This document shows, one piece after another, positions 1-64,000 of a stretch of 64,000 bases of DNA. The first letter of the stretch is position 1. Each line of letters begins with the position of its first letter. The notes beneath the pieces are model-generated. The model had not been told where the DNA came from. It worked only from the letters and a program-made list of their open reading frames with translations, and did not search any database. Made by a program: the position numbers and the translations under genes. The stretch is from Grifola frondosa (lineage: Eukaryota > Basidiomycota > Agaricomycetes > Polyporales > Grifolaceae), in NCBI GenBank assembly GCA_001683735.1, contig LUGG01000041.1, positions 124,001 through 188,000 of the forward strand. The letters are read 5' to 3'.

Positions 1-1401
1 ATATTCCCAATCCATGGCCTACAGCGACAAAGTGAGCGTCCTCCATTCGCTCGCGAACACAATCAAGCGCGCGGGGATTACAGATAGAGTGACGATCATC
101 GCGAAAGCCAAGGTGCCAATCGTCAAGTTCGTCACGACGCACGGACGCTTTTCGGTGGACATCAGCATCAACCAAGGGAATGGCGTCACCGCCGGCAAGA
201 TGATAAAGCTCTTTCTCGCAGAGCTGCCTGCGCTGCGCAGCCTGGTGCTGATAATCAAGTCGTTCTTGAGCCAGCGCAGCATGAACGAGGTGTTCACGGG
301 TGGGCTTGGGAGCTACAGCATAGTGTGTCTCGCAATCAGCTTTCTGCAAATGCATCCGAAGATACGCAGAGGCGAAATCGACCCGTCAAAAAATCTGGGT
401 GTGCTCGTGATGGAGTTCTTCGAGCTGTACGGGTGTCACTTTAACTATCACGAAGTCGGCATTTCATTGCGAGATGGTGGGACATACTTCAACAAGAGGA
501 AGAGGGGATGGATGGACTATGGGCAGCCGAAGTTGTTATCAATCGAAGATCCTGGTGATATGAGTGAGTTGACAATTTGATATTGCTGTCATCGTCCCTG
601 GCATTCATCTGAACATTAATGGCGTCGCATCAGCAAACGATATATCTAGAGGATCATATGGGATAGCGAAAGTCCGCATGACTCTTGCCGGCGCATATGG
701 AATCATGACCGCAGCAGCATACTTGCAAGCGGGCGTCATCAGTGCTCGGCGGGAAGGCAGGACTGTCCATCTACGAGATACAGAAAATCCGGAGGATAGA
801 AGTATTCTTGCCAGCGTTATGGGCGTGACGCAGGAGGTCGGTAGCTCTGTCCTAGCTTGGCGGCATGTGCTGACGATTTCAGCAGACAATTAATCATCGC
901 AAACTGGTACAGGAGGTGTATGACCGTCAGGTCCTGCACCGGATGCTCGGAGTGGTGCCGCAGGAGACGATGGCGCCCCGGACGCCACAGCCCGAGCGGA
1001 ATGGCAAGACGCGCGCCGCAGAGGAGGAGAGCGTCAAGTCAGCCTGGGAAGAGGCTGACATGGACCTCGAGTCTGCAGAAGAAGATGCAAAGTTTGAAGC
1101 AGAAGATGAAAGCAGATATGAGATCAGGCGGAGCCAGCCACCGAAGAAGCGGCGGCGGGTTGGGGGGAAGCAGGACCTGCACACGGTGTACACCACTGAT
1201 GACGACGACGACGGCATCGGAGGTGGACCGAGTGCCGATGATGATGGTGATGGGACGTCTGAGGAGGAACATGAATATGACTTGTCGGTGCTGGACGACA
1301 GGAATCAAAACGGATCCAGGAGCAGGAGGTCCGAGGGAGGGAGCCGGAAGAGGTCTTATTGGCTATCAAAGGGTATAGGTGGCGATATAAGCGATGATTG
1401 A
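1..1401 (+). CDS. Non-canonical poly(A) polymerase (Trf4/5, TRAMP complex), 5'-truncated
   Basis: This is the C-terminal part of a DNA-polymerase-beta-like nucleotidyltransferase of the Trf4/Trf5 (PAPD5) family, which adds short A-tails to aberrant nuclear RNAs for exosome decay. Coding is already open at base 2, and the ATG at 14 is internal. Exons are about 2-563, 634-836 and 883-1401; the introns are 70 and 46 nt. The segment starts in the catalytic core: the motif FSVDIS (about residue 46) carries the third catalytic Asp position. It is followed by the central/PAP-associated domain, with GGLGSYSI and an NLG...FFELYG stretch. The tail after exon 3 is acidic and basic low-complexity sequence with a KKRRR nuclear-localisation-like cluster near 1145-1160. 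Stop TGA is at 1399-1401. The first two catalytic Asp residues must lie upstream of the window. Confidence 0.88.
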
Positions 1402-1739
1402 TGTAGAGAAATTGCGCCGACATCGAAGTTTGCCAGTTTCTGTCTGATACATGAAATGGAGTCATGGACTTGGGCACTGGACGACACCGCTCGAGTTCGA
1501 GCCGGTGGTTGAGATAGATCAGCGCGGGGAGGAAGACCTGGGGGAGGAAGGTAGAGGCTGCATAGATGATTGCTAGGATACAAGAGTTGATGGGTTTGAG
1601 GCGGGAGGCAGTGAAAGTGATGTCTCGAGACTCGCTGGAGGTGGCGCGTAGACGCGACGGGCGCCTAATGGTGAGAGACATCAACGGCCCCAGTTGTTCG
1701 TAGTCGCCGTGCTCATCTTCAAGCTTACTTCCACCATCT

Positions 1740-4700
1740 ACGCCATTTTTCGCCCAACAAGACGAGCAGGCCGCTGTTGTCGCTGGTCGCTCGTGGTCGT
1801 CGTCGTTCTCACCTTCCTTATTTCAATGTACGTCCTTTCGTCCACGCCAACTTGCTGGCAACATCTCATTCCAGCCGCTCTAGGACCACTACGCGAGCTC
1901 CAGTTCCCCCCTCAATCTCAAAGACCGCATCGCCGCTTTTCAGCAGCAGCGCGATGCTGCAGAATCGTCGAATCCAAAGAACTCCACTTTAAAACCTCCT
2001 CCCCATGGAAGCCTCAAAGACAAGATCGCCTCCTTCGAGAAACAGGGCGCCGTCCCAATGCCTCGCAGCAGCTTCGGCCTCGGCGCACCGCCACCTGCCC
2101 CCGACGACGCCTCTTCCAGGCGTCACGGTGAGCTCTACGGGAACCGCGTTGCTGGCCTGTCTCGTCCACACATCCTCGCCCCGACAGGTAACCCAAGCAC
2201 GGCTCCTCCTTCAAATCGGACGCGAAGTGTGTCTACGCCCCACCTTGATCGCTTCTTGCAATCTCCAAGCCCACCGGGCACGCCAGCTCTCCCCAGGAGG
2301 AGGAGCAGTCGGTAGACGGTTTGTCTGACAGCGAGTTTACGTCTCCCCGTCTTCCGTCAGGCATACAGGCACGTGTCACTCGCAGTGTGTCAGATATTGC
2401 AGCACACTTTAGTACAGTGCCAGATGGCGATGAAGGGCCTCTTCTCCCACAGCCCACCCAGATACTTCGCAGACACCCGAAATAAATACCCCCGCCGAGC
2501 ACGACGATTGTGCGGCTCCCAATCCGGAAGCTGAGTCGCCAGAGACGCCCGCGATTGTCGTCTCTTCCGAAGCCCTGGCTGTGGACCAGCCTGATGCGAC
2601 TGGTGCTCACCATGAAGAACCTGTTGGACCAGCACCGGATCCCGAACAGGTAGTGGCGGCGGAGCCGGAGTCTGCGATAGTGGGAGAGACATCGAATCTT
2701 GATGAGTTGATATCAGAGGGAAGCCCATCGGTCTCTAAGGACACGGAGACACCTCAAGATCCTGAAGTCGTTATCTGCGAACCAGCGCCTGCTGAAGAGA
2801 CAATGTCGCCGACATCCCACTCCCCAGTTAGCGTAGCGTCTCCGGATGCAGCGAAATTGGAGCAGAATGTGGAGGAGAGTGGGATGCAGTTCCCGGGAGT
2901 ATCCTTGGACCAGAGCAGCGTACCATCGGAGACGCTGCAGACGTTGTCCGCATTGGGCATGCAACATTCAGTACAGGAACTGTTGGATCAATTGTTGTTG
3001 CAGGAGGATATGCTGGATATTGCAACGCCGGTACGGCAGCGCTTTTCACTCAATGGTCGGCTATCTCCTAAGGCCGTCCTCGATTACATTGTGCAGCAGC
3101 AGTCTGCAAGTGCTGTCAGAGACTCAGGCGTGGTCGGCGCGTCGCAGAGTGTGCCGGGGACACCGTTCTCCCCAACCCTTTCAGTAGGTTCGACGTATTC
3201 GCTTGATAGTCCTGGAGGTGAAAGTCCCCTCTCCCCAACGAGCGACATTTACTCTGCATACCTTGCTACGACCCCAGCGATGATCGAATCGTTCTCTCGT
3301 GCGCTGCCGTCTATACCAGAGTCGGAGGCGGGGACCGAAGAGGACCCCTTGTCGCCGGCGAACACTGGCCGCAAGACGAGTTATAGCCAGGAGTACGACC
3401 TCGTTTCCGTCTCCGATCACACGACGGGTAGCTCGGCGCCCATCTCTACGCCTAGCGACGACGGCGTCTTCCTGCGAAGAGACTCTACCAAGAGCGATGA
3501 TGCTGACGGTCCCGACGCAGTCCGCATCTCGGGGCCACCTCGCATCACGTCGCCGCCCCTCGTACTCGTCATTCCGAACTCGCTGCCTCTCCCGAAGCCT
3601 GCAGCTGCTACTGATGAAGCCCTGGACGCGCACGAGGCGGTCATTGTCTTGGATCCCCCGCGTAAAGTCTCGCCCACCGTGAGCCGTGGCGTACTCGTGC
3701 CCGCTCCTCAGTCTGCTGCGCCCTCGCCTGTCTCCGCTAACGCCTCTCCTGTCTCGGCATACTCCCCTCCTGTCTCGACATACTCCCCAGGCTCCATTTA
3801 CTCTCCTGCGTCATCCTCACCCGCCCTCCAGGCGCCCTCGTCGCGCGGCTCCGTCTCCCGATCTGTGTCCCTTCGCTCCAAAGCAGTTTCGCCCACTCCT
3901 TCGGGACCATACGAGGAGCCTGAATTTACCCCGGTGTCTGGACCGAAGTCGTTCCACGCCGTTGTGCACGAGAGGGTCGTCGAGCCTACGTCGCGCAGCC
4001 GCCCGACGAGCGCGATGAGCTCGTACCATATGGCGAGCTTCCCCAGTCCACCTCTCAATGCTGCAGCCTTCGGCGAGCTTGGGTCTCTTTTAGCGGATGC
4101 AGCGCTTCTCGAGCAGCAGCTCGCCAACATCCGGACGCCTGCTGAAGAGCCTAGGAAGGAGAAGCATAACGAGCCTAAGGAAGCTAGAGAACGTAAGGTA
4201 CCCAGCACTTCCATGGAACATACCAACTCCAGGATCTCCGTGGAACGTATAGATCCCAGGATCTCTGTGGATCGTCAAGACCCTAGGATCTCCGTGGAAC
4301 GTAGAGAACCCAGAATCTCCGTGGAACAACCCAGGAAGCCCGTTGATCGTCAGGAAGCCACAGAACCGCGGGAACCCTCGACGATAGCGGCTCCAGCGCC
4401 CATTCGGCCGTCAAGCGTCGAACAGCCCGTGCCCATGTCGCTGCGCTCGAAACCTACGCAAGAGTTGCCTGAGTCTGTCGACGACCACGAGGACTCCTCA
4501 CGGGCATCGTCAGAGCTCTCCTTCCTTGCTGCTGACCCGCGCCCGCCTCCGCGGATTCCGCTACCACCGCGGCCAAATAGTGCGATGTCACAGGTGCCTG
4601 CGCCTTCTCCTCCGCCCCCGCCAGTGCCGCTAAAGGGATCCTCGAGGCAAAGTAAACTGTCAGGCCTGCTTTCGCGTGCGAAGAGCTCGCATAGTCTGCG

Positions 4701-5518
4701 GCCGATGCCTGGGGATTATTCGCGCGAGAGCTTCGGCTCTGAATTGTCATCGGAGGACTCTGTTCCTGTCTCGACGCCGCCGTCACCGCCGCTCGACCCG
4801 ATGACATTGTCGATAAGCTCTTCGATGAGCTCGGACGCCAGCTCAATCAGAAGCACCAGCCGGTCGTGGAAAATGTCGAAGAATGGGCTATCGCGGGCCA
4901 CGATGTTTGCGGACAAGCTGTTGCATAAGCGAGAGCACCATAATTCAACTGTGCCAACAGCGGACTACGGTATGTGTTGCATTTGTATCTCGCGTGTTCA
5001 AACAGCTCATGGTAGACATCTCAGAGGATGATGATATGCAGCAGTCGTCTCGTGCTCTGCCACGCCCACCTCGTCCGCTTCCACTGCCTCCCCGTCCACT
5101 TCCCCCGAGGGGGCTACCTCCTCCAGCCCCAGGGGGTCCACCAACTATCAGTCTCCCACCCCCTCCGCAGCCTCAGTCACAGAACGGGCGATCCCAGCCG
5201 GCGAATAGGCTGTCTCCACCGCAGCAGCAGCAGCGATTATCATGGCTGTCTATCACATCTCCAGGTGGGTTAAACGACTCGCCGGACACCGCCACGCTGT
5301 TCGATTCGTTCCCCTCAGTACCGGATAATGTCCCGTTGCCCCTCCCTTCACGTCCCCACGGCCTGGCACCGCGGCCTCCCCTCCCACCACAACCCCATGT
5401 TCCCTCTCGTCTTCCACCCCCGTCCGCAGGGTATCCGGGCTCTTCTGGCAGCACCCGGTCCAAGGGCTTGCCTGCACGTCCAAATGATCATCAGAAGCAA
5501 CGCTCTGCCATAATCTGA
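1740..5518 (+). CDS. Long Ser/Pro-rich low-complexity protein, function unknown
   Basis: I do not recognise a catalytic domain. A 56-nt intron (1828-1883, GTACGT...CTCTAG) precedes an exon with two related segments, LKDRIAAFQ and LKDKIASFEKQG, the latter followed by PRSSFGLGAPPP. The main open frame (about 2473-4969) is rich in Ser, Pro and acidic residues, with PVS(A/T)YSP repeats and a 27-nt tandem repeat at 4231-4329. The last intron is 4970-5024 (GTATGT...CTCAG), though an alternative acceptor at 5015 is also in frame. The final exon is a polyproline tail (runs of PPRPLPLPP type) ending TGA 5516-5518. Such tails suggest SH3 or profilin ligands and a cytoskeletal scaffold; this is inference. 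Frame changes near 2291-2294 (C4) and about 2453-2459 (C runs) are each repaired by one extra base. The true start codon is not determined. Confidence 0.6.
4231..4329 (+). repeat. 27-nt coding tandem repeat (RISVE/D unit), four copies
   Basis: Four copies begin at 4231, 4258, 4285 and 4312 (exact 27-nt period). Each encodes a nine-residue unit centred on RISVE(R) or RISVD(R) with a Pro between units. It lies inside the Ser/Pro-rich protein and keeps frame. Confidence 0.85.
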
Positions 5519-5882
5519 CTGCGTGAGTTTGCTCCATCCTAGCTCAAGCATATCTATTCTATCCTTCGTTATCTACCTATATCGCATTTCATTGGATTTC
5601 ACGTGCATTTGTTTTCTTTGGAATCTTACACTCACTATATCCACGTCTCTACGGGACTTTGCTGGTCACAATGCATTCCTCAAGACTTTAATGACAACAC
5701 TGTCAAGTATAATGATTGCTCAGTGAGTATTGCCTAGAGATACATTGCTTAGGGACAAGGTACATAGCCATACATATATTTTGGCAGATACGTTATAAGG
5801 AACAGTAGTCGTAAGTTGTGATATAGAGATGTGAAGAATCAAACCAATCCACCTCATCAACTCCTTGCAGACGTGGCTCTCC
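5519..5882. other. Convergent intergenic region, AT-richer, no gene seen
   Basis: This holds the 3' ends of the Ser/Pro-rich gene (+) and the CENP-C gene (-). Only short open frames without splice or homology support are present. It presumably contains both 3' UTRs. Confidence 0.6.
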
Positions 5883-8024
5883 TCACAGCACTGCTAGCGC
5901 AACTTCAGTTCGATTCTCTGACGACTCTCCGACAGACGAACGGCGTCCAGCCTGTTCAGACCGCGACCGCGAGCGGCCCTGTGTATCGGAGGCACCTTCC
6001 TCCTCGTCCCTGAGCACTTTGCGCGCTTGAGCGAAGAAGAGCTTCGCTTCGCGATCAGAGATGTTCTGGATGAAGTACATATTACCTAGCAGTGTCTTGA
6101 GATTTAGCAGGGAACTGTGCAGTCGAGGGAAAGACAGACCTCGAGGAACTAAGAACATGCCCCCACTTGCAATCACGTAGCTTGTTCGATTTACTCTGAA
6201 ATTCACAGCGCCTTCGATCACGTAGAATACCTGTGGCGTCATAGTGAGGATACGACCGATCGCCAATGAACTTGGAACACACGCACGAATGTGTTGTCCT
6301 TGGTGCCTTTCGTGGGTTTTTCCCCGCCGGATGGAATGACTAGTTGTCCAGCTGCAATGAAGTCTCCTTCGCCAAATATTTTTTGAAAGTAGAATCCACT
6401 ATTTGCCGCGGGCTTTGGCTGCACCATCTTTGCGGTGAACGCGATACCTGGGGACGCATTTGAGTTCCATCAATATCAGAGTCTTGCGCATAAAGGAGGT
6501 AAATACGCACGCCTCAACACCTCCTCGCCCTTGTCATAGTCAATGACCACGCCATCCGATTGCGTCTGGTCATCCCATCCTTCCTCGGGATTGTATACCA
6601 GAACTTGCTCGGGTTCCGATTCTGCTTCCATGGTTTTGCTCTTGCTGCGTGGGGGCCGCTTCTTTTTGTACTTCGACCCAAGGGGAACGGGCTCTTCCTT
6701 CGGAATGCGGCGAATTTCTGTAATGGTGGGTACCATACATTTCCCATCTCCCTGCCGCCTCCCATATACCACCTTCTCCAGGCGCCACCACTCTAGGGGA
6801 CGAATCTTTGGACGCTTGCTACGACGTAGACCATCTTCAGCATTCGGATCCTCGGGTGTGACTGAGGATCTAACATCACGATATGTTGAGAGTGAAGACA
6901 CAGATAAACGGACCTTCACGAAGGATGTTCTCTTTCTTGCCTCGAGGTTTTCCTTTACGTTTCTGCGTACCTTCATTTTCTTTCCGAGCTTTCTTGCTTG
7001 CAGGTTGGTCACCCTCGTCGCCTCCTTCTGCGTGTCGTGCTTTCTTACGGGACTGTTGATCTTCTTCCACTTCCATGTCCATGGGGTCCATATCCATTTC
7101 CGCTAGACCCTGCGCAATCTCATCCTCCATACCTTCGTCCACATCATTCATACTATCTGGTGGTGGCTGCACCCTGCTCGCTCGTTGCTTGCCTCGAGCC
7201 TTCGCACTTTGGGGACTGTCAGGCTGTATCGCATCCTCAACTTGTTCCTCGTCCTCTTGGTCCGCCTCCTGATCCATTCGCGTGAAACTAGTTCGTCGTG
7301 GAGTTGGTGCCTTGCCATTGGGCTGATGCGGGCAATGGGTTCGTCATCTTCGTCGTCATCAAATCCAGCTGCAAAATCAGGGCCACCACCTCCATCGTCA
7401 TCGTCTGAGCTCACTCCGCCGTCCTGTTCCTCCCGGACCACTGTAGATTGAGACAGGCGGGAGGGTCCAGGTGAGCGAGCGCTATGCCCGTTGGCAAGGG
7501 ACTTCCTAGAAGAGAAGCCGGAGGATGCTCGAGGAGATGGAACCTTGTCAAAGTCCACGTCGGATGATCGCGCAACGGGGCGGGAAGACGAACCGACGCG
7601 TTGCACACTAGATGTTATGGCAGTCATGCGCGTATGCGTGAAATATGCGGATGGGCTGTTGGGTATGCCTATGAAATGTGCGCAATCAGGCAAGGGGTTG
7701 CATGGAATATATGCGCATACACTCACTATCTTCCAGTTCCATAGACATCTCCCCGTTCTCATCATCATCATAGTCCGGTTCCTCGACTATGGGAGTCTTT
7801 GGAGCTCGCTTCTTCCGTACGCCCTGGACTTTGGGCGGGGTGCGCTGATCAGCCTGACCGATAACCTTGTCAAAGGGTTCGAATTCGTCTGACTTGTGGT
7901 CGACATAGGCCACCGCGATGCCAGTCTTCTTTCCATGTTGGAAGTCATCTGCACGATAGGGAATGTACCGCTGCACACCCCGTCTGGATGCACCGAGGCT
8001 GCTTTTGCGAGCGGAGACAGGCAT
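5883..8024 (-). CDS. Centromere protein C / Mif2 (cupin-domain kinetochore protein)
   Basis: CENP-C bridges the CENP-A nucleosome and the Mis12 complex. The N-terminus (RRGVQRYIPYR) matches the conserved start of fungal Mif2. The CENP-C signature is seen as RRSKRPKIRPLEWWRLEKVV, and the C-terminus is a cupin dimerisation domain (NTFVFYVIEGAVNFRVNR, then GGMFLVPRGNMYFIQN). Exons: 8024-7727, 7668-6914, 6861-6511, 6447-6287, 6230-6140, 6085-5883, with introns of 52-63 nt. The acidic middle (DDDEDDEP) changes frame at GGG 7320-7322; one extra G restores reading and makes the total 1860 nt (619 aa). An alternative is a 92-nt intron 7414-7323 that would remove the acidic stretch; I favour the indel. 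The start ATG (8024-8022) gives the conserved N-terminus directly. Confidence 0.93.
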
Positions 8025-8101
8025 TTAGGAGAGTTGGGCCACCCGGCTCCGACGACGCGCTCGTTCGGTTTGTGTGACGACGCGTCACGATTTGCTACAT
8101 G
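8025..8101 (-). promoter_or_regulatory. Short CENP-C promoter with ACGCGT (MCB-like) box
   Basis: Only 77 bp separate the CENP-C start from the stop of the upstream gene. It contains ACGCGT at 8080-8085, 56 bp before the ATG. A second copy at 8118-8123 falls in the end of the upstream coding region. ACGCGT is the MluI cell-cycle box bound by MBF in yeasts; a role here is inference. Confidence 0.4.
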
Positions 8102-8637
8102 TCACGCTTGTATGAAGACGCGTCTCATCTCTTTCGCCACTCCCATGTTCACCACCTTTCTCTCCGTCAGTTCTCTTTCTCCCTCCTTCCCGTATGCCCA
8201 GATAGTACAATTCCTTTGTTTTCCAACGTCCAGCACTTCTCCCTTTGCTTTCCAACCGTTCCCACCATGACCATCGCCATGTGTTTGCGCTCTTTCGTGC
8301 TGCCCCACACGATATATGTCGTATCCCTCGGTATCTTGCTGAAGTCGATATTCATGTGCACCAGACTAGCCACATGAAAAAGGCCTTCGCCCAGCTTTAA
8401 GAGTAAGAGCTCTTTGTTTCTCGGGCTCGCAATCCAATCCATATGTGCCTCCACGCTCTCCCACCCCGATAACAGGTATATCTCCTTCACCACACACTTA
8501 TCCTGGAAGAAGAATAGTGGATAGCCTGACCATGCAGATTGGCTTTCTGACGCGGCGCGGAAGAACGACTGGATCTCTGGTGAGTCCCATGAGAAAGGAG
8601 AGACGATTTCAAGAGTGGCAAGTTCGGTAATTGTCAT
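8102..8637 (-). CDS. Small ABM-like (dimeric alpha/beta barrel) protein
   Basis: This is a single-exon protein of about 178 aa after one frame correction. The N-terminal half (MTITELATLEI ... SQSAWSGYPLFFFQD ... YLLSGWESVEAHMDWI) resembles the antibiotic-biosynthesis-monooxygenase / stress-responsive dimeric barrel family common in basidiomycetes. No catalytic residues can be assigned. The straight open frame ends at 8167. The adjacent frame carries a more protein-like tail (KVVNMGVAKEMRRVFIQA) to a stop at 8102. One extra base at the CCC run 8261-8263 joins them, giving 537 nt. It is unspliced, unlike its neighbours. Confidence 0.6.
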
Positions 8638-9110
8638 GATGATTTGGGGGTAAGAAGGCCAGAGATCCCCTCTCTTTTATTGATTCATCAGCGAGACGCG
8701 TCATGGGACGCGTCAGCTACATCAATGCTCCCTTGACTTTGAAAATGGTAGCGTGCAAGGTCTGCTCGCCGTGGTCTGCCACAACATTCATATCTGCTTA
8801 CGACGCGTCGTCGGCTGGCCTCGGATCGAACTCAGCTCATCCTGTAAACGGTACTCAGGTGATCCTACGCGTTTGTTCTCCTGCTAGCTTTGCCCATGGA
8901 CCTCCGACGTCCGTCGTGCACTCGTCTTGCGCCCCTGTGCTCTTGTATTAGGGATACACCTGACTTTCCGCGCAATAATGTATTTGGTTCCCTCCTTGGT
9001 TAATGAAATCAATGCGGCTTGACTAAATTAAATAATAGTGAAGAGTAAAGTAGACAGATAAATCCTTCAGCATACATACACGTGAGCACTCCGCCGGAAC
9101 AACGAAGAAA
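8638..9110 (-). promoter_or_regulatory. Intergenic region with four ACGCGT boxes
   Basis: This region lies between the ABM-like gene start and the AP-2 mu stop. ACGCGT occurs at 8696-8701, 8708-8713, 8803-8808 and 8867-8872. The first two lie 59-76 bp upstream of the ABM-like start codon. No gene was seen in this stretch. Confidence 0.45.
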
Positions 9111-10939
9111 TCAGAACTGTAAAGCGAATTTATAGTAAGTTCTTCCCCGACGCATAAGAACGACTCACCCGAATCTGGTATGACCCGCTCGCCTTCGTGA
9201 GATATCTTACCCATTTGATACTGTGATAATTGCTCTTCTCGAACACCTTCAGGAATCGCACGATCAGCCCAGATGCAGTGAACATGAGCACCTGGAAGTC
9301 GACGTCGATGGGCGGGCGCGCCCACACTTGTCGGTTCGTTGTACTTGTCAGGTGTGCGCTTGCGGAAAGCGTCACTTCTTGTCCCCCTTGTATCCGCGGG
9401 ATCCTGGTCCGTTTGGTGTCAAAAATTCTTTCGTGATGGAAGGAAATAACAGACATACTTCCAAACGACCACGTTCTCGTCGGGAACATACTTCGCCTTC
9501 CCATTCGGTACTTTGCAGTCGACGCCAGTTGTGTTTAAAGGGGTTGGTATCCGAAGTACGACATTCGTCGCAGACAGTTTGTTGCTGAAGTTTGTCTTTA
9601 CTGTGATGACATACGAGACCTGTGTCGTCCCAATCTCGTGTACTGTGGGTATAAACGCGGAGCGGCAATTTGACGTTGGAAGTTGAACGATATCTGAGGG
9701 ATGGACCTCAGTACGTTCGGTAAGCGTGCCTATGATAAGGAATGAACGCGCACCGCATCAGTTCGAACTCTCCATCCGGAGGTACAAAGGTGATCGTGCG
9801 GCTCGAGTCGAACTCGTCCAACCGCACACACTGATGAAACCGACAGTCGTCGAGCTCGACTGCGTCGCCTGACCCGTGCTCGTTCTTGTCGATCACTAGC
9901 TTGTCGTTCAGCCCGAACCTGCACTCAGGCGTCCCCGAGAGGTAGGCACGCATTTGAATGTGTCCGTCGACGTCCGCTCGGAGGACCGTACCTTTCGGGA
10001 ACAGTCAAATGAAGAAAGACCCGGGAAGTAGATAGAAATAAGTCACCTTTGGCACTCATACTCAGGTTGACCGTTTCAACAACATCGACAAAGGCCTCAT
10101 TCTTCTTGTATTTCACATCTCCACGCCGCCAGCTTGTGGACCCAGTAGCTTGCGTCGTGATCTTCGACGATTCTTCCTAACGTCGGTCGAATGTCATTAC
10201 AGGAAACCATGTTTGTAAAATGAACTTACAGCAGCTATTGATGAGGAAACAACGCTCTCAGTAGTGATGTACCGTCTTCAGGGTATCAGTCTCGCTATTC
10301 TGAGGGTAGCCAAAGTCGTTGATTTCTGATGTCTCGTGAGGCATGACAGCGCAAATGAAACGCACAAGCACTCACCATCAATGAGCTCGTAGATGAGCAC
10401 AAAGTTGTTCTTCACCGCCTCCTCGTCTACCTTCCCGAAGTACGACTTTGCAATGGAGATGAAACGGTAGCAGAACTCGAAGACGAGCGCGGCATTGGCG
10501 TTGCACCTATCCAGCAGACACAGCCTCCAGCAATACCTCCAGCAGAACAGACGGGAGGACGTACTTGGTCACAGCAACGATGTAGAGGTTGTTCACGCGT
10601 ACATGAAAGAAGCTCGTCGAGCCCAGCGTTATGATCGGCGAACGCACATCGCTATTCGAGACGACCTGTATCCGGAAGACGTCCGCGATTGAACGTCTGA
10701 GAAAGTCGTATGTCCATCAGATAATGATTCAGAAGTACAAGAGACGCAGTAATACGTTACTTGAGGTCTGTCCGGTAGAGCCGCGAAATGAGGACCTATA
10801 ACTGGGGTCGGCAGGCGCAGTAAGCGAGACGCCATATGATGCATACCTCTCCTTTCTGGTTGAATATAAAGAATGCCTGCAAGAAGCGTTCAATACTGCT
10901 GCATATATACAAGTTTGGGGCTCGACTTACAGAAATCAT
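9111..10939 (-). CDS. AP-2 clathrin adaptor complex, mu subunit
   Basis: The medium chain of the AP-2 endocytic adaptor binds tyrosine-based sorting signals and PIP2 at the plasma membrane. The N-terminal longin part is [20 protein letters not shown], followed by [11 protein letters not shown] and [19 protein letters not shown]. The C-terminal mu-homology domain includes [50 protein letters not shown] and [17 protein letters not shown]. Eleven coding exons: 10939-10931 (9 nt), 10876-10847, 10795-10761, 10696-10565, 10506-10376, 10325-10230, 10176-10047, 9991-9754, 9693-9459, 9403-9169, 9116-9111 (Phe plus stop). One surplus base at CC 10272-10273 and one at AAA 9653-9655 break the frame; removing both gives 1275 nt (424 aa), the normal length. 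The VDFQVLMF...KSNY wording fits AP-2 rather than AP-1. Confidence 0.93.
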
Positions 10940-11757
10940 GGAAACTTGCTAAACGAGCTCCGAATGTCAGACATCAAGACCCTTGGTGTCGGCCTTATGA
11001 TCACGTGATAGCATTTGATGTTGCTTATATAATCCGCCATAGCAACATTGATTAATTGGAATAATAGTACTGTTCACTAGTGCAATCTAAGTTTGTTAGC
11101 TTGATACTTACAAACCTGGAGTCGATCGCCGAGATATCGATTCCGCCACAGCAAAGCTGATGCAGATGAGTCGCAGGCCTGATACCTGAATTTGAATCCT
11201 CCTCTTTTCTTCCTGAACGAGGTGAGCTAGAAGCCGTCAAAATTTAACTGCTGCAGGTCTAGAATTAATCTTACATGGCTCTTGATGGCCGCTGCTCATT
11301 CCAGAAGAGCCCTACTTCCCAACTGAATGATCTGCGAAACCGTCAACTTGAAAACTGTATGTGACAGTCAGCGCATGCCAAGCGGGCCGGAGTGTGAGTG
11401 TTTGCCAGCGGTTGTCTATGTCCTTTGCGGGTTTTGAGGCCCAAAAGCCGTTCAGAAGTCCTGCGCATCACGGTCACCCGACGCGTCCTAAATAGAACGA
11501 ATGGCCATGAGTGACCACCTGACCCCTCTACACTTCCTTTGCCCAGCATCTCATCATGCCTGTCTTTCCACAGCGTGTGGAGACTGTGCACATCGATTTA
11601 GCCGACGCTATTCGCGTCGATGGCGAGAAATGTTCCCGTCGGGCGGACTTTTATCGGTTTACGCGCAAAGATCAAAAGGCTCGCGAGCATGGAGCGGTGC
11701 ACCGCGTTCCTCACACCTTTCCCATCCAGCTGCTTCTAGTGCCATTACTCTGCTGCC
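10940..11757. promoter_or_regulatory. Divergent promoter region AP-2 mu / CE16 esterase
   Basis: This 818-bp stretch has no convincing gene; the open frames at 11343-11591 and 11556-11888 lack support. It contains a CACGTG E-box at 11002-11007, about 65 bp upstream of the AP-2 mu start, and one ACGCGT at 11481-11486. Confidence 0.4.
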
Positions 11758-13177
11758 ATGGTGAACATGTTGTTCTGGAGAACTTCTTGTCTGCTATCTG
11801 CGGTCTCTTTCGTATCCGGGAAGTTGACTTGGGGAACCACGGAATTTTTATTCACATTTGGCGATTCTTACACCACGGATGGTTTTAATATTTCGGCTGG
11901 AATAGACTCTCCCGTACCTGGAGACGTAAGTGGCATAAAAATCGTATCGTTTAGTCCTCATGTGACATCTGTAGACTTCTTCTAATGGTCCCAACTGGGT
12001 TCAATTTCTCGGTGAAGTTGTTACAAACTGTATTATGACACATTTTCTGACAAATGCATAGGAGGAACATACAATGTCACAGACACGAAAGTAATATATA
12101 TTTGGTCCTATGAAATATAACTTTGACATGAAATCCGGGAAGGTATTCAAACTGGCACCGGCGGTGCAACAATTGATGCGGCACTCGTAACACCATTTGA
12201 GCCTACGGTATTGTGCGTAATTATTTGTGACGCGTATAAATTTATGTGCGCTGGCCTTACAATTGGCATAGGTCAATTGTGGATCAAGTTTTACAATTTC
12301 ATGAAATATTGGCATCCAAACCGGCTGGCGCAGAATGGAGCAGCTCGAATAGCTTGTTTGCTATTTGGATTGGGATCAACGATGTGGTGAATATCGTCTC
12401 AGAATATTATGCAAGTTGAGTAATATTCATCCCGCAGGGAAACTCGTTCAGCTGGGTAATCATCTGTTATTTGCTCTTTTTTGACGGCCGCCCACGATCT
12501 CGTACAACAGACTAATATCACTTCTCAATCCGACTTCCATCGCATTTTGATGAATCGGCTGTTCAGTCAGGTTGGTACATTAAACATCGACAGTCTCAGC
12601 ACATCTAGATATCGATATATCCAGATTGAAATCCTGTACGAGGATGGTGCTAGGTCCTTCCTCTTCCTCACGGTCCCTCCCACAAATCGCGCGCCCCTGC
12701 TGATTGACCAGGGTCCCACTGCGGTTTCGAAGATCACGTCCGCGCTGGCCGACTACAACAGCCAGCTCTCCGCCAACGTCAGGGCATTCCAAGCGAAGCA
12801 CAACGATCTCGATCAAATAACTGTTTTCGACACGCGGCCGATCTTCAACACGCTTCTCGACGACGCCAAGACCTTCGGTTTCGTCAATAGCACGGGCTTC
12901 TGCGACGCCTACCAGAACGGCACCCCCGAGATTACGACGCAGATAGCGCCATGCGCGCCGGTCTCCAGCTATTTGTGCGTTGTTTGTCCAAACTGCCGCC
13001 AGACGGTGCCACTGATACTTGTCGAGATGTCATGTACAGCTGGCTCAACACTTTACATCCGTTATTCACGGTGCACAAGTGCGTGATCAATTCTGTCTCA
13101 CATAAATGAATGTGGCACACTCACGGGATGGGCATAGCATCCTCGCGCACGCTATATCTACGACGCTGAGCACCTAG
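11758..13177 (+). CDS. Secreted acetylesterase, GDSL/SGNH type, CE16-like
   Basis: Predicted extracellular esterase removing acetyl groups from hemicellulose oligosaccharides (CE16 family). A signal-like N-terminus (LFWRTSCLLSAVSFVSG) is followed by the block I motif FTFGDSYTT with the nucleophile Ser, NGPNWVQFLGG, GGATIDAALVTPFEPTV, the block III-type FAIWIGINDVGNSF, GARSFLFLTVPP and the C-terminal YFWLNTLHP with the expected catalytic His. Ten exons: 11758-11925, 11975-12011, 12062-12090, 12143-12212, 12272-12386, 12438-12455, 12511-12570, 12625-12974, 13040-13078, 13138-13177. All introns are 49-65 nt. One base is missing near 12157 (between Ala and Gly-Gly of the GGAT block); with it the ORF is 927 nt (308 aa). 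Confidence 0.88.
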
Positions 13178-16100
13178 GTGGTGCGTCGTGTCCTGATGTA
13201 TAGGGAATGGTGGATTAGATCCGAAATCAGGTGTCTCTGAATTTCATGAATACCATCATCCGAAATCTCCGGATGCTTTCGTGAGGTCACAATGCGGTTG
13301 ACTGAGAATACGCTGTGGCGCTGTGGCGCCTGCTATACTGTTACAATGATGAGGCGCGTTCCTGGGCTGTCCTCGGAGGTCCGACGCAAGTCGGGCACCG
13401 CTAACGCGCACCGGAGGGGCGTTAGCACAAGGCGAAAGTGGGTCGCCCTAGTGAGCCCTGGCCTTGCAATGTGGGCATGGTACGAGGCCCTTCCGCGGAG
13501 TATCGGAGAACGCTAGTAGAAGTATGGATGAGCAATGATGGAGGGCATTGTGCGCCCGTGCCACTGTCTGTTTCCAATGTTTGAACTCGTCGGCGTTACG
13601 ATTGCTCAGCATGTTGAAAGTATGCTGCGCTGATACTGAACGTACGGGGACTGATGTCCCAAAATGAGACGTCGGTGCTGCGCAAATTGCAGGCAACGGT
13701 CGTCATGACCAAAGACTGAGTAGATAGAATTAGTTAGTGGGCCCACTCAGAAGACGTCTCAACGAAAACATAATTACGCGTGGCGCCAAATACAGGCGCA
13801 TGATAGTGACGTTTGCGATATCTATGAAGCCTTCGGTGGAGACTTGCCGCAGGGAAGACCGTGCAATCAGGATCCCTAACATGTATAAGCCATAGCCATG
13901 TCTGCGCGCGTTCCTGTCGGAGCAAAATGGTGAAACAAAGGTCTGTATGTGGATCATGTAACAGCCTGAGGGAGCTCAATGGGAAAAACAAGTGACTCAG
14001 CGGTGGGACCAGCTGCATTTATCACCATTCTTGAGGGCAGTTAGTAATACCACGCTGCGGGACAGGAATGGCGTCTGCACAGCTCCAGTGGCGCATTCCA
14101 TTCCCGGAAAACAGCCACATGCAAGGCACATAGAGCGCCCGCGGTCCGTCTGAGGTGACATAACTGCCATTGGGAGACGTTTACGGCGTGGGGCCGCGTT
14201 TAGGTGATAGACGGATCGATCATCAAGGCAGCCTTGGTCATATCAGCAGGCAGGAACGGAGTGCGGAGAAACTGACTGTAGATACGTTCTTGAGCGACAC
14301 GAGACAGGAGCAAGTCACTAGGCGCGAGAACGTAAGCCGGCGGGATTGTGCATGGCAGAGTACGTACTTCGGGATCTTTCCTGGCAACTGAAGCCGGGTC
14401 GAAGGGCGGCCAAAGGGCTCTTCTGCTGCATGTGGCGTATGCCATTCATCGAGAATATGATTTAGCAGCGTTCGTACATAGGTAGGCCCAGGGCATCTCG
14501 GACTTTAAGACCGAACTTCCGGATCCAGACCAGTTACAGTCCGGTCAAAGAGCGCAATAATCCTTCTTTGGCTATTTCTTACCAGTAACAAACCTGCAAG
14601 GAAAAGGTTTGTTGATGGTGGAGATATAAAGGCAGGCGTTAACTTGCGCACCACTTACAGATTTAGCACAAGCAGGACCCCAAGCAGCCCAAGGGTACCA
14701 TTCCGTGAGGCAGCAGATGTGGCTCAACGATGAACGGAACCAAATGATGAACCTCATCCATTAATGAACACAGCATCAGATAATGTCCGTTGCTTTAAGG
14801 CCGTCCATCTATGCATTCATGGAGACTAGGGTCGGATGTTACGCCGGACGTGGACATAACGATCGACGAAGAACTCACGATGAGAAGCAGATTGCATCCC
14901 CCCAATACCCTTCACAACTGAGCGCAGCGCATGCTAGGCGATGCGCTCTTACTTGACGATTGGTCGCGAGAAATGATACAAAGTTTGGCTGTTCCTTGAT
15001 GGACTGTGGAGATTATCAATGAACGTTGTATAGATGGATTCGATGTCCTGATTGCTCCAAAGAATTGGGAAGAGGCGCTCCATAGGTGGTCTTTCTGATT
15101 GATAGATCAAAAATTCAATTGGCTTAGGTCCTAGCCGAGGTTATACAGCTAGCTGATAACAAAAAGGTCAAACCGTCTGGCCAAAGCATTGAAGGGAACC
15201 CACAGGTGCGTCGTCGATGCATCATGCTTGTACTCAATAGCACCTGGGTCATGCCAATGCGTATGAAACAATGATTATCAGCTTGAATCCATTATGGATT
15301 CGTACTCACCTCCGAATGCTATTAAGTAAGAGTAACATCTCGACATCACGGATGGCGGATGGCTTCAGCGCTGTGTTACATGGGAATTTTTCTGACGGCG
15401 CAAGGAAGCACCATGTACATCTAAGTTGTCAATGGCAAGGCAACAGTCCGCCGAGACTAATATTTCAGGCTAGCTCCTTGTGCCATAAGACAGCACCACG
15501 GAGCTCGAGCCGGATAGCGTTGCATCTTCGCGCATGCTCGGATCATGAGCTATGTGTTAGCCACTCTGTCGAGGTGTGGATCCTAATTCGGTATCTGGAT
15601 GATCAAGCAGAAATAATGGTGACTCAGTACAAGACGGCTGAACATTAAAAATGTGGACTACGCAGGTTGACTGCCGCAGCATGTTTCACGTTAGTTGAAG
15701 GCTGTTTTTCAGGGAAGGAGGGACGGCGTTTATTAAAATGTGGTAGAACGGATTGCCTTATTTGAGAGACAGACATGCGTGGTAAACACATGGAGGACAA
15801 TTACGAAAAGATACGATTAATGGTGGATGCCGTTGATCTAACTCACGGAGATATGCGTGTCACAATGCTGATGGAACCTGACATCGGGAGTAGGGCCGTA
15901 TGTGCATGGGGTGAGGATTGCAGTGCGCCGGGCGAGACGATTAATAGCTCCGTGAGCAGGTGGACAGGGAGAACAGATGAACGGAGGGAGAAGGATTGGT
16001 GGCTATCGCGAGGTGGCAGTTGGGATCTGTTCACGGAGATTGCACGGATTATACAGTTCGGGGAATCGGGCGCAGCCGAGGTGGTGCTACCTAAAAGTTT

Positions 16101-16735
16101 ATTGTTTCGTGCCCGACCTTCCGAGCGCGGTAAGGCTTGGGAACGCACGGGCTGGCAGGCGTGGCGCAGCAGGGTCCGCGATGTCACCGCCGCAGATGGA
16201 GGTGCACAGTACTTCACTCCAGACGGTCGCCTGCAGAGGAAAGATGTGCGAAAGAGGCGGTTGAGGTCCGTGTGGACCTTGGGAGCCCGGAAGCCTTGAG
16301 CCCCCGTGAGCTCAAGGCCGCTGGAGCTTAAGCCCCCTCTCGAGCCTCGAGGGCCATATGCTGTGTCGCAGACCGTCGTCCCTGCATGGAATGACTGGAC
16401 ATCACGGGAGCCACGGTGAGCAACGTTGTCAAGGAAGGGCTACCGATGCCATCACGGTCTGCCATCCTCTGCCGGATCATTGGCGCGCAGTTCCACAACT
16501 ATCTCCTTTACGGAATATTTGCGCGGTCTGGTGAGTCCGTGATAACCATCTTATCGGCATATCCGAAACATACGTCCCTTTTAGTTTCTCTCCATCCCAA
16601 CTGGGACCTTGTCTGAGCACGAGACCCGGTCAGTACACTGCTGTGCATCCCATTTCCAATGCCCATATAACCTCCAATCTCCTCCACCATTGCGCTTTAT
16701 GACCGTGACTTCATGGCTCACCCCTGATTCTTACC
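13178..16735. other. Gene-poor stretch with exon-like remnants
   Basis: No complete gene can be assembled. On the minus strand between about 15370 and 14570 there are protein-like segments bounded by plausible splice sites: AIEYKHDASTTHLWVPFNAL (about 15240-15160), MERLFPILWSNQDIESIYTT (about 15080-14950, followed by GTAAGA) and HHLVPFIVEPHLLPHGMVPL (about 14750-14690), the last upstream of a GTAAGT. They are interrupted by stops and frame changes. A 174-codon plus-strand frame at 15775-16299 has no recognisable family. I read this as decayed or badly sequenced coding DNA. Confidence 0.35.
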
Positions 16736-18331
16736 ATGGATCCACCCAGATCTCCTGATTCTTCTGACCGTCAGCTTCCTCGTCGCGCCCTTTCTCCTTC
16801 CCCCACAGACCGCAATGTCCCCGCCCCCTCCATGCAAGGCCATTCCCGGCCACAGCACACCCTACCACCCATACGCCAGCTGCACCCAGGGCTCTCTCAC
16901 TCTCAACCCATAAGCGGAAATGTAGGCGCTGCCTACACACAACATCAAGGTCTGAGTTATTCTTATGCTTCTGGGAGCAGTCTCGGTACGCGTCGCAGTC
17001 CATATCTGTGGTGAATTTATTGACAATGTTTTGTTGCTCCTCCTCGTAGGTGCGCATCCTATGCCAGAGGATTCCGATCTTGAGGTGGACCAACAAGGGC
17101 CCCCGAAGAAAAAACGGCGTCGTCAGGCTTTGAGTTGTACAGGTATGCCTGTTGTATTGCACCTTGGCCGCCTCACGACAGCGCTGATAATTCGCACTTT
17201 TTCCGCGTTGCCCCTATTCTTGCTTATTCCTGCGGACGCAAACACGAATTGCTGACTCAGAATGTAAGAGACGGAAGATAAAGTGTGACAGGTTTGGTGT
17301 TCGTTCGCTCCGATCCATTCCACACTCTAAGATAAAATACCACCTTTAGAGCACAACCATGCGGCCCTTGCGCCCGCCGTGGCGAATCCAACAAGTGTCA
17401 GTGGCACATCATCGAACCTATGTGAGTTAGGACATATTTTTTTAATCAGCCGTCTGAATCACTAGTGCCTTTTGCTGATTGTTATCAGGGAAAAATATGT
17501 GACTCGCGCCGAGTATGACGAGCTGCGAGCGCGATTCGACGAACTCGAATCAGTCGTCGCGCGCATCGCACCTGGCTTCGCTCCCGCTGCATCGTCTTCA
17601 AGCCATCTGTCGACGTCCGCCATGATGCCCATGGTTCCGGGCCCTCCCGCTGAACCCGTCCAAGGAACGGCGATTACACCGTATCATCAGGGCCCTGGCG
17701 CCTCGGCCGCTCCTGCCCATCACAGCAGGATAACGACGTCCCCCAATTCACCCATTCGGGGCGAAGTGCTCCCATCATACACCCGTCAGCCCAGATCGAT
17801 CGTGTCACACAGCCCCTCGCTGTCGTATCGTGTGCCCACAGGTCATGGGTCTGCGAGCCATTCGGGTCCTAATGCACCGTCAACCGGGGAACCCGCTCGT
17901 GCGTCTGCGTCGCCCCTCTTGGCGCCAAACCGCACGCCTCCGTCCGCCCCCAGTGCCCCTATTTCGAGACGCCACTCGCTTTCGCTTGCCGCAATCACGA
18001 CGCCCTACACGCCTGACCCGCGGCCCCCGAGCCAACCAAAAAATTGCCACGCGCAGACGCCACCATCGCCGGGCCCGCGTCTGCGCCCGTCGTCAATGTT
18101 TTTAGGCTCGGCCCTAGTGGAGTCGCCCCGACTTCCCCACCTTTCTCGCGTCGTCGATCGACAATGGACGCAGGCATAGCCCGTCCGCCGATTGTCACGG
18201 ACTCTATCGCGGAGCGCCAACCACCACCCAACGTCTCTGCAGCGTCGTCCTCAGCTTCTTCTCTTCAATCCCGAGCGTACGGCAGACCGCCTCCACGGCG
18301 AACGCCTGACAGCTCTTCCCCGGAATCCTGA
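16736..18331 (+). CDS. Zn(II)2Cys6 DNA-binding protein
   Basis: Probable nuclear transcription factor. The binuclear zinc cluster is spread over exons 2-4 and reads CTECKRRKIKCDR ... CGPCARRGESNKC, that is six cysteines with Gal4-type spacing. It is preceded by a basic PPKKKRRRQ stretch and followed by a coiled-coil-like helix (YDELRARFDELESVVARI). The rest is Ser/Pro-rich with no Fungal_trans middle homology domain visible. Exons: 16736-16985, 17050-17142, 17261-17291, 17350-17421, 17489-18331, with introns of 64, 118, 58 and 67 nt. The A6 run at 18038-18043 appears one A short; with A7 the frame continues (KKLPRADATIAGP...) to TGA 18329-18331 and the total is 1290 nt (429 aa). Without it, translation stops near 18179. 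Confidence 0.85.
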
Positions 18332-19075
18332 CGAATGGGTTGATGAAGTTTCATGAGATTTAACTCACGAATTTTATTCGCACATGGTATAGTAAAGTCA
18401 CACATCTAACAGGGTTCAGGTTCGGGGTGAGGTGTTCAGATAATTTATTACAGCATGATGTTCATATTGAACCAATTTTGTATCAAAGCTCAATACCCCG
18501 TTCTTTGTATATATGTCGAACTGCGTCTGATCATACTGCCATGAGGAGCCATACATAATTGCTGCTGTATTTGTACACACCGTACTAATATTAATAATTG
18601 CGGACCTAACGTTCCGCGCACACCGCAAGCCATGACGCATGTGAACTGACATTTAATTGCAACCGGTAAGGACATGATTTCATTTAGAAACGGTACGGGA
18701 TTTGGGGGAATACAATCGAACATGAAGGCATATGAGGGGCCAAAAAATGACGGCGTATAACATAGTCGCCCGCATATTGATCGGGCAGAGCTCATAAACG
18801 CAACTCCCTCGCGCATTGACTGACCTAATCCACGATGCAGCGGGCGGGACTTGATCGGAACGCGGCAGTCCACTATGCTGTGAACATGCGACGCACGGAA
18901 CCGAGTAACAGCAGGTATTCGCTGTCGACGGCGCTGCGGTGCCGCATGCACGAATACGACGGCAGGGGATTCCAAGATGCGGGACTGCGACACGAAGACG
19001 GCACGCCGGTCTCATGGTGTTTCCAATGGATGGTACCACGGACGCAAACAGCCTGACGACCGTCCACTATGCGCG
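18332..19075. other. Convergent intergenic region, no gene seen
   Basis: This 744-bp region lies between the stop of the Zn2Cys6 gene (+) and the stop of UPF1 (-). It is AT-rich at 18340-18620. Open frames on both strands look like chance. Confidence 0.5.
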
Positions 19076-22000
19076 CTAGAACACAGTGACGCCAGACTGG
19101 GTGCCAGTGTACTGAGACTTCATGTCGTCCATGTCGGTGGCATCATCCTGACTCTTGTAGTCGTACTGTGACAGGCTTCCCATGTCCGAAGTTCCCGCAG
19201 TGGAGGAAAATGACGATCGCCGACGCAGCCGATCAGACTGGGAATACGCCATGCTGGAGATAGCACGGTCTGAAGGGCCGACAGCGCTGCCGATGACGCT
19301 GGAGGTGTCGGTGCCTCCAGGGCCGGCATCCTGGGAGATGATAGAACTAGCGTAACTGCCATACGTGCTTCGTTTCGCACCATTGGGCCTTTGCACAGTC
19401 GGTCCGAAGGGGCCGCTGGCTGTGAACATGGGCAAGCCCGAAGAATAAGTTGCCTGGGAACGAAGAGATTGCACATCCGAAGGAATGTATCCTAAAGCGT
19501 CATGGGTGCGATAGAAGCTGGCATCAAAACGGCTGGGAGTACCGGATCGCCGACCTGAAGAGAACACATAGCTGACGTCAGCGACGGAGACACACGAGAA
19601 AGACTGAAACGTACCATCGCCCATCATTCCACTCGCCAGATAATCTCTCGCGCTAGTCTCATGCCTGCGGAATTGATCCATCGCCTTGACCAAGGTACGT
19701 CTGGGCTTGCTGAATTGGATCATACTAGGCTGTAGATTATTGAGAGGACCCTCGACAAGGCAAGTCTTCTCCTTGTAGTGAGTCAAGAGATAATGCCACA
19801 ATGGGTGCTAAATAATTAATGAGTCACTGAGCCGAAACCATAGGTTCAATCCTGACTAACCTTGCTGAGGACCTTCGGATTGCCGAGAATCACCACACCA
19901 TACTTCGCACGAGTAAGCGCCACGTTAAGACGTCTCGGATCGTTCAGGAAACCAATTCCCTGGTGCTCATTGCTCCGGACGCAACTCAAGATGATGTAGT
20001 CCTTCTCTCGGCCCTGGAAAGCGTCGACGCTAGCCACTTCAATCTCCTTGTAAAGATCTTTCTTCAAGGTACCGTTGAATTGCATGTAATTGACGATGTA
20101 TGAGCGCTGGCCTTCGTAAGGAGTAACGACCCCGATTTGGCTCGGAACAACGCCCGACTTGAAGAATTTGGTGACGATCTTCTCAACGTTAGACGCCTCG
20201 GTCCTAAGCGAACGTCAACATTGTCATTTACACGTAAAAGCAGTAAAGCACGAACCTGTTCAGGAAAGAGGTTCCACTCGATGAGATTTCCTCCTGGCCC
20301 AGGTTCTGATAGAAGAACATGGGCGTATCGGGAATTGGCCAAGGGAAATCAACGTTCTTCCTCAACCGCTCAGGTGCAGTGACACCATTCTGCAACGTGC
20401 CCTCATAGAACATATTCGAGGGGAACTCCGACAAACACGGATGCATACGATATTGTACTTGCAGTCGGATGGGACGGTTGCCGAGGACGACAAGACGCTC
20501 AAAAAGCGACTGAGTGAGTCCTGCACGCGCGGCTTTCTTGTTCATAATAACAGGTCCAAGTTGCTAATCGATAATGTATCAGTACAGTCTGCAAGACGGA
20601 TTAGGTCGTTGTACATACCTGATGATCACCAACAAGAACGACTTGTTTGCAGCCAAGAACTAACGGAATCATGCACTCTGTTCCCGTTTGAGTAAATCCG
20701 ACCGCCAAATTATCGACAGGAAGATAGTACGTACCTGGTTCGGCAGCTTGCGTCGCCTCGTCAATGAGTACAGTTCTGAACTTTGACTTGCTCAATCGAG
20801 GATCACCGGCTCCAACACAGGTACAACAGATGACATCTGCTGCGCTGAGAATCTCTTTCTCGCACTGCCTGATCAGCGCCTTATACTTCCGTTCATCATT
20901 TGAGCTTAGCTCTCCTTGTTCGGTTTTGAGCTGGATTAGCTTTTGCAGCTCAACATGGGTCGTATTGTTGGCCACCTGCTGGTGAAGGGTCAGGAAGGAT
21001 ACCGAAGAGTCCAACGCTTCGCGAGATTTGGCGCTGAGACGAACGACCTTCAGGCCCGTGGAGTGGATCTTCTCCGTCAGCTGATCAACGGCGACGTTCG
21101 ACGGCGCGCAGACTAGAACTTGTCCCGGATTCATTTTGGCAAGATGATAGACGATTGAAGCCGACGTGACAGTCTTGCCGGTCCCAGGGGGACCTTGGAT
21201 GAGGCTAATAGGCTTCTGAAGCACGCTCTTGACCGCATACATTTGAGAATGATTGAGTTCCGGAAGTCCGGGGGCGGAAAACCGCTTTGGCATTTGCGTT
21301 CGAAGTACCTGGGGCTCAAGTTCATGGCCCAAGAGCTTGTGATACTATGAAGGCTATTAGAGGATGCTCGGTGATAGAACGGGGAGACGTACGATGTACC
21401 CGCTGACACTCTTCTCGTCTACCGCAAATGTCTTCATTGCCAGTTGCATCCTGTCAAAGCTTGTCGATTTCCAGACGAAGTCGGCTGTGTAGCCATGGAT
21501 AACTTCGGATGGTACACCGTCTGATCTCCGTAATTCCAAACCAATCTCATCGGAGACATCTAGTAACGAGATCAGTATTTTGCAGATGTAATGTACTGTC
21601 GCCACTTACTATTGGGTATCTTGATAACATGGCCATCGCCCTCCCAAGGCTTGTGCAGCTGACCACTATACTTCAATCTAAGTTCATCACCCACTGCCAA
21701 CCGGACTTCGCCACTCTCGAGTTTGGGTAGGCAAAACCAAGCTACCCGTTTCTGATTCAGTCCAAGGTCCCAGCGTACGGAAATATCCGTCTGCGTCTGC
21801 GACTCCTTGAGCCTCTTATCATAATCAGCTTCGATCTTCACGAGAGGTCCGAAGATGTTCTGATACTGATAAGCGTCTTCATAGTGAACCTGAATTGACT
21901 GCGGCTCGTCATCTACGCCGGGCTTCTCCAGGTCCTCGAGCGTGGCGTTGGCGTTCTCGCGCCACAAGTCTTCGAGTTTATTAATCTGCTGGAAGGAGAT

Positions 22001-22797
22001 TTGACGAGAGCGCAGCTGCTCAGTTTCGCTGGGAGGCTTGACAAGCCAGGATAAGAAAGAACGGTCATCAATGAGGGGGGCCCAAAGAGAGGCGTTCCAA
22101 GAGATATCTTTGGAAACGGCCGCGCACGGCTGACTAAGGATCATAGTGTGTGAATGGAATGTCATGAACTATGTTGGCAAATATCAAACTTACCGGCAGA
22201 GAAGGACAACCACAGTATCGCTCTTCGCGGGAATGAACCCAAGCATGAAGACATTCTTGCTACCACAATTGTAACATTCGGGAATCGTTTCTCCTAAAGG
22301 ACTCTCGCTGTGAAGGATGACCTCCTTATGCTTGGCACGGACAAGGTGGTTGACAATGTGGGAAGCAGACGTATTGCCGCGAGAGTTGCAAAACCACTTG
22401 GAGCAGATAAGGCACTTGACTACTGAGGCGGGAGAATGTATGCCGCAGTAACTATTGACCAGTTAGAATCAGCGCTCTTCATTCAGCTCTGGCTGACTCA
22501 CCTGCAAGCGTGAGGCGGCAAATCGACCTGACCTTCATCTTTCAGATCGTCCAGGACCGCGTCAAAGTCCTCGTCGATACCATTCCTATTGGACGAATGG
22601 CTGTGGATATGATTTTCGTGCGCACTTGGGGACGAAGAGAAAGAGCGGTCGTCGGTAATTGAGAGACTATCGAGGTCGACCGGAACATGACCTTGACTAG
22701 TGGTGTTGGCGGTGTAGATGGAAGACGTATCGTCCACAATACCCATGCCGCCATAAGATGAAGCAGATTCATACTGGAAGGTTTCAAACGTATCCAT
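19076..22797 (-). CDS. UPF1: UPF1/NAM7 RNA helicase (nonsense-mediated decay)
   Basis: ATP-dependent 5'-3' RNA helicase, SF1, central to nonsense-mediated mRNA decay in the cytoplasm. The N-terminal Cys/His-rich UPF2-binding domain is intact ([42 protein letters not shown]). Helicase motifs: [10 protein letters not shown], motif II DEATQ, motif III VLVGDHQQLGPV, motif [19 protein letters not shown], motif [12 protein letters not shown]. The C-terminal region is rich in SQ dipeptides (at least six), likely PIKK phosphorylation sites. Ten exons: 22797-22502, 22451-22194, 22133-21610, 21559-21393, 21344-20735, 20677-20619, 20563-20256, 20203-19861, 19807-19615, 19554-19076; 3237 nt, 1078 aa, no frame error. 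It shares a 205-bp promoter with HYPK. Confidence 0.97.
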
Positions 22798-23002
22798 GGT
22801 GGTGGTTGCGGGAAGAAAAAAGGCTCTAGGAAGATGCGAACAAGCAGTTCTGCTAACTAGGGTGGCGGCACCGAGGCTTACTAGGATTCGACCACGTGTT
22901 ACCCACGTGCTCTCGTGATCACTAAGTCTGTGGCTGCGACCGCTTGCTACGTACAGTACAGTACAGGATTCCCTTCAAAAGCTTTCCGAGTCGACTTTAT
23001 CA
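22798..23002. promoter_or_regulatory. Bidirectional UPF1/HYPK promoter with paired E-boxes
   Basis: The divergent start codons are 205 bp apart. Two CACGTG sites at 22893-22898 and 22904-22909 are spaced 11 bp start to start, about one helical turn. CACGTG is the target of bHLH factors (Cbf1, Pho4 or SREBP-like). Regulation is inferred. Confidence 0.5.
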
Positions 23003-23395
23003 ATGTCGCACCTTTCGAGGAGTAACGGACGACCTGAGCCGGAGGTTATAGTCAACGTACGATTTGCAGCAATGCCACATAAGCTTCGACCTAATGCTAT
23101 GATATTAGTTTGCAGACGGATTTGCTTATTCAAAAGGCAAGATGGAGGAGGCGTTTCGCAGCGGGCTGATGGACAAGCCCTCCGTAAGACCTACCAAAGA
23201 GACTAGCCATGCAAAACGGGAAGATGTCGAATTGCTTGTGCGCACTTGAATCATCGTCGCAGTTAGGACAACTCGCACTTACTCCCTAGATCCCAGGTGC
23301 AGGAGTTTGAGATTTCAAGGACACAGGCTGAAAAGGTTCTTATCGAAAACAATGGGGATGTCTCCAAAGCGTTGGAGCAGCTTATTGCAGTGTAA
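23003..23395 (+). CDS. HYPK-like NatA-associated protein (UBA/NAC-like domain)
   Basis: Small ribosome-associated regulator of the NatA N-terminal acetyltransferase, related to huntingtin-interacting protein K. Three exons: 23003-23056, 23109-23237, 23297-23395 (93 aa). The N-terminus has EPEVIVNFADGFAYSKGKME, as in fungal homologues. The C-terminus is the three-helix UBA-like domain ISRTQAEKVLIENNGDVSKA. For intron 1 the acceptor is ATTAG at 23107-23108, not the TTTGCAG 7 bp downstream, because only the former keeps the conserved frame. Confidence 0.88.
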
Positions 23396-23472
23396 ATACA
23401 AATGCTGTATTATCGGTGTACGGAAAGAACTACCGTAAGACAGTAAAACTGGACGGGAAATCGACATGCGAA

Positions 23473-24681
23473 CTACTTCTTCCCAGCATCAGTAGCAGCC
23501 TGGGTCACAACACTTGCCAACGTGCTCAAGAGATCCGCGTGTTGGTCCCAAGTTTCCTGCGTAGTTGTCGGCTTCTGCTCAGCAGGACGCGTCATGCTTC
23601 GGTGAATTGGCTTTTCATGAATGTGGCCCACGTATTCCCTCGAACCGGGAGTATGAGGGTTCGCCCTCTTCACGTCCTCCACGTCGTCGGCACACACAAA
23701 GGTCCTCAGCTCCACCCCTTCCAATCCACCCGGCTTACTACCAACCGTCGTTGGCGCCACATTAAGCACCGCATGCATGAATCGGAATCTTGGGATCTCC
23801 TGGTCTGCAGACCATCCAGCGAGGGCCGACGTCAGGTTTGCAGGGTCGATGGACCCCTTTGCTCCATTGGAGAGGACGGGAGTCATGCCCGCGAAGCCGA
23901 CGATATAGTCCTTCCTGCCGCGCATGTCTAATTCCTCCAGGACGCGCCCCTGCTGCGACTTCGTTGTGAAGTAGGTCTGTAGCCTCGGCGTTTTAGAGTA
24001 GGTTAAGCCCGCGTAGCGATGGGGCTGCTGCTCGATCTGGCGCGCACCAGGCGCGTTATAGTCGGTGTACGCCTGGGTTGAGAGGAATGTTTTGAAGCGG
24101 TCGCCTGGGCTATTCGACTGCTCCCAAAGGTTGGGCTCACCGAGGGCAGGTTTATCGTTGCATTGCTTCTCCATGAATTCGCGAAATACCGGTCGCATCT
24201 TCCTCAACTTCTCCAAATATCGCCCGAACTCCTTGTCCGACATCGCGTGGATGTTAGGAACCGCAGTGCTTATCCCCTCTACCGCTCCCCGTACCTCCGC
24301 ATCATAAGGGAGCGATGCGCTAGTCCCTTTCGAGAACTCCGAGTCGACCTTCCAGTCTATGTCGCCGTGATGCCCAAGCTTCTCCGACCACGATCCTCTC
24401 GGTTGAATGCGAGGAGTACCCCCAACCTCATTCCACATCCTAATCCACCTATTTTGTGGCTCTGCGCTCCGCCACTCGGTCTGCTGCTCCTTGGAATCAA
24501 CCGATCCTACGACAACATGCGCGTTTCTTCGACGGAGAGGGAGTGGTCGTTTCAAGCCGAAATTGCCTCGATGAGCGTCGCCGCCATAAGTGGTGTAGAC
24601 TTGACTGATAGAAGGATCATAAGATGCAAATTTTGACCGCCGTAGCAAGGCTGCAAAGTTGGACGGCGGAGGAGTAGCCAT
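23473..24681 (-). CDS. Mitochondrial small-subunit ribosomal protein Mrp51 (bS1m-like)
   Basis: Intronless 402-aa protein. The start PPSNFAALLRRSKFASYDPS, then VYTTYGGDAHRGNFGLKRPL and VGSVDSKEQQTEW, match the conserved N-terminal block of fungal Mrp51, a component of the mitochondrial small ribosomal subunit. The remainder, including GRVLEELDMRGRKDYIVG and NPHTPGSREYVGHI, is also family-like. The stop at 23473 is 77 bp from the HYPK stop (convergent). Confidence 0.85.
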   Translation of the reverse strand: MATPPPSNFAALLRRSKFASYDPSISQVYTTYGGDAHRGNFGLKRPLPLRRRNAHVVVGSVDSKEQQTEWRSAEPQNRWIRMWNEVGGTPRIQPRGSWSEKLGHHGDIDWKVDSEFSKGTSASLPYDAEVRGAVEGISTAVPNIHAMSDKEFGRYLEKLRKMRPVFREFMEKQCNDKPALGEPNLWEQSNSPGDRFKTFLSTQAYTDYNAPGARQIEQQPHRYAGLTYSKTPRLQTYFTTKSQQGRVLEELDMRGRKDYIVGFAGMTPVLSNGAKGSIDPANLTSALAGWSADQEIPRFRFMHAVLNVAPTTVGSKPGGLEGVELRTFVCADDVEDVKRANPHTPGSREYVGHIHEKPIHRSMTRPAEQKPTTTQETWDQHADLLSTLASVVTQAATDAGKK

Positions 24682-26091
24682 GACCAGGCTGGCTTCGAAC
24701 AGAGCAGATCCAGCTGAGCGCTTATGGATGTTTTGCCGGTCGGTGCCGCTGCACGGGGATTAGAATTTGAATCGGCGATTCGGCGTTTGGCTGCGTATAA
24801 ATATCGCCATTGTACTTGCAAAAACACAAAACCACGACGTCAAATTGCTATCCTTTCCTTGCTTGCCTTCACGGGTTTTGCTACTTCATAGGTTGGATGG
24901 TCCAGACAAGCGTCGTAGAAGGGCCTCTTGTAGGAGGATGTCCCAAAAACAATCCATGCTGATTGCTTTTCCCTCTGGTCGAGAGGCGAGGACGCAGGAT
25001 CACCTGGGGATCATCTACATTCCTTAGCGCATTGCTACTTGTACGATACCTGATGATGGCTAATAAATTGTGAGTCTCCTTGTATCTCGTGCATCCATTG
25101 CGGTGGTTACAGAACCGACGAAGAAAAACCTGGTAACATAACGCACCCCAGTGTGAGGACCCTTCGTTGTTGGATTGTCGAGTTTTTGAAGGCTATCTGC
25201 CTGAGAGAACACGTCGTCTGTCAGTGTTGCTGCGTCCTTGCATGCTCGTATAAACAGAGCATCAGAAGATTGCTGGGTGCGAGTGGAGAATGAAAGGCGA
25301 GGCTGAGGTTCTCTGTTTATCACCGCTATTCTGTCACCGTTGTAAAATCATTCATGTTTGCTGACCGTTTACTCTGTCCAGGTCTGTGCTGGTAAGCGTA
25401 ATACGTGCGCATGCTATCGTCGTGGGCCAGGGCACCTTGTACGTTTTGGAAGCGCGTTCGCTGCTCGTTTCATTCGCCATCGTAGACGTATCGTACACGT
25501 ACATGTCGGCTGCTGTGTTGTGGATGTACCTAATGCAATGACATTAATCGTGTGCTTTGGACCAATCGTCGGGGTGGAGAGGGAAACCAATAAAAAGAGC
25601 GTTAAATTTGCGTTGCGCACGTGCACGCGATTGGATTCGAATTCTGTCTGAGCCGACGAACGCAGTGGTAGCCGTCGCTCGTCGGGGATAATAGTACATC
25701 ACCAATAGCCTCGCTTCGCTCTGGTCCATTTTCCTCCACGTCTTCAACGACGTTCACGGCTTTCAGTGTGCTCTCGACACTGTCTTGCGCATAACCCCAA
25801 GTGCGCACATAGCCGCAACCCAAATAGTCAACGCCATTACCATATCTGCGGTAGTCGACTGCGATTTTGCTACATGGACCATCTCCCTCGAAGAGTCTCC
25901 TCCCTGGGGGCGTCGTCTCCGGCATACCCTGACATGTATCACAGACCATTCCCAACAGTTCGGACAACCGTCCCCTCGTCGCCCGTGGATGGCGTGGCTT
26001 CTAGCAATCGGCACCCCGGTCGAGTCCACGGCTGACACCGTTGCTCCCTGCCTCCATTAACACGTCTCCGCTGCCTTCCCCAGTAGCGGCT
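24682..26091. other. Intergenic stretch with unsupported minus-strand frames
   Basis: This 1.4-kb region lies between the divergent Mrp51 and sugar-transporter starts. A minus-strand frame at 25060-25323 (MINREPQPRLSFSTRTQQSS...) and another at 25602-25967 read like protein in places, but have no recognisable family and no clear exon partners. It may hold a small unknown gene as well as both promoters. Confidence 0.3.
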
Positions 26092-27580
26092 ATGAGTATG
26101 TCTGGCAGCAACAATTCGGAGAGTGGTCCTACAGTTTTCGGGATGCCTTTGAAATATGTCTCGTGAGTGACTGATCTTTCTGGACGCGAATCTTGAATGT
26201 GTCTGACGTAGGATGTACAGGTTGGTGACACTCGCCGTGCAGAATGCTGCATTGTCTATCGTCATGCATTATTTCTAGAGTGTCTATGCCTGCAGCACAG
26301 GCATACTCCCCCGCGTCAGCAGTGCTGCTAAACGAACTGCTCAAGGGCTCAATATCTTTCGTGGTGGCCTTCCTGCGCGTTGCATATGCCGCGGACGCGC
26401 CGGGACTGGGTTTCCAAGGGTGGTGGTTCTCATTGCAGAGAGTGTGCCGCGAGATTTTCAGCCGGGACTGCTGGAAATTGTCAATACCGGCCATGCTCTA
26501 CGTCGTGCAAAATTCGCTCCAGTTCGTCGCCATCAGTAATCTCCCGGTGGCTACCTTCCAGGTCACCTATCAGATGAAAATTCTCACTACTGCCGCGTTC
26601 TCGGTCGCGCTTCTCCGCAAGAAGCTCACTTCGACGAAGTGGCTGTCGCTATTTTTCCTGGCGATCGGTGTCGGCATTGTTCAACTGCAGACCGCTGGCA
26701 CTGGACGCATTCCGGTGAAGCAGAACTTCCCAGTCGGAAGTGCTCACGATTCAGCACCGCTCCATATACACATCATGAGCCCCCTCAAGGGCTTTGGCGC
26801 AGTAACTGCGGCATGTTTCACGTCGGGGCTCGCCGGAGTGTACTTCGAAATGGTGCTCAAAAATTCGAAGGCGGACCTTTGGGTTCGCAATGTACAGTTA
26901 TCCTTATTCTCCCTCGTACCTGCTGTCCTTCCCATTATCTGGGAGACTCATCCTCATAATCGTGGTGGACTTATGGCTAATTTGTTGAGGAACTTCGGTG
27001 GTTGGGCATGGGCGACGGTTGCCATCCAGGTCTTCGGCGGGCTGGTCACAGCAATTGTGATCAAGTATTCGGACAACATCCTGAAAGGCTTTGCGACAAG
27101 TCTGTCGATCGTACTCTCTTTCCTCGCTTCCGTCGCGCTATTCGGATTTCGGATAACACCCTCATTCCTCATCGGCTCGTCGACCGTTCTCGTTGCGACG
27201 TGGATGTATAACCAGCCCCCGGGAAGGAGCTTGTGGCCATTACGAGCGTAATGCCTGGAAAGTCGCCATCTTCATCGTTCTCATGTGCCTCCATCAGCCC
27301 CGATGCGCCCATCCTAGGCCACTTCTCTTCGTCGCAAAAGAAGGGTTCGCCTTTCGGTAGTCCACGCGCGATTGCGAGCGCGCTGGGCATCGCCCATGGC
27401 GAGAAGTCCGACGGGGAGGCATATTTCAGCGAGACGTCGGATACTACACGCTACCTGAGCGCTCCGTATGGGTCCCCTTTTCCTTCGCGCACGCCCTCGC
27501 CCATCCCCACAGCATCCTATCTTCACCCGCCTGGATCCCCTGGATCCCCAACTCCACAGAGTAGCGGACGTTGGCAATAA
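26092..27580 (+). CDS. UDP-galactose / nucleotide-sugar transporter (SLC35A, Golgi)
   Basis: Multi-membrane-span Golgi antiporter importing UDP-galactose or UDP-GlcNAc in exchange for UMP. Motifs: QNAALSIVMHYSR, PASAVLLNELLKG, YVVQNSLQFVAISNLPVATF, QVTYQMKILTTAAFSV, GLAGVYFEMVLK and KYSDNILKGFATSLSIVLSF, the last two typical of the family. Exon 1 is 26092-26162; after a 49-nt intron, exon 2 is 26212-27580. Two frame breaks occur: a surplus T in TTT 26272-26274 (before SRVSMPAAQAYS) and a missing C in the C5 run 27216-27220 (after YNQP). Correcting both gives 1440 nt (479 aa) with a cytosolic Ser/Pro tail ending at 27580. Uncorrected, the long frame would be 26244-27251. Confidence 0.9.
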
Positions 27581-27956
27581 TTTCGACATACTATACGACC
27601 CATCCAGCCTAACTCATGAGTTCCGACATGATACCCGTCTCAAAGACTTTTGCAAGTCGCAGACAATGACCCTCGTTATGAGATCTAACACAAGTTATCA
27701 AGTACATACAGAATGTCTATTTCATGTTTTCTCTCTTTTTCTTTTCATACGGATAGCATGAAATATAGACTAGTTAGTGTACTCAATTTTTCTTCTGTAA
27801 TAATCCTCCATCTGCTTCGTCGAGCGAGGGCAGGATACGTTTCCAATTGACCATCTACATTCTCATCTTGGCATGTGCGACTTGTCTCTGTTCCAATGCT
27901 GCGATGCTGCAATCACCGATAGCCCGACGTAGTCTTAACCGTCACCGAGACAAAGG
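27581..27956. other. Intergenic region, promoter of Mdm12
   Basis: This 376-bp tandem intergenic region is AT-rich near 27700-27800. No gene was seen. Confidence 0.5.
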
Positions 27957-29123
27957 ATGTCCATCGACTTGGAATGGGCCAGGCTGGATTCATCACTCGC
28001 TTCCTCACTGGTGGACATGTTGAACAGACAATTGACTGATACTGCTCGCCCGTCGTTCATAGGTCCCATTGAAGTGACCTCTTTCGACTTTGGTTCCGCA
28101 TCCCCAGACGTTGAGCTCGTCGATCTCAGAGACATTTACCGCGACTTCCTCGAGGGCGATCACGAAGATGAAGATGTCGAACAGGGCCCAACCACCAAAC
28201 CCGCCGAGTGGCCGGAAGATGAGGAGGGCTACGAGTGGGTCTCCCGGAAGGCAGTACGCGGGAAGGGTCTTGGAGAGGATGGGCCCGCATACCATCTGCT
28301 TCCTCCTCACATGAGATACAGCCGAGGGCCAGGACTGGGACCAGGATTTGATATGTTGTCGTCCACACCATTCTTGCGGTCGCCGAGGGACATCTGGAGT
28401 CCTGCGCTGACCAACTTAGCAGACCTCAGGTCATCCTACCCAGCACCATCTCTGTACGTCTCAGCAGTTTCTTCCGTGCCACCTCCAACACCTGTGCCCG
28501 TCAAGGCGGAGGCCAGCCGCTCTCCGAATAGTGCACTCAAAAGCGACAAGGGGCAAAGTCCATTGCCTACATCATCCTCACCCCATCCGAAGCCTCCAAA
28601 CCACCCGAACGTCCAGCTTCACCTTCACATTACATGGCATTCGAACCTCCGTCTGACCCTCACGACGTCCCTTCTCATCAACTATCCATCGCCCATGTTC
28701 ATGTCTCTTCCGATTAAGCTCTCTGTCACCGGCCTGCTCTTTAGCGGGGAGGTTGCCGTCGCGTACGAAGGCGAGCGGCAACGTGTCCACCTGTGCATTC
28801 TGGACGAATTGGACCCTTATGGTCCCCTGGCAGGCGATCGCCCCAAGCGCGACACTCCTTCGTCTGGAGGCACACCTCCCGAAGCAGATGACGATACACC
28901 GTCTGCAGCGCCCCAGTCCAGGACCGGCAAGCCATTACCCATAGGACAGCGCTTGCTTCCTACGATTCTCATCGAAAGTGAGATCGGTCAGGCAGACAAA
29001 CACGTTCTGAAGAACGTTACTCGAGTCGAACGGTTCATTCAGGACGTCATACGGAAGACGGTCGAGGACGAGCTTGTATTCCCCAATTTCCATACCATAC
29101 TTTTGGCAGATCCGGAACAATAA
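27957..29123 (+). CDS. MDM12: Mdm12, ERMES complex subunit
   Basis: Lipid-transfer SMP-domain subunit of the ER-mitochondria encounter structure, acting with Mmm1 and Mdm34. Intronless, 388 aa, and unbroken. The N-terminus MSIDLEWARLDSSLASSLVD is diagnostic. The SMP strands follow, interrupted by acidic and Pro-rich inserts (DHEDEDVEQ, then about 150 residues of Ser/Pro). They resume at VQLHLHITWHSNLRLTLTTS, PSPMFMSLPIKLSVTGLLFS and end at VERFIQDVIRKTVEDELVFP. The stop is 53 bp from the ELP3 stop on the other strand. Confidence 0.94.
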   Translation: MSIDLEWARLDSSLASSLVDMLNRQLTDTARPSFIGPIEVTSFDFGSASPDVELVDLRDIYRDFLEGDHEDEDVEQGPTTKPAEWPEDEEGYEWVSRKAVRGKGLGEDGPAYHLLPPHMRYSRGPGLGPGFDMLSSTPFLRSPRDIWSPALTNLADLRSSYPAPSLYVSAVSSVPPPTPVPVKAEASRSPNSALKSDKGQSPLPTSSSPHPKPPNHPNVQLHLHITWHSNLRLTLTTSLLINYPSPMFMSLPIKLSVTGLLFSGEVAVAYEGERQRVHLCILDELDPYGPLAGDRPKRDTPSSGGTPPEADDDTPSAAPQSRTGKPLPIGQRLLPTILIESEIGQADKHVLKNVTRVERFIQDVIRKTVEDELVFPNFHTILLADPEQ

Positions 29124-29176
29124 GACCAGGACAACGTAGTGACATATCTAGTAGTACAAATAGCGTATACCCATAA

Positions 29177-31367
<2,191 letters not shown>

Positions 31368-31824
31368 TTCCCAAACTCAGAAGGAATGGATTCTCGTTAG
31401 TGTTCAGAATCTTGTAAAAGGATGATATAGCGGCAGTAAAGAAAGAAATTGTCGAAGCTTTGTAGTAAGAACTTGAAAGGTGAAGATCGTTTTCTAAGCA
31501 CCAGCTGCCAAACGCAGATATTGCGGAGATACAGATATAGATATTGTGACAAGCGATCGGTCAGAGGTATTTCTGAAAACGCGATACCGTACGAAAATAG
31601 TAGACGGCATTGATTCGGCAAGCCAACAAGGGTTTATGAGAATCATAAATTTAAGGGTAGACTTGACACATAATTAATTATGTGACACAGATCAGCGGCA
31701 CCCGGAACGTTCTTTGATCGCATAGTGGTGCCGACACAACTGGCACCTCCACTCTGACACTGCCTCTAGAGTCCTTGTCGCTGGAGATTTTTTTTATTCT
31801 GTCAACCGATGACTAGTGCTGTAA
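31368..31824. promoter_or_regulatory. Divergent promoter region ELP3 / apyrase
   Basis: This 457-bp stretch between divergent starts is AT-rich around 31640-31700. No recognised motif or gene was found. Confidence 0.4.
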
Positions 31825-34158
31825 ATGCCGCCTCCCAGTGTCGTTGATTCATGGCTAGCTGCACGTCGCTTCGGAGTCGTCATTGATGCAGGCTCCTCGG
31901 GTTCAAGACTACAAGTCTATAGCTGGCGGGATGCACGCGCAGTTCGTCTGGGCCAAGACGTTAATGCTCTAAATACTCTCCCGAAGGTGGAGAAAGGTAC
32001 ACGCGATGGTGAGCAATGGTCGCTAAAGGTTGAGCCTGGTGAGTGGTCTCTCATTCGTCAAGAGGAACAGTTATTATATGCGCTACGCTCGCGTTTGATC
32101 GCAGGTCTTTCATCCTTTGCGCACAATCTCGAGGGAATTGGATCATATTTAGCCCCCTTGCTAGAGCATGCCAGGACACACATCCCACCTTCCTTGCAGT
32201 CCGAGACGCCCGTCTTCCTGTTAGCTACTGCAGGAATGCGACTGTTGTCTCCTCTTCAACAAGCGGAAGTCCTCCAGGCAACCTGCCATTTCCTCAGATT
32301 TCACTCCAATTTTCGCATAGATGACCAGTCGCCTGCCGGACCTTGTGGATCGAGCGTGCGCATAATCACTGGTGAAGAGGAAGGCCTGTTTGGCTGGATT
32401 GCGGTCAATTACCTGATGGACGGCTTCACCGGTTCAGAGGATGATCGTCTCACTTATGGTTTCTTAGACATGGGTGGGGCATCGACGCAAATTGCCTTTG
32501 AGCCGAGCAAAGTGGAGCGGGACAAGGCCCAAAATTTATTAGACGTTAGATTACGTCTTCTAGATGGGAACGACATTCGTCACCAGGTGTTTGTCACTAC
32601 CTGGCTGGGCTATGGTACGAATCAAGCGCGGGAACGCTACGTAGGACAGGTTATCAATAGTTATGAAGAAGATCGAATTTCATCATCTACAGAGGAACAC
32701 GTCTTGGATCCATGTCTGCCGAAAAATCTGGCCTTGACGGAGTTTCCCGTCCAGCCAGAGTCCTCTAGCCCTCATTCCAAAAAGCCACATGCACTGGTTG
32801 GCACAGGCTCGTTCGAACAATGTCTACGGCAAACGTTACCGCTCTTGAACAAGGATGCGCCATGTCCTGACACTCATTGTCTATTCAATGGCGTGTATGT
32901 ACCTCCAATCGACTTCGCCGCATCGAATTTTATTGGTGTGTCCGAATACTGGTACTCCACAGAGCAGATATTCGATCTGGGAGGGCCGTACGACGTTGTG
33001 CAGTACGAGCGGGCAGCATCCGAGTTCTGCTCGCGCGATTGGGCAGATATTTGGAAGGAGCACGAGGAATCTCGGCAGCAGGGCCGGCTTGGGGGCGATG
33101 GGGAGGTGGAGGAGGATGGGCAAATAGTTGGAACGGGTAAGTGGGGGTTAGATGTGGAAATTGCGCGGCTGCAGATGCAGTGTTTCAAGGCTGCCTGGAT
33201 TGTCAATGTCCTGCATGAGGGCATCGGCTTGCCTCGCATCGTTGACCCTGGAGGCAACAGCACTACGGGTGGAGATAAAGTCGCGGAGCAGGCGAAAACG
33301 AAAGGCCTCGGACGACCAACGTTCCAGTCGATGGATAGCGTCGGCGACATTGCGATAAGCTGGACGCTTGGGAAGATGGTATTGGAGGCGAGCAGAGAGG
33401 TGCCCGCAGCATCGCTGTCGTCGCGGCCTATCGTTGATCCTATTGACGACATCCCAGACATCGCTAATTCACCCGTTCAACCTATACGACCACCGCTACT
33501 TGATTTCGACGCCATTGAGGACCAGATTTCTCACCATTTGCCGCCATCCCTCACAAGACATTCTCTCGGCTTCTCGCCCGTCGCTTTTATGTTCTACATA
33601 TTCGTCGTGGTGTTGATTGCAGGCGTCACGTATCGGCTTCGGCATCGTATTAGGAGTACTTTACGTCGCTTCATCAGCAAAAGGGATCGTGGTTATCTAG
33701 CCGAAGGGTATTCAATGGAAGAAGGCCAGGCGCTGAATGGTGGCTCTTCGTCTTCACCCCCGTGGTCGCCGTCCTCTTCACGGACATCTTTGCAGTTTCT
33801 GCCGTCACGTCTGTCATCTACCTTTGGACTTCGGTCCTCGCGACCGCCTGCGATCAACGTCAATGGTCACGCGTCATTTCGTCCGGGCCAGCACTCCCCT
33901 GTCCGCGTCTTCTCTTTCCCTCTTCAGAACGGAGCGGTCACACCTGATATCCTGAATGGAACTGCGACGTCGTTCGTTCCGGGGTCCCCTCGCCTTCACG
34001 ACGGGAGCATTATGTCTAAAGGCAGTTTCTCCTCGTTGTCTTCGCGCTCGCGCAATTCATCGAACATGAACCTCTCCTCTTTGATACCAAGACAGACAAT
34101 TTCACGGACCAATAGCGGTATGCATATACCTGTGGGTAGCTTGTTCCGGGAGGAATGA
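31825..34158 (+). CDS. Golgi apyrase (GDA1/CD39 family, YND1-like)
   Basis: Nucleoside di/triphosphatase hydrolysing nucleotide by-products of luminal glycosylation. Intronless, 777 aa. The apyrase conserved regions are all present: ACR1 DAGSSGSRLQ, ACR2 ATAGMR, ACR3 GEEEGLFGWIAVNYL, ACR4 FLDMGGASTQIAFE, and a late GIGLP/WTLGK block. The C-terminal transmembrane helix (VAFMFYIFVVVLIAGVTY, about residue 590) followed by a long Ser-rich cytosolic tail matches the YND1 type, not the N-terminally anchored GDA1 type. It works in the same pathway as the nucleotide-sugar transporter at 26092-27580, though the two are not adjacent. Confidence 0.92.
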   Translation: MPPPSVVDSWLAARRFGVVIDAGSSGSRLQVYSWRDARAVRLGQDVNALNTLPKVEKGTRDGEQWSLKVEPGEWSLIRQEEQLLYALRSRLIAGLSSFAHNLEGIGSYLAPLLEHARTHIPPSLQSETPVFLLATAGMRLLSPLQQAEVLQATCHFLRFHSNFRIDDQSPAGPCGSSVRIITGEEEGLFGWIAVNYLMDGFTGSEDDRLTYGFLDMGGASTQIAFEPSKVERDKAQNLLDVRLRLLDGNDIRHQVFVTTWLGYGTNQARERYVGQVINSYEEDRISSSTEEHVLDPCLPKNLALTEFPVQPESSSPHSKKPHALVGTGSFEQCLRQTLPLLNKDAPCPDTHCLFNGVYVPPIDFAASNFIGVSEYWYSTEQIFDLGGPYDVVQYERAASEFCSRDWADIWKEHEESRQQGRLGGDGEVEEDGQIVGTGKWGLDVEIARLQMQCFKAAWIVNVLHEGIGLPRIVDPGGNSTTGGDKVAEQAKTKGLGRPTFQSMDSVGDIAISWTLGKMVLEASREVPAASLSSRPIVDPIDDIPDIANSPVQPIRPPLLDFDAIEDQISHHLPPSLTRHSLGFSPVAFMFYIFVVVLIAGVTYRLRHRIRSTLRRFISKRDRGYLAEGYSMEEGQALNGGSSSSPPWSPSSSRTSLQFLPSRLSSTFGLRSSRPPAINVNGHASFRPGQHSPVRVFSFPLQNGAVTPDILNGTATSFVPGSPRLHDGSIMSKGSFSSLSSRSRNSSNMNLSSLIPRQTISRTNSGMHIPVGSLFREE

Positions 34159-34856
34159 TGCGCCTGATGCCCCGTAACATTGTTTCACGGAATATTTTGA
34201 ACGTACTCCAAACTTGTATTCTAATAGGACGACACCTGCTAATTGGATCCTACGCACTTACTAGGAAGTCTTTTACTATTACCGTCCGGTATACAACGTT
34301 ATCCTGAGCAAGGCATAGTTTCCCTTCCACCGTCATATTTATACACCATCATTGGGCTGCCTCGCGGCCATCCAACTCTACGACATTGCTGCCTGGCAAC
34401 CAAGAATGTCTTTCTTCTGTTCTGTCACTACGGAATGTCACCGCACCATACTGGCCTTGTTGGCAAGACCAAGGTCCTTCCGCGTTCCCGTCAGCGCCCT
34501 GCAGCATATGCTCACGAAGTCGAAGTGAGGTGCAGAAACACGCGACCGTGGAGGACGTGAGAGGTTTTCCGACAATCGAAGTCTCGGAGCTGAGCGGTTG
34601 CAAACAACCAAACTTCCAGACAAGGGATTCTCCCTGTGGAAAACTTTGCTATTCGAGGCTTGCCTTCACGCCTTCGCTGCAAATGGGTAGATGAGATTTC
34701 GCCGCCCTGGTCCAGTGCACACTGCACAGCCCTGAGTAAACGTTCAGACATTCTGTCCATGCGTACGTTGATCGGCGACATCACGAAAACCTCCCAGGTC
34801 GGAAGCCCAGCTGGTTTCGGAGTTGAAAATACACATTGTTGACAGTACGGCATAGG
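34159..34856 (-). other. Convergent intergenic region with a minus-strand open frame
   Basis: A minus-strand frame at 34512-34853 (113 codons) begins MPYCQQCVFSTPKPAGLPTW and contains a protein-like stretch (LPTWEVFVMSPINVRMDRMS) before turning into unlikely sequence. It starts just 4 bp beyond the stop of the PWWP gene. It could be a small separate gene or a missed exon. I do not recognise it. Confidence 0.3.
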
Positions 34857-37800
34857 CTAGTACATAAAGATCCATTCCAATTCGCGTGTTATCGGCGAAG
34901 TTCCGGGCATTGACTCCCTAAATTGCTTTCCTATAAACAAGTCCGGAGGTGACAATACACAAGATACGTCAATCAGGGCACTTTCTTTGGACGAGACCGT
35001 GTCCCGCCAATCTCCCTTGTCTGGCCGCTTCGCCTGATACCCCCTTGTTAGATGTAGGTAACATGTCTTCTGGAGTGCATCCCTCAGGCGAATGATATCA
35101 TGCACCCAATAGGTCTCGTCGCCCTTTTCTACGGCAAGATCGTGGAGCCGCTGTTCTTCTTCCGGCCGCAGCAGGCCGAGGGCTCGACGTTGGCCTGATC
35201 GCCAAAGAAGTAGTTGCAGGACAGCCTCATGCAACAGCACGTTATTGCAATACTGCGGAAGGACTTAGGTCAACTATGCTATCTTGTGGGAGTTTTTAGG
35301 AAGCATATCACCGTCAGTCTCTCCATTTCATCCAAGTCCATAAACGTTTTTAGCGGAGGCGAATCATCGGCAGTATCTGCCGACGAGGGGTTTGCATTCA
35401 TTGTTGTCGAAGTCGACTCCGGCATGGGTACATCTTCATCCTGAATATGACGAGGTAAAATATGAGTTAAAGCTCCAAAGGCATTGCGTTAAACTAGTAT
35501 CAACGAGGACTGGGCTAACCTCATGTGAACCTCTGACATTTGAATACTCTATATCAAGATGAAGCTGCGCATCGTGTAGCGATGAGCATCGATATGTCAG
35601 AATGACTCAAAGAACAGATGGCGAACCTCCTCGAGACCCTCTGGTACCTGGAGCCGAATCGCAGGATCAGCTTGATCATTCTGAGTGCCGAAATGAGCGC
35701 AGAATCTACAACGGGCCGGTGCAGACGTACCTCCGTTACTGTTTCCATAGTCGCCAAGGACGATGGTGGCGCTTCTATGTCTGATGAAGGAGCGAGCTTG
35801 TCCGGCCGTATGCGATGTCAGATAAAATCAAAGATGTTGCGTTATATCAAATCGAATTACCTCTGTATCAGATGCATATGACTCCGAAGGGAGACCCGAA
35901 ACGTCCAATCTGCTGTTCTCCTGTATGGAAAGTGGTATCTATCCCGCACAAGGACATCAATCAGCCAGCTCACCAAGGCATTCCAGGCAATTCAATCCTA
36001 ACCTGCTTATCTGCCTCGATGGGTGATTATCCGCGGTAGGCGCAGTAGCAATAGCCACATCGGTGTAATCCACATTCAGCGCCAGGAGCGTCCGTCTATA
36101 CCTCCGCTGTGCCCAGGACCGAACAAGGAGTGCGACCTCCTCCTTCTCCGTGGCTCGTAAATTGCCCCTCACGGGTGGGATGTCACAAACCTTCTGTCTC
36201 GCACCACCGCCACGCATGAACCCATCGTGCCGTTCTCTAGCCGGTTCGAATGTCCTATCTACAACGGCAGCTAAAACTGGCTTGATATACTCAAACTGCT
36301 CTGCGATCGAGAGGTCGTATTCAAAGCCGGGAGGCGGCAGGTGGTCGGGAAGCGGACTGGACGCCCTCAGTAAGGATTCATCTACTTCTGGACCCCAAGC
36401 GAGGTCGTAGTTAGCCTCGCCAGCGTGTACAACATCACGATCTTCATCCAAGCCATAGTGGTATTGATCTTCGCCTAGCTTTTCGGTGGTTTAATATTGC
36501 TGAAATTTTTATCGCAATTCAAGACTCACATTGCATGAGGCGAATTCATCGTCCGTGCTTGTGTAGAACATGCTAGGATCGAGTATGCGGACCTTGTTGT
36601 CGTAGAACAGGACTTTGTACCGTGGCTTTTGCTTCGGGTGTGTCGGCTTTATGTACTGCACTAATTTTGCCGGCCAGTACTGCGTGAAGGACCTCTTCTC
36701 CCTTGCCAGAACGAGCTCCCCGGGTACGTCCCACAGTGGGTTGCATGAAGGAGCTCTCCAAGGCTTAATGGAAGCTCTCCCAAGATCCGCGTCGTCGTCG
36801 TCAAATATTGAAATGTCGTCCGTTGCCTTCGAGTTATGCGATGCTCCCTTCCGGTCTAAGCCCTTCCTATTCGGTTTAGGAGTGTCGCCTATGTAGGCAG
36901 ACAGCATTATTGTGAGACCATCGTTGTCGTCCTCGTAAGCTTTCAACATAAAATTCCGAGCATCCATCCATCGAGCGTCCAGATCCAGCTTCTGCTTTCT
37001 TCTTGGGAGATTCGTTAACACTTGTGATTCGTGGCGATACTCTGTAATTGCCCTCATGAAAGCGTATATGCTCATGAGAGAGTATAGAGAGGACGCTGGA
37101 CGAGGAAGCGTGGGGTATTGTCAGCTCAGCCGTATCTTTGGCTTTTCGACTACCAGGACTATGACCAAACAAGGAGACACGAAGTAGCTTTCTGGAACTA
37201 ATGACCTAAACATGGACGTGAGCAGACTATAAATTGGACGGGTCGAAAATATAAAGCACCTTTGCAGGCCACCATAGGGCATCTGAATGCTCTTCAGTAT
37301 CCCGCTCGATGAGGTTCCCGTGGATGTCTATCTTCACCCACACAAGGGATCCAATATCATCAAAGTCCCACTCCGTGTCCACAGAAATCACATCAGCGCC
37401 CCCCTCGCGTATCGAAGACTCGAGTGGGAGGTGTTTGCGAGAAACTGGAGTACCGACCCCGCTCGGTGCTACCGAGTTGGCCGCGCGATTGTGTACATGG
37501 TCAGCTAGACTGGGTAGGCGAGTCGGTGAACGATTGGCGATGTAGACGATGTCCGGCTCGGGCGAAGGGGTTACTGGCGTCAATGTGCTGCCGTCATCAT
37601 CCGTTAAAGCGCGGTCCGATGGAGTAGGTCGTTTGAGAGTAGGAGTGACTGGCAATGCCGATCTGGTTGCATCGAAGGTGGTTGACCTGCGCCTTATCGG
37701 CGACGAGTTTGCGCTGCTACGGGGTAAATCCTCCGCTGGCGCGCTCCACGAAGGCTTCGTGCTGCCCACTAGTTCAAGCTCGGGCGCAACGTCGTCGGAC

Positions 37801-38183
37801 AGCGGTGTAAGGCTATCTTCAGTTGACGATGATGACTGTGAGAGAGGAGCTACCTGCTTCTTCGCAGGGGGCAGGGACTTGCGTCCGCGAGAGCGAGAAG
37901 CATGAGAGACACTGGGTTTGTGGCTGCTCGCCTGAGGCTTAGGGCGCTCCGTAGACAGCTTACGACTCGTCGGCAGTAATGGCTTATACTTGCCCTTCCC
38001 TCCATACTTGTACTTCACCCCACCTCTACCCTTCGATGGCTCGCCAAATGCGGGGCCAGTGGATTCCCGGTCGGATGGAGCTGGAGAGCTCTCCAGCTGC
38101 TCTGCCGCTAACTGCGACGCCTTCTTGGCTGCAGCTCGACGAGGAACAATCCTGTCAATGAGAGCGTCCGCCTCGTGGTACAT
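34857..38183 (-). CDS. PWWP-type chromatin protein, function unknown
   Basis: Large multi-exon protein. Exon 1 (38183-37260) is basic and Ser-rich (GRGGVKYKYGGKGKYKPL), then enters a PWWP-like module: DIGSLVWVKIDIHGN and DALWWPAKV, continued in exon 2 (37205-36530). Exon 2 also holds a second module of the same general kind, GELVLAREKRSFTQYWPAKL with PRYKVLFYDNKVR. Further exons: 36478-36003, 35909-35861, 35796-35731; then unresolved splicing to a final exon, about 35253-34857 (AVLQLLLWRSGQRRALGLLR...). A surplus base at TTT 36996-36998 breaks the frame after SPKKK. The start chosen is the ATG at 38183 (MYHEADALIDRIVPRR); an in-frame ATG at 38342 adds an unlikely leader. PWWP modules typically read methylated histone H3K36; binding here is inference. 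Confidence 0.65.
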
Positions 38184-38874
38184 GTTGGAATAGAATGTGC
38201 GATGGTGGCGATCCGTTTGCGAAGAGCCTAGTGTGATACTGTGATAAGGAGAGCTTTTGAGTGCAACACAGAAACCAATGGAGAATCTGACTAACAATGA
38301 ATGCGAATGATATACAGCAATACTGCGTGTAGAGCGTGGCAAACGGTGAAGGCGGATAGCTAGCCGAGGACGGATCCTGAGACCTGCGAGTCGTGTGCAG
38401 TGTCAACTACACGTTCCGTCACAATGTGACGTATTCGTGACACATAATGATAACGCGTCGAAACGCGTAACCGGCGCGTGACCGATCGCGTCTGAATTTT
38501 GTATATTTGACCCTCGTCGATTTCATCACGCACTAAATTTGCGGATAAAAATTTACAAATTTTATTAGACTTTCGCGAGCCAGTGTATAACCACAGGGAA
38601 GATGTTTGCAACTTGGTGAAGCCACACCCACTCCGAAATTCTCATTGATTCCTCACGACCAATGTAGTAACGTCGACATCTCACCTGCGTGAAGGTTGTT
38701 TATGCCACTTCAGTCGTTAGTCAGGCTTCAGACTTTTGAGCAGTTTCGAGTGGTAAGCCCAATTCGGTCCACTAAAGGCAGCATGCCACACAACTTCCAT
38801 CTGATCATATTACGATGGGTGACTGTGGCTTAGTTAGTAGGCCCGAAGCAGAGGTACAAGGACATAACTACAGA
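38184..38874 (-). promoter_or_regulatory. Upstream region of PWWP gene with two ACGCGT boxes
   Basis: ACGCGT occurs at 38453-38458 and 38463-38468, about 270-285 bp upstream of the PWWP-gene start, followed by GCGCGT near 38474. The region also takes in the 3' side of the secreted-protein gene. No gene was seen. Confidence 0.4.
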
Positions 38875-39678
38875 TCAAAGTATGAGTTTCAGAGCCAAAC
38901 CTGCGACACCCAACGCGGCGAGACCAGCCGATCCCGATCTCGCGGCCCCATTGCCAGTCTGACTAGCGGAGGCACCAGTGCTAGTCTGCGACGCGTTCGA
39001 ACTGCTCGATCTGGAGGTATTCGAAGACGAGCCTGTAGACGACGTCTGCGTCCCTGTATTCGATGGACCCGACGTCGCATTGGAACCAGCTGACGGGGTG
39101 CTGGTGGGGCTGGAAGTATTGCTGCTATTACCAGCGGCTGTCGTGGTGCCGGCATCGGTGGCAGAGCCGACCTGAACCTCCATCGGAATGGCTGTTTCGG
39201 TAACAGGACCTGACTCGATGGTGCCCGCGGCCGAGTCCACCACAGTGCAGAACGCAAGACTACCCGAGATGGCGCAATTGTCGTCGATGGATAGGCCGCC
39301 ATTGTCGTAGATGAGATGAGCATTGGAGGGTCCGGCGATGAGAGTCGCTGTCATAGCGTGGTCGTAGCTGTCAGTCCAATCACTTCACTCACAGAACTAG
39401 TAGCTATGGCTCACCTGAACCGAAGATACCAGCGTCCTGTGTGTAAGTACCACTGGTTACGCCGGGTCCGATTCTCCAAGTGGTCTGTCCGTCAGCTCCA
39501 ACGCCGAGTTCATCAGCGGTAATCGGCTGAGGGTCGAACCCCGGAATGTACAAGGAAACCTGGGCCGCAACGACTGAAGAAACAATCAGACCGAAAGAAA
39601 GAAGCGACTCGGAGAGGCCGTACATTGCACATAGGTCGCCGCTGACGCTAGGAGCATTGTGGAAGGAATATATTTCAT
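38875..39678 (-). CDS. Secreted Ser/Thr-rich, probably GPI-anchored protein
   Basis: Three exons: 39678-39624, 39573-39415, 39347-38875 (228 aa). The signal peptide is MKYIPSTMLLASAATYVQFV, with cleavage probably after VAAQ. A compact N-terminal region (VSLYIPGFDPQPITADELGV, with two Cys near DDNCAISGSLAFC) is followed by about 70 residues of Ser/Thr/Asn repeats. A short hydrophobic C-terminus (AGLAALGVAGLALKLIL) is preceded by small residues, as for GPI attachment. Cell-wall or plasma-membrane location is likely; the function is unknown. The same architecture is common in Agaricomycetes. Confidence 0.8.
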
Positions 39679-40261
39679 GGCGTGTAGTAGAAAGAGTGGA
39701 TTTTAGTAAAACCTGTTAATCCAGAGTGAGAGTGTTGTCGACAAGTAATAAAATAAAGATCAGACGCACGCAACCTTGGTAGACAACTATCAGAACCGTC
39801 CTCAAGGTTCAAGAGAAAACTCCTAGTTGTTGTTTGAGTGCATCAGCGTTGTTATAATGCATCTTTTATGTTCTGCCTAGACTTTGTTGTCGCAGGCTTG
39901 GCATCACAAACGAGTCCCGAATGATCCCGTTCAACATGCGGAATCCTCTTGTCGGCACGCTAACCCCGTCATGTATGGTCAAGGATGCATCCTAGTAGGT
40001 CCTAGCGTGTGCTTAGCAGGAAGACGCAAGGAAGACGTATCGACGTCGCATACGAACACTATTACCAATTACGGCAGTAATTACCACTTGCATCAAAATT
40101 TGCCGTCAATTAATTAAGCTTTAGGCTGTTTGATAGCACCAATTATAGCTCAGTAAATTATCGTAAAACACATAGGTAAATCTGGGCACCGTGAGGACAT
40201 CCTGTAAAATTACCGGTAAATTTGAGGGCATAATGAAATTCGCTAGAAGGCAGATTAGACG
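39679..40261. other. AT-rich intergenic flank of the transposon
   Basis: This is the upstream region of the secreted-protein gene. It ends with the left 9-bp target duplication GATTAGACG (40253-40261). No gene was seen. Confidence 0.5.
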
Positions 40262-40262
40262 T

Positions 40263-40385
40263 AGTCTCGTAACCAGACGGCATAGGGTGTGAGCGTGCCA
40301 CCGGGATCACGTGCTCCCCCTTCGGAGTTCAAACCGGAGAGCGAAAAACAGCAGCACGGACACACCCTATACCGTCTGGTGAATT
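40263..40385 (+). repeat. Hairpin unit 1 of the transposon
   Basis: The left stem 40272-40291 and right stem 40361-40380 are reverse complements at 19 of 20 positions (ACCAGACGG(C/T)ATAGGGTGTG). The loop carries a conserved core with CGAAAAACA and CAGCAC. Confidence 0.85.
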
Positions 40386-40510
40386 AGTCTCGGAACCAGC
40401 CGTTCTCTCCCTTCGGAACCCCAATCGGACATCGAAAAACACCAGCACAGAGAGGGAGAGAACGTCTGGTGAATTTGGTATAGGCGGGGGGGGGGATGGT
40501 CACATTCACG
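40386..40510 (+). repeat. Hairpin unit 2 of the transposon
   Basis: Same orientation as unit 1, offset by 123 bp. Stems 40395-40411 and 40454-40470 match at 16 of 17 (ACCAG(C/A)CGTTCTCTCCC). The loop core is CGGACATCGAAAAACACCAG. It is followed by GAATTTGGTATAG and a G10 tract at 40486-40495. Confidence 0.85.
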
Positions 40511-40880
40511 TGCCTTAAGACGCGCTCTACGCGTCGCGTCGCGCACGGCCGCATGTCATTTTGATGCGTGTACTCTCCGAATTGGCTCTTAATATTAATG
40601 AAAAAAAATTTCCTAACCATATTTTGTCATGTATATTGGTCTGAGACAGATTCTGCCTCATCTCGTCATAATTTGTTATCATCCAGTACTTACTCTCATA
40701 CATTGCTAGATGCTGACTAAGCGTTGGTAGTACGGAGACCGGGGCATTTTGATATGTTTAACAGCGTCGGACAGACCTCTTGGCTCTTTCAACTCATAGG
40801 GTGATCACTCGGTTGAGTTTTGTGGTATTTGGCCGTGCATACATAGCCTATCTCGAGCGTCGTTGAGAGCGATCTGACGC

Positions 40881-41095
40881 GGTCGGTCACAAAGCGTGAC
40901 CATCCCCCCCGCCTATACAAATCACCAGACTTATAGGTGTAGGTGTGCTGGGGTTTTCGATGTCCGATTGGTTCTGCGCCGGACTCTTCCGGTGGCGCAG
41001 CCGCCGTGCACAACTACCACTATAACGGCTGGTTACGAGACTACTGGTGAATTTGGTATAGAGGGGGGGGGGGTTCATCACGCTTGTGACCTGTC
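40881..41095. repeat. Palindromic hairpin unit 3 of the transposon
   Basis: The stem around 40924-40948 pairs with about 41012-41036 (ACCAGAC-TTATAGGTG versus ACCAGCCGTTATAGTGG). Outside it both flanks repeat in inverted order: a C7 or G11 tract (40904-40910, 41063-41073), then GGTCACAA and GACGCG. The whole unit is therefore one large imperfect palindrome. Confidence 0.75.
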
Positions 41096-41654
41096 GCGTC
41101 AAGCGCGCATTATCTCTCTCAACATCAAGCGCATTTCCTCCGTTCCTCTCGCAAAACTCCACTGAAAATATGCCCAAAAATATATATTATTTATGTACTA
41201 GCATGCCCGAAACACTCCCGCGTCGTTTTCGCATCCTGGACGGCTTCAGCGCAGTATGTCTCCCGCCTGCCTTGCTGCTCACGGCGGCGCAGCGCCGCCG
41301 ACAAACGCAGCTCGAGCGCGACCTTTGCGGAGCTCCCACTCATTCCTCGACTTCTCAATCTCGACCCCGATGGCATGCACATCACCCCTGCTGACTGGGA
41401 GTGCAGAGGTTGCAAGAATGAATATAAGTTGTTTGTGAAACAGCCCAGAATTGAATGCTACCTTAAAGCAAGCAAGAAACCTCACAGAAGTATAAACAGT
41501 TGTGCCAGAGAAGAAAGGGGATTTACAGAGTGTCGTAGCAGTGCTAATTTTGATAAGATATATATACCAAAAGGGGCGGGAACAAGCGGGAACACAGCGG
41601 AAACGCAAGATTGCAGCGCGTAAACACTCGCGTCAGACGCGTCAAAGAGCACGT

Positions 41655-41776
41655 GAATGTGACAACCCCCCCCCCTCTATACCAAATTCACCAGACGTTC
41701 TACCCCGGACCCGTGCTGATGTTTTTCGCTCTCCGATTGGGGGTCCGATAGGGTAGAACGGCTGGTTCCGAGACTA
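41655..41776 (-). repeat. Hairpin unit 4 of the transposon (inverted)
   Basis: Reverse orientation. Stems 41690-41705 and 41751-41766 match at 15 of 16 (ACCAG(A/C)CGTTCTACCC). The loop in reverse complement has CCAATCGGAGAGCGAAAAAC. It is flanked by a C10 tract at 41666-41675. Confidence 0.85.
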
Positions 41777-41832
41777 GATTAGACGCCCAATGGACAGAAA
41801 TGCGTTCGTGACACGTTGTCACATCACGCAGA

Positions 41833-42224
41833 ATGTCCTTCCTCCGTGCACTCCGACGTCCACCACGGCTTGAAATCCGTTGCTTGCCTCGGCGATGCTA
41901 CGCTACGGAGGCGAAGGCTGCTGAGGAGCCTGAGGGTACGTGCTGACAGATTTCTGTTAATTTATTGATCTTATACTTGTCTCTCTAGTCGTGGTCGCAA
42001 AATCTTCATGCCCGGAGAACACCATCCTAACGGGCGTGAACTACCTTAAGGGCCAGCAGCCTGTGCTAGCCCTTGCAGACGATCAGTACCCGCCATGGCT
42101 ATGGACGCTGCTCCAGCCAAAGGTACTTGTTGACGACGGCCCTGGGGGAAAGGCGGAGAAGTATAGGCTGAGAAAGGCCAATAGGCAACGGATACGGGAG
42201 CAGAATTTCATGAAGACGCAGTAG
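41833..42224 (+). CDS. Mitochondrial large-subunit ribosomal protein mL54
   Basis: Two exons, 41833-41935 and 41989-42224 (112 aa), with a 53-nt intron GTACGT...CTCTAG. The Arg-rich presequence (MSFLRALRRPPRLEIRCLPR) ends near RRCYATEA. The mature part SSCPENTILTGVNYLKGQQP, DDQYPPWLWTLLQPK and KAEKYRLRKANRQRIREQN fits the mL54 (yeast Mrpl37) family. Its promoter is cut by the transposon: only 47 bp lie between the right target duplication and the ATG. Confidence 0.9.
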
Positions 42225-43127
42225 CGGGCTTTTGGTCTACAGTGAGATTCTCGGGTTTGTCGACATCCGAATCAATTTGACATCTGCCATTGCAGTGTTA
42301 TGTGCATCGTTATGTGTCCGTACATTTATGTCCTCACAGTTGCGATTCTACCGATTTGAGTTCGCGCTTTTCAGGTGAGTTCATCTCGATCACAACATCG
42401 GTTTTGCTCGGACGGCCGGCGTCGCCAGCAACGATGCATCGTTGTACGAGTGAGTGCGAGTACACTCAGCGCGCAGCTTCGCAGGACCGCGCTATGGAGC
42501 CTCGCTTCTTGTCTTCCCAAACTGTTACGAGTTTGCACCCATATTCGGCCGCTTTGAGAACGTCGAGAATACGATTGACACAACGTTGTGCTTCGCAGTC
42601 CTGTACGCTCAAATACGAGCTGTGCATGGATACGCGAGACGGGCTGCTGACACCCTGCACTCGCCCGCCGTTCTTCAAATCCTTCTGATTCTTGCCTTGA
42701 CATCCCGCCCGCGGAGTTAACGACGGCGCTGGCGAGGAGATTCTGCACGCCAGCACCTTTTTCCTTCAGCTCTGGAAGTACTTATTTGCAAAGACGTCGA
42801 CATTTCTCGTAAACATACGTCAAGTCGTTATTTTCTGTGCGGCAGCTCGAAGGGTTCCATGATGTGAGTATATAAATGTGCGTATAACATGGATGCGAGA
42901 AATGCAGACGGCTATACTATGCAATGACCCATACGGATGCCATACTCCTACAAAGTCGTCTCGAACATACACCAAGAAATAAAAACCACCGCCCAGATAG
43001 AAGTCGTCATTGCGTGAACGTAAGCCATAAAGATGGGAACCAAGGACATGCACGCATGTTCGTGCGAGACGTAGATCGGCGAGGCATGGGGAATCTGGCT
43101 ATTACGAGTGTTCTATCGTAACCGGAT
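42225..43127. other. Convergent intergenic region, one doubtful minus-strand frame
   Basis: A minus-strand frame at 42466-42756 contains a protein-like stretch (QRCVNRILDVLKAAEYGCKL) but has no family match I know and no clear start. Otherwise this holds the 3' regions of mL54 and the transcription factor. Confidence 0.3.
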
Positions 43128-46100
43128 TCACGTACTGATATTCACGTCCGTGGCTTTTGACTGCTGCTGCGCGATGCCGAACGCGCCGTCGAGGCCGTGC
43201 TCGTTGAGCTCGACATTTTGCTTGTCCCGCGCAGGCGTGTTCGTGCCGGAAGGCAGCGGGGACATCCACATGCGCGGCGTGATGAGCCCGCTCCCTCCGG
43301 CTCCATACACGAAACCACCACTCAAGGCTCTCCATAGTGTTCGACGAGCCTATCAAAACCAATCAGCAAAACCCAACCTGATCTCAGCCACAACAACACC
43401 CACCCGGCATCAGCACGCTCTCCCAGAAGTCTGCGCTGAGGATGCTGTCCATCGACAGCATGTTCATGTCAACCGGAGGCGGGTTCGGCGCCATCGTGGC
43501 GGGAACGTCGAGATGTCCGCAACGGGCCCCATCTCTCCGCTGTACGCGAACGTCTCCAGCGGGTCGACAGCAGTGACGTGTCCCTGACTGTGGCCATTGA
43601 GTTGCGTGCCATTGCCCGACGCAACCTGCGCGTCTTGCGTGATCATCCCGTGGCCGTCCATGTACTGCGCAAACGATATGGCGCTTGCGGTATCCGTCTT
43701 TGCCGAGATCAGCGCCCGCAGGAAGCAGCTATAGAGCGCCGGCGCATGAAGGGGACTGGCTGCGACATTCTCGAAGGAGTTCGCTACGTCATTGACGATG
43801 GCGATCGTTTTCCGCTCATGGTCCAAGAATGCTTGGAACTCAGGCCGAAGAAGCTTGCGGATGATTAGCACACGCGTGAGCCACGTATGAGAAGGGAACA
43901 CACCTTCAGCAGACTGAGTACGGCATACGACCCCGACACGAAGTGCGAGTCCGGCGCGTACTTCAGGTATCCCTGTGGTCCCAACTCATCGCGAATCAAA
44001 GTGGCACAGCTAATCGCAGACGAATGGCACCGCGCGAAGAAATGCCCGATATCCACCGCGGAGCGCTCCAACGCGTTCTGCAGCCCGAACGAGTTGACGG
44101 TGAGCATCGCGTAGTTGAAATAGAAGTTCGCAATGAGCTCTCTATATTTACGGATATACTCCGTTTCGTCTAGAGAAATGACCAATGAACGGGCGAAGGC
44201 ACAACAATCCAATGAGATCACTCACTGTTGCCTACGCGTCTGATATTCATCCACTCGTGTTGCCATGCCAATAGTTGGGTCTCCATAGTCTTGATGACCA
44301 AAAGGAAGTCGCAGTCTACCTGAAGGCCCGAGGAATTGTTCGTCCCCGAATAGAGCAAATCTAGACTACGAGTCAAAATGCGCTGCAAGTCCTGCTCACA
44401 GATCACAGTTAGCATTGTCACCTTGCACGCGAACAACACGATACACACCGCATATGCTGCAAGCGAGATGTCCGAGGAGATAGCTGCAGGCGCGCGGGAC
44501 CACTGCGACGCATTGCGTATCACGAAACTACACAGCACACATCAGCGCCTTGAATAGCGGTTCAAATCCTCGGCGAGTTACACATACTCTTCCTTGATCG
44601 TGTAGGGCTTGCCCATCTGCGCGCTGAAACTTCGGTCCAGGCAGAAGCACAGAATCCATGTCCGCTCCCGGTTGTGCACCTCTCTATCGCGAGCCCTACC
44701 TTCCGCCGAGTCAGGGCTCACGACGGTGGTACGTCTGTGTAAATTCAAGTCCGTCGCCATCCTAAAATCCGCGGCGCAAGATAGTCAGCCATTGATTCGA
44801 TGAATGAATGGTCCCGGAAGATCGAGGAGTGTGCACACGATCATCCCGAGGAAATAGAAACAGCCCATACCTAATAGCCATTCCGAGAAGGAGCCATGTT
44901 TGATCCTGCTCATAGCGCTGCACGGGGCCACAACCCCACAGCGTGTTGAGTAGGTATGCCTGAACGATCTCGACGGATTTGTACCCCTGCGCCGGGACAT
45001 TGAAAGCGAGCTTCCTTGAAAGGTCCGATAACTTGGAATGCAACTCCTCGCGCGGAGCATAAAATCTTGAGGCAATGGCGCAGACTGGCGAAAATAGGAC
45101 GTCAAAGATGTCCGCATGGGAAATAATAGTTAACTCACTCGTGGTGAGGAGGAAAGGTGACCGCGAGCAGACCAATGACGGCGTGTGGAAGTCAGCATCG
45201 AGGAGGGGACAATGAAGCTATCACAGGCTGTCAGGGAATTATTCGGGCTCAATGCCTCGCACTCACATTCATATGATCGAAGTAGCTAAAACATCCGGCG
45301 GTCAATTCAGTAGCGCAGAAATACAAGGCCTCGGGCTCACATTTTGAATAACGCGACAACCTCTTCCGTGCTGACAAAACTCAACATTTCGGGCTGCACC
45401 TGACGTTCAATGTATAATCGCCGGAGGGGCAAGATTGTCATTGGTCCTAGAAGGGGGCCGTCAAATCGGAGCCCCGAGGAGCGAGAGGAAGGATCGTTGA
45501 CTTACCAGGCTTGAAGTAGACGTCACTGGCAACGCCCACTCTTTGCGCCTTGTCGGCAGGCGCTAGTCCAGAAGGTGTCGTCTTCGTAATGGCTTGCGCA
45601 CGGCGATTTGCCAGACTAGCCTCGGCTAGCAGACCAAGAGGATTTAGAGAATTGTCCGGGAGAGAATGTAGCTTTGGCGATGCTGGCGTATGTTGAGAGT
45701 GGTGGCGATGCAGAAGGTTAGGTGACGGCGGCGGGGAGGGTGAGGCGAGGAGGGCCTGCGTTGCCTGTGTCTGAATAGATGGAGAAGGCGATCGCGAAAC
45801 CATCCCGGAAGCAATGCTTGGGTTACCCAATGAGCGCAGCACCGTGTCTAGTGTCCGCTCCATCTTGCGGAGCGAGCGAGTCAAAATTTCGTGCTTTCTA
45901 GGGCTACCCTTCAGTTATCAGACGTTGCAGCGGAAGTAAGGATAGGACGCCCACTTTGTCGAGCGCTTTCCGCGGTTCGACTCCTCGAATATACATTCGT
46001 GATTACCCGTCTGGCAGCGTTTGCAAGGAGGGCCGTGCTCGGCGCCCACACACTTCATCTTGAGTCGTCGGCAAACCGTGCAAGCTCTGTAATGGGAGTT

Positions 46101-46601
46101 CAGCGGCGGAGGGCAGGAGGGACGGGACGTGGCTCACCGAGAGCCTCTCGTAGGCTTCGCCTTGGGCTCCTCGCCCTTCTCAGTGGCAGGGCTTTGCGCC
46201 TCTCCGTCCTCGTCCTTGCGCGGCTTCTTCCGACTGTCGGTGGAGATGCTGTTGGAGGAAGCTGGCCGCTTCCCGTTCCCATTTGATCCGGGGAAATTCA
46301 TAGGATCGTTCGGAGGCGTGCCCATTGTCTCGGAGCCTTGTGACGAAGGCGAAGAGAGGCTAGCGGGTAGGGTTAGATGGGGCGGGGGCATATGGTGCTG
46401 GGCATGCTGGTATTGATAGTACTGGGGAGGATAAAGTGCGAGAGCGGGATCAATGGGAATGGAGGGGGACGGGGGAGACTGCATCTGATGGGTGATGTGG
46501 TGTTCGTGCGGGTGGTGAAGGGTGATGGACTGGGACGAGTAGGAGGACTGTTGCTGCTGACCGAGATAGTAATCGGGGTAGGCTAAAGGAGTGGTCGACA
46601 T
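43128..46601 (-). CDS. Zn(II)2Cys6 transcription factor with fungal middle-homology domain
   Basis: The N-terminus (46601-46138) is Gln/His/Pro-rich (YYLGQQQQSSYSSQS). Exon 2 (46086-45955) encodes the zinc cluster ACTVCRRLKMKCVG ... PPCKRCQTGNHEC. Exon 3 (45897-45506) has the linker and coiled coil (ILTRSLRKMERTLDTVLRSL). Exon 4 starts 45446 (PMTILPLRRLYIERQVQPEM). Later exons form a Fungal_trans-type domain: CAIASRFYAPREELHSKLSD, VEIVQAYLLNTLWGCGPVQR, TDLNLHRRTTV and RERTWILCFCLDRSFSAQMG. The C-terminus is Gly/Asn-rich and ends at 43128. At least eight introns of about 50-60 nt are seen. DNA target and regulated pathway cannot be read from the sequence. Confidence 0.88.
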
Positions 46602-49507
46602 ATCAGGGGATGGGGGTGGAATGTCGGGGACAGGATGTGGCCTTGCGCGCGAGACACTCGAAAGGGAGTAGACTCTTGCTTAAAGGCAGGAAGCAGGAAC
46701 CTATAGATGAAATCGCGGAAAGGTAACGCGCTGCTCACGTGTTGTGAACGAAAATACGGGACGAGTGGTGATTGGCGAGGAGAAAGAGCAGCAGATGAGA
46801 ACTTGCTGGGAACCAACGGGAGGTAGCGCAGAGGCAACCTGACTGATGATACTACTGATTCTAGTCCAATCTTTGACACCCTGCCGATTTTGGGACACCG
46901 AAAGAAGTCGACGACAGCAATCTGAGGATTGCAGAGCCACGGTCAATCAATTTGTACACGCCGAACGGGCGAAGGCGTGGAGAGCCTTGGGAGAATCGCT
47001 GGAAGGAAAAGGCTGGCCAGAGAACTGGCTCTGTGAAGAAGTAGGGAGGCGATGGTGGGAAGGAGAGTCGGTGGTATTGGAGAAAGTCACGGTAGAGTCA
47101 GAAAGTGGTGAGGAGATGGGAGGAGGGTGGTCACTGCGATTGTCACTCGGAGGGTCCGAGTCGAGGGTCCGACCTTCCCCACACTCCCCGCGCCCTGCTT
47201 ATGGTCCCTTGCTGACCATTAGGCGCCCGGCTAGTGCACCTTAGCGCCGGGCTCATCCTGGCTCATGACCATCTCCCCGCAGTCAATCCACAACCGCCAT
47301 GCCGCTGCAGCCAATCTCCCGTACACCGTCAACGCCACCGACCGATGTGGCTATTCTCCCCTCGGACTGCCAACCTACTTTAATCATTCCATCTCAGCGC
47401 TGTGCCGTCGCAACGCGCGCACTGCGTTGTTATAGTCCACCGTACGTCAGCCACTATCTCTGTGTGGGAACATACACGCAATATCTGTCTTTCCTTCTCC
47501 TCTCCAATCTTATCCGTAATATCCGTCTTGGCTCCATATTTGCCTCTCATGACCTCTCATGATCTACTCAATCGGCCATTCAAACAGCGCGCCGAACATT
47601 ACGCGCAGTGTGACCTCCCCCGAACATTCAGCCTGTAATTCAAGCCTGTAATTCTACCGCGTCGGTACCGCCTTCTCGTGCCCTACTCCTTCTTTTCCAG
47701 TCAGAGTCTACGCTCGGCCCTCCCCGAACTTCAATATCCACACATGCGGCGCATTCAGACGAGACCATCAGGCACGCAGTCCCGATACTTTTAGACATGA
47801 CAGGCGTGACTTCACGACGTCTTCCCACTCCCATCTCATACACTATCTCGCTGGGAAACCCCTCCCCGCCGCTCTGGGTCCCCACTCAGCCTCGGCCGCA
47901 TTGCTCATGAGAATCGATCACCCTTTTCGAAGTTAACGCTGCACCCAGCTGCCCGTCTTCACCCATCACGATTCGATCGACTCATTGCGGTCGATGCACC
48001 TAAATGTCCGCTTTCTCAAGCTGCATTAAGTTATCCGTATCAAGAGCCACTGTTCTTGCCATCCCTTTGGCAATCGCGCTGCCCTTCGTCCCCCCAAGAC
48101 ACCCAATGGGTCCTCTTGCGGCCATATCGCCATCCATCTCATCCTCCTTGACACGTACTCACACCCTGACACTTGCTTCGTTCGAATGTGCCCTAGAACC
48201 ACGGATCCTGAAGCTGTTCACATGTCTATCAGCCCGACCCCGCTTATCTGATACAATGCAGGCATGCACCCTCTTCATTTCTGCTTTTTGTGTTGCCCAC
48301 AGTCGCCACTCAACTCCGCCCGAACACAGATGCCAGATCTATGATCCCCAGACAAGATAAGCGGACTATGTTTGTTTGATCCAGTATGTTGAACTGGTCG
48401 TTTTGCAATGTGCCGACATTAATTATATGTCTCCGACGGCCGGCCGACGGAGAAACACCAACTGCACTGCGCTCGCCAATCCTCGCTCGAGAAGCTTCAT
48501 AATAAGCCTCTGGGTAAGTGCCAAACAAACTTGAATTTTCTTTCGCGACGCCGACATAGATCTCACAGGCATAGAACACGGCAGATGGCCTGCGTGCGAC
48601 TGAGCCGCTCACCCCCAACATCCCGCATGGATGGCTCCTCGAGATAGCAACAACCCACAGGCCATAATGCGCATCCGCCCAATCGAAGGCGCGCACACTC
48701 TTCTTACGCCTTCCCGTGCTCGGAATCACAAATGCCCAACGCTGTTTTTAAGCATGCGCCGTCGCTCCCTCCTTTTCCATTCCTTGCCCCTTATCCAAAA
48801 TTGGCCTCGGCACAGGTCCAGCGGGATTCGGTAGCGGTTCGGCTGGCCCCCCGCGTCTCCCAGAGCTCTGCGACGTTCGCGTGAGGGCCAATGGTCCCTC
48901 GAGAAATCCTCCTTCCAACCTGGGCGGGGAGCCGCATCCTTATGGGCCTTCTACCGCGTGCCGAGGGTGCCGCTGATGCTCCATAGAAGACATCGGTCCA
49001 ACGGGATGCATCGCGGTTCTTCTCACAGGGAACGTCCAGATCGTGCTCATAGAACGGCCTAGCGAACCTACTTCATTTCCGGTAGTGGGGGCGGCGCACG
49101 TCGGTGCCGTGTCCGCGCGAGGCGCTGTGATGTTTCACGTCATCCCTGGCCGTGTGGCCTCGCGCTGGCATCGCATCGCGGCGCGGCCGCGTGTGGTGTG
49201 GCGTTTTGGCGTCAGTTAGAGTGCTGCAGGTTTGGTGCGTGCTCTGCGCTGGATCCGCGGGCAGTTTCTCACCCTCACCCTCAGTAACTTTGTTGATATT
49301 GAGTCTCTTCTGGAGCTCTATGACGGCTGCCCTGAATGCTATGGCCTCCTCGGGTGCCGCATTCTCGGAACTTGCATCTAGACTGGAGCCCGCACAAGAA
49401 ACCATAGTTTGTATCGATGCTCTGCCGTCAGTCCTCGCCGACCTTGTCTTCGTCATCCTCCTGATACCCGACGGCATGCGCAGCCAAGGCTGACCAGAGT
49501 TTTTGAG
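46602..49507. other. Upstream region of the transcription factor; gene-poor
   Basis: Contains the promoter and 5' region of the minus-strand factor. A plus-strand frame at 46846-47244 looks like chance. Beyond 47.3 kb no frame has exon structure or family resemblance. One minus-strand frame at 49073-49477 contains a helical, slightly protein-like stretch (EAIAFRAAVIELQKRLNINK). Confidence 0.4.
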
Positions 49508-49740
49508 TGCCGTGTTCGGTGGGTGACTGATCCAGTCAGCGTTTTACTCAGACTTTGCCGCCATGGCGTTCTTTCCACTGCATTTACCAGTGCCGCGTCG
49601 ACCACCCGACGGCCGTTATGCCGTGTTCGGTGAGTGACTGATCGAATCAGCATCTTACTCAGCTTCGGCCGCCATGGCGTTCTTTCCAATGCTTTTCCTG
49701 GTGCCAAGGCTTTGCAGCCAACGACACCCGACGGCTGCTG
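49508..49740 (+). repeat. Diverged tandem duplication (111- and 122-bp units)
   Basis: Two units start TGCCGTGTTCGGTG at 49508 and 49619. They share GCCGCCATGGCGTTCTTTCC and the ending CACCCGACGGC; a third unit begins TGCCGC at 49741 and then diverges. Confidence 0.8.
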
Positions 49741-52700
49741 TGCCGCATCACCCATGCTGCGGAATTTTAGGTCAGAGGACCAACGGATATGATTTTGAGA
49801 GTTGTGGACATTCGTCTGGCGAAGCACCCCAAGTGTCGTTTGATTGGTGGATAATGCCGAAGATTTTAGAAGTCGGGTTCTGTAAGATGCAGACGGTCTT
49901 TTGATTGGAGAATGCCTCATCTGGCCGAGCATTGGAATTCGCATTCAAAAAGAAAAAGTAGGTTGCACGGCACAGCGTATTAGATACGTAAAAACGGTGT
50001 AGCGTAATGCAGGGCCGTGCCTGATAATCACGGTCGCATAAGGAAAGTTGCATCGTTCAAGATCAGCCACCCCAGCAACGACTGCCTCATGTACGGTCGA
50101 TTAAAGGAACACGCAGCGCAAAATGACAGTCTGCGAGTTAGTTGTGCTGACGTGCGAGAGGAAACGAGCCGGCGGAATACTGGTGACGACGAGCAGAGTG
50201 GTCACAGGGCAGAAGGATGTGCTGCGGAGGTCAATGGGTGCTGCAAGCCGTGTGAACTGGTTCGCATCGAGATTTTATTAGTCGTGAATAGATCCACTGG
50301 AAGTTATAACGAGGCTGGTCCGCGGACATGAGGCCTTGGGGACCTGTTTCAATACTATCGCCAACGTCCCGAAGTTTGTCGAGCACGATGCAGGCCAGTG
50401 TTTGCACAACGGTACCACAAACTGGGGGACGCAGACGGTCCGCGCTATCATCTTGACCACCTGCCCGATCGGGCGGCGCACTTTGTTTAGCGCTGCGCCA
50501 CTCACGAACAGCGTCCGAGGTGCACAGCCGCGACTGTGCGAATCGATTGGGTGGAGATGTCTGCAGCATTGCGCACCCATGCGAATTTTGCATCCTCTTT
50601 CTCGACGCCATTTGATTGGCAGCACCCCTGTGAATATTTGCACCAGATTCTGATTGAAGCGCACGGTGAATTCCGAAGTATCATGCGCAGTCCTTAAACG
50701 ACTATATCTTACCCGCGATCTCCCTTCTTCACGGACCGAGGGTCCGCAATCCAATGGCCATTGGTTGCAAATTGCCCGTAATCACACTGCGAAAGGGCCA
50801 GAGGAACTCTCGTACAATCCCGCCATTGGGTGCCATCTGCCGGGTCAGTACCATCGAATACCGTCTGCATTACCCCTTCGTCCTCCTCACGATGCCTGTA
50901 ACAGCAGCTTCCTATCTGTTATTGTAGAGAGCACTCCCCACCGCAGAATAGCTGGTGCCATAGATAAGCCTGAACTCTCCAACGTCGCCATATGCTCGAC
51001 GAGTCTTCTCGAAAACGTGGTCTGCTCGTTCCCAGGAATCCATTTGCCATATGGTGAAAGCTGGCGATGTCTGCGATTCAGTCTGCTTTTCTTCGAGTGC
51101 AACTACCTGACCTTTCCCACCGTGAAAATGATACGTCGCTGAAGCATTTTTTGCCACATCCAACCGGTCGTGCGTATACCTCATGACGATCTCGTGCCAT
51201 TACTGACGGTCATTTCGGTTCTGATACACCTAGTCCAGTCGTCTGCCAGACTCGTAAGATGGCGGCACCGTAAATCTTGACGCCATCGTGGCAATCTCGA
51301 GGCCTGTTCCCAGGTCGACGCCAGACCATAGTCTGTTTTTAATGAAATAGTTTTCGCACAGCAGACGTCCACGCACAGTTCTGCTCCAGCGCGGATGCGT
51401 CCAGCGGTGTTTCAGGTACGCATATACCACAAGCAGACAAAGTTGTAGTTACTAACAGACATTGCTGAGCGCAATGGTGGCATAATCGAGCTAATCCCTT
51501 CTGGCCGGAAGGTACAGCAAAATGCCACAAGAATTATCAATCCTCCCACCATCGTGCCCTCATTCGCCGCATCTATCTGAGAGATGATAATCCTATTTGT
51601 ACTAGCGCAGCGTAACCTCATTCGAAGTCGCGACCCTTTCACTGGGTGCAGGGCCCGTTATCATGTCGAACCTCGATCCACAGCACCCGTGGCGGCCCCG
51701 CTATCCCGAAAGTGACGTAGAGTTGTACGACAGGCGGTCCGTCTCTGAACTCACTTCCCTTCCTTTCCTCCGCTGTTACGAGAGGTTGTGAGAAGCGGTT
51801 TATTACGCTGAGAAAAACGAACTACGAAGAACTGTCATGGGTGCGTCTGCTCTTTGAAGTGAATTGCACCTGCTTCAGATATCCACTTGACAGCTGGTTG
51901 ACAAAGTTTGAAGATACCCCGCCCAACGGTTTGCCATCGGAATCATCTGACACCCTGCATCAGAGTACTCGATGTGTCGGTGATCAGCAGGAATTCGAAG
52001 CTCGTTCAATTCAGCCGCAATAACCTCGCAGCCCCCGCCTGCTGGGAGATTGTTCATTTGTTTCGTTGACACTTTCTGCTGTTCAAACCCTGAGCTTCCT
52101 TATGCGGCCACTTAATGCGAAGAATGAAACAGGTTTCATGCAGCTTTCCGCGTTGAAAGCGCGCTTTGTCTCTGATCAGACGACATTACCCAAGAAACTC
52201 GACCCCTGGCCGACGCTGAGTTAGACGTAAGCCCCGCCGTGTTCTGCACTGACAGAACATCGCAGACTGATACTTGTAGACTGAATATACGTTTCCTCCT
52301 CGGAAATAGGTCAACCCCGCGTGGACGTGCACGCCCCGAAGTTTTAACGCATATGGTCCTCGGGTCATGCCTATCCAAGTGCCATCCGTTCCCATGCTTT
52401 CCGAGTCAATCTGTCACTTCATTTATCACGCCGTCGCCCAAACCCCATTTAAGATGTTTATGTGCGGTGCGCTCTCAGGCTGCCGCTGGCACCACCTCGC
52501 GTTCCCAACCGCAAGACTTGCTATTCTGTTCGTCAGGGGTCGTGCCGGCGCTAAACATAGATGCCCGTTTACTGCACTCGACCCACCCTGCCACCGACGA
52601 GCGCAAGGACTGTTTTAAGCATGCGTCCGTCAAACGCCGTGCGTGCCTTCCGGCGGAAGGGTCTGTTCTCAATACAAACATGAAATTAATGGTCGAAATT

Positions 52701-55236
52701 GAAATTGTCGTCTGCGAAAAGCGCTGGGCTCTTTGCAGTGGATTGGACGGTGTTTATTGATCAATGATTGGTCCGCGGCGTACACGGGCTTACGCGCACA
52801 GGGCTATGGCAAGTCCATGGAGGACTGTCGCATCGTCCATGTCTCCAGCGAGGCAGGACCCTCGCAGCGTCGTCTAGTATGACGCGTTGGCGCCATCATC
52901 ATCACGCAGCACGCCAGCGCTGGACATCTGTTTGTCGTCGTGTGATAATCAGGAGCCACAAGGACAGTGGGAGAGCGCATCTCGGGGGATTTAGTGCGCC
53001 GAACTAATAATAACGCTGACATTGTCAAAAAATATCTTTGACAAGAGAGAACTCGGACGCGTGGTAGGGTAGCCGCACATCGCACAGGTACTGGTGCTGA
53101 ATATAAAATCAGAACAAGGGCTCTTCTAGCTCGCCGACACGCCGAGGGAATGGCCAAAGGCTGAAGGTCAGGAACGAGCGGCTCTGGTGTCGAACAAGCC
53201 ATCGCGTCACACTTCAAGGGCCAACTCTACAGTTCACAACGGGACGGCGCCTGGCAGATTCTGATTCAACATTGCCAAGCCGATAACGACCTATTGAAGT
53301 CAGGGAGAAGACGAAAGTTGCAAGCATTGAGTATATTGTTCGAAGACGACTGGAGAGCGCTCATCGGTGAACGCAAGCCGCGCTTCTTGACACCCATGAG
53401 AGCATTGGATGCAGACGGCACAGCCCTCGAATGAAGATATATGGCAGAAGAGCTCGGCAGTCGATACAAAAATGACGAAATACAAATATGACCGATATAG
53501 CTGTTCGCACAACATCAACAGCATCCCTGACATCGAACGGGGCATACCTATCGCCGGCAGAGTATCGGGCTGCGCCACTTCGAGAGAACATCGCGCCGCG
53601 CAGCAAATCAGCGATGCCCGCAGTGCTGCTTGAGTTTGATAGCTAAGGTGAGAAGCCGAATCAGTTTCAGAGAAGAGAGCAGCTACTAGAAACAACGAGG
53701 CACCGTTCCCAGTGGCGCGACCAGCAGCTGCATCTTTGGGCATTCAGCACTAGAGAGCTCGTCACTGACACGTATCGCAGTGCGGTTACACGACATTGCG
53801 TCCGACATCCTAAGTAGCAGGATCCATGGAAGAGCCTACGTGCTCCAGCTCAGGTACCTGGATCGGCGCAATCACGGACCGCACAGTTGGGCGTCGTGCG
53901 TGCTCGTACCATGGGACTCGAATACCGACAAGTGAACTCTGGTATGATGGGGGATGCATTGGGCATGAGACAGGAACCGAGGCAGGCTCAGACAGCGGGG
54001 AATGAATGGCTAAATTAGGAAGGCAGTCAAGATCATGTTTTCCGGTAGGTCCGTTCCGACCTCGGGCGCAGCTGGTATCTGGTCCTCGATATCTATCGAG
54101 GCAAACTCAGTGTAGTCGCAATCTGGGTATCTTCGGTAGTTTGATATATCACCGAGTGCGCCTGCCGCGAGCAACAACCAGGGAGCACGCTGCTTGTTGC
54201 GAAGACGACGTATGTCCTATGATATCAGAATATGCACGAGACGTCAGGTATCATGCACCAAAAAGTGGAGAGAGAAATTAATAACCGCTAAAAAAATTCG
54301 GGCAGATGCACTAGAAACAGAAATGGATTTCTGACATAGGATTGTATCGGGACAGGAGAGAACGGAATGCCTCCTAGACGTATGTTAAATTTTCCCACCT
54401 CCGATCGAAGATGCCACCGGCGACAGTGATGTGTATTGACATGCCTTGATAGATCGGACTCACTGTCATATTGAGGGACGCCACAGTGTTGCTCAGAGCC
54501 AAGGCCCCGGCGAAATTGCTGTGCCACCTAGAACATTTAAGTAGGGCGTACGAAATGCAATCAGGACAGATCAGGGTTCACCTCTCGAAGAAAACACTGC
54601 ACGCACTGTGGCATTCTGGATACAGATAAATGCAGTGGCACCTAGTCAGTGCAAGTTCAGTACATGTGAGAGTGTCGAGCTGGCATATAGCGCGTTAGGA
54701 AGATTTCACTATGAAGGGCTATGTCAAACTGTTGCGATTGCAGCGGAAGGGGAATTGCGAAGTATGCCACAGCTATCAAATCATAAACGATGTAGTGACA
54801 TCCTCCAATTAGTAGCGCTCACAGCTCGTCCTAGTACAATTATAACGACTTACCCAAATCATATGGACTGTTGTCGACAGTTCGTATATACGTCTTTGAA
54901 CACAGCTATGTGCATTCTCGTGTGTTCCAGGTTCTTATTATATATTCAGTCATACTAATAGGGTGATCTCAAGCTTCTGTCAATGCATTGATAAACACCA
55001 ATTCTGATGCCCATTCCACAAATTCAGACTTACCGCACAAGCGAAGAGACTCCAAAGCTTCACGGGCCCATGCAAGTAAGTGCGCTGATGCTTCCGCGTC
55101 GAGCGTATGTGGGGCGCGGGGCAGAACGTGGCAACGAGATTGAGACTCCGCTGCGGCCGCGTCGCGAATTGACGCGCTCGACTGTTCGACGTTCATCCAT
55201 CCTTGACTGCCCCATCCTCCCTCCCTCCTTCTCATC
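49741..55236. other. Gene-poor block, no assignable gene
   Basis: About 5.5 kb with only short or unconvincing open frames on both strands. Near 54530-54400 (minus strand) there is a short protein-like stretch (SNTVASLNMTVS...ITVAGGIFDRRWENLT) without an open gene around it. It could hold decayed genes, old transposon remnants or long non-coding transcripts. The last about 200 bp are the Cdc4 promoter. Confidence 0.4.
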
Positions 55237-58005
55237 ATGAACGTCCAACAACGACCTTCCCTTTACCTCGCGCCATCTGTGAATACTACTACGTGTGTTT
55301 CACTTTCAACTTGTCTTTTATTCGTGTTCTAACGCTGCATTCTAGTGTCGTGACAACGACAACAACTACAACCACGTATGCGCCTATCCAGTTACCCCCT
55401 CTTCCTACCCCTTCGTCACCCAAGGACCCCAAAATATATCCCCTCTTACACGCAACACTACCGCGTTCACTTCGCCAGTTCCCCTTAGTCTTTCCCGGCG
55501 GCGCTCGAGCCACGTTCCATGATGGAGAGGGTGGGTCAGAGGAGATGCCCGAGGAAGAGGAGGTTGTGGGCGGGAAGGGTTGGAGGCTGATCAGACGGGA
55601 TGAGAGCGATGCGCGGCAAGAGGTTGGGCTGATTGAAGCTGTGGAACGGTACGGCAGGAAGAGGTCGTACACCAACGAGAACATGATGGACACAATCCCA
55701 GGACTGGCCTCAAGGACCCCTCCTCGCAAGAAGGTAAAGGGCCCTCCTATACCTCCGATCACCACAATGAATGCAGCTGCGCCTCCTTCTCCCTCCCTTC
55801 ACCGCACGGGTCCCCCCTCCCCCAGAAAATGTCTGGCCCTCTGCTCCACCCAGTGGTCATTCATCGCCACAACACAGCACCTTTCAACCAGATCTCTCCT
55901 TGACCACACTATTGACTCTGCCGTCTTTACTCTCGCATTTCTCAGGACTCCCTACGTCGCTCCAGTCACACGTTCTGCTTACATTCCTGCGACACTCCCC
56001 CTCCCTGTGCTCCGGACACTACACTCTGTCCTGACACCAACATTAGCCCGAGATTTCCTTACTCTCCTCCCTCCCGAGCTCGTATCTCTTATTCTGAGCT
56101 ATCTCCCCTTTCCCGTTCTCTTGCGCGCGTCTCGAGTCTCCAAGTCCTGGAAAGCTATCATTGATTCAGATCCTGTCCTATGGAGAGACCTCCTGAGAGG
56201 GTCGAACAATTGGTTTGGTAGGGATTCGGAGCTTGCCTTCGCTGATGCCATCTTTGCCCGCCGGCGGCGCCGGGGCTTGCCGGCGCCCAACACACTGCCT
56301 CTTCCTCATCCATATAAGATCCTCTTCAAATCCAGACATCTAACACGCACGCGGTGGGTAGAAAACATGGAGCCAAAGCGACTCACATTCGCTGCTCACG
56401 GCCACTCTGTGGTTACTTGCCTGATATTCTCGCACGGGCGCATCATCTCTGCATCCGACGACCATTCAATACGTGTCTGGTGCCCTCATACTGGTACACT
56501 TTTGCTCTCGCTACTCGGTCACGAGGGCGGTGTTTGGGCGTTGGCGGCGATGCAGAACACCCTCGTTAGCGGCTCAACGGATCGCACGGTCCGGATTTGG
56601 GATCTTTCCACAGGTCGATGTACGCATATCTTCGGTGGACACACCAGCACCGTTCGATGTCTTGCAATTGTAAAACCGGAGTTGATAGACTACGTGAACG
56701 AGCGTGGGGTTATGAGCAGAGAGAAGTGGCCGAAGCGTCCGCTCATTGTCACTGGTAGTAGAGACCATTCGCTGAGAGTCTGGACGTTGCCGAGGCCAGG
56801 GATGACGAATACAGATGCTACGGAGCTGACGATACTGAGATTGATCCGTCTGAGGTGAGCGTTTGTCTGTGTGACTCATGCTCATGATTGTGTTAACGCC
56901 ATGCCATTAGGAGGATGTCGAAGATAACCCATACCATAAGCACCATCTCGAAGGCCACGACCATGCTGTTCGTGCTCTCGCAGCACGAGGTCGGACACTA
57001 GTGTCTGGGAGTTATGATTGTACTGTCCGGATATGGGATATCATCACAGGGCAATGCAGATACGTGCTGACAGGGCATACACAGAAAGGTGCGGATGATC
57101 AAGAGATAGATGCATGAATATATTGACGGTTGTCTTTAGTATACAGCGTCGTCCTTGACATCACCCGCAATCTAGCATGCTCCGGATCGATGGATGGCAC
57201 AGTTCGCGTGTGGAATCTGAACAACGGCCAATGCCAGCACACTCTGACAGGTCACACGTCTCTCGTCGGCCTCCTGGGCCTCTCCCCCTCCTCCCTCGTT
57301 TCTGCCGCTGCGGACTCAACTTTGCGCGTCTGGGACCCCGACACGGGCGAGCTTCGCCACTCATTGGCCGCGCACAACGGTGCGATCACTTGCTTCCAGC
57401 ACGATGAGTTCAAGGTGCTGAGCGGCTCGGATGGGACCCTCAAGATGTGGGACATCCGGGACGGCTCGCAGGTGCGGGACCTGCTGACGGGTATCGTGGG
57501 CGTCTGGCAGGTCGTGTTCGAGGGCCGGTGGTGCGTCGCGGCGAGCAACCGTGTCGACGCGACCGTCATCGATGTCTGGGATTTCGGCAACGACGAGGAC
57601 GCGGACTGGGAGGGCGAGCCCGCGGGCGCGCTCTATGATGAGCAGACCGACTTCGACGAGGACGACGAGGATCTCGATCAGGCGGACATCGACATGGATC
57701 AGGAATTACCCTCCGACTCGGAGGTGGACCCAGATCTCGGCGAGGACGACGACCGCCTCGGGGACTGGACGCGGCTGTCGACCGATGTGGAGGAGAGCGC
57801 GACAACGTCGATGGCCTCGAGTCGTGGATCGTCGGCGTTGCAGTACCGGGGTGATCGACGTCCACGAACGCGATTGCCGGGCGGATCGTCGAGAGCTGCC
57901 GCATCCGCCTCCGTGTCTTCTATGCCGGTGCCACGCCTCCTGCCGGCGAACGACGAGACTCCCACGCGCCCTCGGACGCGGAACATGCTCCACCGGCGGC
58001 GGTGA
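55237..58005 (+). CDS. Cdc4/FBXW7-like F-box and WD40 protein (SCF substrate adaptor)
   Basis: Substrate receptor of an SCF ubiquitin ligase controlling cell-cycle regulators. Exons: 55237-55292, 55346-56854, 56911-57088, 57140-58005, with introns of 53, 56 and 51 nt. The start MNVQQRPSLYLAPSVNTTT joins a Thr run (VVTTTTTTTTY) and PPLP, as in other fungal Cdc4. F-box: FLTLLPPELVSLILSYLPFP...WRDLL (about 56050-56190). WD repeats are seen at GHSVVTC, GHEGGVWAL, GHTSTVRCL, GHDHAVRAL, HTQKVYSVV, GHTSLVGLL and AHNGAITCF, with (S/T)GS.D.T(V/L)R(I/V)W signatures. An acidic tail follows. One G is missing at GGG 56799-56801; adding it gives 2610 nt (869 aa) and links to DDTEIDPSEEDVEDNPYH. Confidence 0.92.
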
Positions 58006-59550
58006 CGAGGACGGTCTATCGAACAACAATCATAACAGTATAAATTCCGGCATCGCATCCATTTCTCTCATTTTTGCATCGGTCATTCGTCGTCATTGGT
58101 TACATATAGTACATGTGCATCGAAATTTATTAAGATAGGACATTGGTCTTGTAGATGCGGCGATCGCCACAGTTATGTTGGAGTCATCACCGTTTGTCCT
58201 TGTCGCCGTCGCTGTCATTCTCATTGTCATACATGCATAATCATTGTTGTTGTACTACATCCATGAATCATCACAGGGGGCATGTGATACAAGTTGTCTG
58301 AGAAGTGTGCGTCCGAGATCATCGTATTCTAGACAAAACAAAAATATCACCACAAATAAGTTCATCAGACGCAGATGGGCATGAACGACTTCGTGATATC
58401 GATAGGAATCCTGCATCGCGGGTGTAGTTGGTAAGGTTTCTCACCACCCCATGGCACCGGCCCCAAATTAGCGCATGCGAAGCCGGCTGACCAACGTTCT
58501 GCTCTGCATGAAGTGCGGGTGTCGGGTATTCGCTCGTAATCGGTACTCACGACGCCCAGCCCAACCTCCGCAAGACGTGTATGGAGACGATCGATCGCCT
58601 CTGTCGAAAGGGAGGACACAGATCGCACGCCCGATGACGTTGAGATAACAGGCCAGGCCGAAAGTCTGGGCAGCGGTTGCCATTGCGAATGGGGGGAGAC
58701 AAGGCGACTGGGGAGATCGTAGCAGGTCACGGACCGGAAGGAGCAAGCTGCGATAGCACCATGTCGGTCGATGCGGCCCTGAACAGCGTGCACGACGAAC
58801 GCGGCATATCTTGCACATCTGCTTGGGAGGGCAACCACGATCGCCCGCACGCTGCCTGGGAGCTGTACTCCAGGATGCAGATAAGCGTCGAACACACGCA
58901 GGGGCCAATCGGACGCGAGAGCAGGTCCATCAGGAAGCCAGTATCCATTTTCATAGCGGTGAGAATCGCTCCCCTGCGAGCCATATGCACCAGACAATGT
59001 TGCGACGCCGAATGTTCGACAACGCCGGGAGAGGTCCCGCAGTGCTGGTCCTGGATTATGAAACCATCGCTGGATAAGGCGACTTTCGGGTGCAGACCAA
59101 ATTCACGGTGCGTACGTGCTGGGATCACGGCAACGCCCGCGTCCTCCATGAGTCTAGGGCGCATTTGGCAGGTAAATAGGCACAGCGTTAAAAACCCTGA
59201 GGCTTCTCTGGGAGAGAAGCCACGAAGAGAGAGCAAACGCTAGCGGCAGAACACCTTCTTGTTCCGGTGAGGCCAGTGCGCTGATCGCAATTGTCACGTA
59301 CTAACTGCGAACGATTTGAGCATAGCGGTGCAGTTTTGGGCTCGAGAGTAAAGTTCAGACGTTAATGAGACTGCGAAGTAAACATAGCAAAAAAAAACAG
59401 ATTCGTACAAATGAGAACGGGACAACAGAAGCCGTTGTTCTTCTGAGTACACTCAGTCATCAGGTGGGCAAGAACTGCGGCATAGCACGAGTCAAGATAT
59501 AGGCTCTGGCGGTTTTACAGTGCGCGCTAGAGTGGATCACGCTGCAGCTC
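58006..59550 (-). other. Intergenic stretch with long unidentified minus-strand frames
   Basis: Minus-strand frames at 58365-58997, 58468-58908 and 58727-59236 overlap. A possible 3' exon pair spans about 58620-58470: RLHTRLAEVGLGV, a 48-nt GTGAGT...TGCAG intron, then SRTLVSRLRMR and a stop at 58468. I could not connect this to an upstream exon or to a family. The plus-strand frame 58677-59243 is probably its shadow. Confidence 0.3.
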
Positions 59551-60330
59551 CTATACAACGCGAGCTTTATATATCTTGACGTCTTCTCGAGGCCTTGGCA
59601 TTTTGCGGAGAAATATTAGCCGCAGATAATTATGTTCTGCTACCTAGATGCGCTCACCGATCCTGGGCGTCAGTGGCGACGGCACCAAGCCTTTGGAGAA
59701 CTCTCATTCCTGAGCTTACTCGCCCAAAGATGGTATGTTTATTGTCCAGGTACGGGGTCGGGGCAAGGGTCAGGAAAAATTGTGAACCTGAGATGAAATT
59801 AGCTGGACTGTATGCGTGGCGGCCATGGGACGCTTACCATTGGTATTCGGTCCCGAATTGGCCATCGCGAGGATACCAGCACCTGTGAAGCGGAGCTCTG
59901 GATGTATCTCGTCTTGGCTACGTGTGACGAAATCAAGAAAGCCGTCTCGACGATGTGCTTGAAAACACTCACAATTTTTGGCCGTAAATGCTTGTCCCCC
60001 CTCTGCCTGTGCCTGTGGGATCGCCAGTCTGGACCATGAAATCCTATGGACGCAGTGGCATTGAATGAATGAAACAATGAATGAGAATGCATCCGGGGTG
60101 TGAGATGAAGAAGACGTACGGCGATGACGCGGTGAAAGACTACACCATTGTAGTAGCCACGTTTCGCTAGCTCAGCAAAGTTTTTGCACGTCTATTGCTC
60201 ACGAAGAGAACGGGGGGAATGAGCACGGCCTGCTAACGATTGAAGGGGCAATACCTACTCGAGGAGCATGATCCCAGTAGAGCTCCAACTGAATGTCGCC
60301 CATGCTGGTTTCCAATACAACAGACTCCAT
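59551..60330 (-). CDS. Cyclophilin, PPIL1 type (spliceosomal peptidyl-prolyl isomerase)
   Basis: Six exons: 60330-60259, 60191-60120, 60043-59973, 59917-59838, 59787-59658, 59593-59551; 468 nt, 155 aa, no frame error. [20 protein letters not shown] and [20 protein letters not shown] match the minimal one-domain PPIL1/Cyp-A class with no N-terminal extension. Active-site residues are present: VVFHRVI (Arg), [16 protein letters not shown] (Phe, Met, Gln), [20 protein letters not shown], and HTIFGRV. It shares a 297-bp promoter with DTD. The human homologue binds SKIP in the spliceosome; the same role is inferred. Confidence 0.93.
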
Positions 60331-60627
60331 TGTGCGTTGAGAGTGGAGAAGGACCGCGGCAGTAATAGAGAGGTCACTAGGACAGACGATGATGAAGGAA
60401 GAAACTGCGTCGGGACAGCTTTGCCCAGAAGGAAGGCGGTGGGTGGCTGAAGATGTTGAGGGTGTTCCCAGGCGCTGCCACATTCCCGCACACGCGCTCG
60501 CATCGACCAACCATCGTCGGCACCATTCGACACAATTAGCGTCGGCGATAGCGATATTTCACCGGCGGCACCGAGTTCATTCTCTTCATCTCTTCGGTCC
60601 CCCAACGTTGTATTCGCAAGCTACGCC
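60331..60627. promoter_or_regulatory. Bidirectional promoter PPIL1 / DTD
   Basis: 297 bp between divergent start codons. No recognised motif was found; an open frame continues upstream of the PPIL1 ATG without support. Confidence 0.4.
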
Positions 60628-61653
60628 ATGCGTGCAGTCGTCCAACGCGTCAGCTCCGCGTCGGTCACAGGTAGCTACTCTTTTTTTTTGTTGGCGGGAA
60701 TGTGCATGCTGAGCATATCCGCAGTCGACAACGAAGTCGTTTCATCGATGTCTCGAGGGCTGATGGTTCTTGTGGGCATTGGGCAAGGTCATCAGCATCT
60801 CACAGTCTATTCATCGGAGAAATCTCTCGGCTGAACCACTGCGCAGAACAGATGATACTGCGACCGACGTCGAAACTCTGTCCAAGAAAATGTATGTCCA
60901 ACATGCTAACGCGCTTTGTCGTGCGTCGCTCCCATCCACCGCGTACTCATCGCGTCCACTAGTCTCACCCTGAGAGTCTTCTCCGATACCGCCGGCGCAA
61001 TGTGGAAGAAAAGCGTCAAGGACATCGAGGGCGACGTGCTCTGCGTTTCCCAATTTACTCTTCTCGCCAACACTTCCAAGGGAAATAAGCCCGACTTCCA
61101 CCGTGCAATGGTCTGTCCTACTTCTATCTTTACTATGTCCTCCCTGGGCAGGTCCTCACCCCAGCTGCGTCCTCGCGCGATCGTCACCTCCGTCCCAGGC
61201 CACAGGACCCTCTCGTGACTTGTATTCCTCTTTCCTAGACAGACTATGTCACCTGTACAGACCCGAGAAGATCAAAGGTGCGTGTTACTCACCTCGGTCG
61301 CACCCGGACCCTTTAGCCTCCCCGCGCGACCCGTGCGAGTGTTTACGTGCCCATGCTCTTTTCCCATTTGACTAGATGGACGGTTTGGCGCGATGATGGA
61401 CGTGCGCCTGACAAACGAGGTGTGTGACGACCTGCCCCGACTTGCTGCCCTTCGGTCAGCCTCGTGGCCGGTCTGACTCTTCTCGCTTCGTTGGAACACG
61501 CAGGGCCCTGTTACGTTCACGCTGGACTCACGCAAATTCGAATACGTTGATCAGCCCCTTGCCGCAGGAGGCGAAGTCGCTATGACTCAAAAGAACGCGA
61601 AGGCCGCACAACGTGGGCAGGAAGCCGCAGGCGAAAACCAGGGTGTCCAATAA
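60628..61653 (+). CDS. DTD1: D-aminoacyl-tRNA deacylase (DTD)
   Basis: Removes D-amino acids wrongly attached to tRNA. Seven exons: 60628-60670, 60725-60787, 60852-60891, 60963-61110, 61199-61277, 61376-61419, 61504-61653; 567 nt, 188 aa, no frame error. Motifs: [14 protein letters not shown] at the N-terminus, [11 protein letters not shown], the SQFTLLA active-site motif ([20 protein letters not shown]) and the second conserved block [10 protein letters not shown] with the GP dipeptide. The C-terminal tail ([20 protein letters not shown]) is an Ala/Lys-rich extension. Confidence 0.93.
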
Positions 61654-62206
61654 AATAGAAATCATGTTACAATTCAATGTCCAGGAAGCAAACCTAGATT
61701 GACGAGAGAGTAGGCGGGGAATGCGGGCGTATGCATGTTGTACCCTCCATCTGTGATCTGTCGTGGAGAGCTTGTGGACGGAAATGAACGATCTTGATTT
61801 GATTCACCAAAGTTGAACGCTGAATAGACATATATGTTGAACACATGCCTGAAATATGCTAAAAGGTAGAAATATTCAAGAATCTCGGTCTCGAGGGAAA
61901 AAGATTCAGTGGCTGATTGAGACGGCGCCTGTCAAGGAATATCCAAACCCATTGAAAGGACGCACCATGCGGTTCAAATCCGAGGATTTGATGTGCACAG
62001 CTTTCCTTCTGGCCAGCGAAGAACCAGTTAGATGACCGGCATAACCTAGCAGTGACGCAACACTTCCAATAAATCGCAACACGCGCACGGCGTAACCGCA
62101 AATGACGGGAAGCAGTCGCATGCAGCAGCGCAAGTGATAGCAGAGAGCACATTACCACGATGATATTGTAGTGTATCCTACCTTCCCACTCTTCATCTCC
62201 GCAGGG
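61654..62206. other. Convergent intergenic region, no gene seen
   Basis: Lies between the DTD stop (+) and the PGS1 stop (-). Minus-strand frames at 61859-62158 look like chance. Confidence 0.5.
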
Positions 62207-64000
62207 TCACATTGACCTACAACATACCCCCACAACGCCGACCAAAGCCCGCGTACCCACCCGCACCCGCCGCTCGCACCCGCGCCATGTCTGTGCATGC
62301 GCCCGGAGGCCGTCCGCCTCCGCCGCAAGTGTCTCGCGCAGCGCGGGCGCCGTCGTTGCGAGCACGAACGAGAGCTCCGTGTCTAGGTCCGCCGAGCGCG
62401 CATTGAGGTTAGTCGAGCCGAAGAGTGTGAGATTTGGGGTTGAGGACATAGTTGGGCGCAGCCATATACCTTGTTTGTACATTGACAGATAAAATATCAG
62501 GAACTGGGCATCGCCCATGCGGTGTGGGAGGAAGCGGAAACGCACCTTTCGCATGGTACGTCCAGCCCTCTTTCTCCCACTCACTGAGTTGCACTCCTGC
62601 TCCTGCGCCACCGTCCGGGGCGTCATGGGACCACTCGCGTCCTGCAGCACACACTGCCTTCATGAATCGTCGCTCAAACAGTGTGTACCCCTCAGGGATG
62701 CGCCCGGAAATCCCTTTAGAGCCATAGAATCCATTTGCCTGCAACCGCACGTCTTGCATGTGTATCGGACAGATTTTTGGCAAATTAGAGACATACCTTA
62801 GGGCTGGCTGATAGAATACGGCACGCTACGCGTGACTGCAGGATAAGGTCCTGATACGGCTTGTACAACGCAAAGTAGCCGCTGGTGAAATCCATTAAAG
62901 GACCATCATAATTCGGCGTATTGCGGGGGTTCGAGATTTGAGCCGATAGAGCATCAAACAGTAGTGCGAGACATCGCTCCTCCTCGCGAACGTTAAACTG
63001 TCCCGCTTGGATTATAGGGAAGACAAGGACGTCTGATTCCTCCCTACAATTCTTTTACCTCCCGGTGTGAGAAGAGGAAGATATCGAGTAGCAGATGCTT
63101 CTCGTTGGGCATTTTGAAAATTTACAAGTGCTTTTTTGCTTTCTTCTCGATCTGGTGGGGGTGAGTATATGCGTCCGGCCAGTTCAGGGTGTACTCATCC
63201 TGGGCAGTCGGAGAGGGTAGCAGCGAGTAAGAGAAGGTCGCAGCAGCCTGGAGAAAGGCAAAGCAGTATTGTGCCAGACCAGGTTGTTCGGTAAAGCGAA
63301 GGTAGCGGTCCTGGCGATTCGTAAAGTAAGATGTGTTTAGATTCGCTCTAGATGCCGGGACGCAGTCAGACAAGCGTCAGGCATTGCAGAAAGCACTAGA
63401 CGTACATCCTTACCCAGAGATCAGCACGTCGTCGTCTGCGCCATAGATTTTTGGGTGCCAAGTTCCCCAACCTTCGTTGAATCGTGGAGGCACAAGTCGC
63501 GCAAGGAGGCCTTTGAGTTTCGGGCTTCGGAACAAATAGACGTGAACTCTGTCGGGATGTTCCCGCAGGAGCGGAAGCAGCAGTTGTGCCGTTGAGCGGG
63601 GCCCTGGACGAGTGGAACGGTTAAGATCAAGATGCACGTAGAGGTGCAGAGCAGGATTGTCGTGAAGTGACGTGTGTAACGCGTCGATCTGCGGAATAGT
63701 CATGTAGATGATGCATGAAGCTTCATAGTTCATTTCACGTACGAGTTCGATGTCTTCGGTGCCGATGTATAGCGAGGATATGAATAGTCTATGCCGAGCA
63801 CCCCGTATCATCCGCTGAACACCGGCGAAGCATCATGAGTCATGCGTCGGGGAAATGGGGAGATACAGACCAACAAGGACTGGTAGAAAAGTCGTGGTTC
63901 GTGAAGTATATGGACGCTGGACGAAGACATGGAGAAGCATGGCTGGTGCTCCGCGAGCTTGACGAGAAACTGGCGGACGGCAGGATCGAACGACGACGTT
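62207..64000 (-). CDS. PGS1: Phosphatidylglycerophosphate synthase PGS1, 5'-partial
   Basis: Mitochondrial enzyme of the phospholipase-D superfamily making phosphatidylglycerophosphate from CDP-diacylglycerol, the first step to cardiolipin. The first exon seen runs off the window edge (FDPAVRQFLVKLAEHQPCFS...RLFYQSLL), then RMIRGARHRLFISSLYIG. The first HKD box is WHPKIYGADDDVLISGANLN; the second is WTYHAKGIW with NLTLFGSTNLNARSADLDTE. A 50-nt-class intron (GTGCGT...AAACAAG) splits YHAKG from IWLRP. The end is TGA at 62207-62209 after a basic tail. The presequence and start lie beyond 64000. Confidence 0.9.

Follow-up and report, generated by a model that had tools for sequence, protein, structure and literature searches.

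Two nested elements with hairpin-bearing ends

The window, a 64,000-nt stretch of the Grifola frondosa genome, contains two short DNA elements, one inserted into the other (Table 1). Identity to a reference copy of the same element is 94.6% for the window copy of the outer element A, with B left out, and 94.2% for that of B. B was inserted exactly at the 3′ foot of the hairpin that forms the long (left) end of A. At each element end the order runs from terminal repeat to hairpin unit to G tract. The initial annotation had described four hairpin units; all four were located, with feet ACCAG[A/C]CG...CTGGT and a loop core CGGA..CGAAAA, their inner stems resemble those originally given, and a hairpin fold was obtained for each. 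Their treatment as copies of one thing did not survive, as units 1 and 4 are the ends of A and units 2 and 3 the ends of B, and the four stems group by end, the short-end pair (TTCTACCC, TTCTCTCCC) being related to each other and the remaining two belonging to long ends. Both arms were also said to agree in every unit; this needs correcting for unit 3, which pairs imperfectly in the window because of point changes and a bulge.

A two-exon gene lies at 41833-42224, its ATG 56 bp downstream of element A, and its second exon matches mitochondrial ribosomal protein L37 (PF08561, E = 7.7e-18). Insertion of A may affect the promoter of this L37-like gene.

Table 1. Elements, target duplications, hairpin units and G tracts at the locus (window coordinates)
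Feature	Positions	Strand	Remarks
Left target duplication of A	40253..40261	+	GATTAGACG
Outer non-autonomous element A	40262..41776	+	Interrupted by B; termini TAGTCTCG...CGAGACTA; 9-bp duplication
Unit 1, A long-end hairpin	40272..40380	+	Stem GG[C/T]ATAGGGTGTG
Left target duplication of B	40376..40384	+	CTGGTGAAT
Inner non-autonomous element B	40385..41043	-	Long end on right; 9-bp duplication
Unit 2, B short-end hairpin	40395..40470	+	Stem TTCTCTCCC
G tract adjoining B short end	40486..40495	+	
G tract adjoining B long end	40904..40910	-	C on + strand
Unit 3, B long-end hairpin	40924..41033	-	Stem TTATAG.TGGTAG, imperfect in window copy
Right target duplication of B	41044..41052	+	CTGGTGAAT
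G tract adjoining A long end	41063..41073	+	Separated from A hairpin by B
G tract adjoining A short end	41666..41675	-	C on + strand
Unit 4, A short-end hairpin	41690..41766	-	Stem TTCTACCC
Right target duplication of A	41777..41785	+	GATTAGACG

Families, autonomous copies and more distant relatives

Motif searches covered an assembly of 39.06 Mb in 64 contigs, and loci were fetched only from the matches listed. The border motif beside the hairpin (≤3 mismatches) occurred at 149 places compared to 23 for a reversed control, and the terminus TAGTCTCGAAACCAG (≤1 mismatch) at 140 places compared to 3 for its control; at least 85 hairpin units, above chance, were present across the 41 sequences scanned. 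Joining each forward end to the downstream reverse end with the best-matching flank gave 46 facing end pairs in the loci fetched from the matches listed, of which 44 had exact 9-bp target duplications (the exceptions being L043 2899-3564 and L044 2060-2726). Every one of the 46 pairs joined a long end to a short end, position 9 being T or A in the former and G in the latter. The ends belong to A, B and C, which are close families with a common layout. Because each end of one family has nearly one stem, the stem differences stressed in the initial annotation lie between ends and between families, not among copies of a single unit. Its premise that ordinary transposon inverted repeats are alike in all copies holds here inside each family, and the one fixed stem genome-wide that it named as contrary evidence is found inside families and not between them.

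The B and C reference elements are internal-deletion forms of two 6-kb copies. Like MITEs, they are short, gene-less and numerous, with ends in common with an autonomous element, and one A copy of 2330 bp retains gene parts. Several C-type long ends (L014, L085, L086, L092 and L094) carry left- and right-arm variants in mixed combinations, as if C subtypes had recombined within the hairpin. Separately, one A long-end copy (L080 / L023, C48:24597-24704) ends inside the right hairpin arm, with unrelated sequence beyond.

In the 6-kb autonomous copies a helicase is read from the long end and a DUF6589 protein from the short end. The helicase matched PF00270 and PF00271, and its best NCBIfam match was recQ_fam (E = 2.9e-27 for one open piece, under the model's whole-protein cut-off); a convergent helicase match lies nearby at 10 of 14 DUF6589 loci. 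For the transposase candidate Pfam gives solely DUF6589, a name not found in the literature searched, and structure modelling predicts a DDE (RNase H-like) transposase fold nearest to that of Hermes. Foldseek with the predicted fold returned no match at E ≤ 0.001, and a single-protein query of viral contigs found no relative. A DUF6589 profile run against PDB sequences gave a single weak match, which was irrelevant and was discarded. DUF6589 is thereby connected with a mobile element whose ends are mapped and with a predicted DDE transposase fold, and A and B are two nested non-autonomous members of a helicase/DUF6589 DNA transposon group, most likely AcademH. In one region (G000:C21:134560-143019), a pair of DUF6589 loci that are identical, ends included, stand inverted about 8.5 kb apart, a spacing too small for two full 6-kb elements.

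The two 6-kb copies supplied the spacing by which short-end positions of other DUF6589 loci were predicted, and four 341-nt segments were taken there. That of L105 folded into a long hairpin (score 51, compared to a maximum of 32 in 25 shuffles), the L106 hairpin scored 32 against a shuffle maximum of 34, which is not significant by this crude score, and at the predicted short ends of L107 and L108 no hairpin stood out. The L105 and L106 hairpins have feet CCAG/CTGG and stems unlike those of families A-C, and DNA searches found ends matching them as inverted pairs. Family D (C31) has the 9-bp duplication CTTGGATAG and family E (at C2, about 5.7 kb long) has ACCTCAGTC; the termini are CAGGCTCC and CAGCCTCC. 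Since these ends come with 9-bp duplications, near-end hairpins reach beyond the A-B-C group.

Stem pairing, constraint and target sites

Covariation was counted on eight hand-chosen representatives (A long, B long, three C long and three short), which are related types and not independent events. Trimmed units, with 16 stem pairs and 127 cells, were used because MAFFT on full units misaligned the left arms of the short ends. Across the eight types, 92.9% of the 127 cells were paired, compared to 77.6% in shuffles and 34-46% when slid; 18 cells had changed on both sides and the covariation score was 0.353 versus 0.088, neither being reached in 500 shuffles. One of the measures is weak: six stem pairs had changed on both sides, and 30 of 500 shuffles reached that number. 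Inner left arms preferred their own right arm in six of eight types, the B-short and C-short left arms pairing slightly better with the A-short right arm.

Within families the units are constrained. In hand-picked lists of 23 B and 11 A copies, change per site per copy was 0.009-0.012 in units compared to 0.048-0.049 in interiors, and the units therefore matter in cis even in gene-less copies. Loops and inserts are conserved equally to stems inside families. The inner stem need not pair exactly: inner B-stem variants recur in 4-5 copies without compensating change, and the 9-bp flanks match on either side of a C copy whose arms are half mismatched (ends L085 and L096). The selection on folded structure that had been proposed for these units gains support from stems that vary among families yet pair, and from units changing 4-5x less than interiors, with a competing reading of the unit as a duplex site still standing beside it.

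Two other accounts of the hairpins fare worse. The initial annotation had also offered arm-to-arm copying, by which template switching or foldback repair would rewrite one arm from the other and palindromes would persist without selection. New stems do occur in both arms, and the small change that distinguishes A-short from B-short is found in each arm alike. Such copying is nonetheless disfavored and highly improbable, as 84 of 109 units, and four of eight types, have the same C-T mismatch at pair 6 — hard to square with copying, and fitting selection for a particular imperfect helix — while bulges common to several copies are inherited, half-mismatched arms persist in a C copy with a 9-bp duplication, and loops are conserved that copying would not protect. 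Alternatively, the units might act as RNA hairpins in the 5′ leaders of the transcripts of the two genes (helicase and DUF6589), or give rise to small RNAs; in the 6-kb copies they immediately precede each gene and point inward at both ends, which would suit such a role. Against this, gene-less copies keep their units constrained, none of the 16 stem pairs shows a one-sided standard change of the G-C to G-U type, and the window contains no Rfam covariance-model match at gathering score; we consider an RNA role improbable.

Insertions into other elements were counted from 122 ends with an outer flank. Fifteen flanks matched a reference element; one 17-nt match (L072) was dropped, and the remaining 14 flanks lie inside another element and were read as nine insertion events. 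All nine fall at the feet of long-end hairpins, eight at the 3′ foot, where the duplication is centred 0 to 6 nt inward of the hairpin end, and the ninth close to the 5′ foot. Both ends are in view for five events, four of which have exact duplications (the exception being L044). For approximately 60 insertions, chance would yield far less than one nested event (~60 long ends × 25 bp in 39 Mb). A CTGGTGA neighborhood is common to eight of the nine sites, and the attraction of integration to hairpin feet could reflect these shared letters, an end-bound transposase or structure. In L078, a C-family long-end hairpin (1679-1813) has other element ends at both feet, representing two insertions.

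Target sites in general show a weak, symmetric A/T preference at one to two bases beyond the 9-bp duplication (36/43 at position 11 and 30/43 at position -1). By eye the targets had seemed palindromic; this idea was dropped because a column-pair test of 43 sites showed no preference and folding of 39 non-nested sites against shuffles showed no hairpin tendency (mean z 0.03).

Proposed folded ends and comparison with known systems

These observations can be drawn together in a model of an AcademH-like transposon with folded ends, which we favor tentatively, at somewhat short of an even chance. The units would act as folded DNA, either as a cruciform or as a single-stranded hairpin. The element's own helicase would open or remodel the ends, upon which the palindrome would fold, and the DDE transposase would read foot and loop more than stem letters; the folded structure would also attract integration. 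Stems would drift because mainly pairing matters, giving each family its own stem, and the enzyme that moves the elements may recognize DNA ends by shape as well as by sequence. The model is supported by covariation across eight types, arm preference, the low rate of change in units, the nine of nine nested insertions at feet, and the family D and E hairpins with other stems, and Helraiser offers, by analogy, the nearest tested precedent in the available part of its description (PMC4778049). Counting against it are the uncompensated inner-stem variants in B copies and the half-mismatched C copies, the lack of a hairpin at two of four predicted DUF6589 ends together with an L106 score not above the best shuffle, the ordinary targets without hairpin tendency, and the Foldseek search without a match.

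Loops and inserts as conserved as stems also weigh against folding, since binding to a duplex would give the same. Here the unit would be an extended double-stranded site whose foot motifs and loop core are bound linearly by a multimeric transposase, folding being irrelevant. The sequence conservation of foot and loop core and the tolerance of inner-stem mismatches agree with such a site, as does CTGGTGA at eight of nine nested sites, letters that a sequence-specific protein could seek. Linear binding gives no reason, however, for stems to stay self-complementary after two-sided change between families, or for families D and E to have hairpins with other stems, and we judge it a possible but rather unlikely account. 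Returning to the folded-end model, its broadest form would describe a group of DDE cut-and-paste transposons whose ends are recognized as folded DNA, with fixed foot and loop, interchangeable stems, extrusion or remodelling by the element's own RecQ-type helicase, and feet serving as preferred targets. A group of this kind we regard as doubtful, with a probability well below one half.

Among the closest known systems is the Academ superfamily of DNA transposons. AcademH, whose defining paper is reportedly Kojima 2020, resembles the present group in its helicase gene and transposase candidate, fungal host, inverted terminal repeats and 9-bp duplication, and differs in that the ends here carry hairpin units with family-specific paired stems. 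In the available parts of the sources, AcademH has 9- or 10-bp duplications linked to its helicase (PMC10045372), fungal Academ copies encode RecQ-family domains (PMC6416283), and AcademH helicases are mentioned in fungi (PMC10799480). We use the label AcademH-like because a superfamily II helicase lies beside the transposase candidate, duplications are 9 bp in 44 of 46 pairs and in families D and E, and inverted terminal repeats are present (TAGTCTCG...CGAGACTA plus inner repeats); the predicted DDE-like fold of DUF6589 is compatible with homology to Academ transposases. In the literature collection searched, we found no report of hairpin ends like these in Academ or helicase transposons. If folded-end recognition were true, it would account for the helicase of AcademH-type elements, an enzyme linked so far, in the available text of PMC10045372, to duplication length alone; structure-conserved ends give it a testable job.

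Helitrons are similar in having a hairpin near an end and a helicase in the element. According to the available part of the Helraiser study, a swapped hairpin stem left about 90% activity and an altered loop behaved like deletion of the hairpin, the loop thus outweighing stem sequence (PMC4778049). Helitrons have a single hairpin, and no inverted repeats or target duplications as far as the available source describes (PMC4522978), whereas the present elements have a hairpin at both ends, inverted repeats and a 9-bp duplication, and they were not assigned to this group. Other DDE groups were considered as well. The hAT target duplication is 8 bp, and hAT membership was rejected on the 9-bp duplications in 44 of 46 end pairs. 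Duplication length, a RecQ-type helicase and hairpin ends set the present elements apart from both hAT and P-element transposases, and a fold in common with these is not membership. MULE membership was likewise rejected, as the MULE transposase domain PF10551 had no match at E ≤ 0.01 in eight exon pieces, in which a weak match could escape.

Shape-based end recognition is known for integrons: integron attC sites, like the ends of IS200/IS605, are read in folded single-stranded form, the stems being variable and the extra-helical or loop bases fixed. These systems are bacterial and use other enzymes (a tyrosine recombinase and HUH, respectively), and the likeness is one of analogy only. If the folded-end model is correct, recognition by shape would extend from Helitrons to a DDE transposon with inverted repeats.
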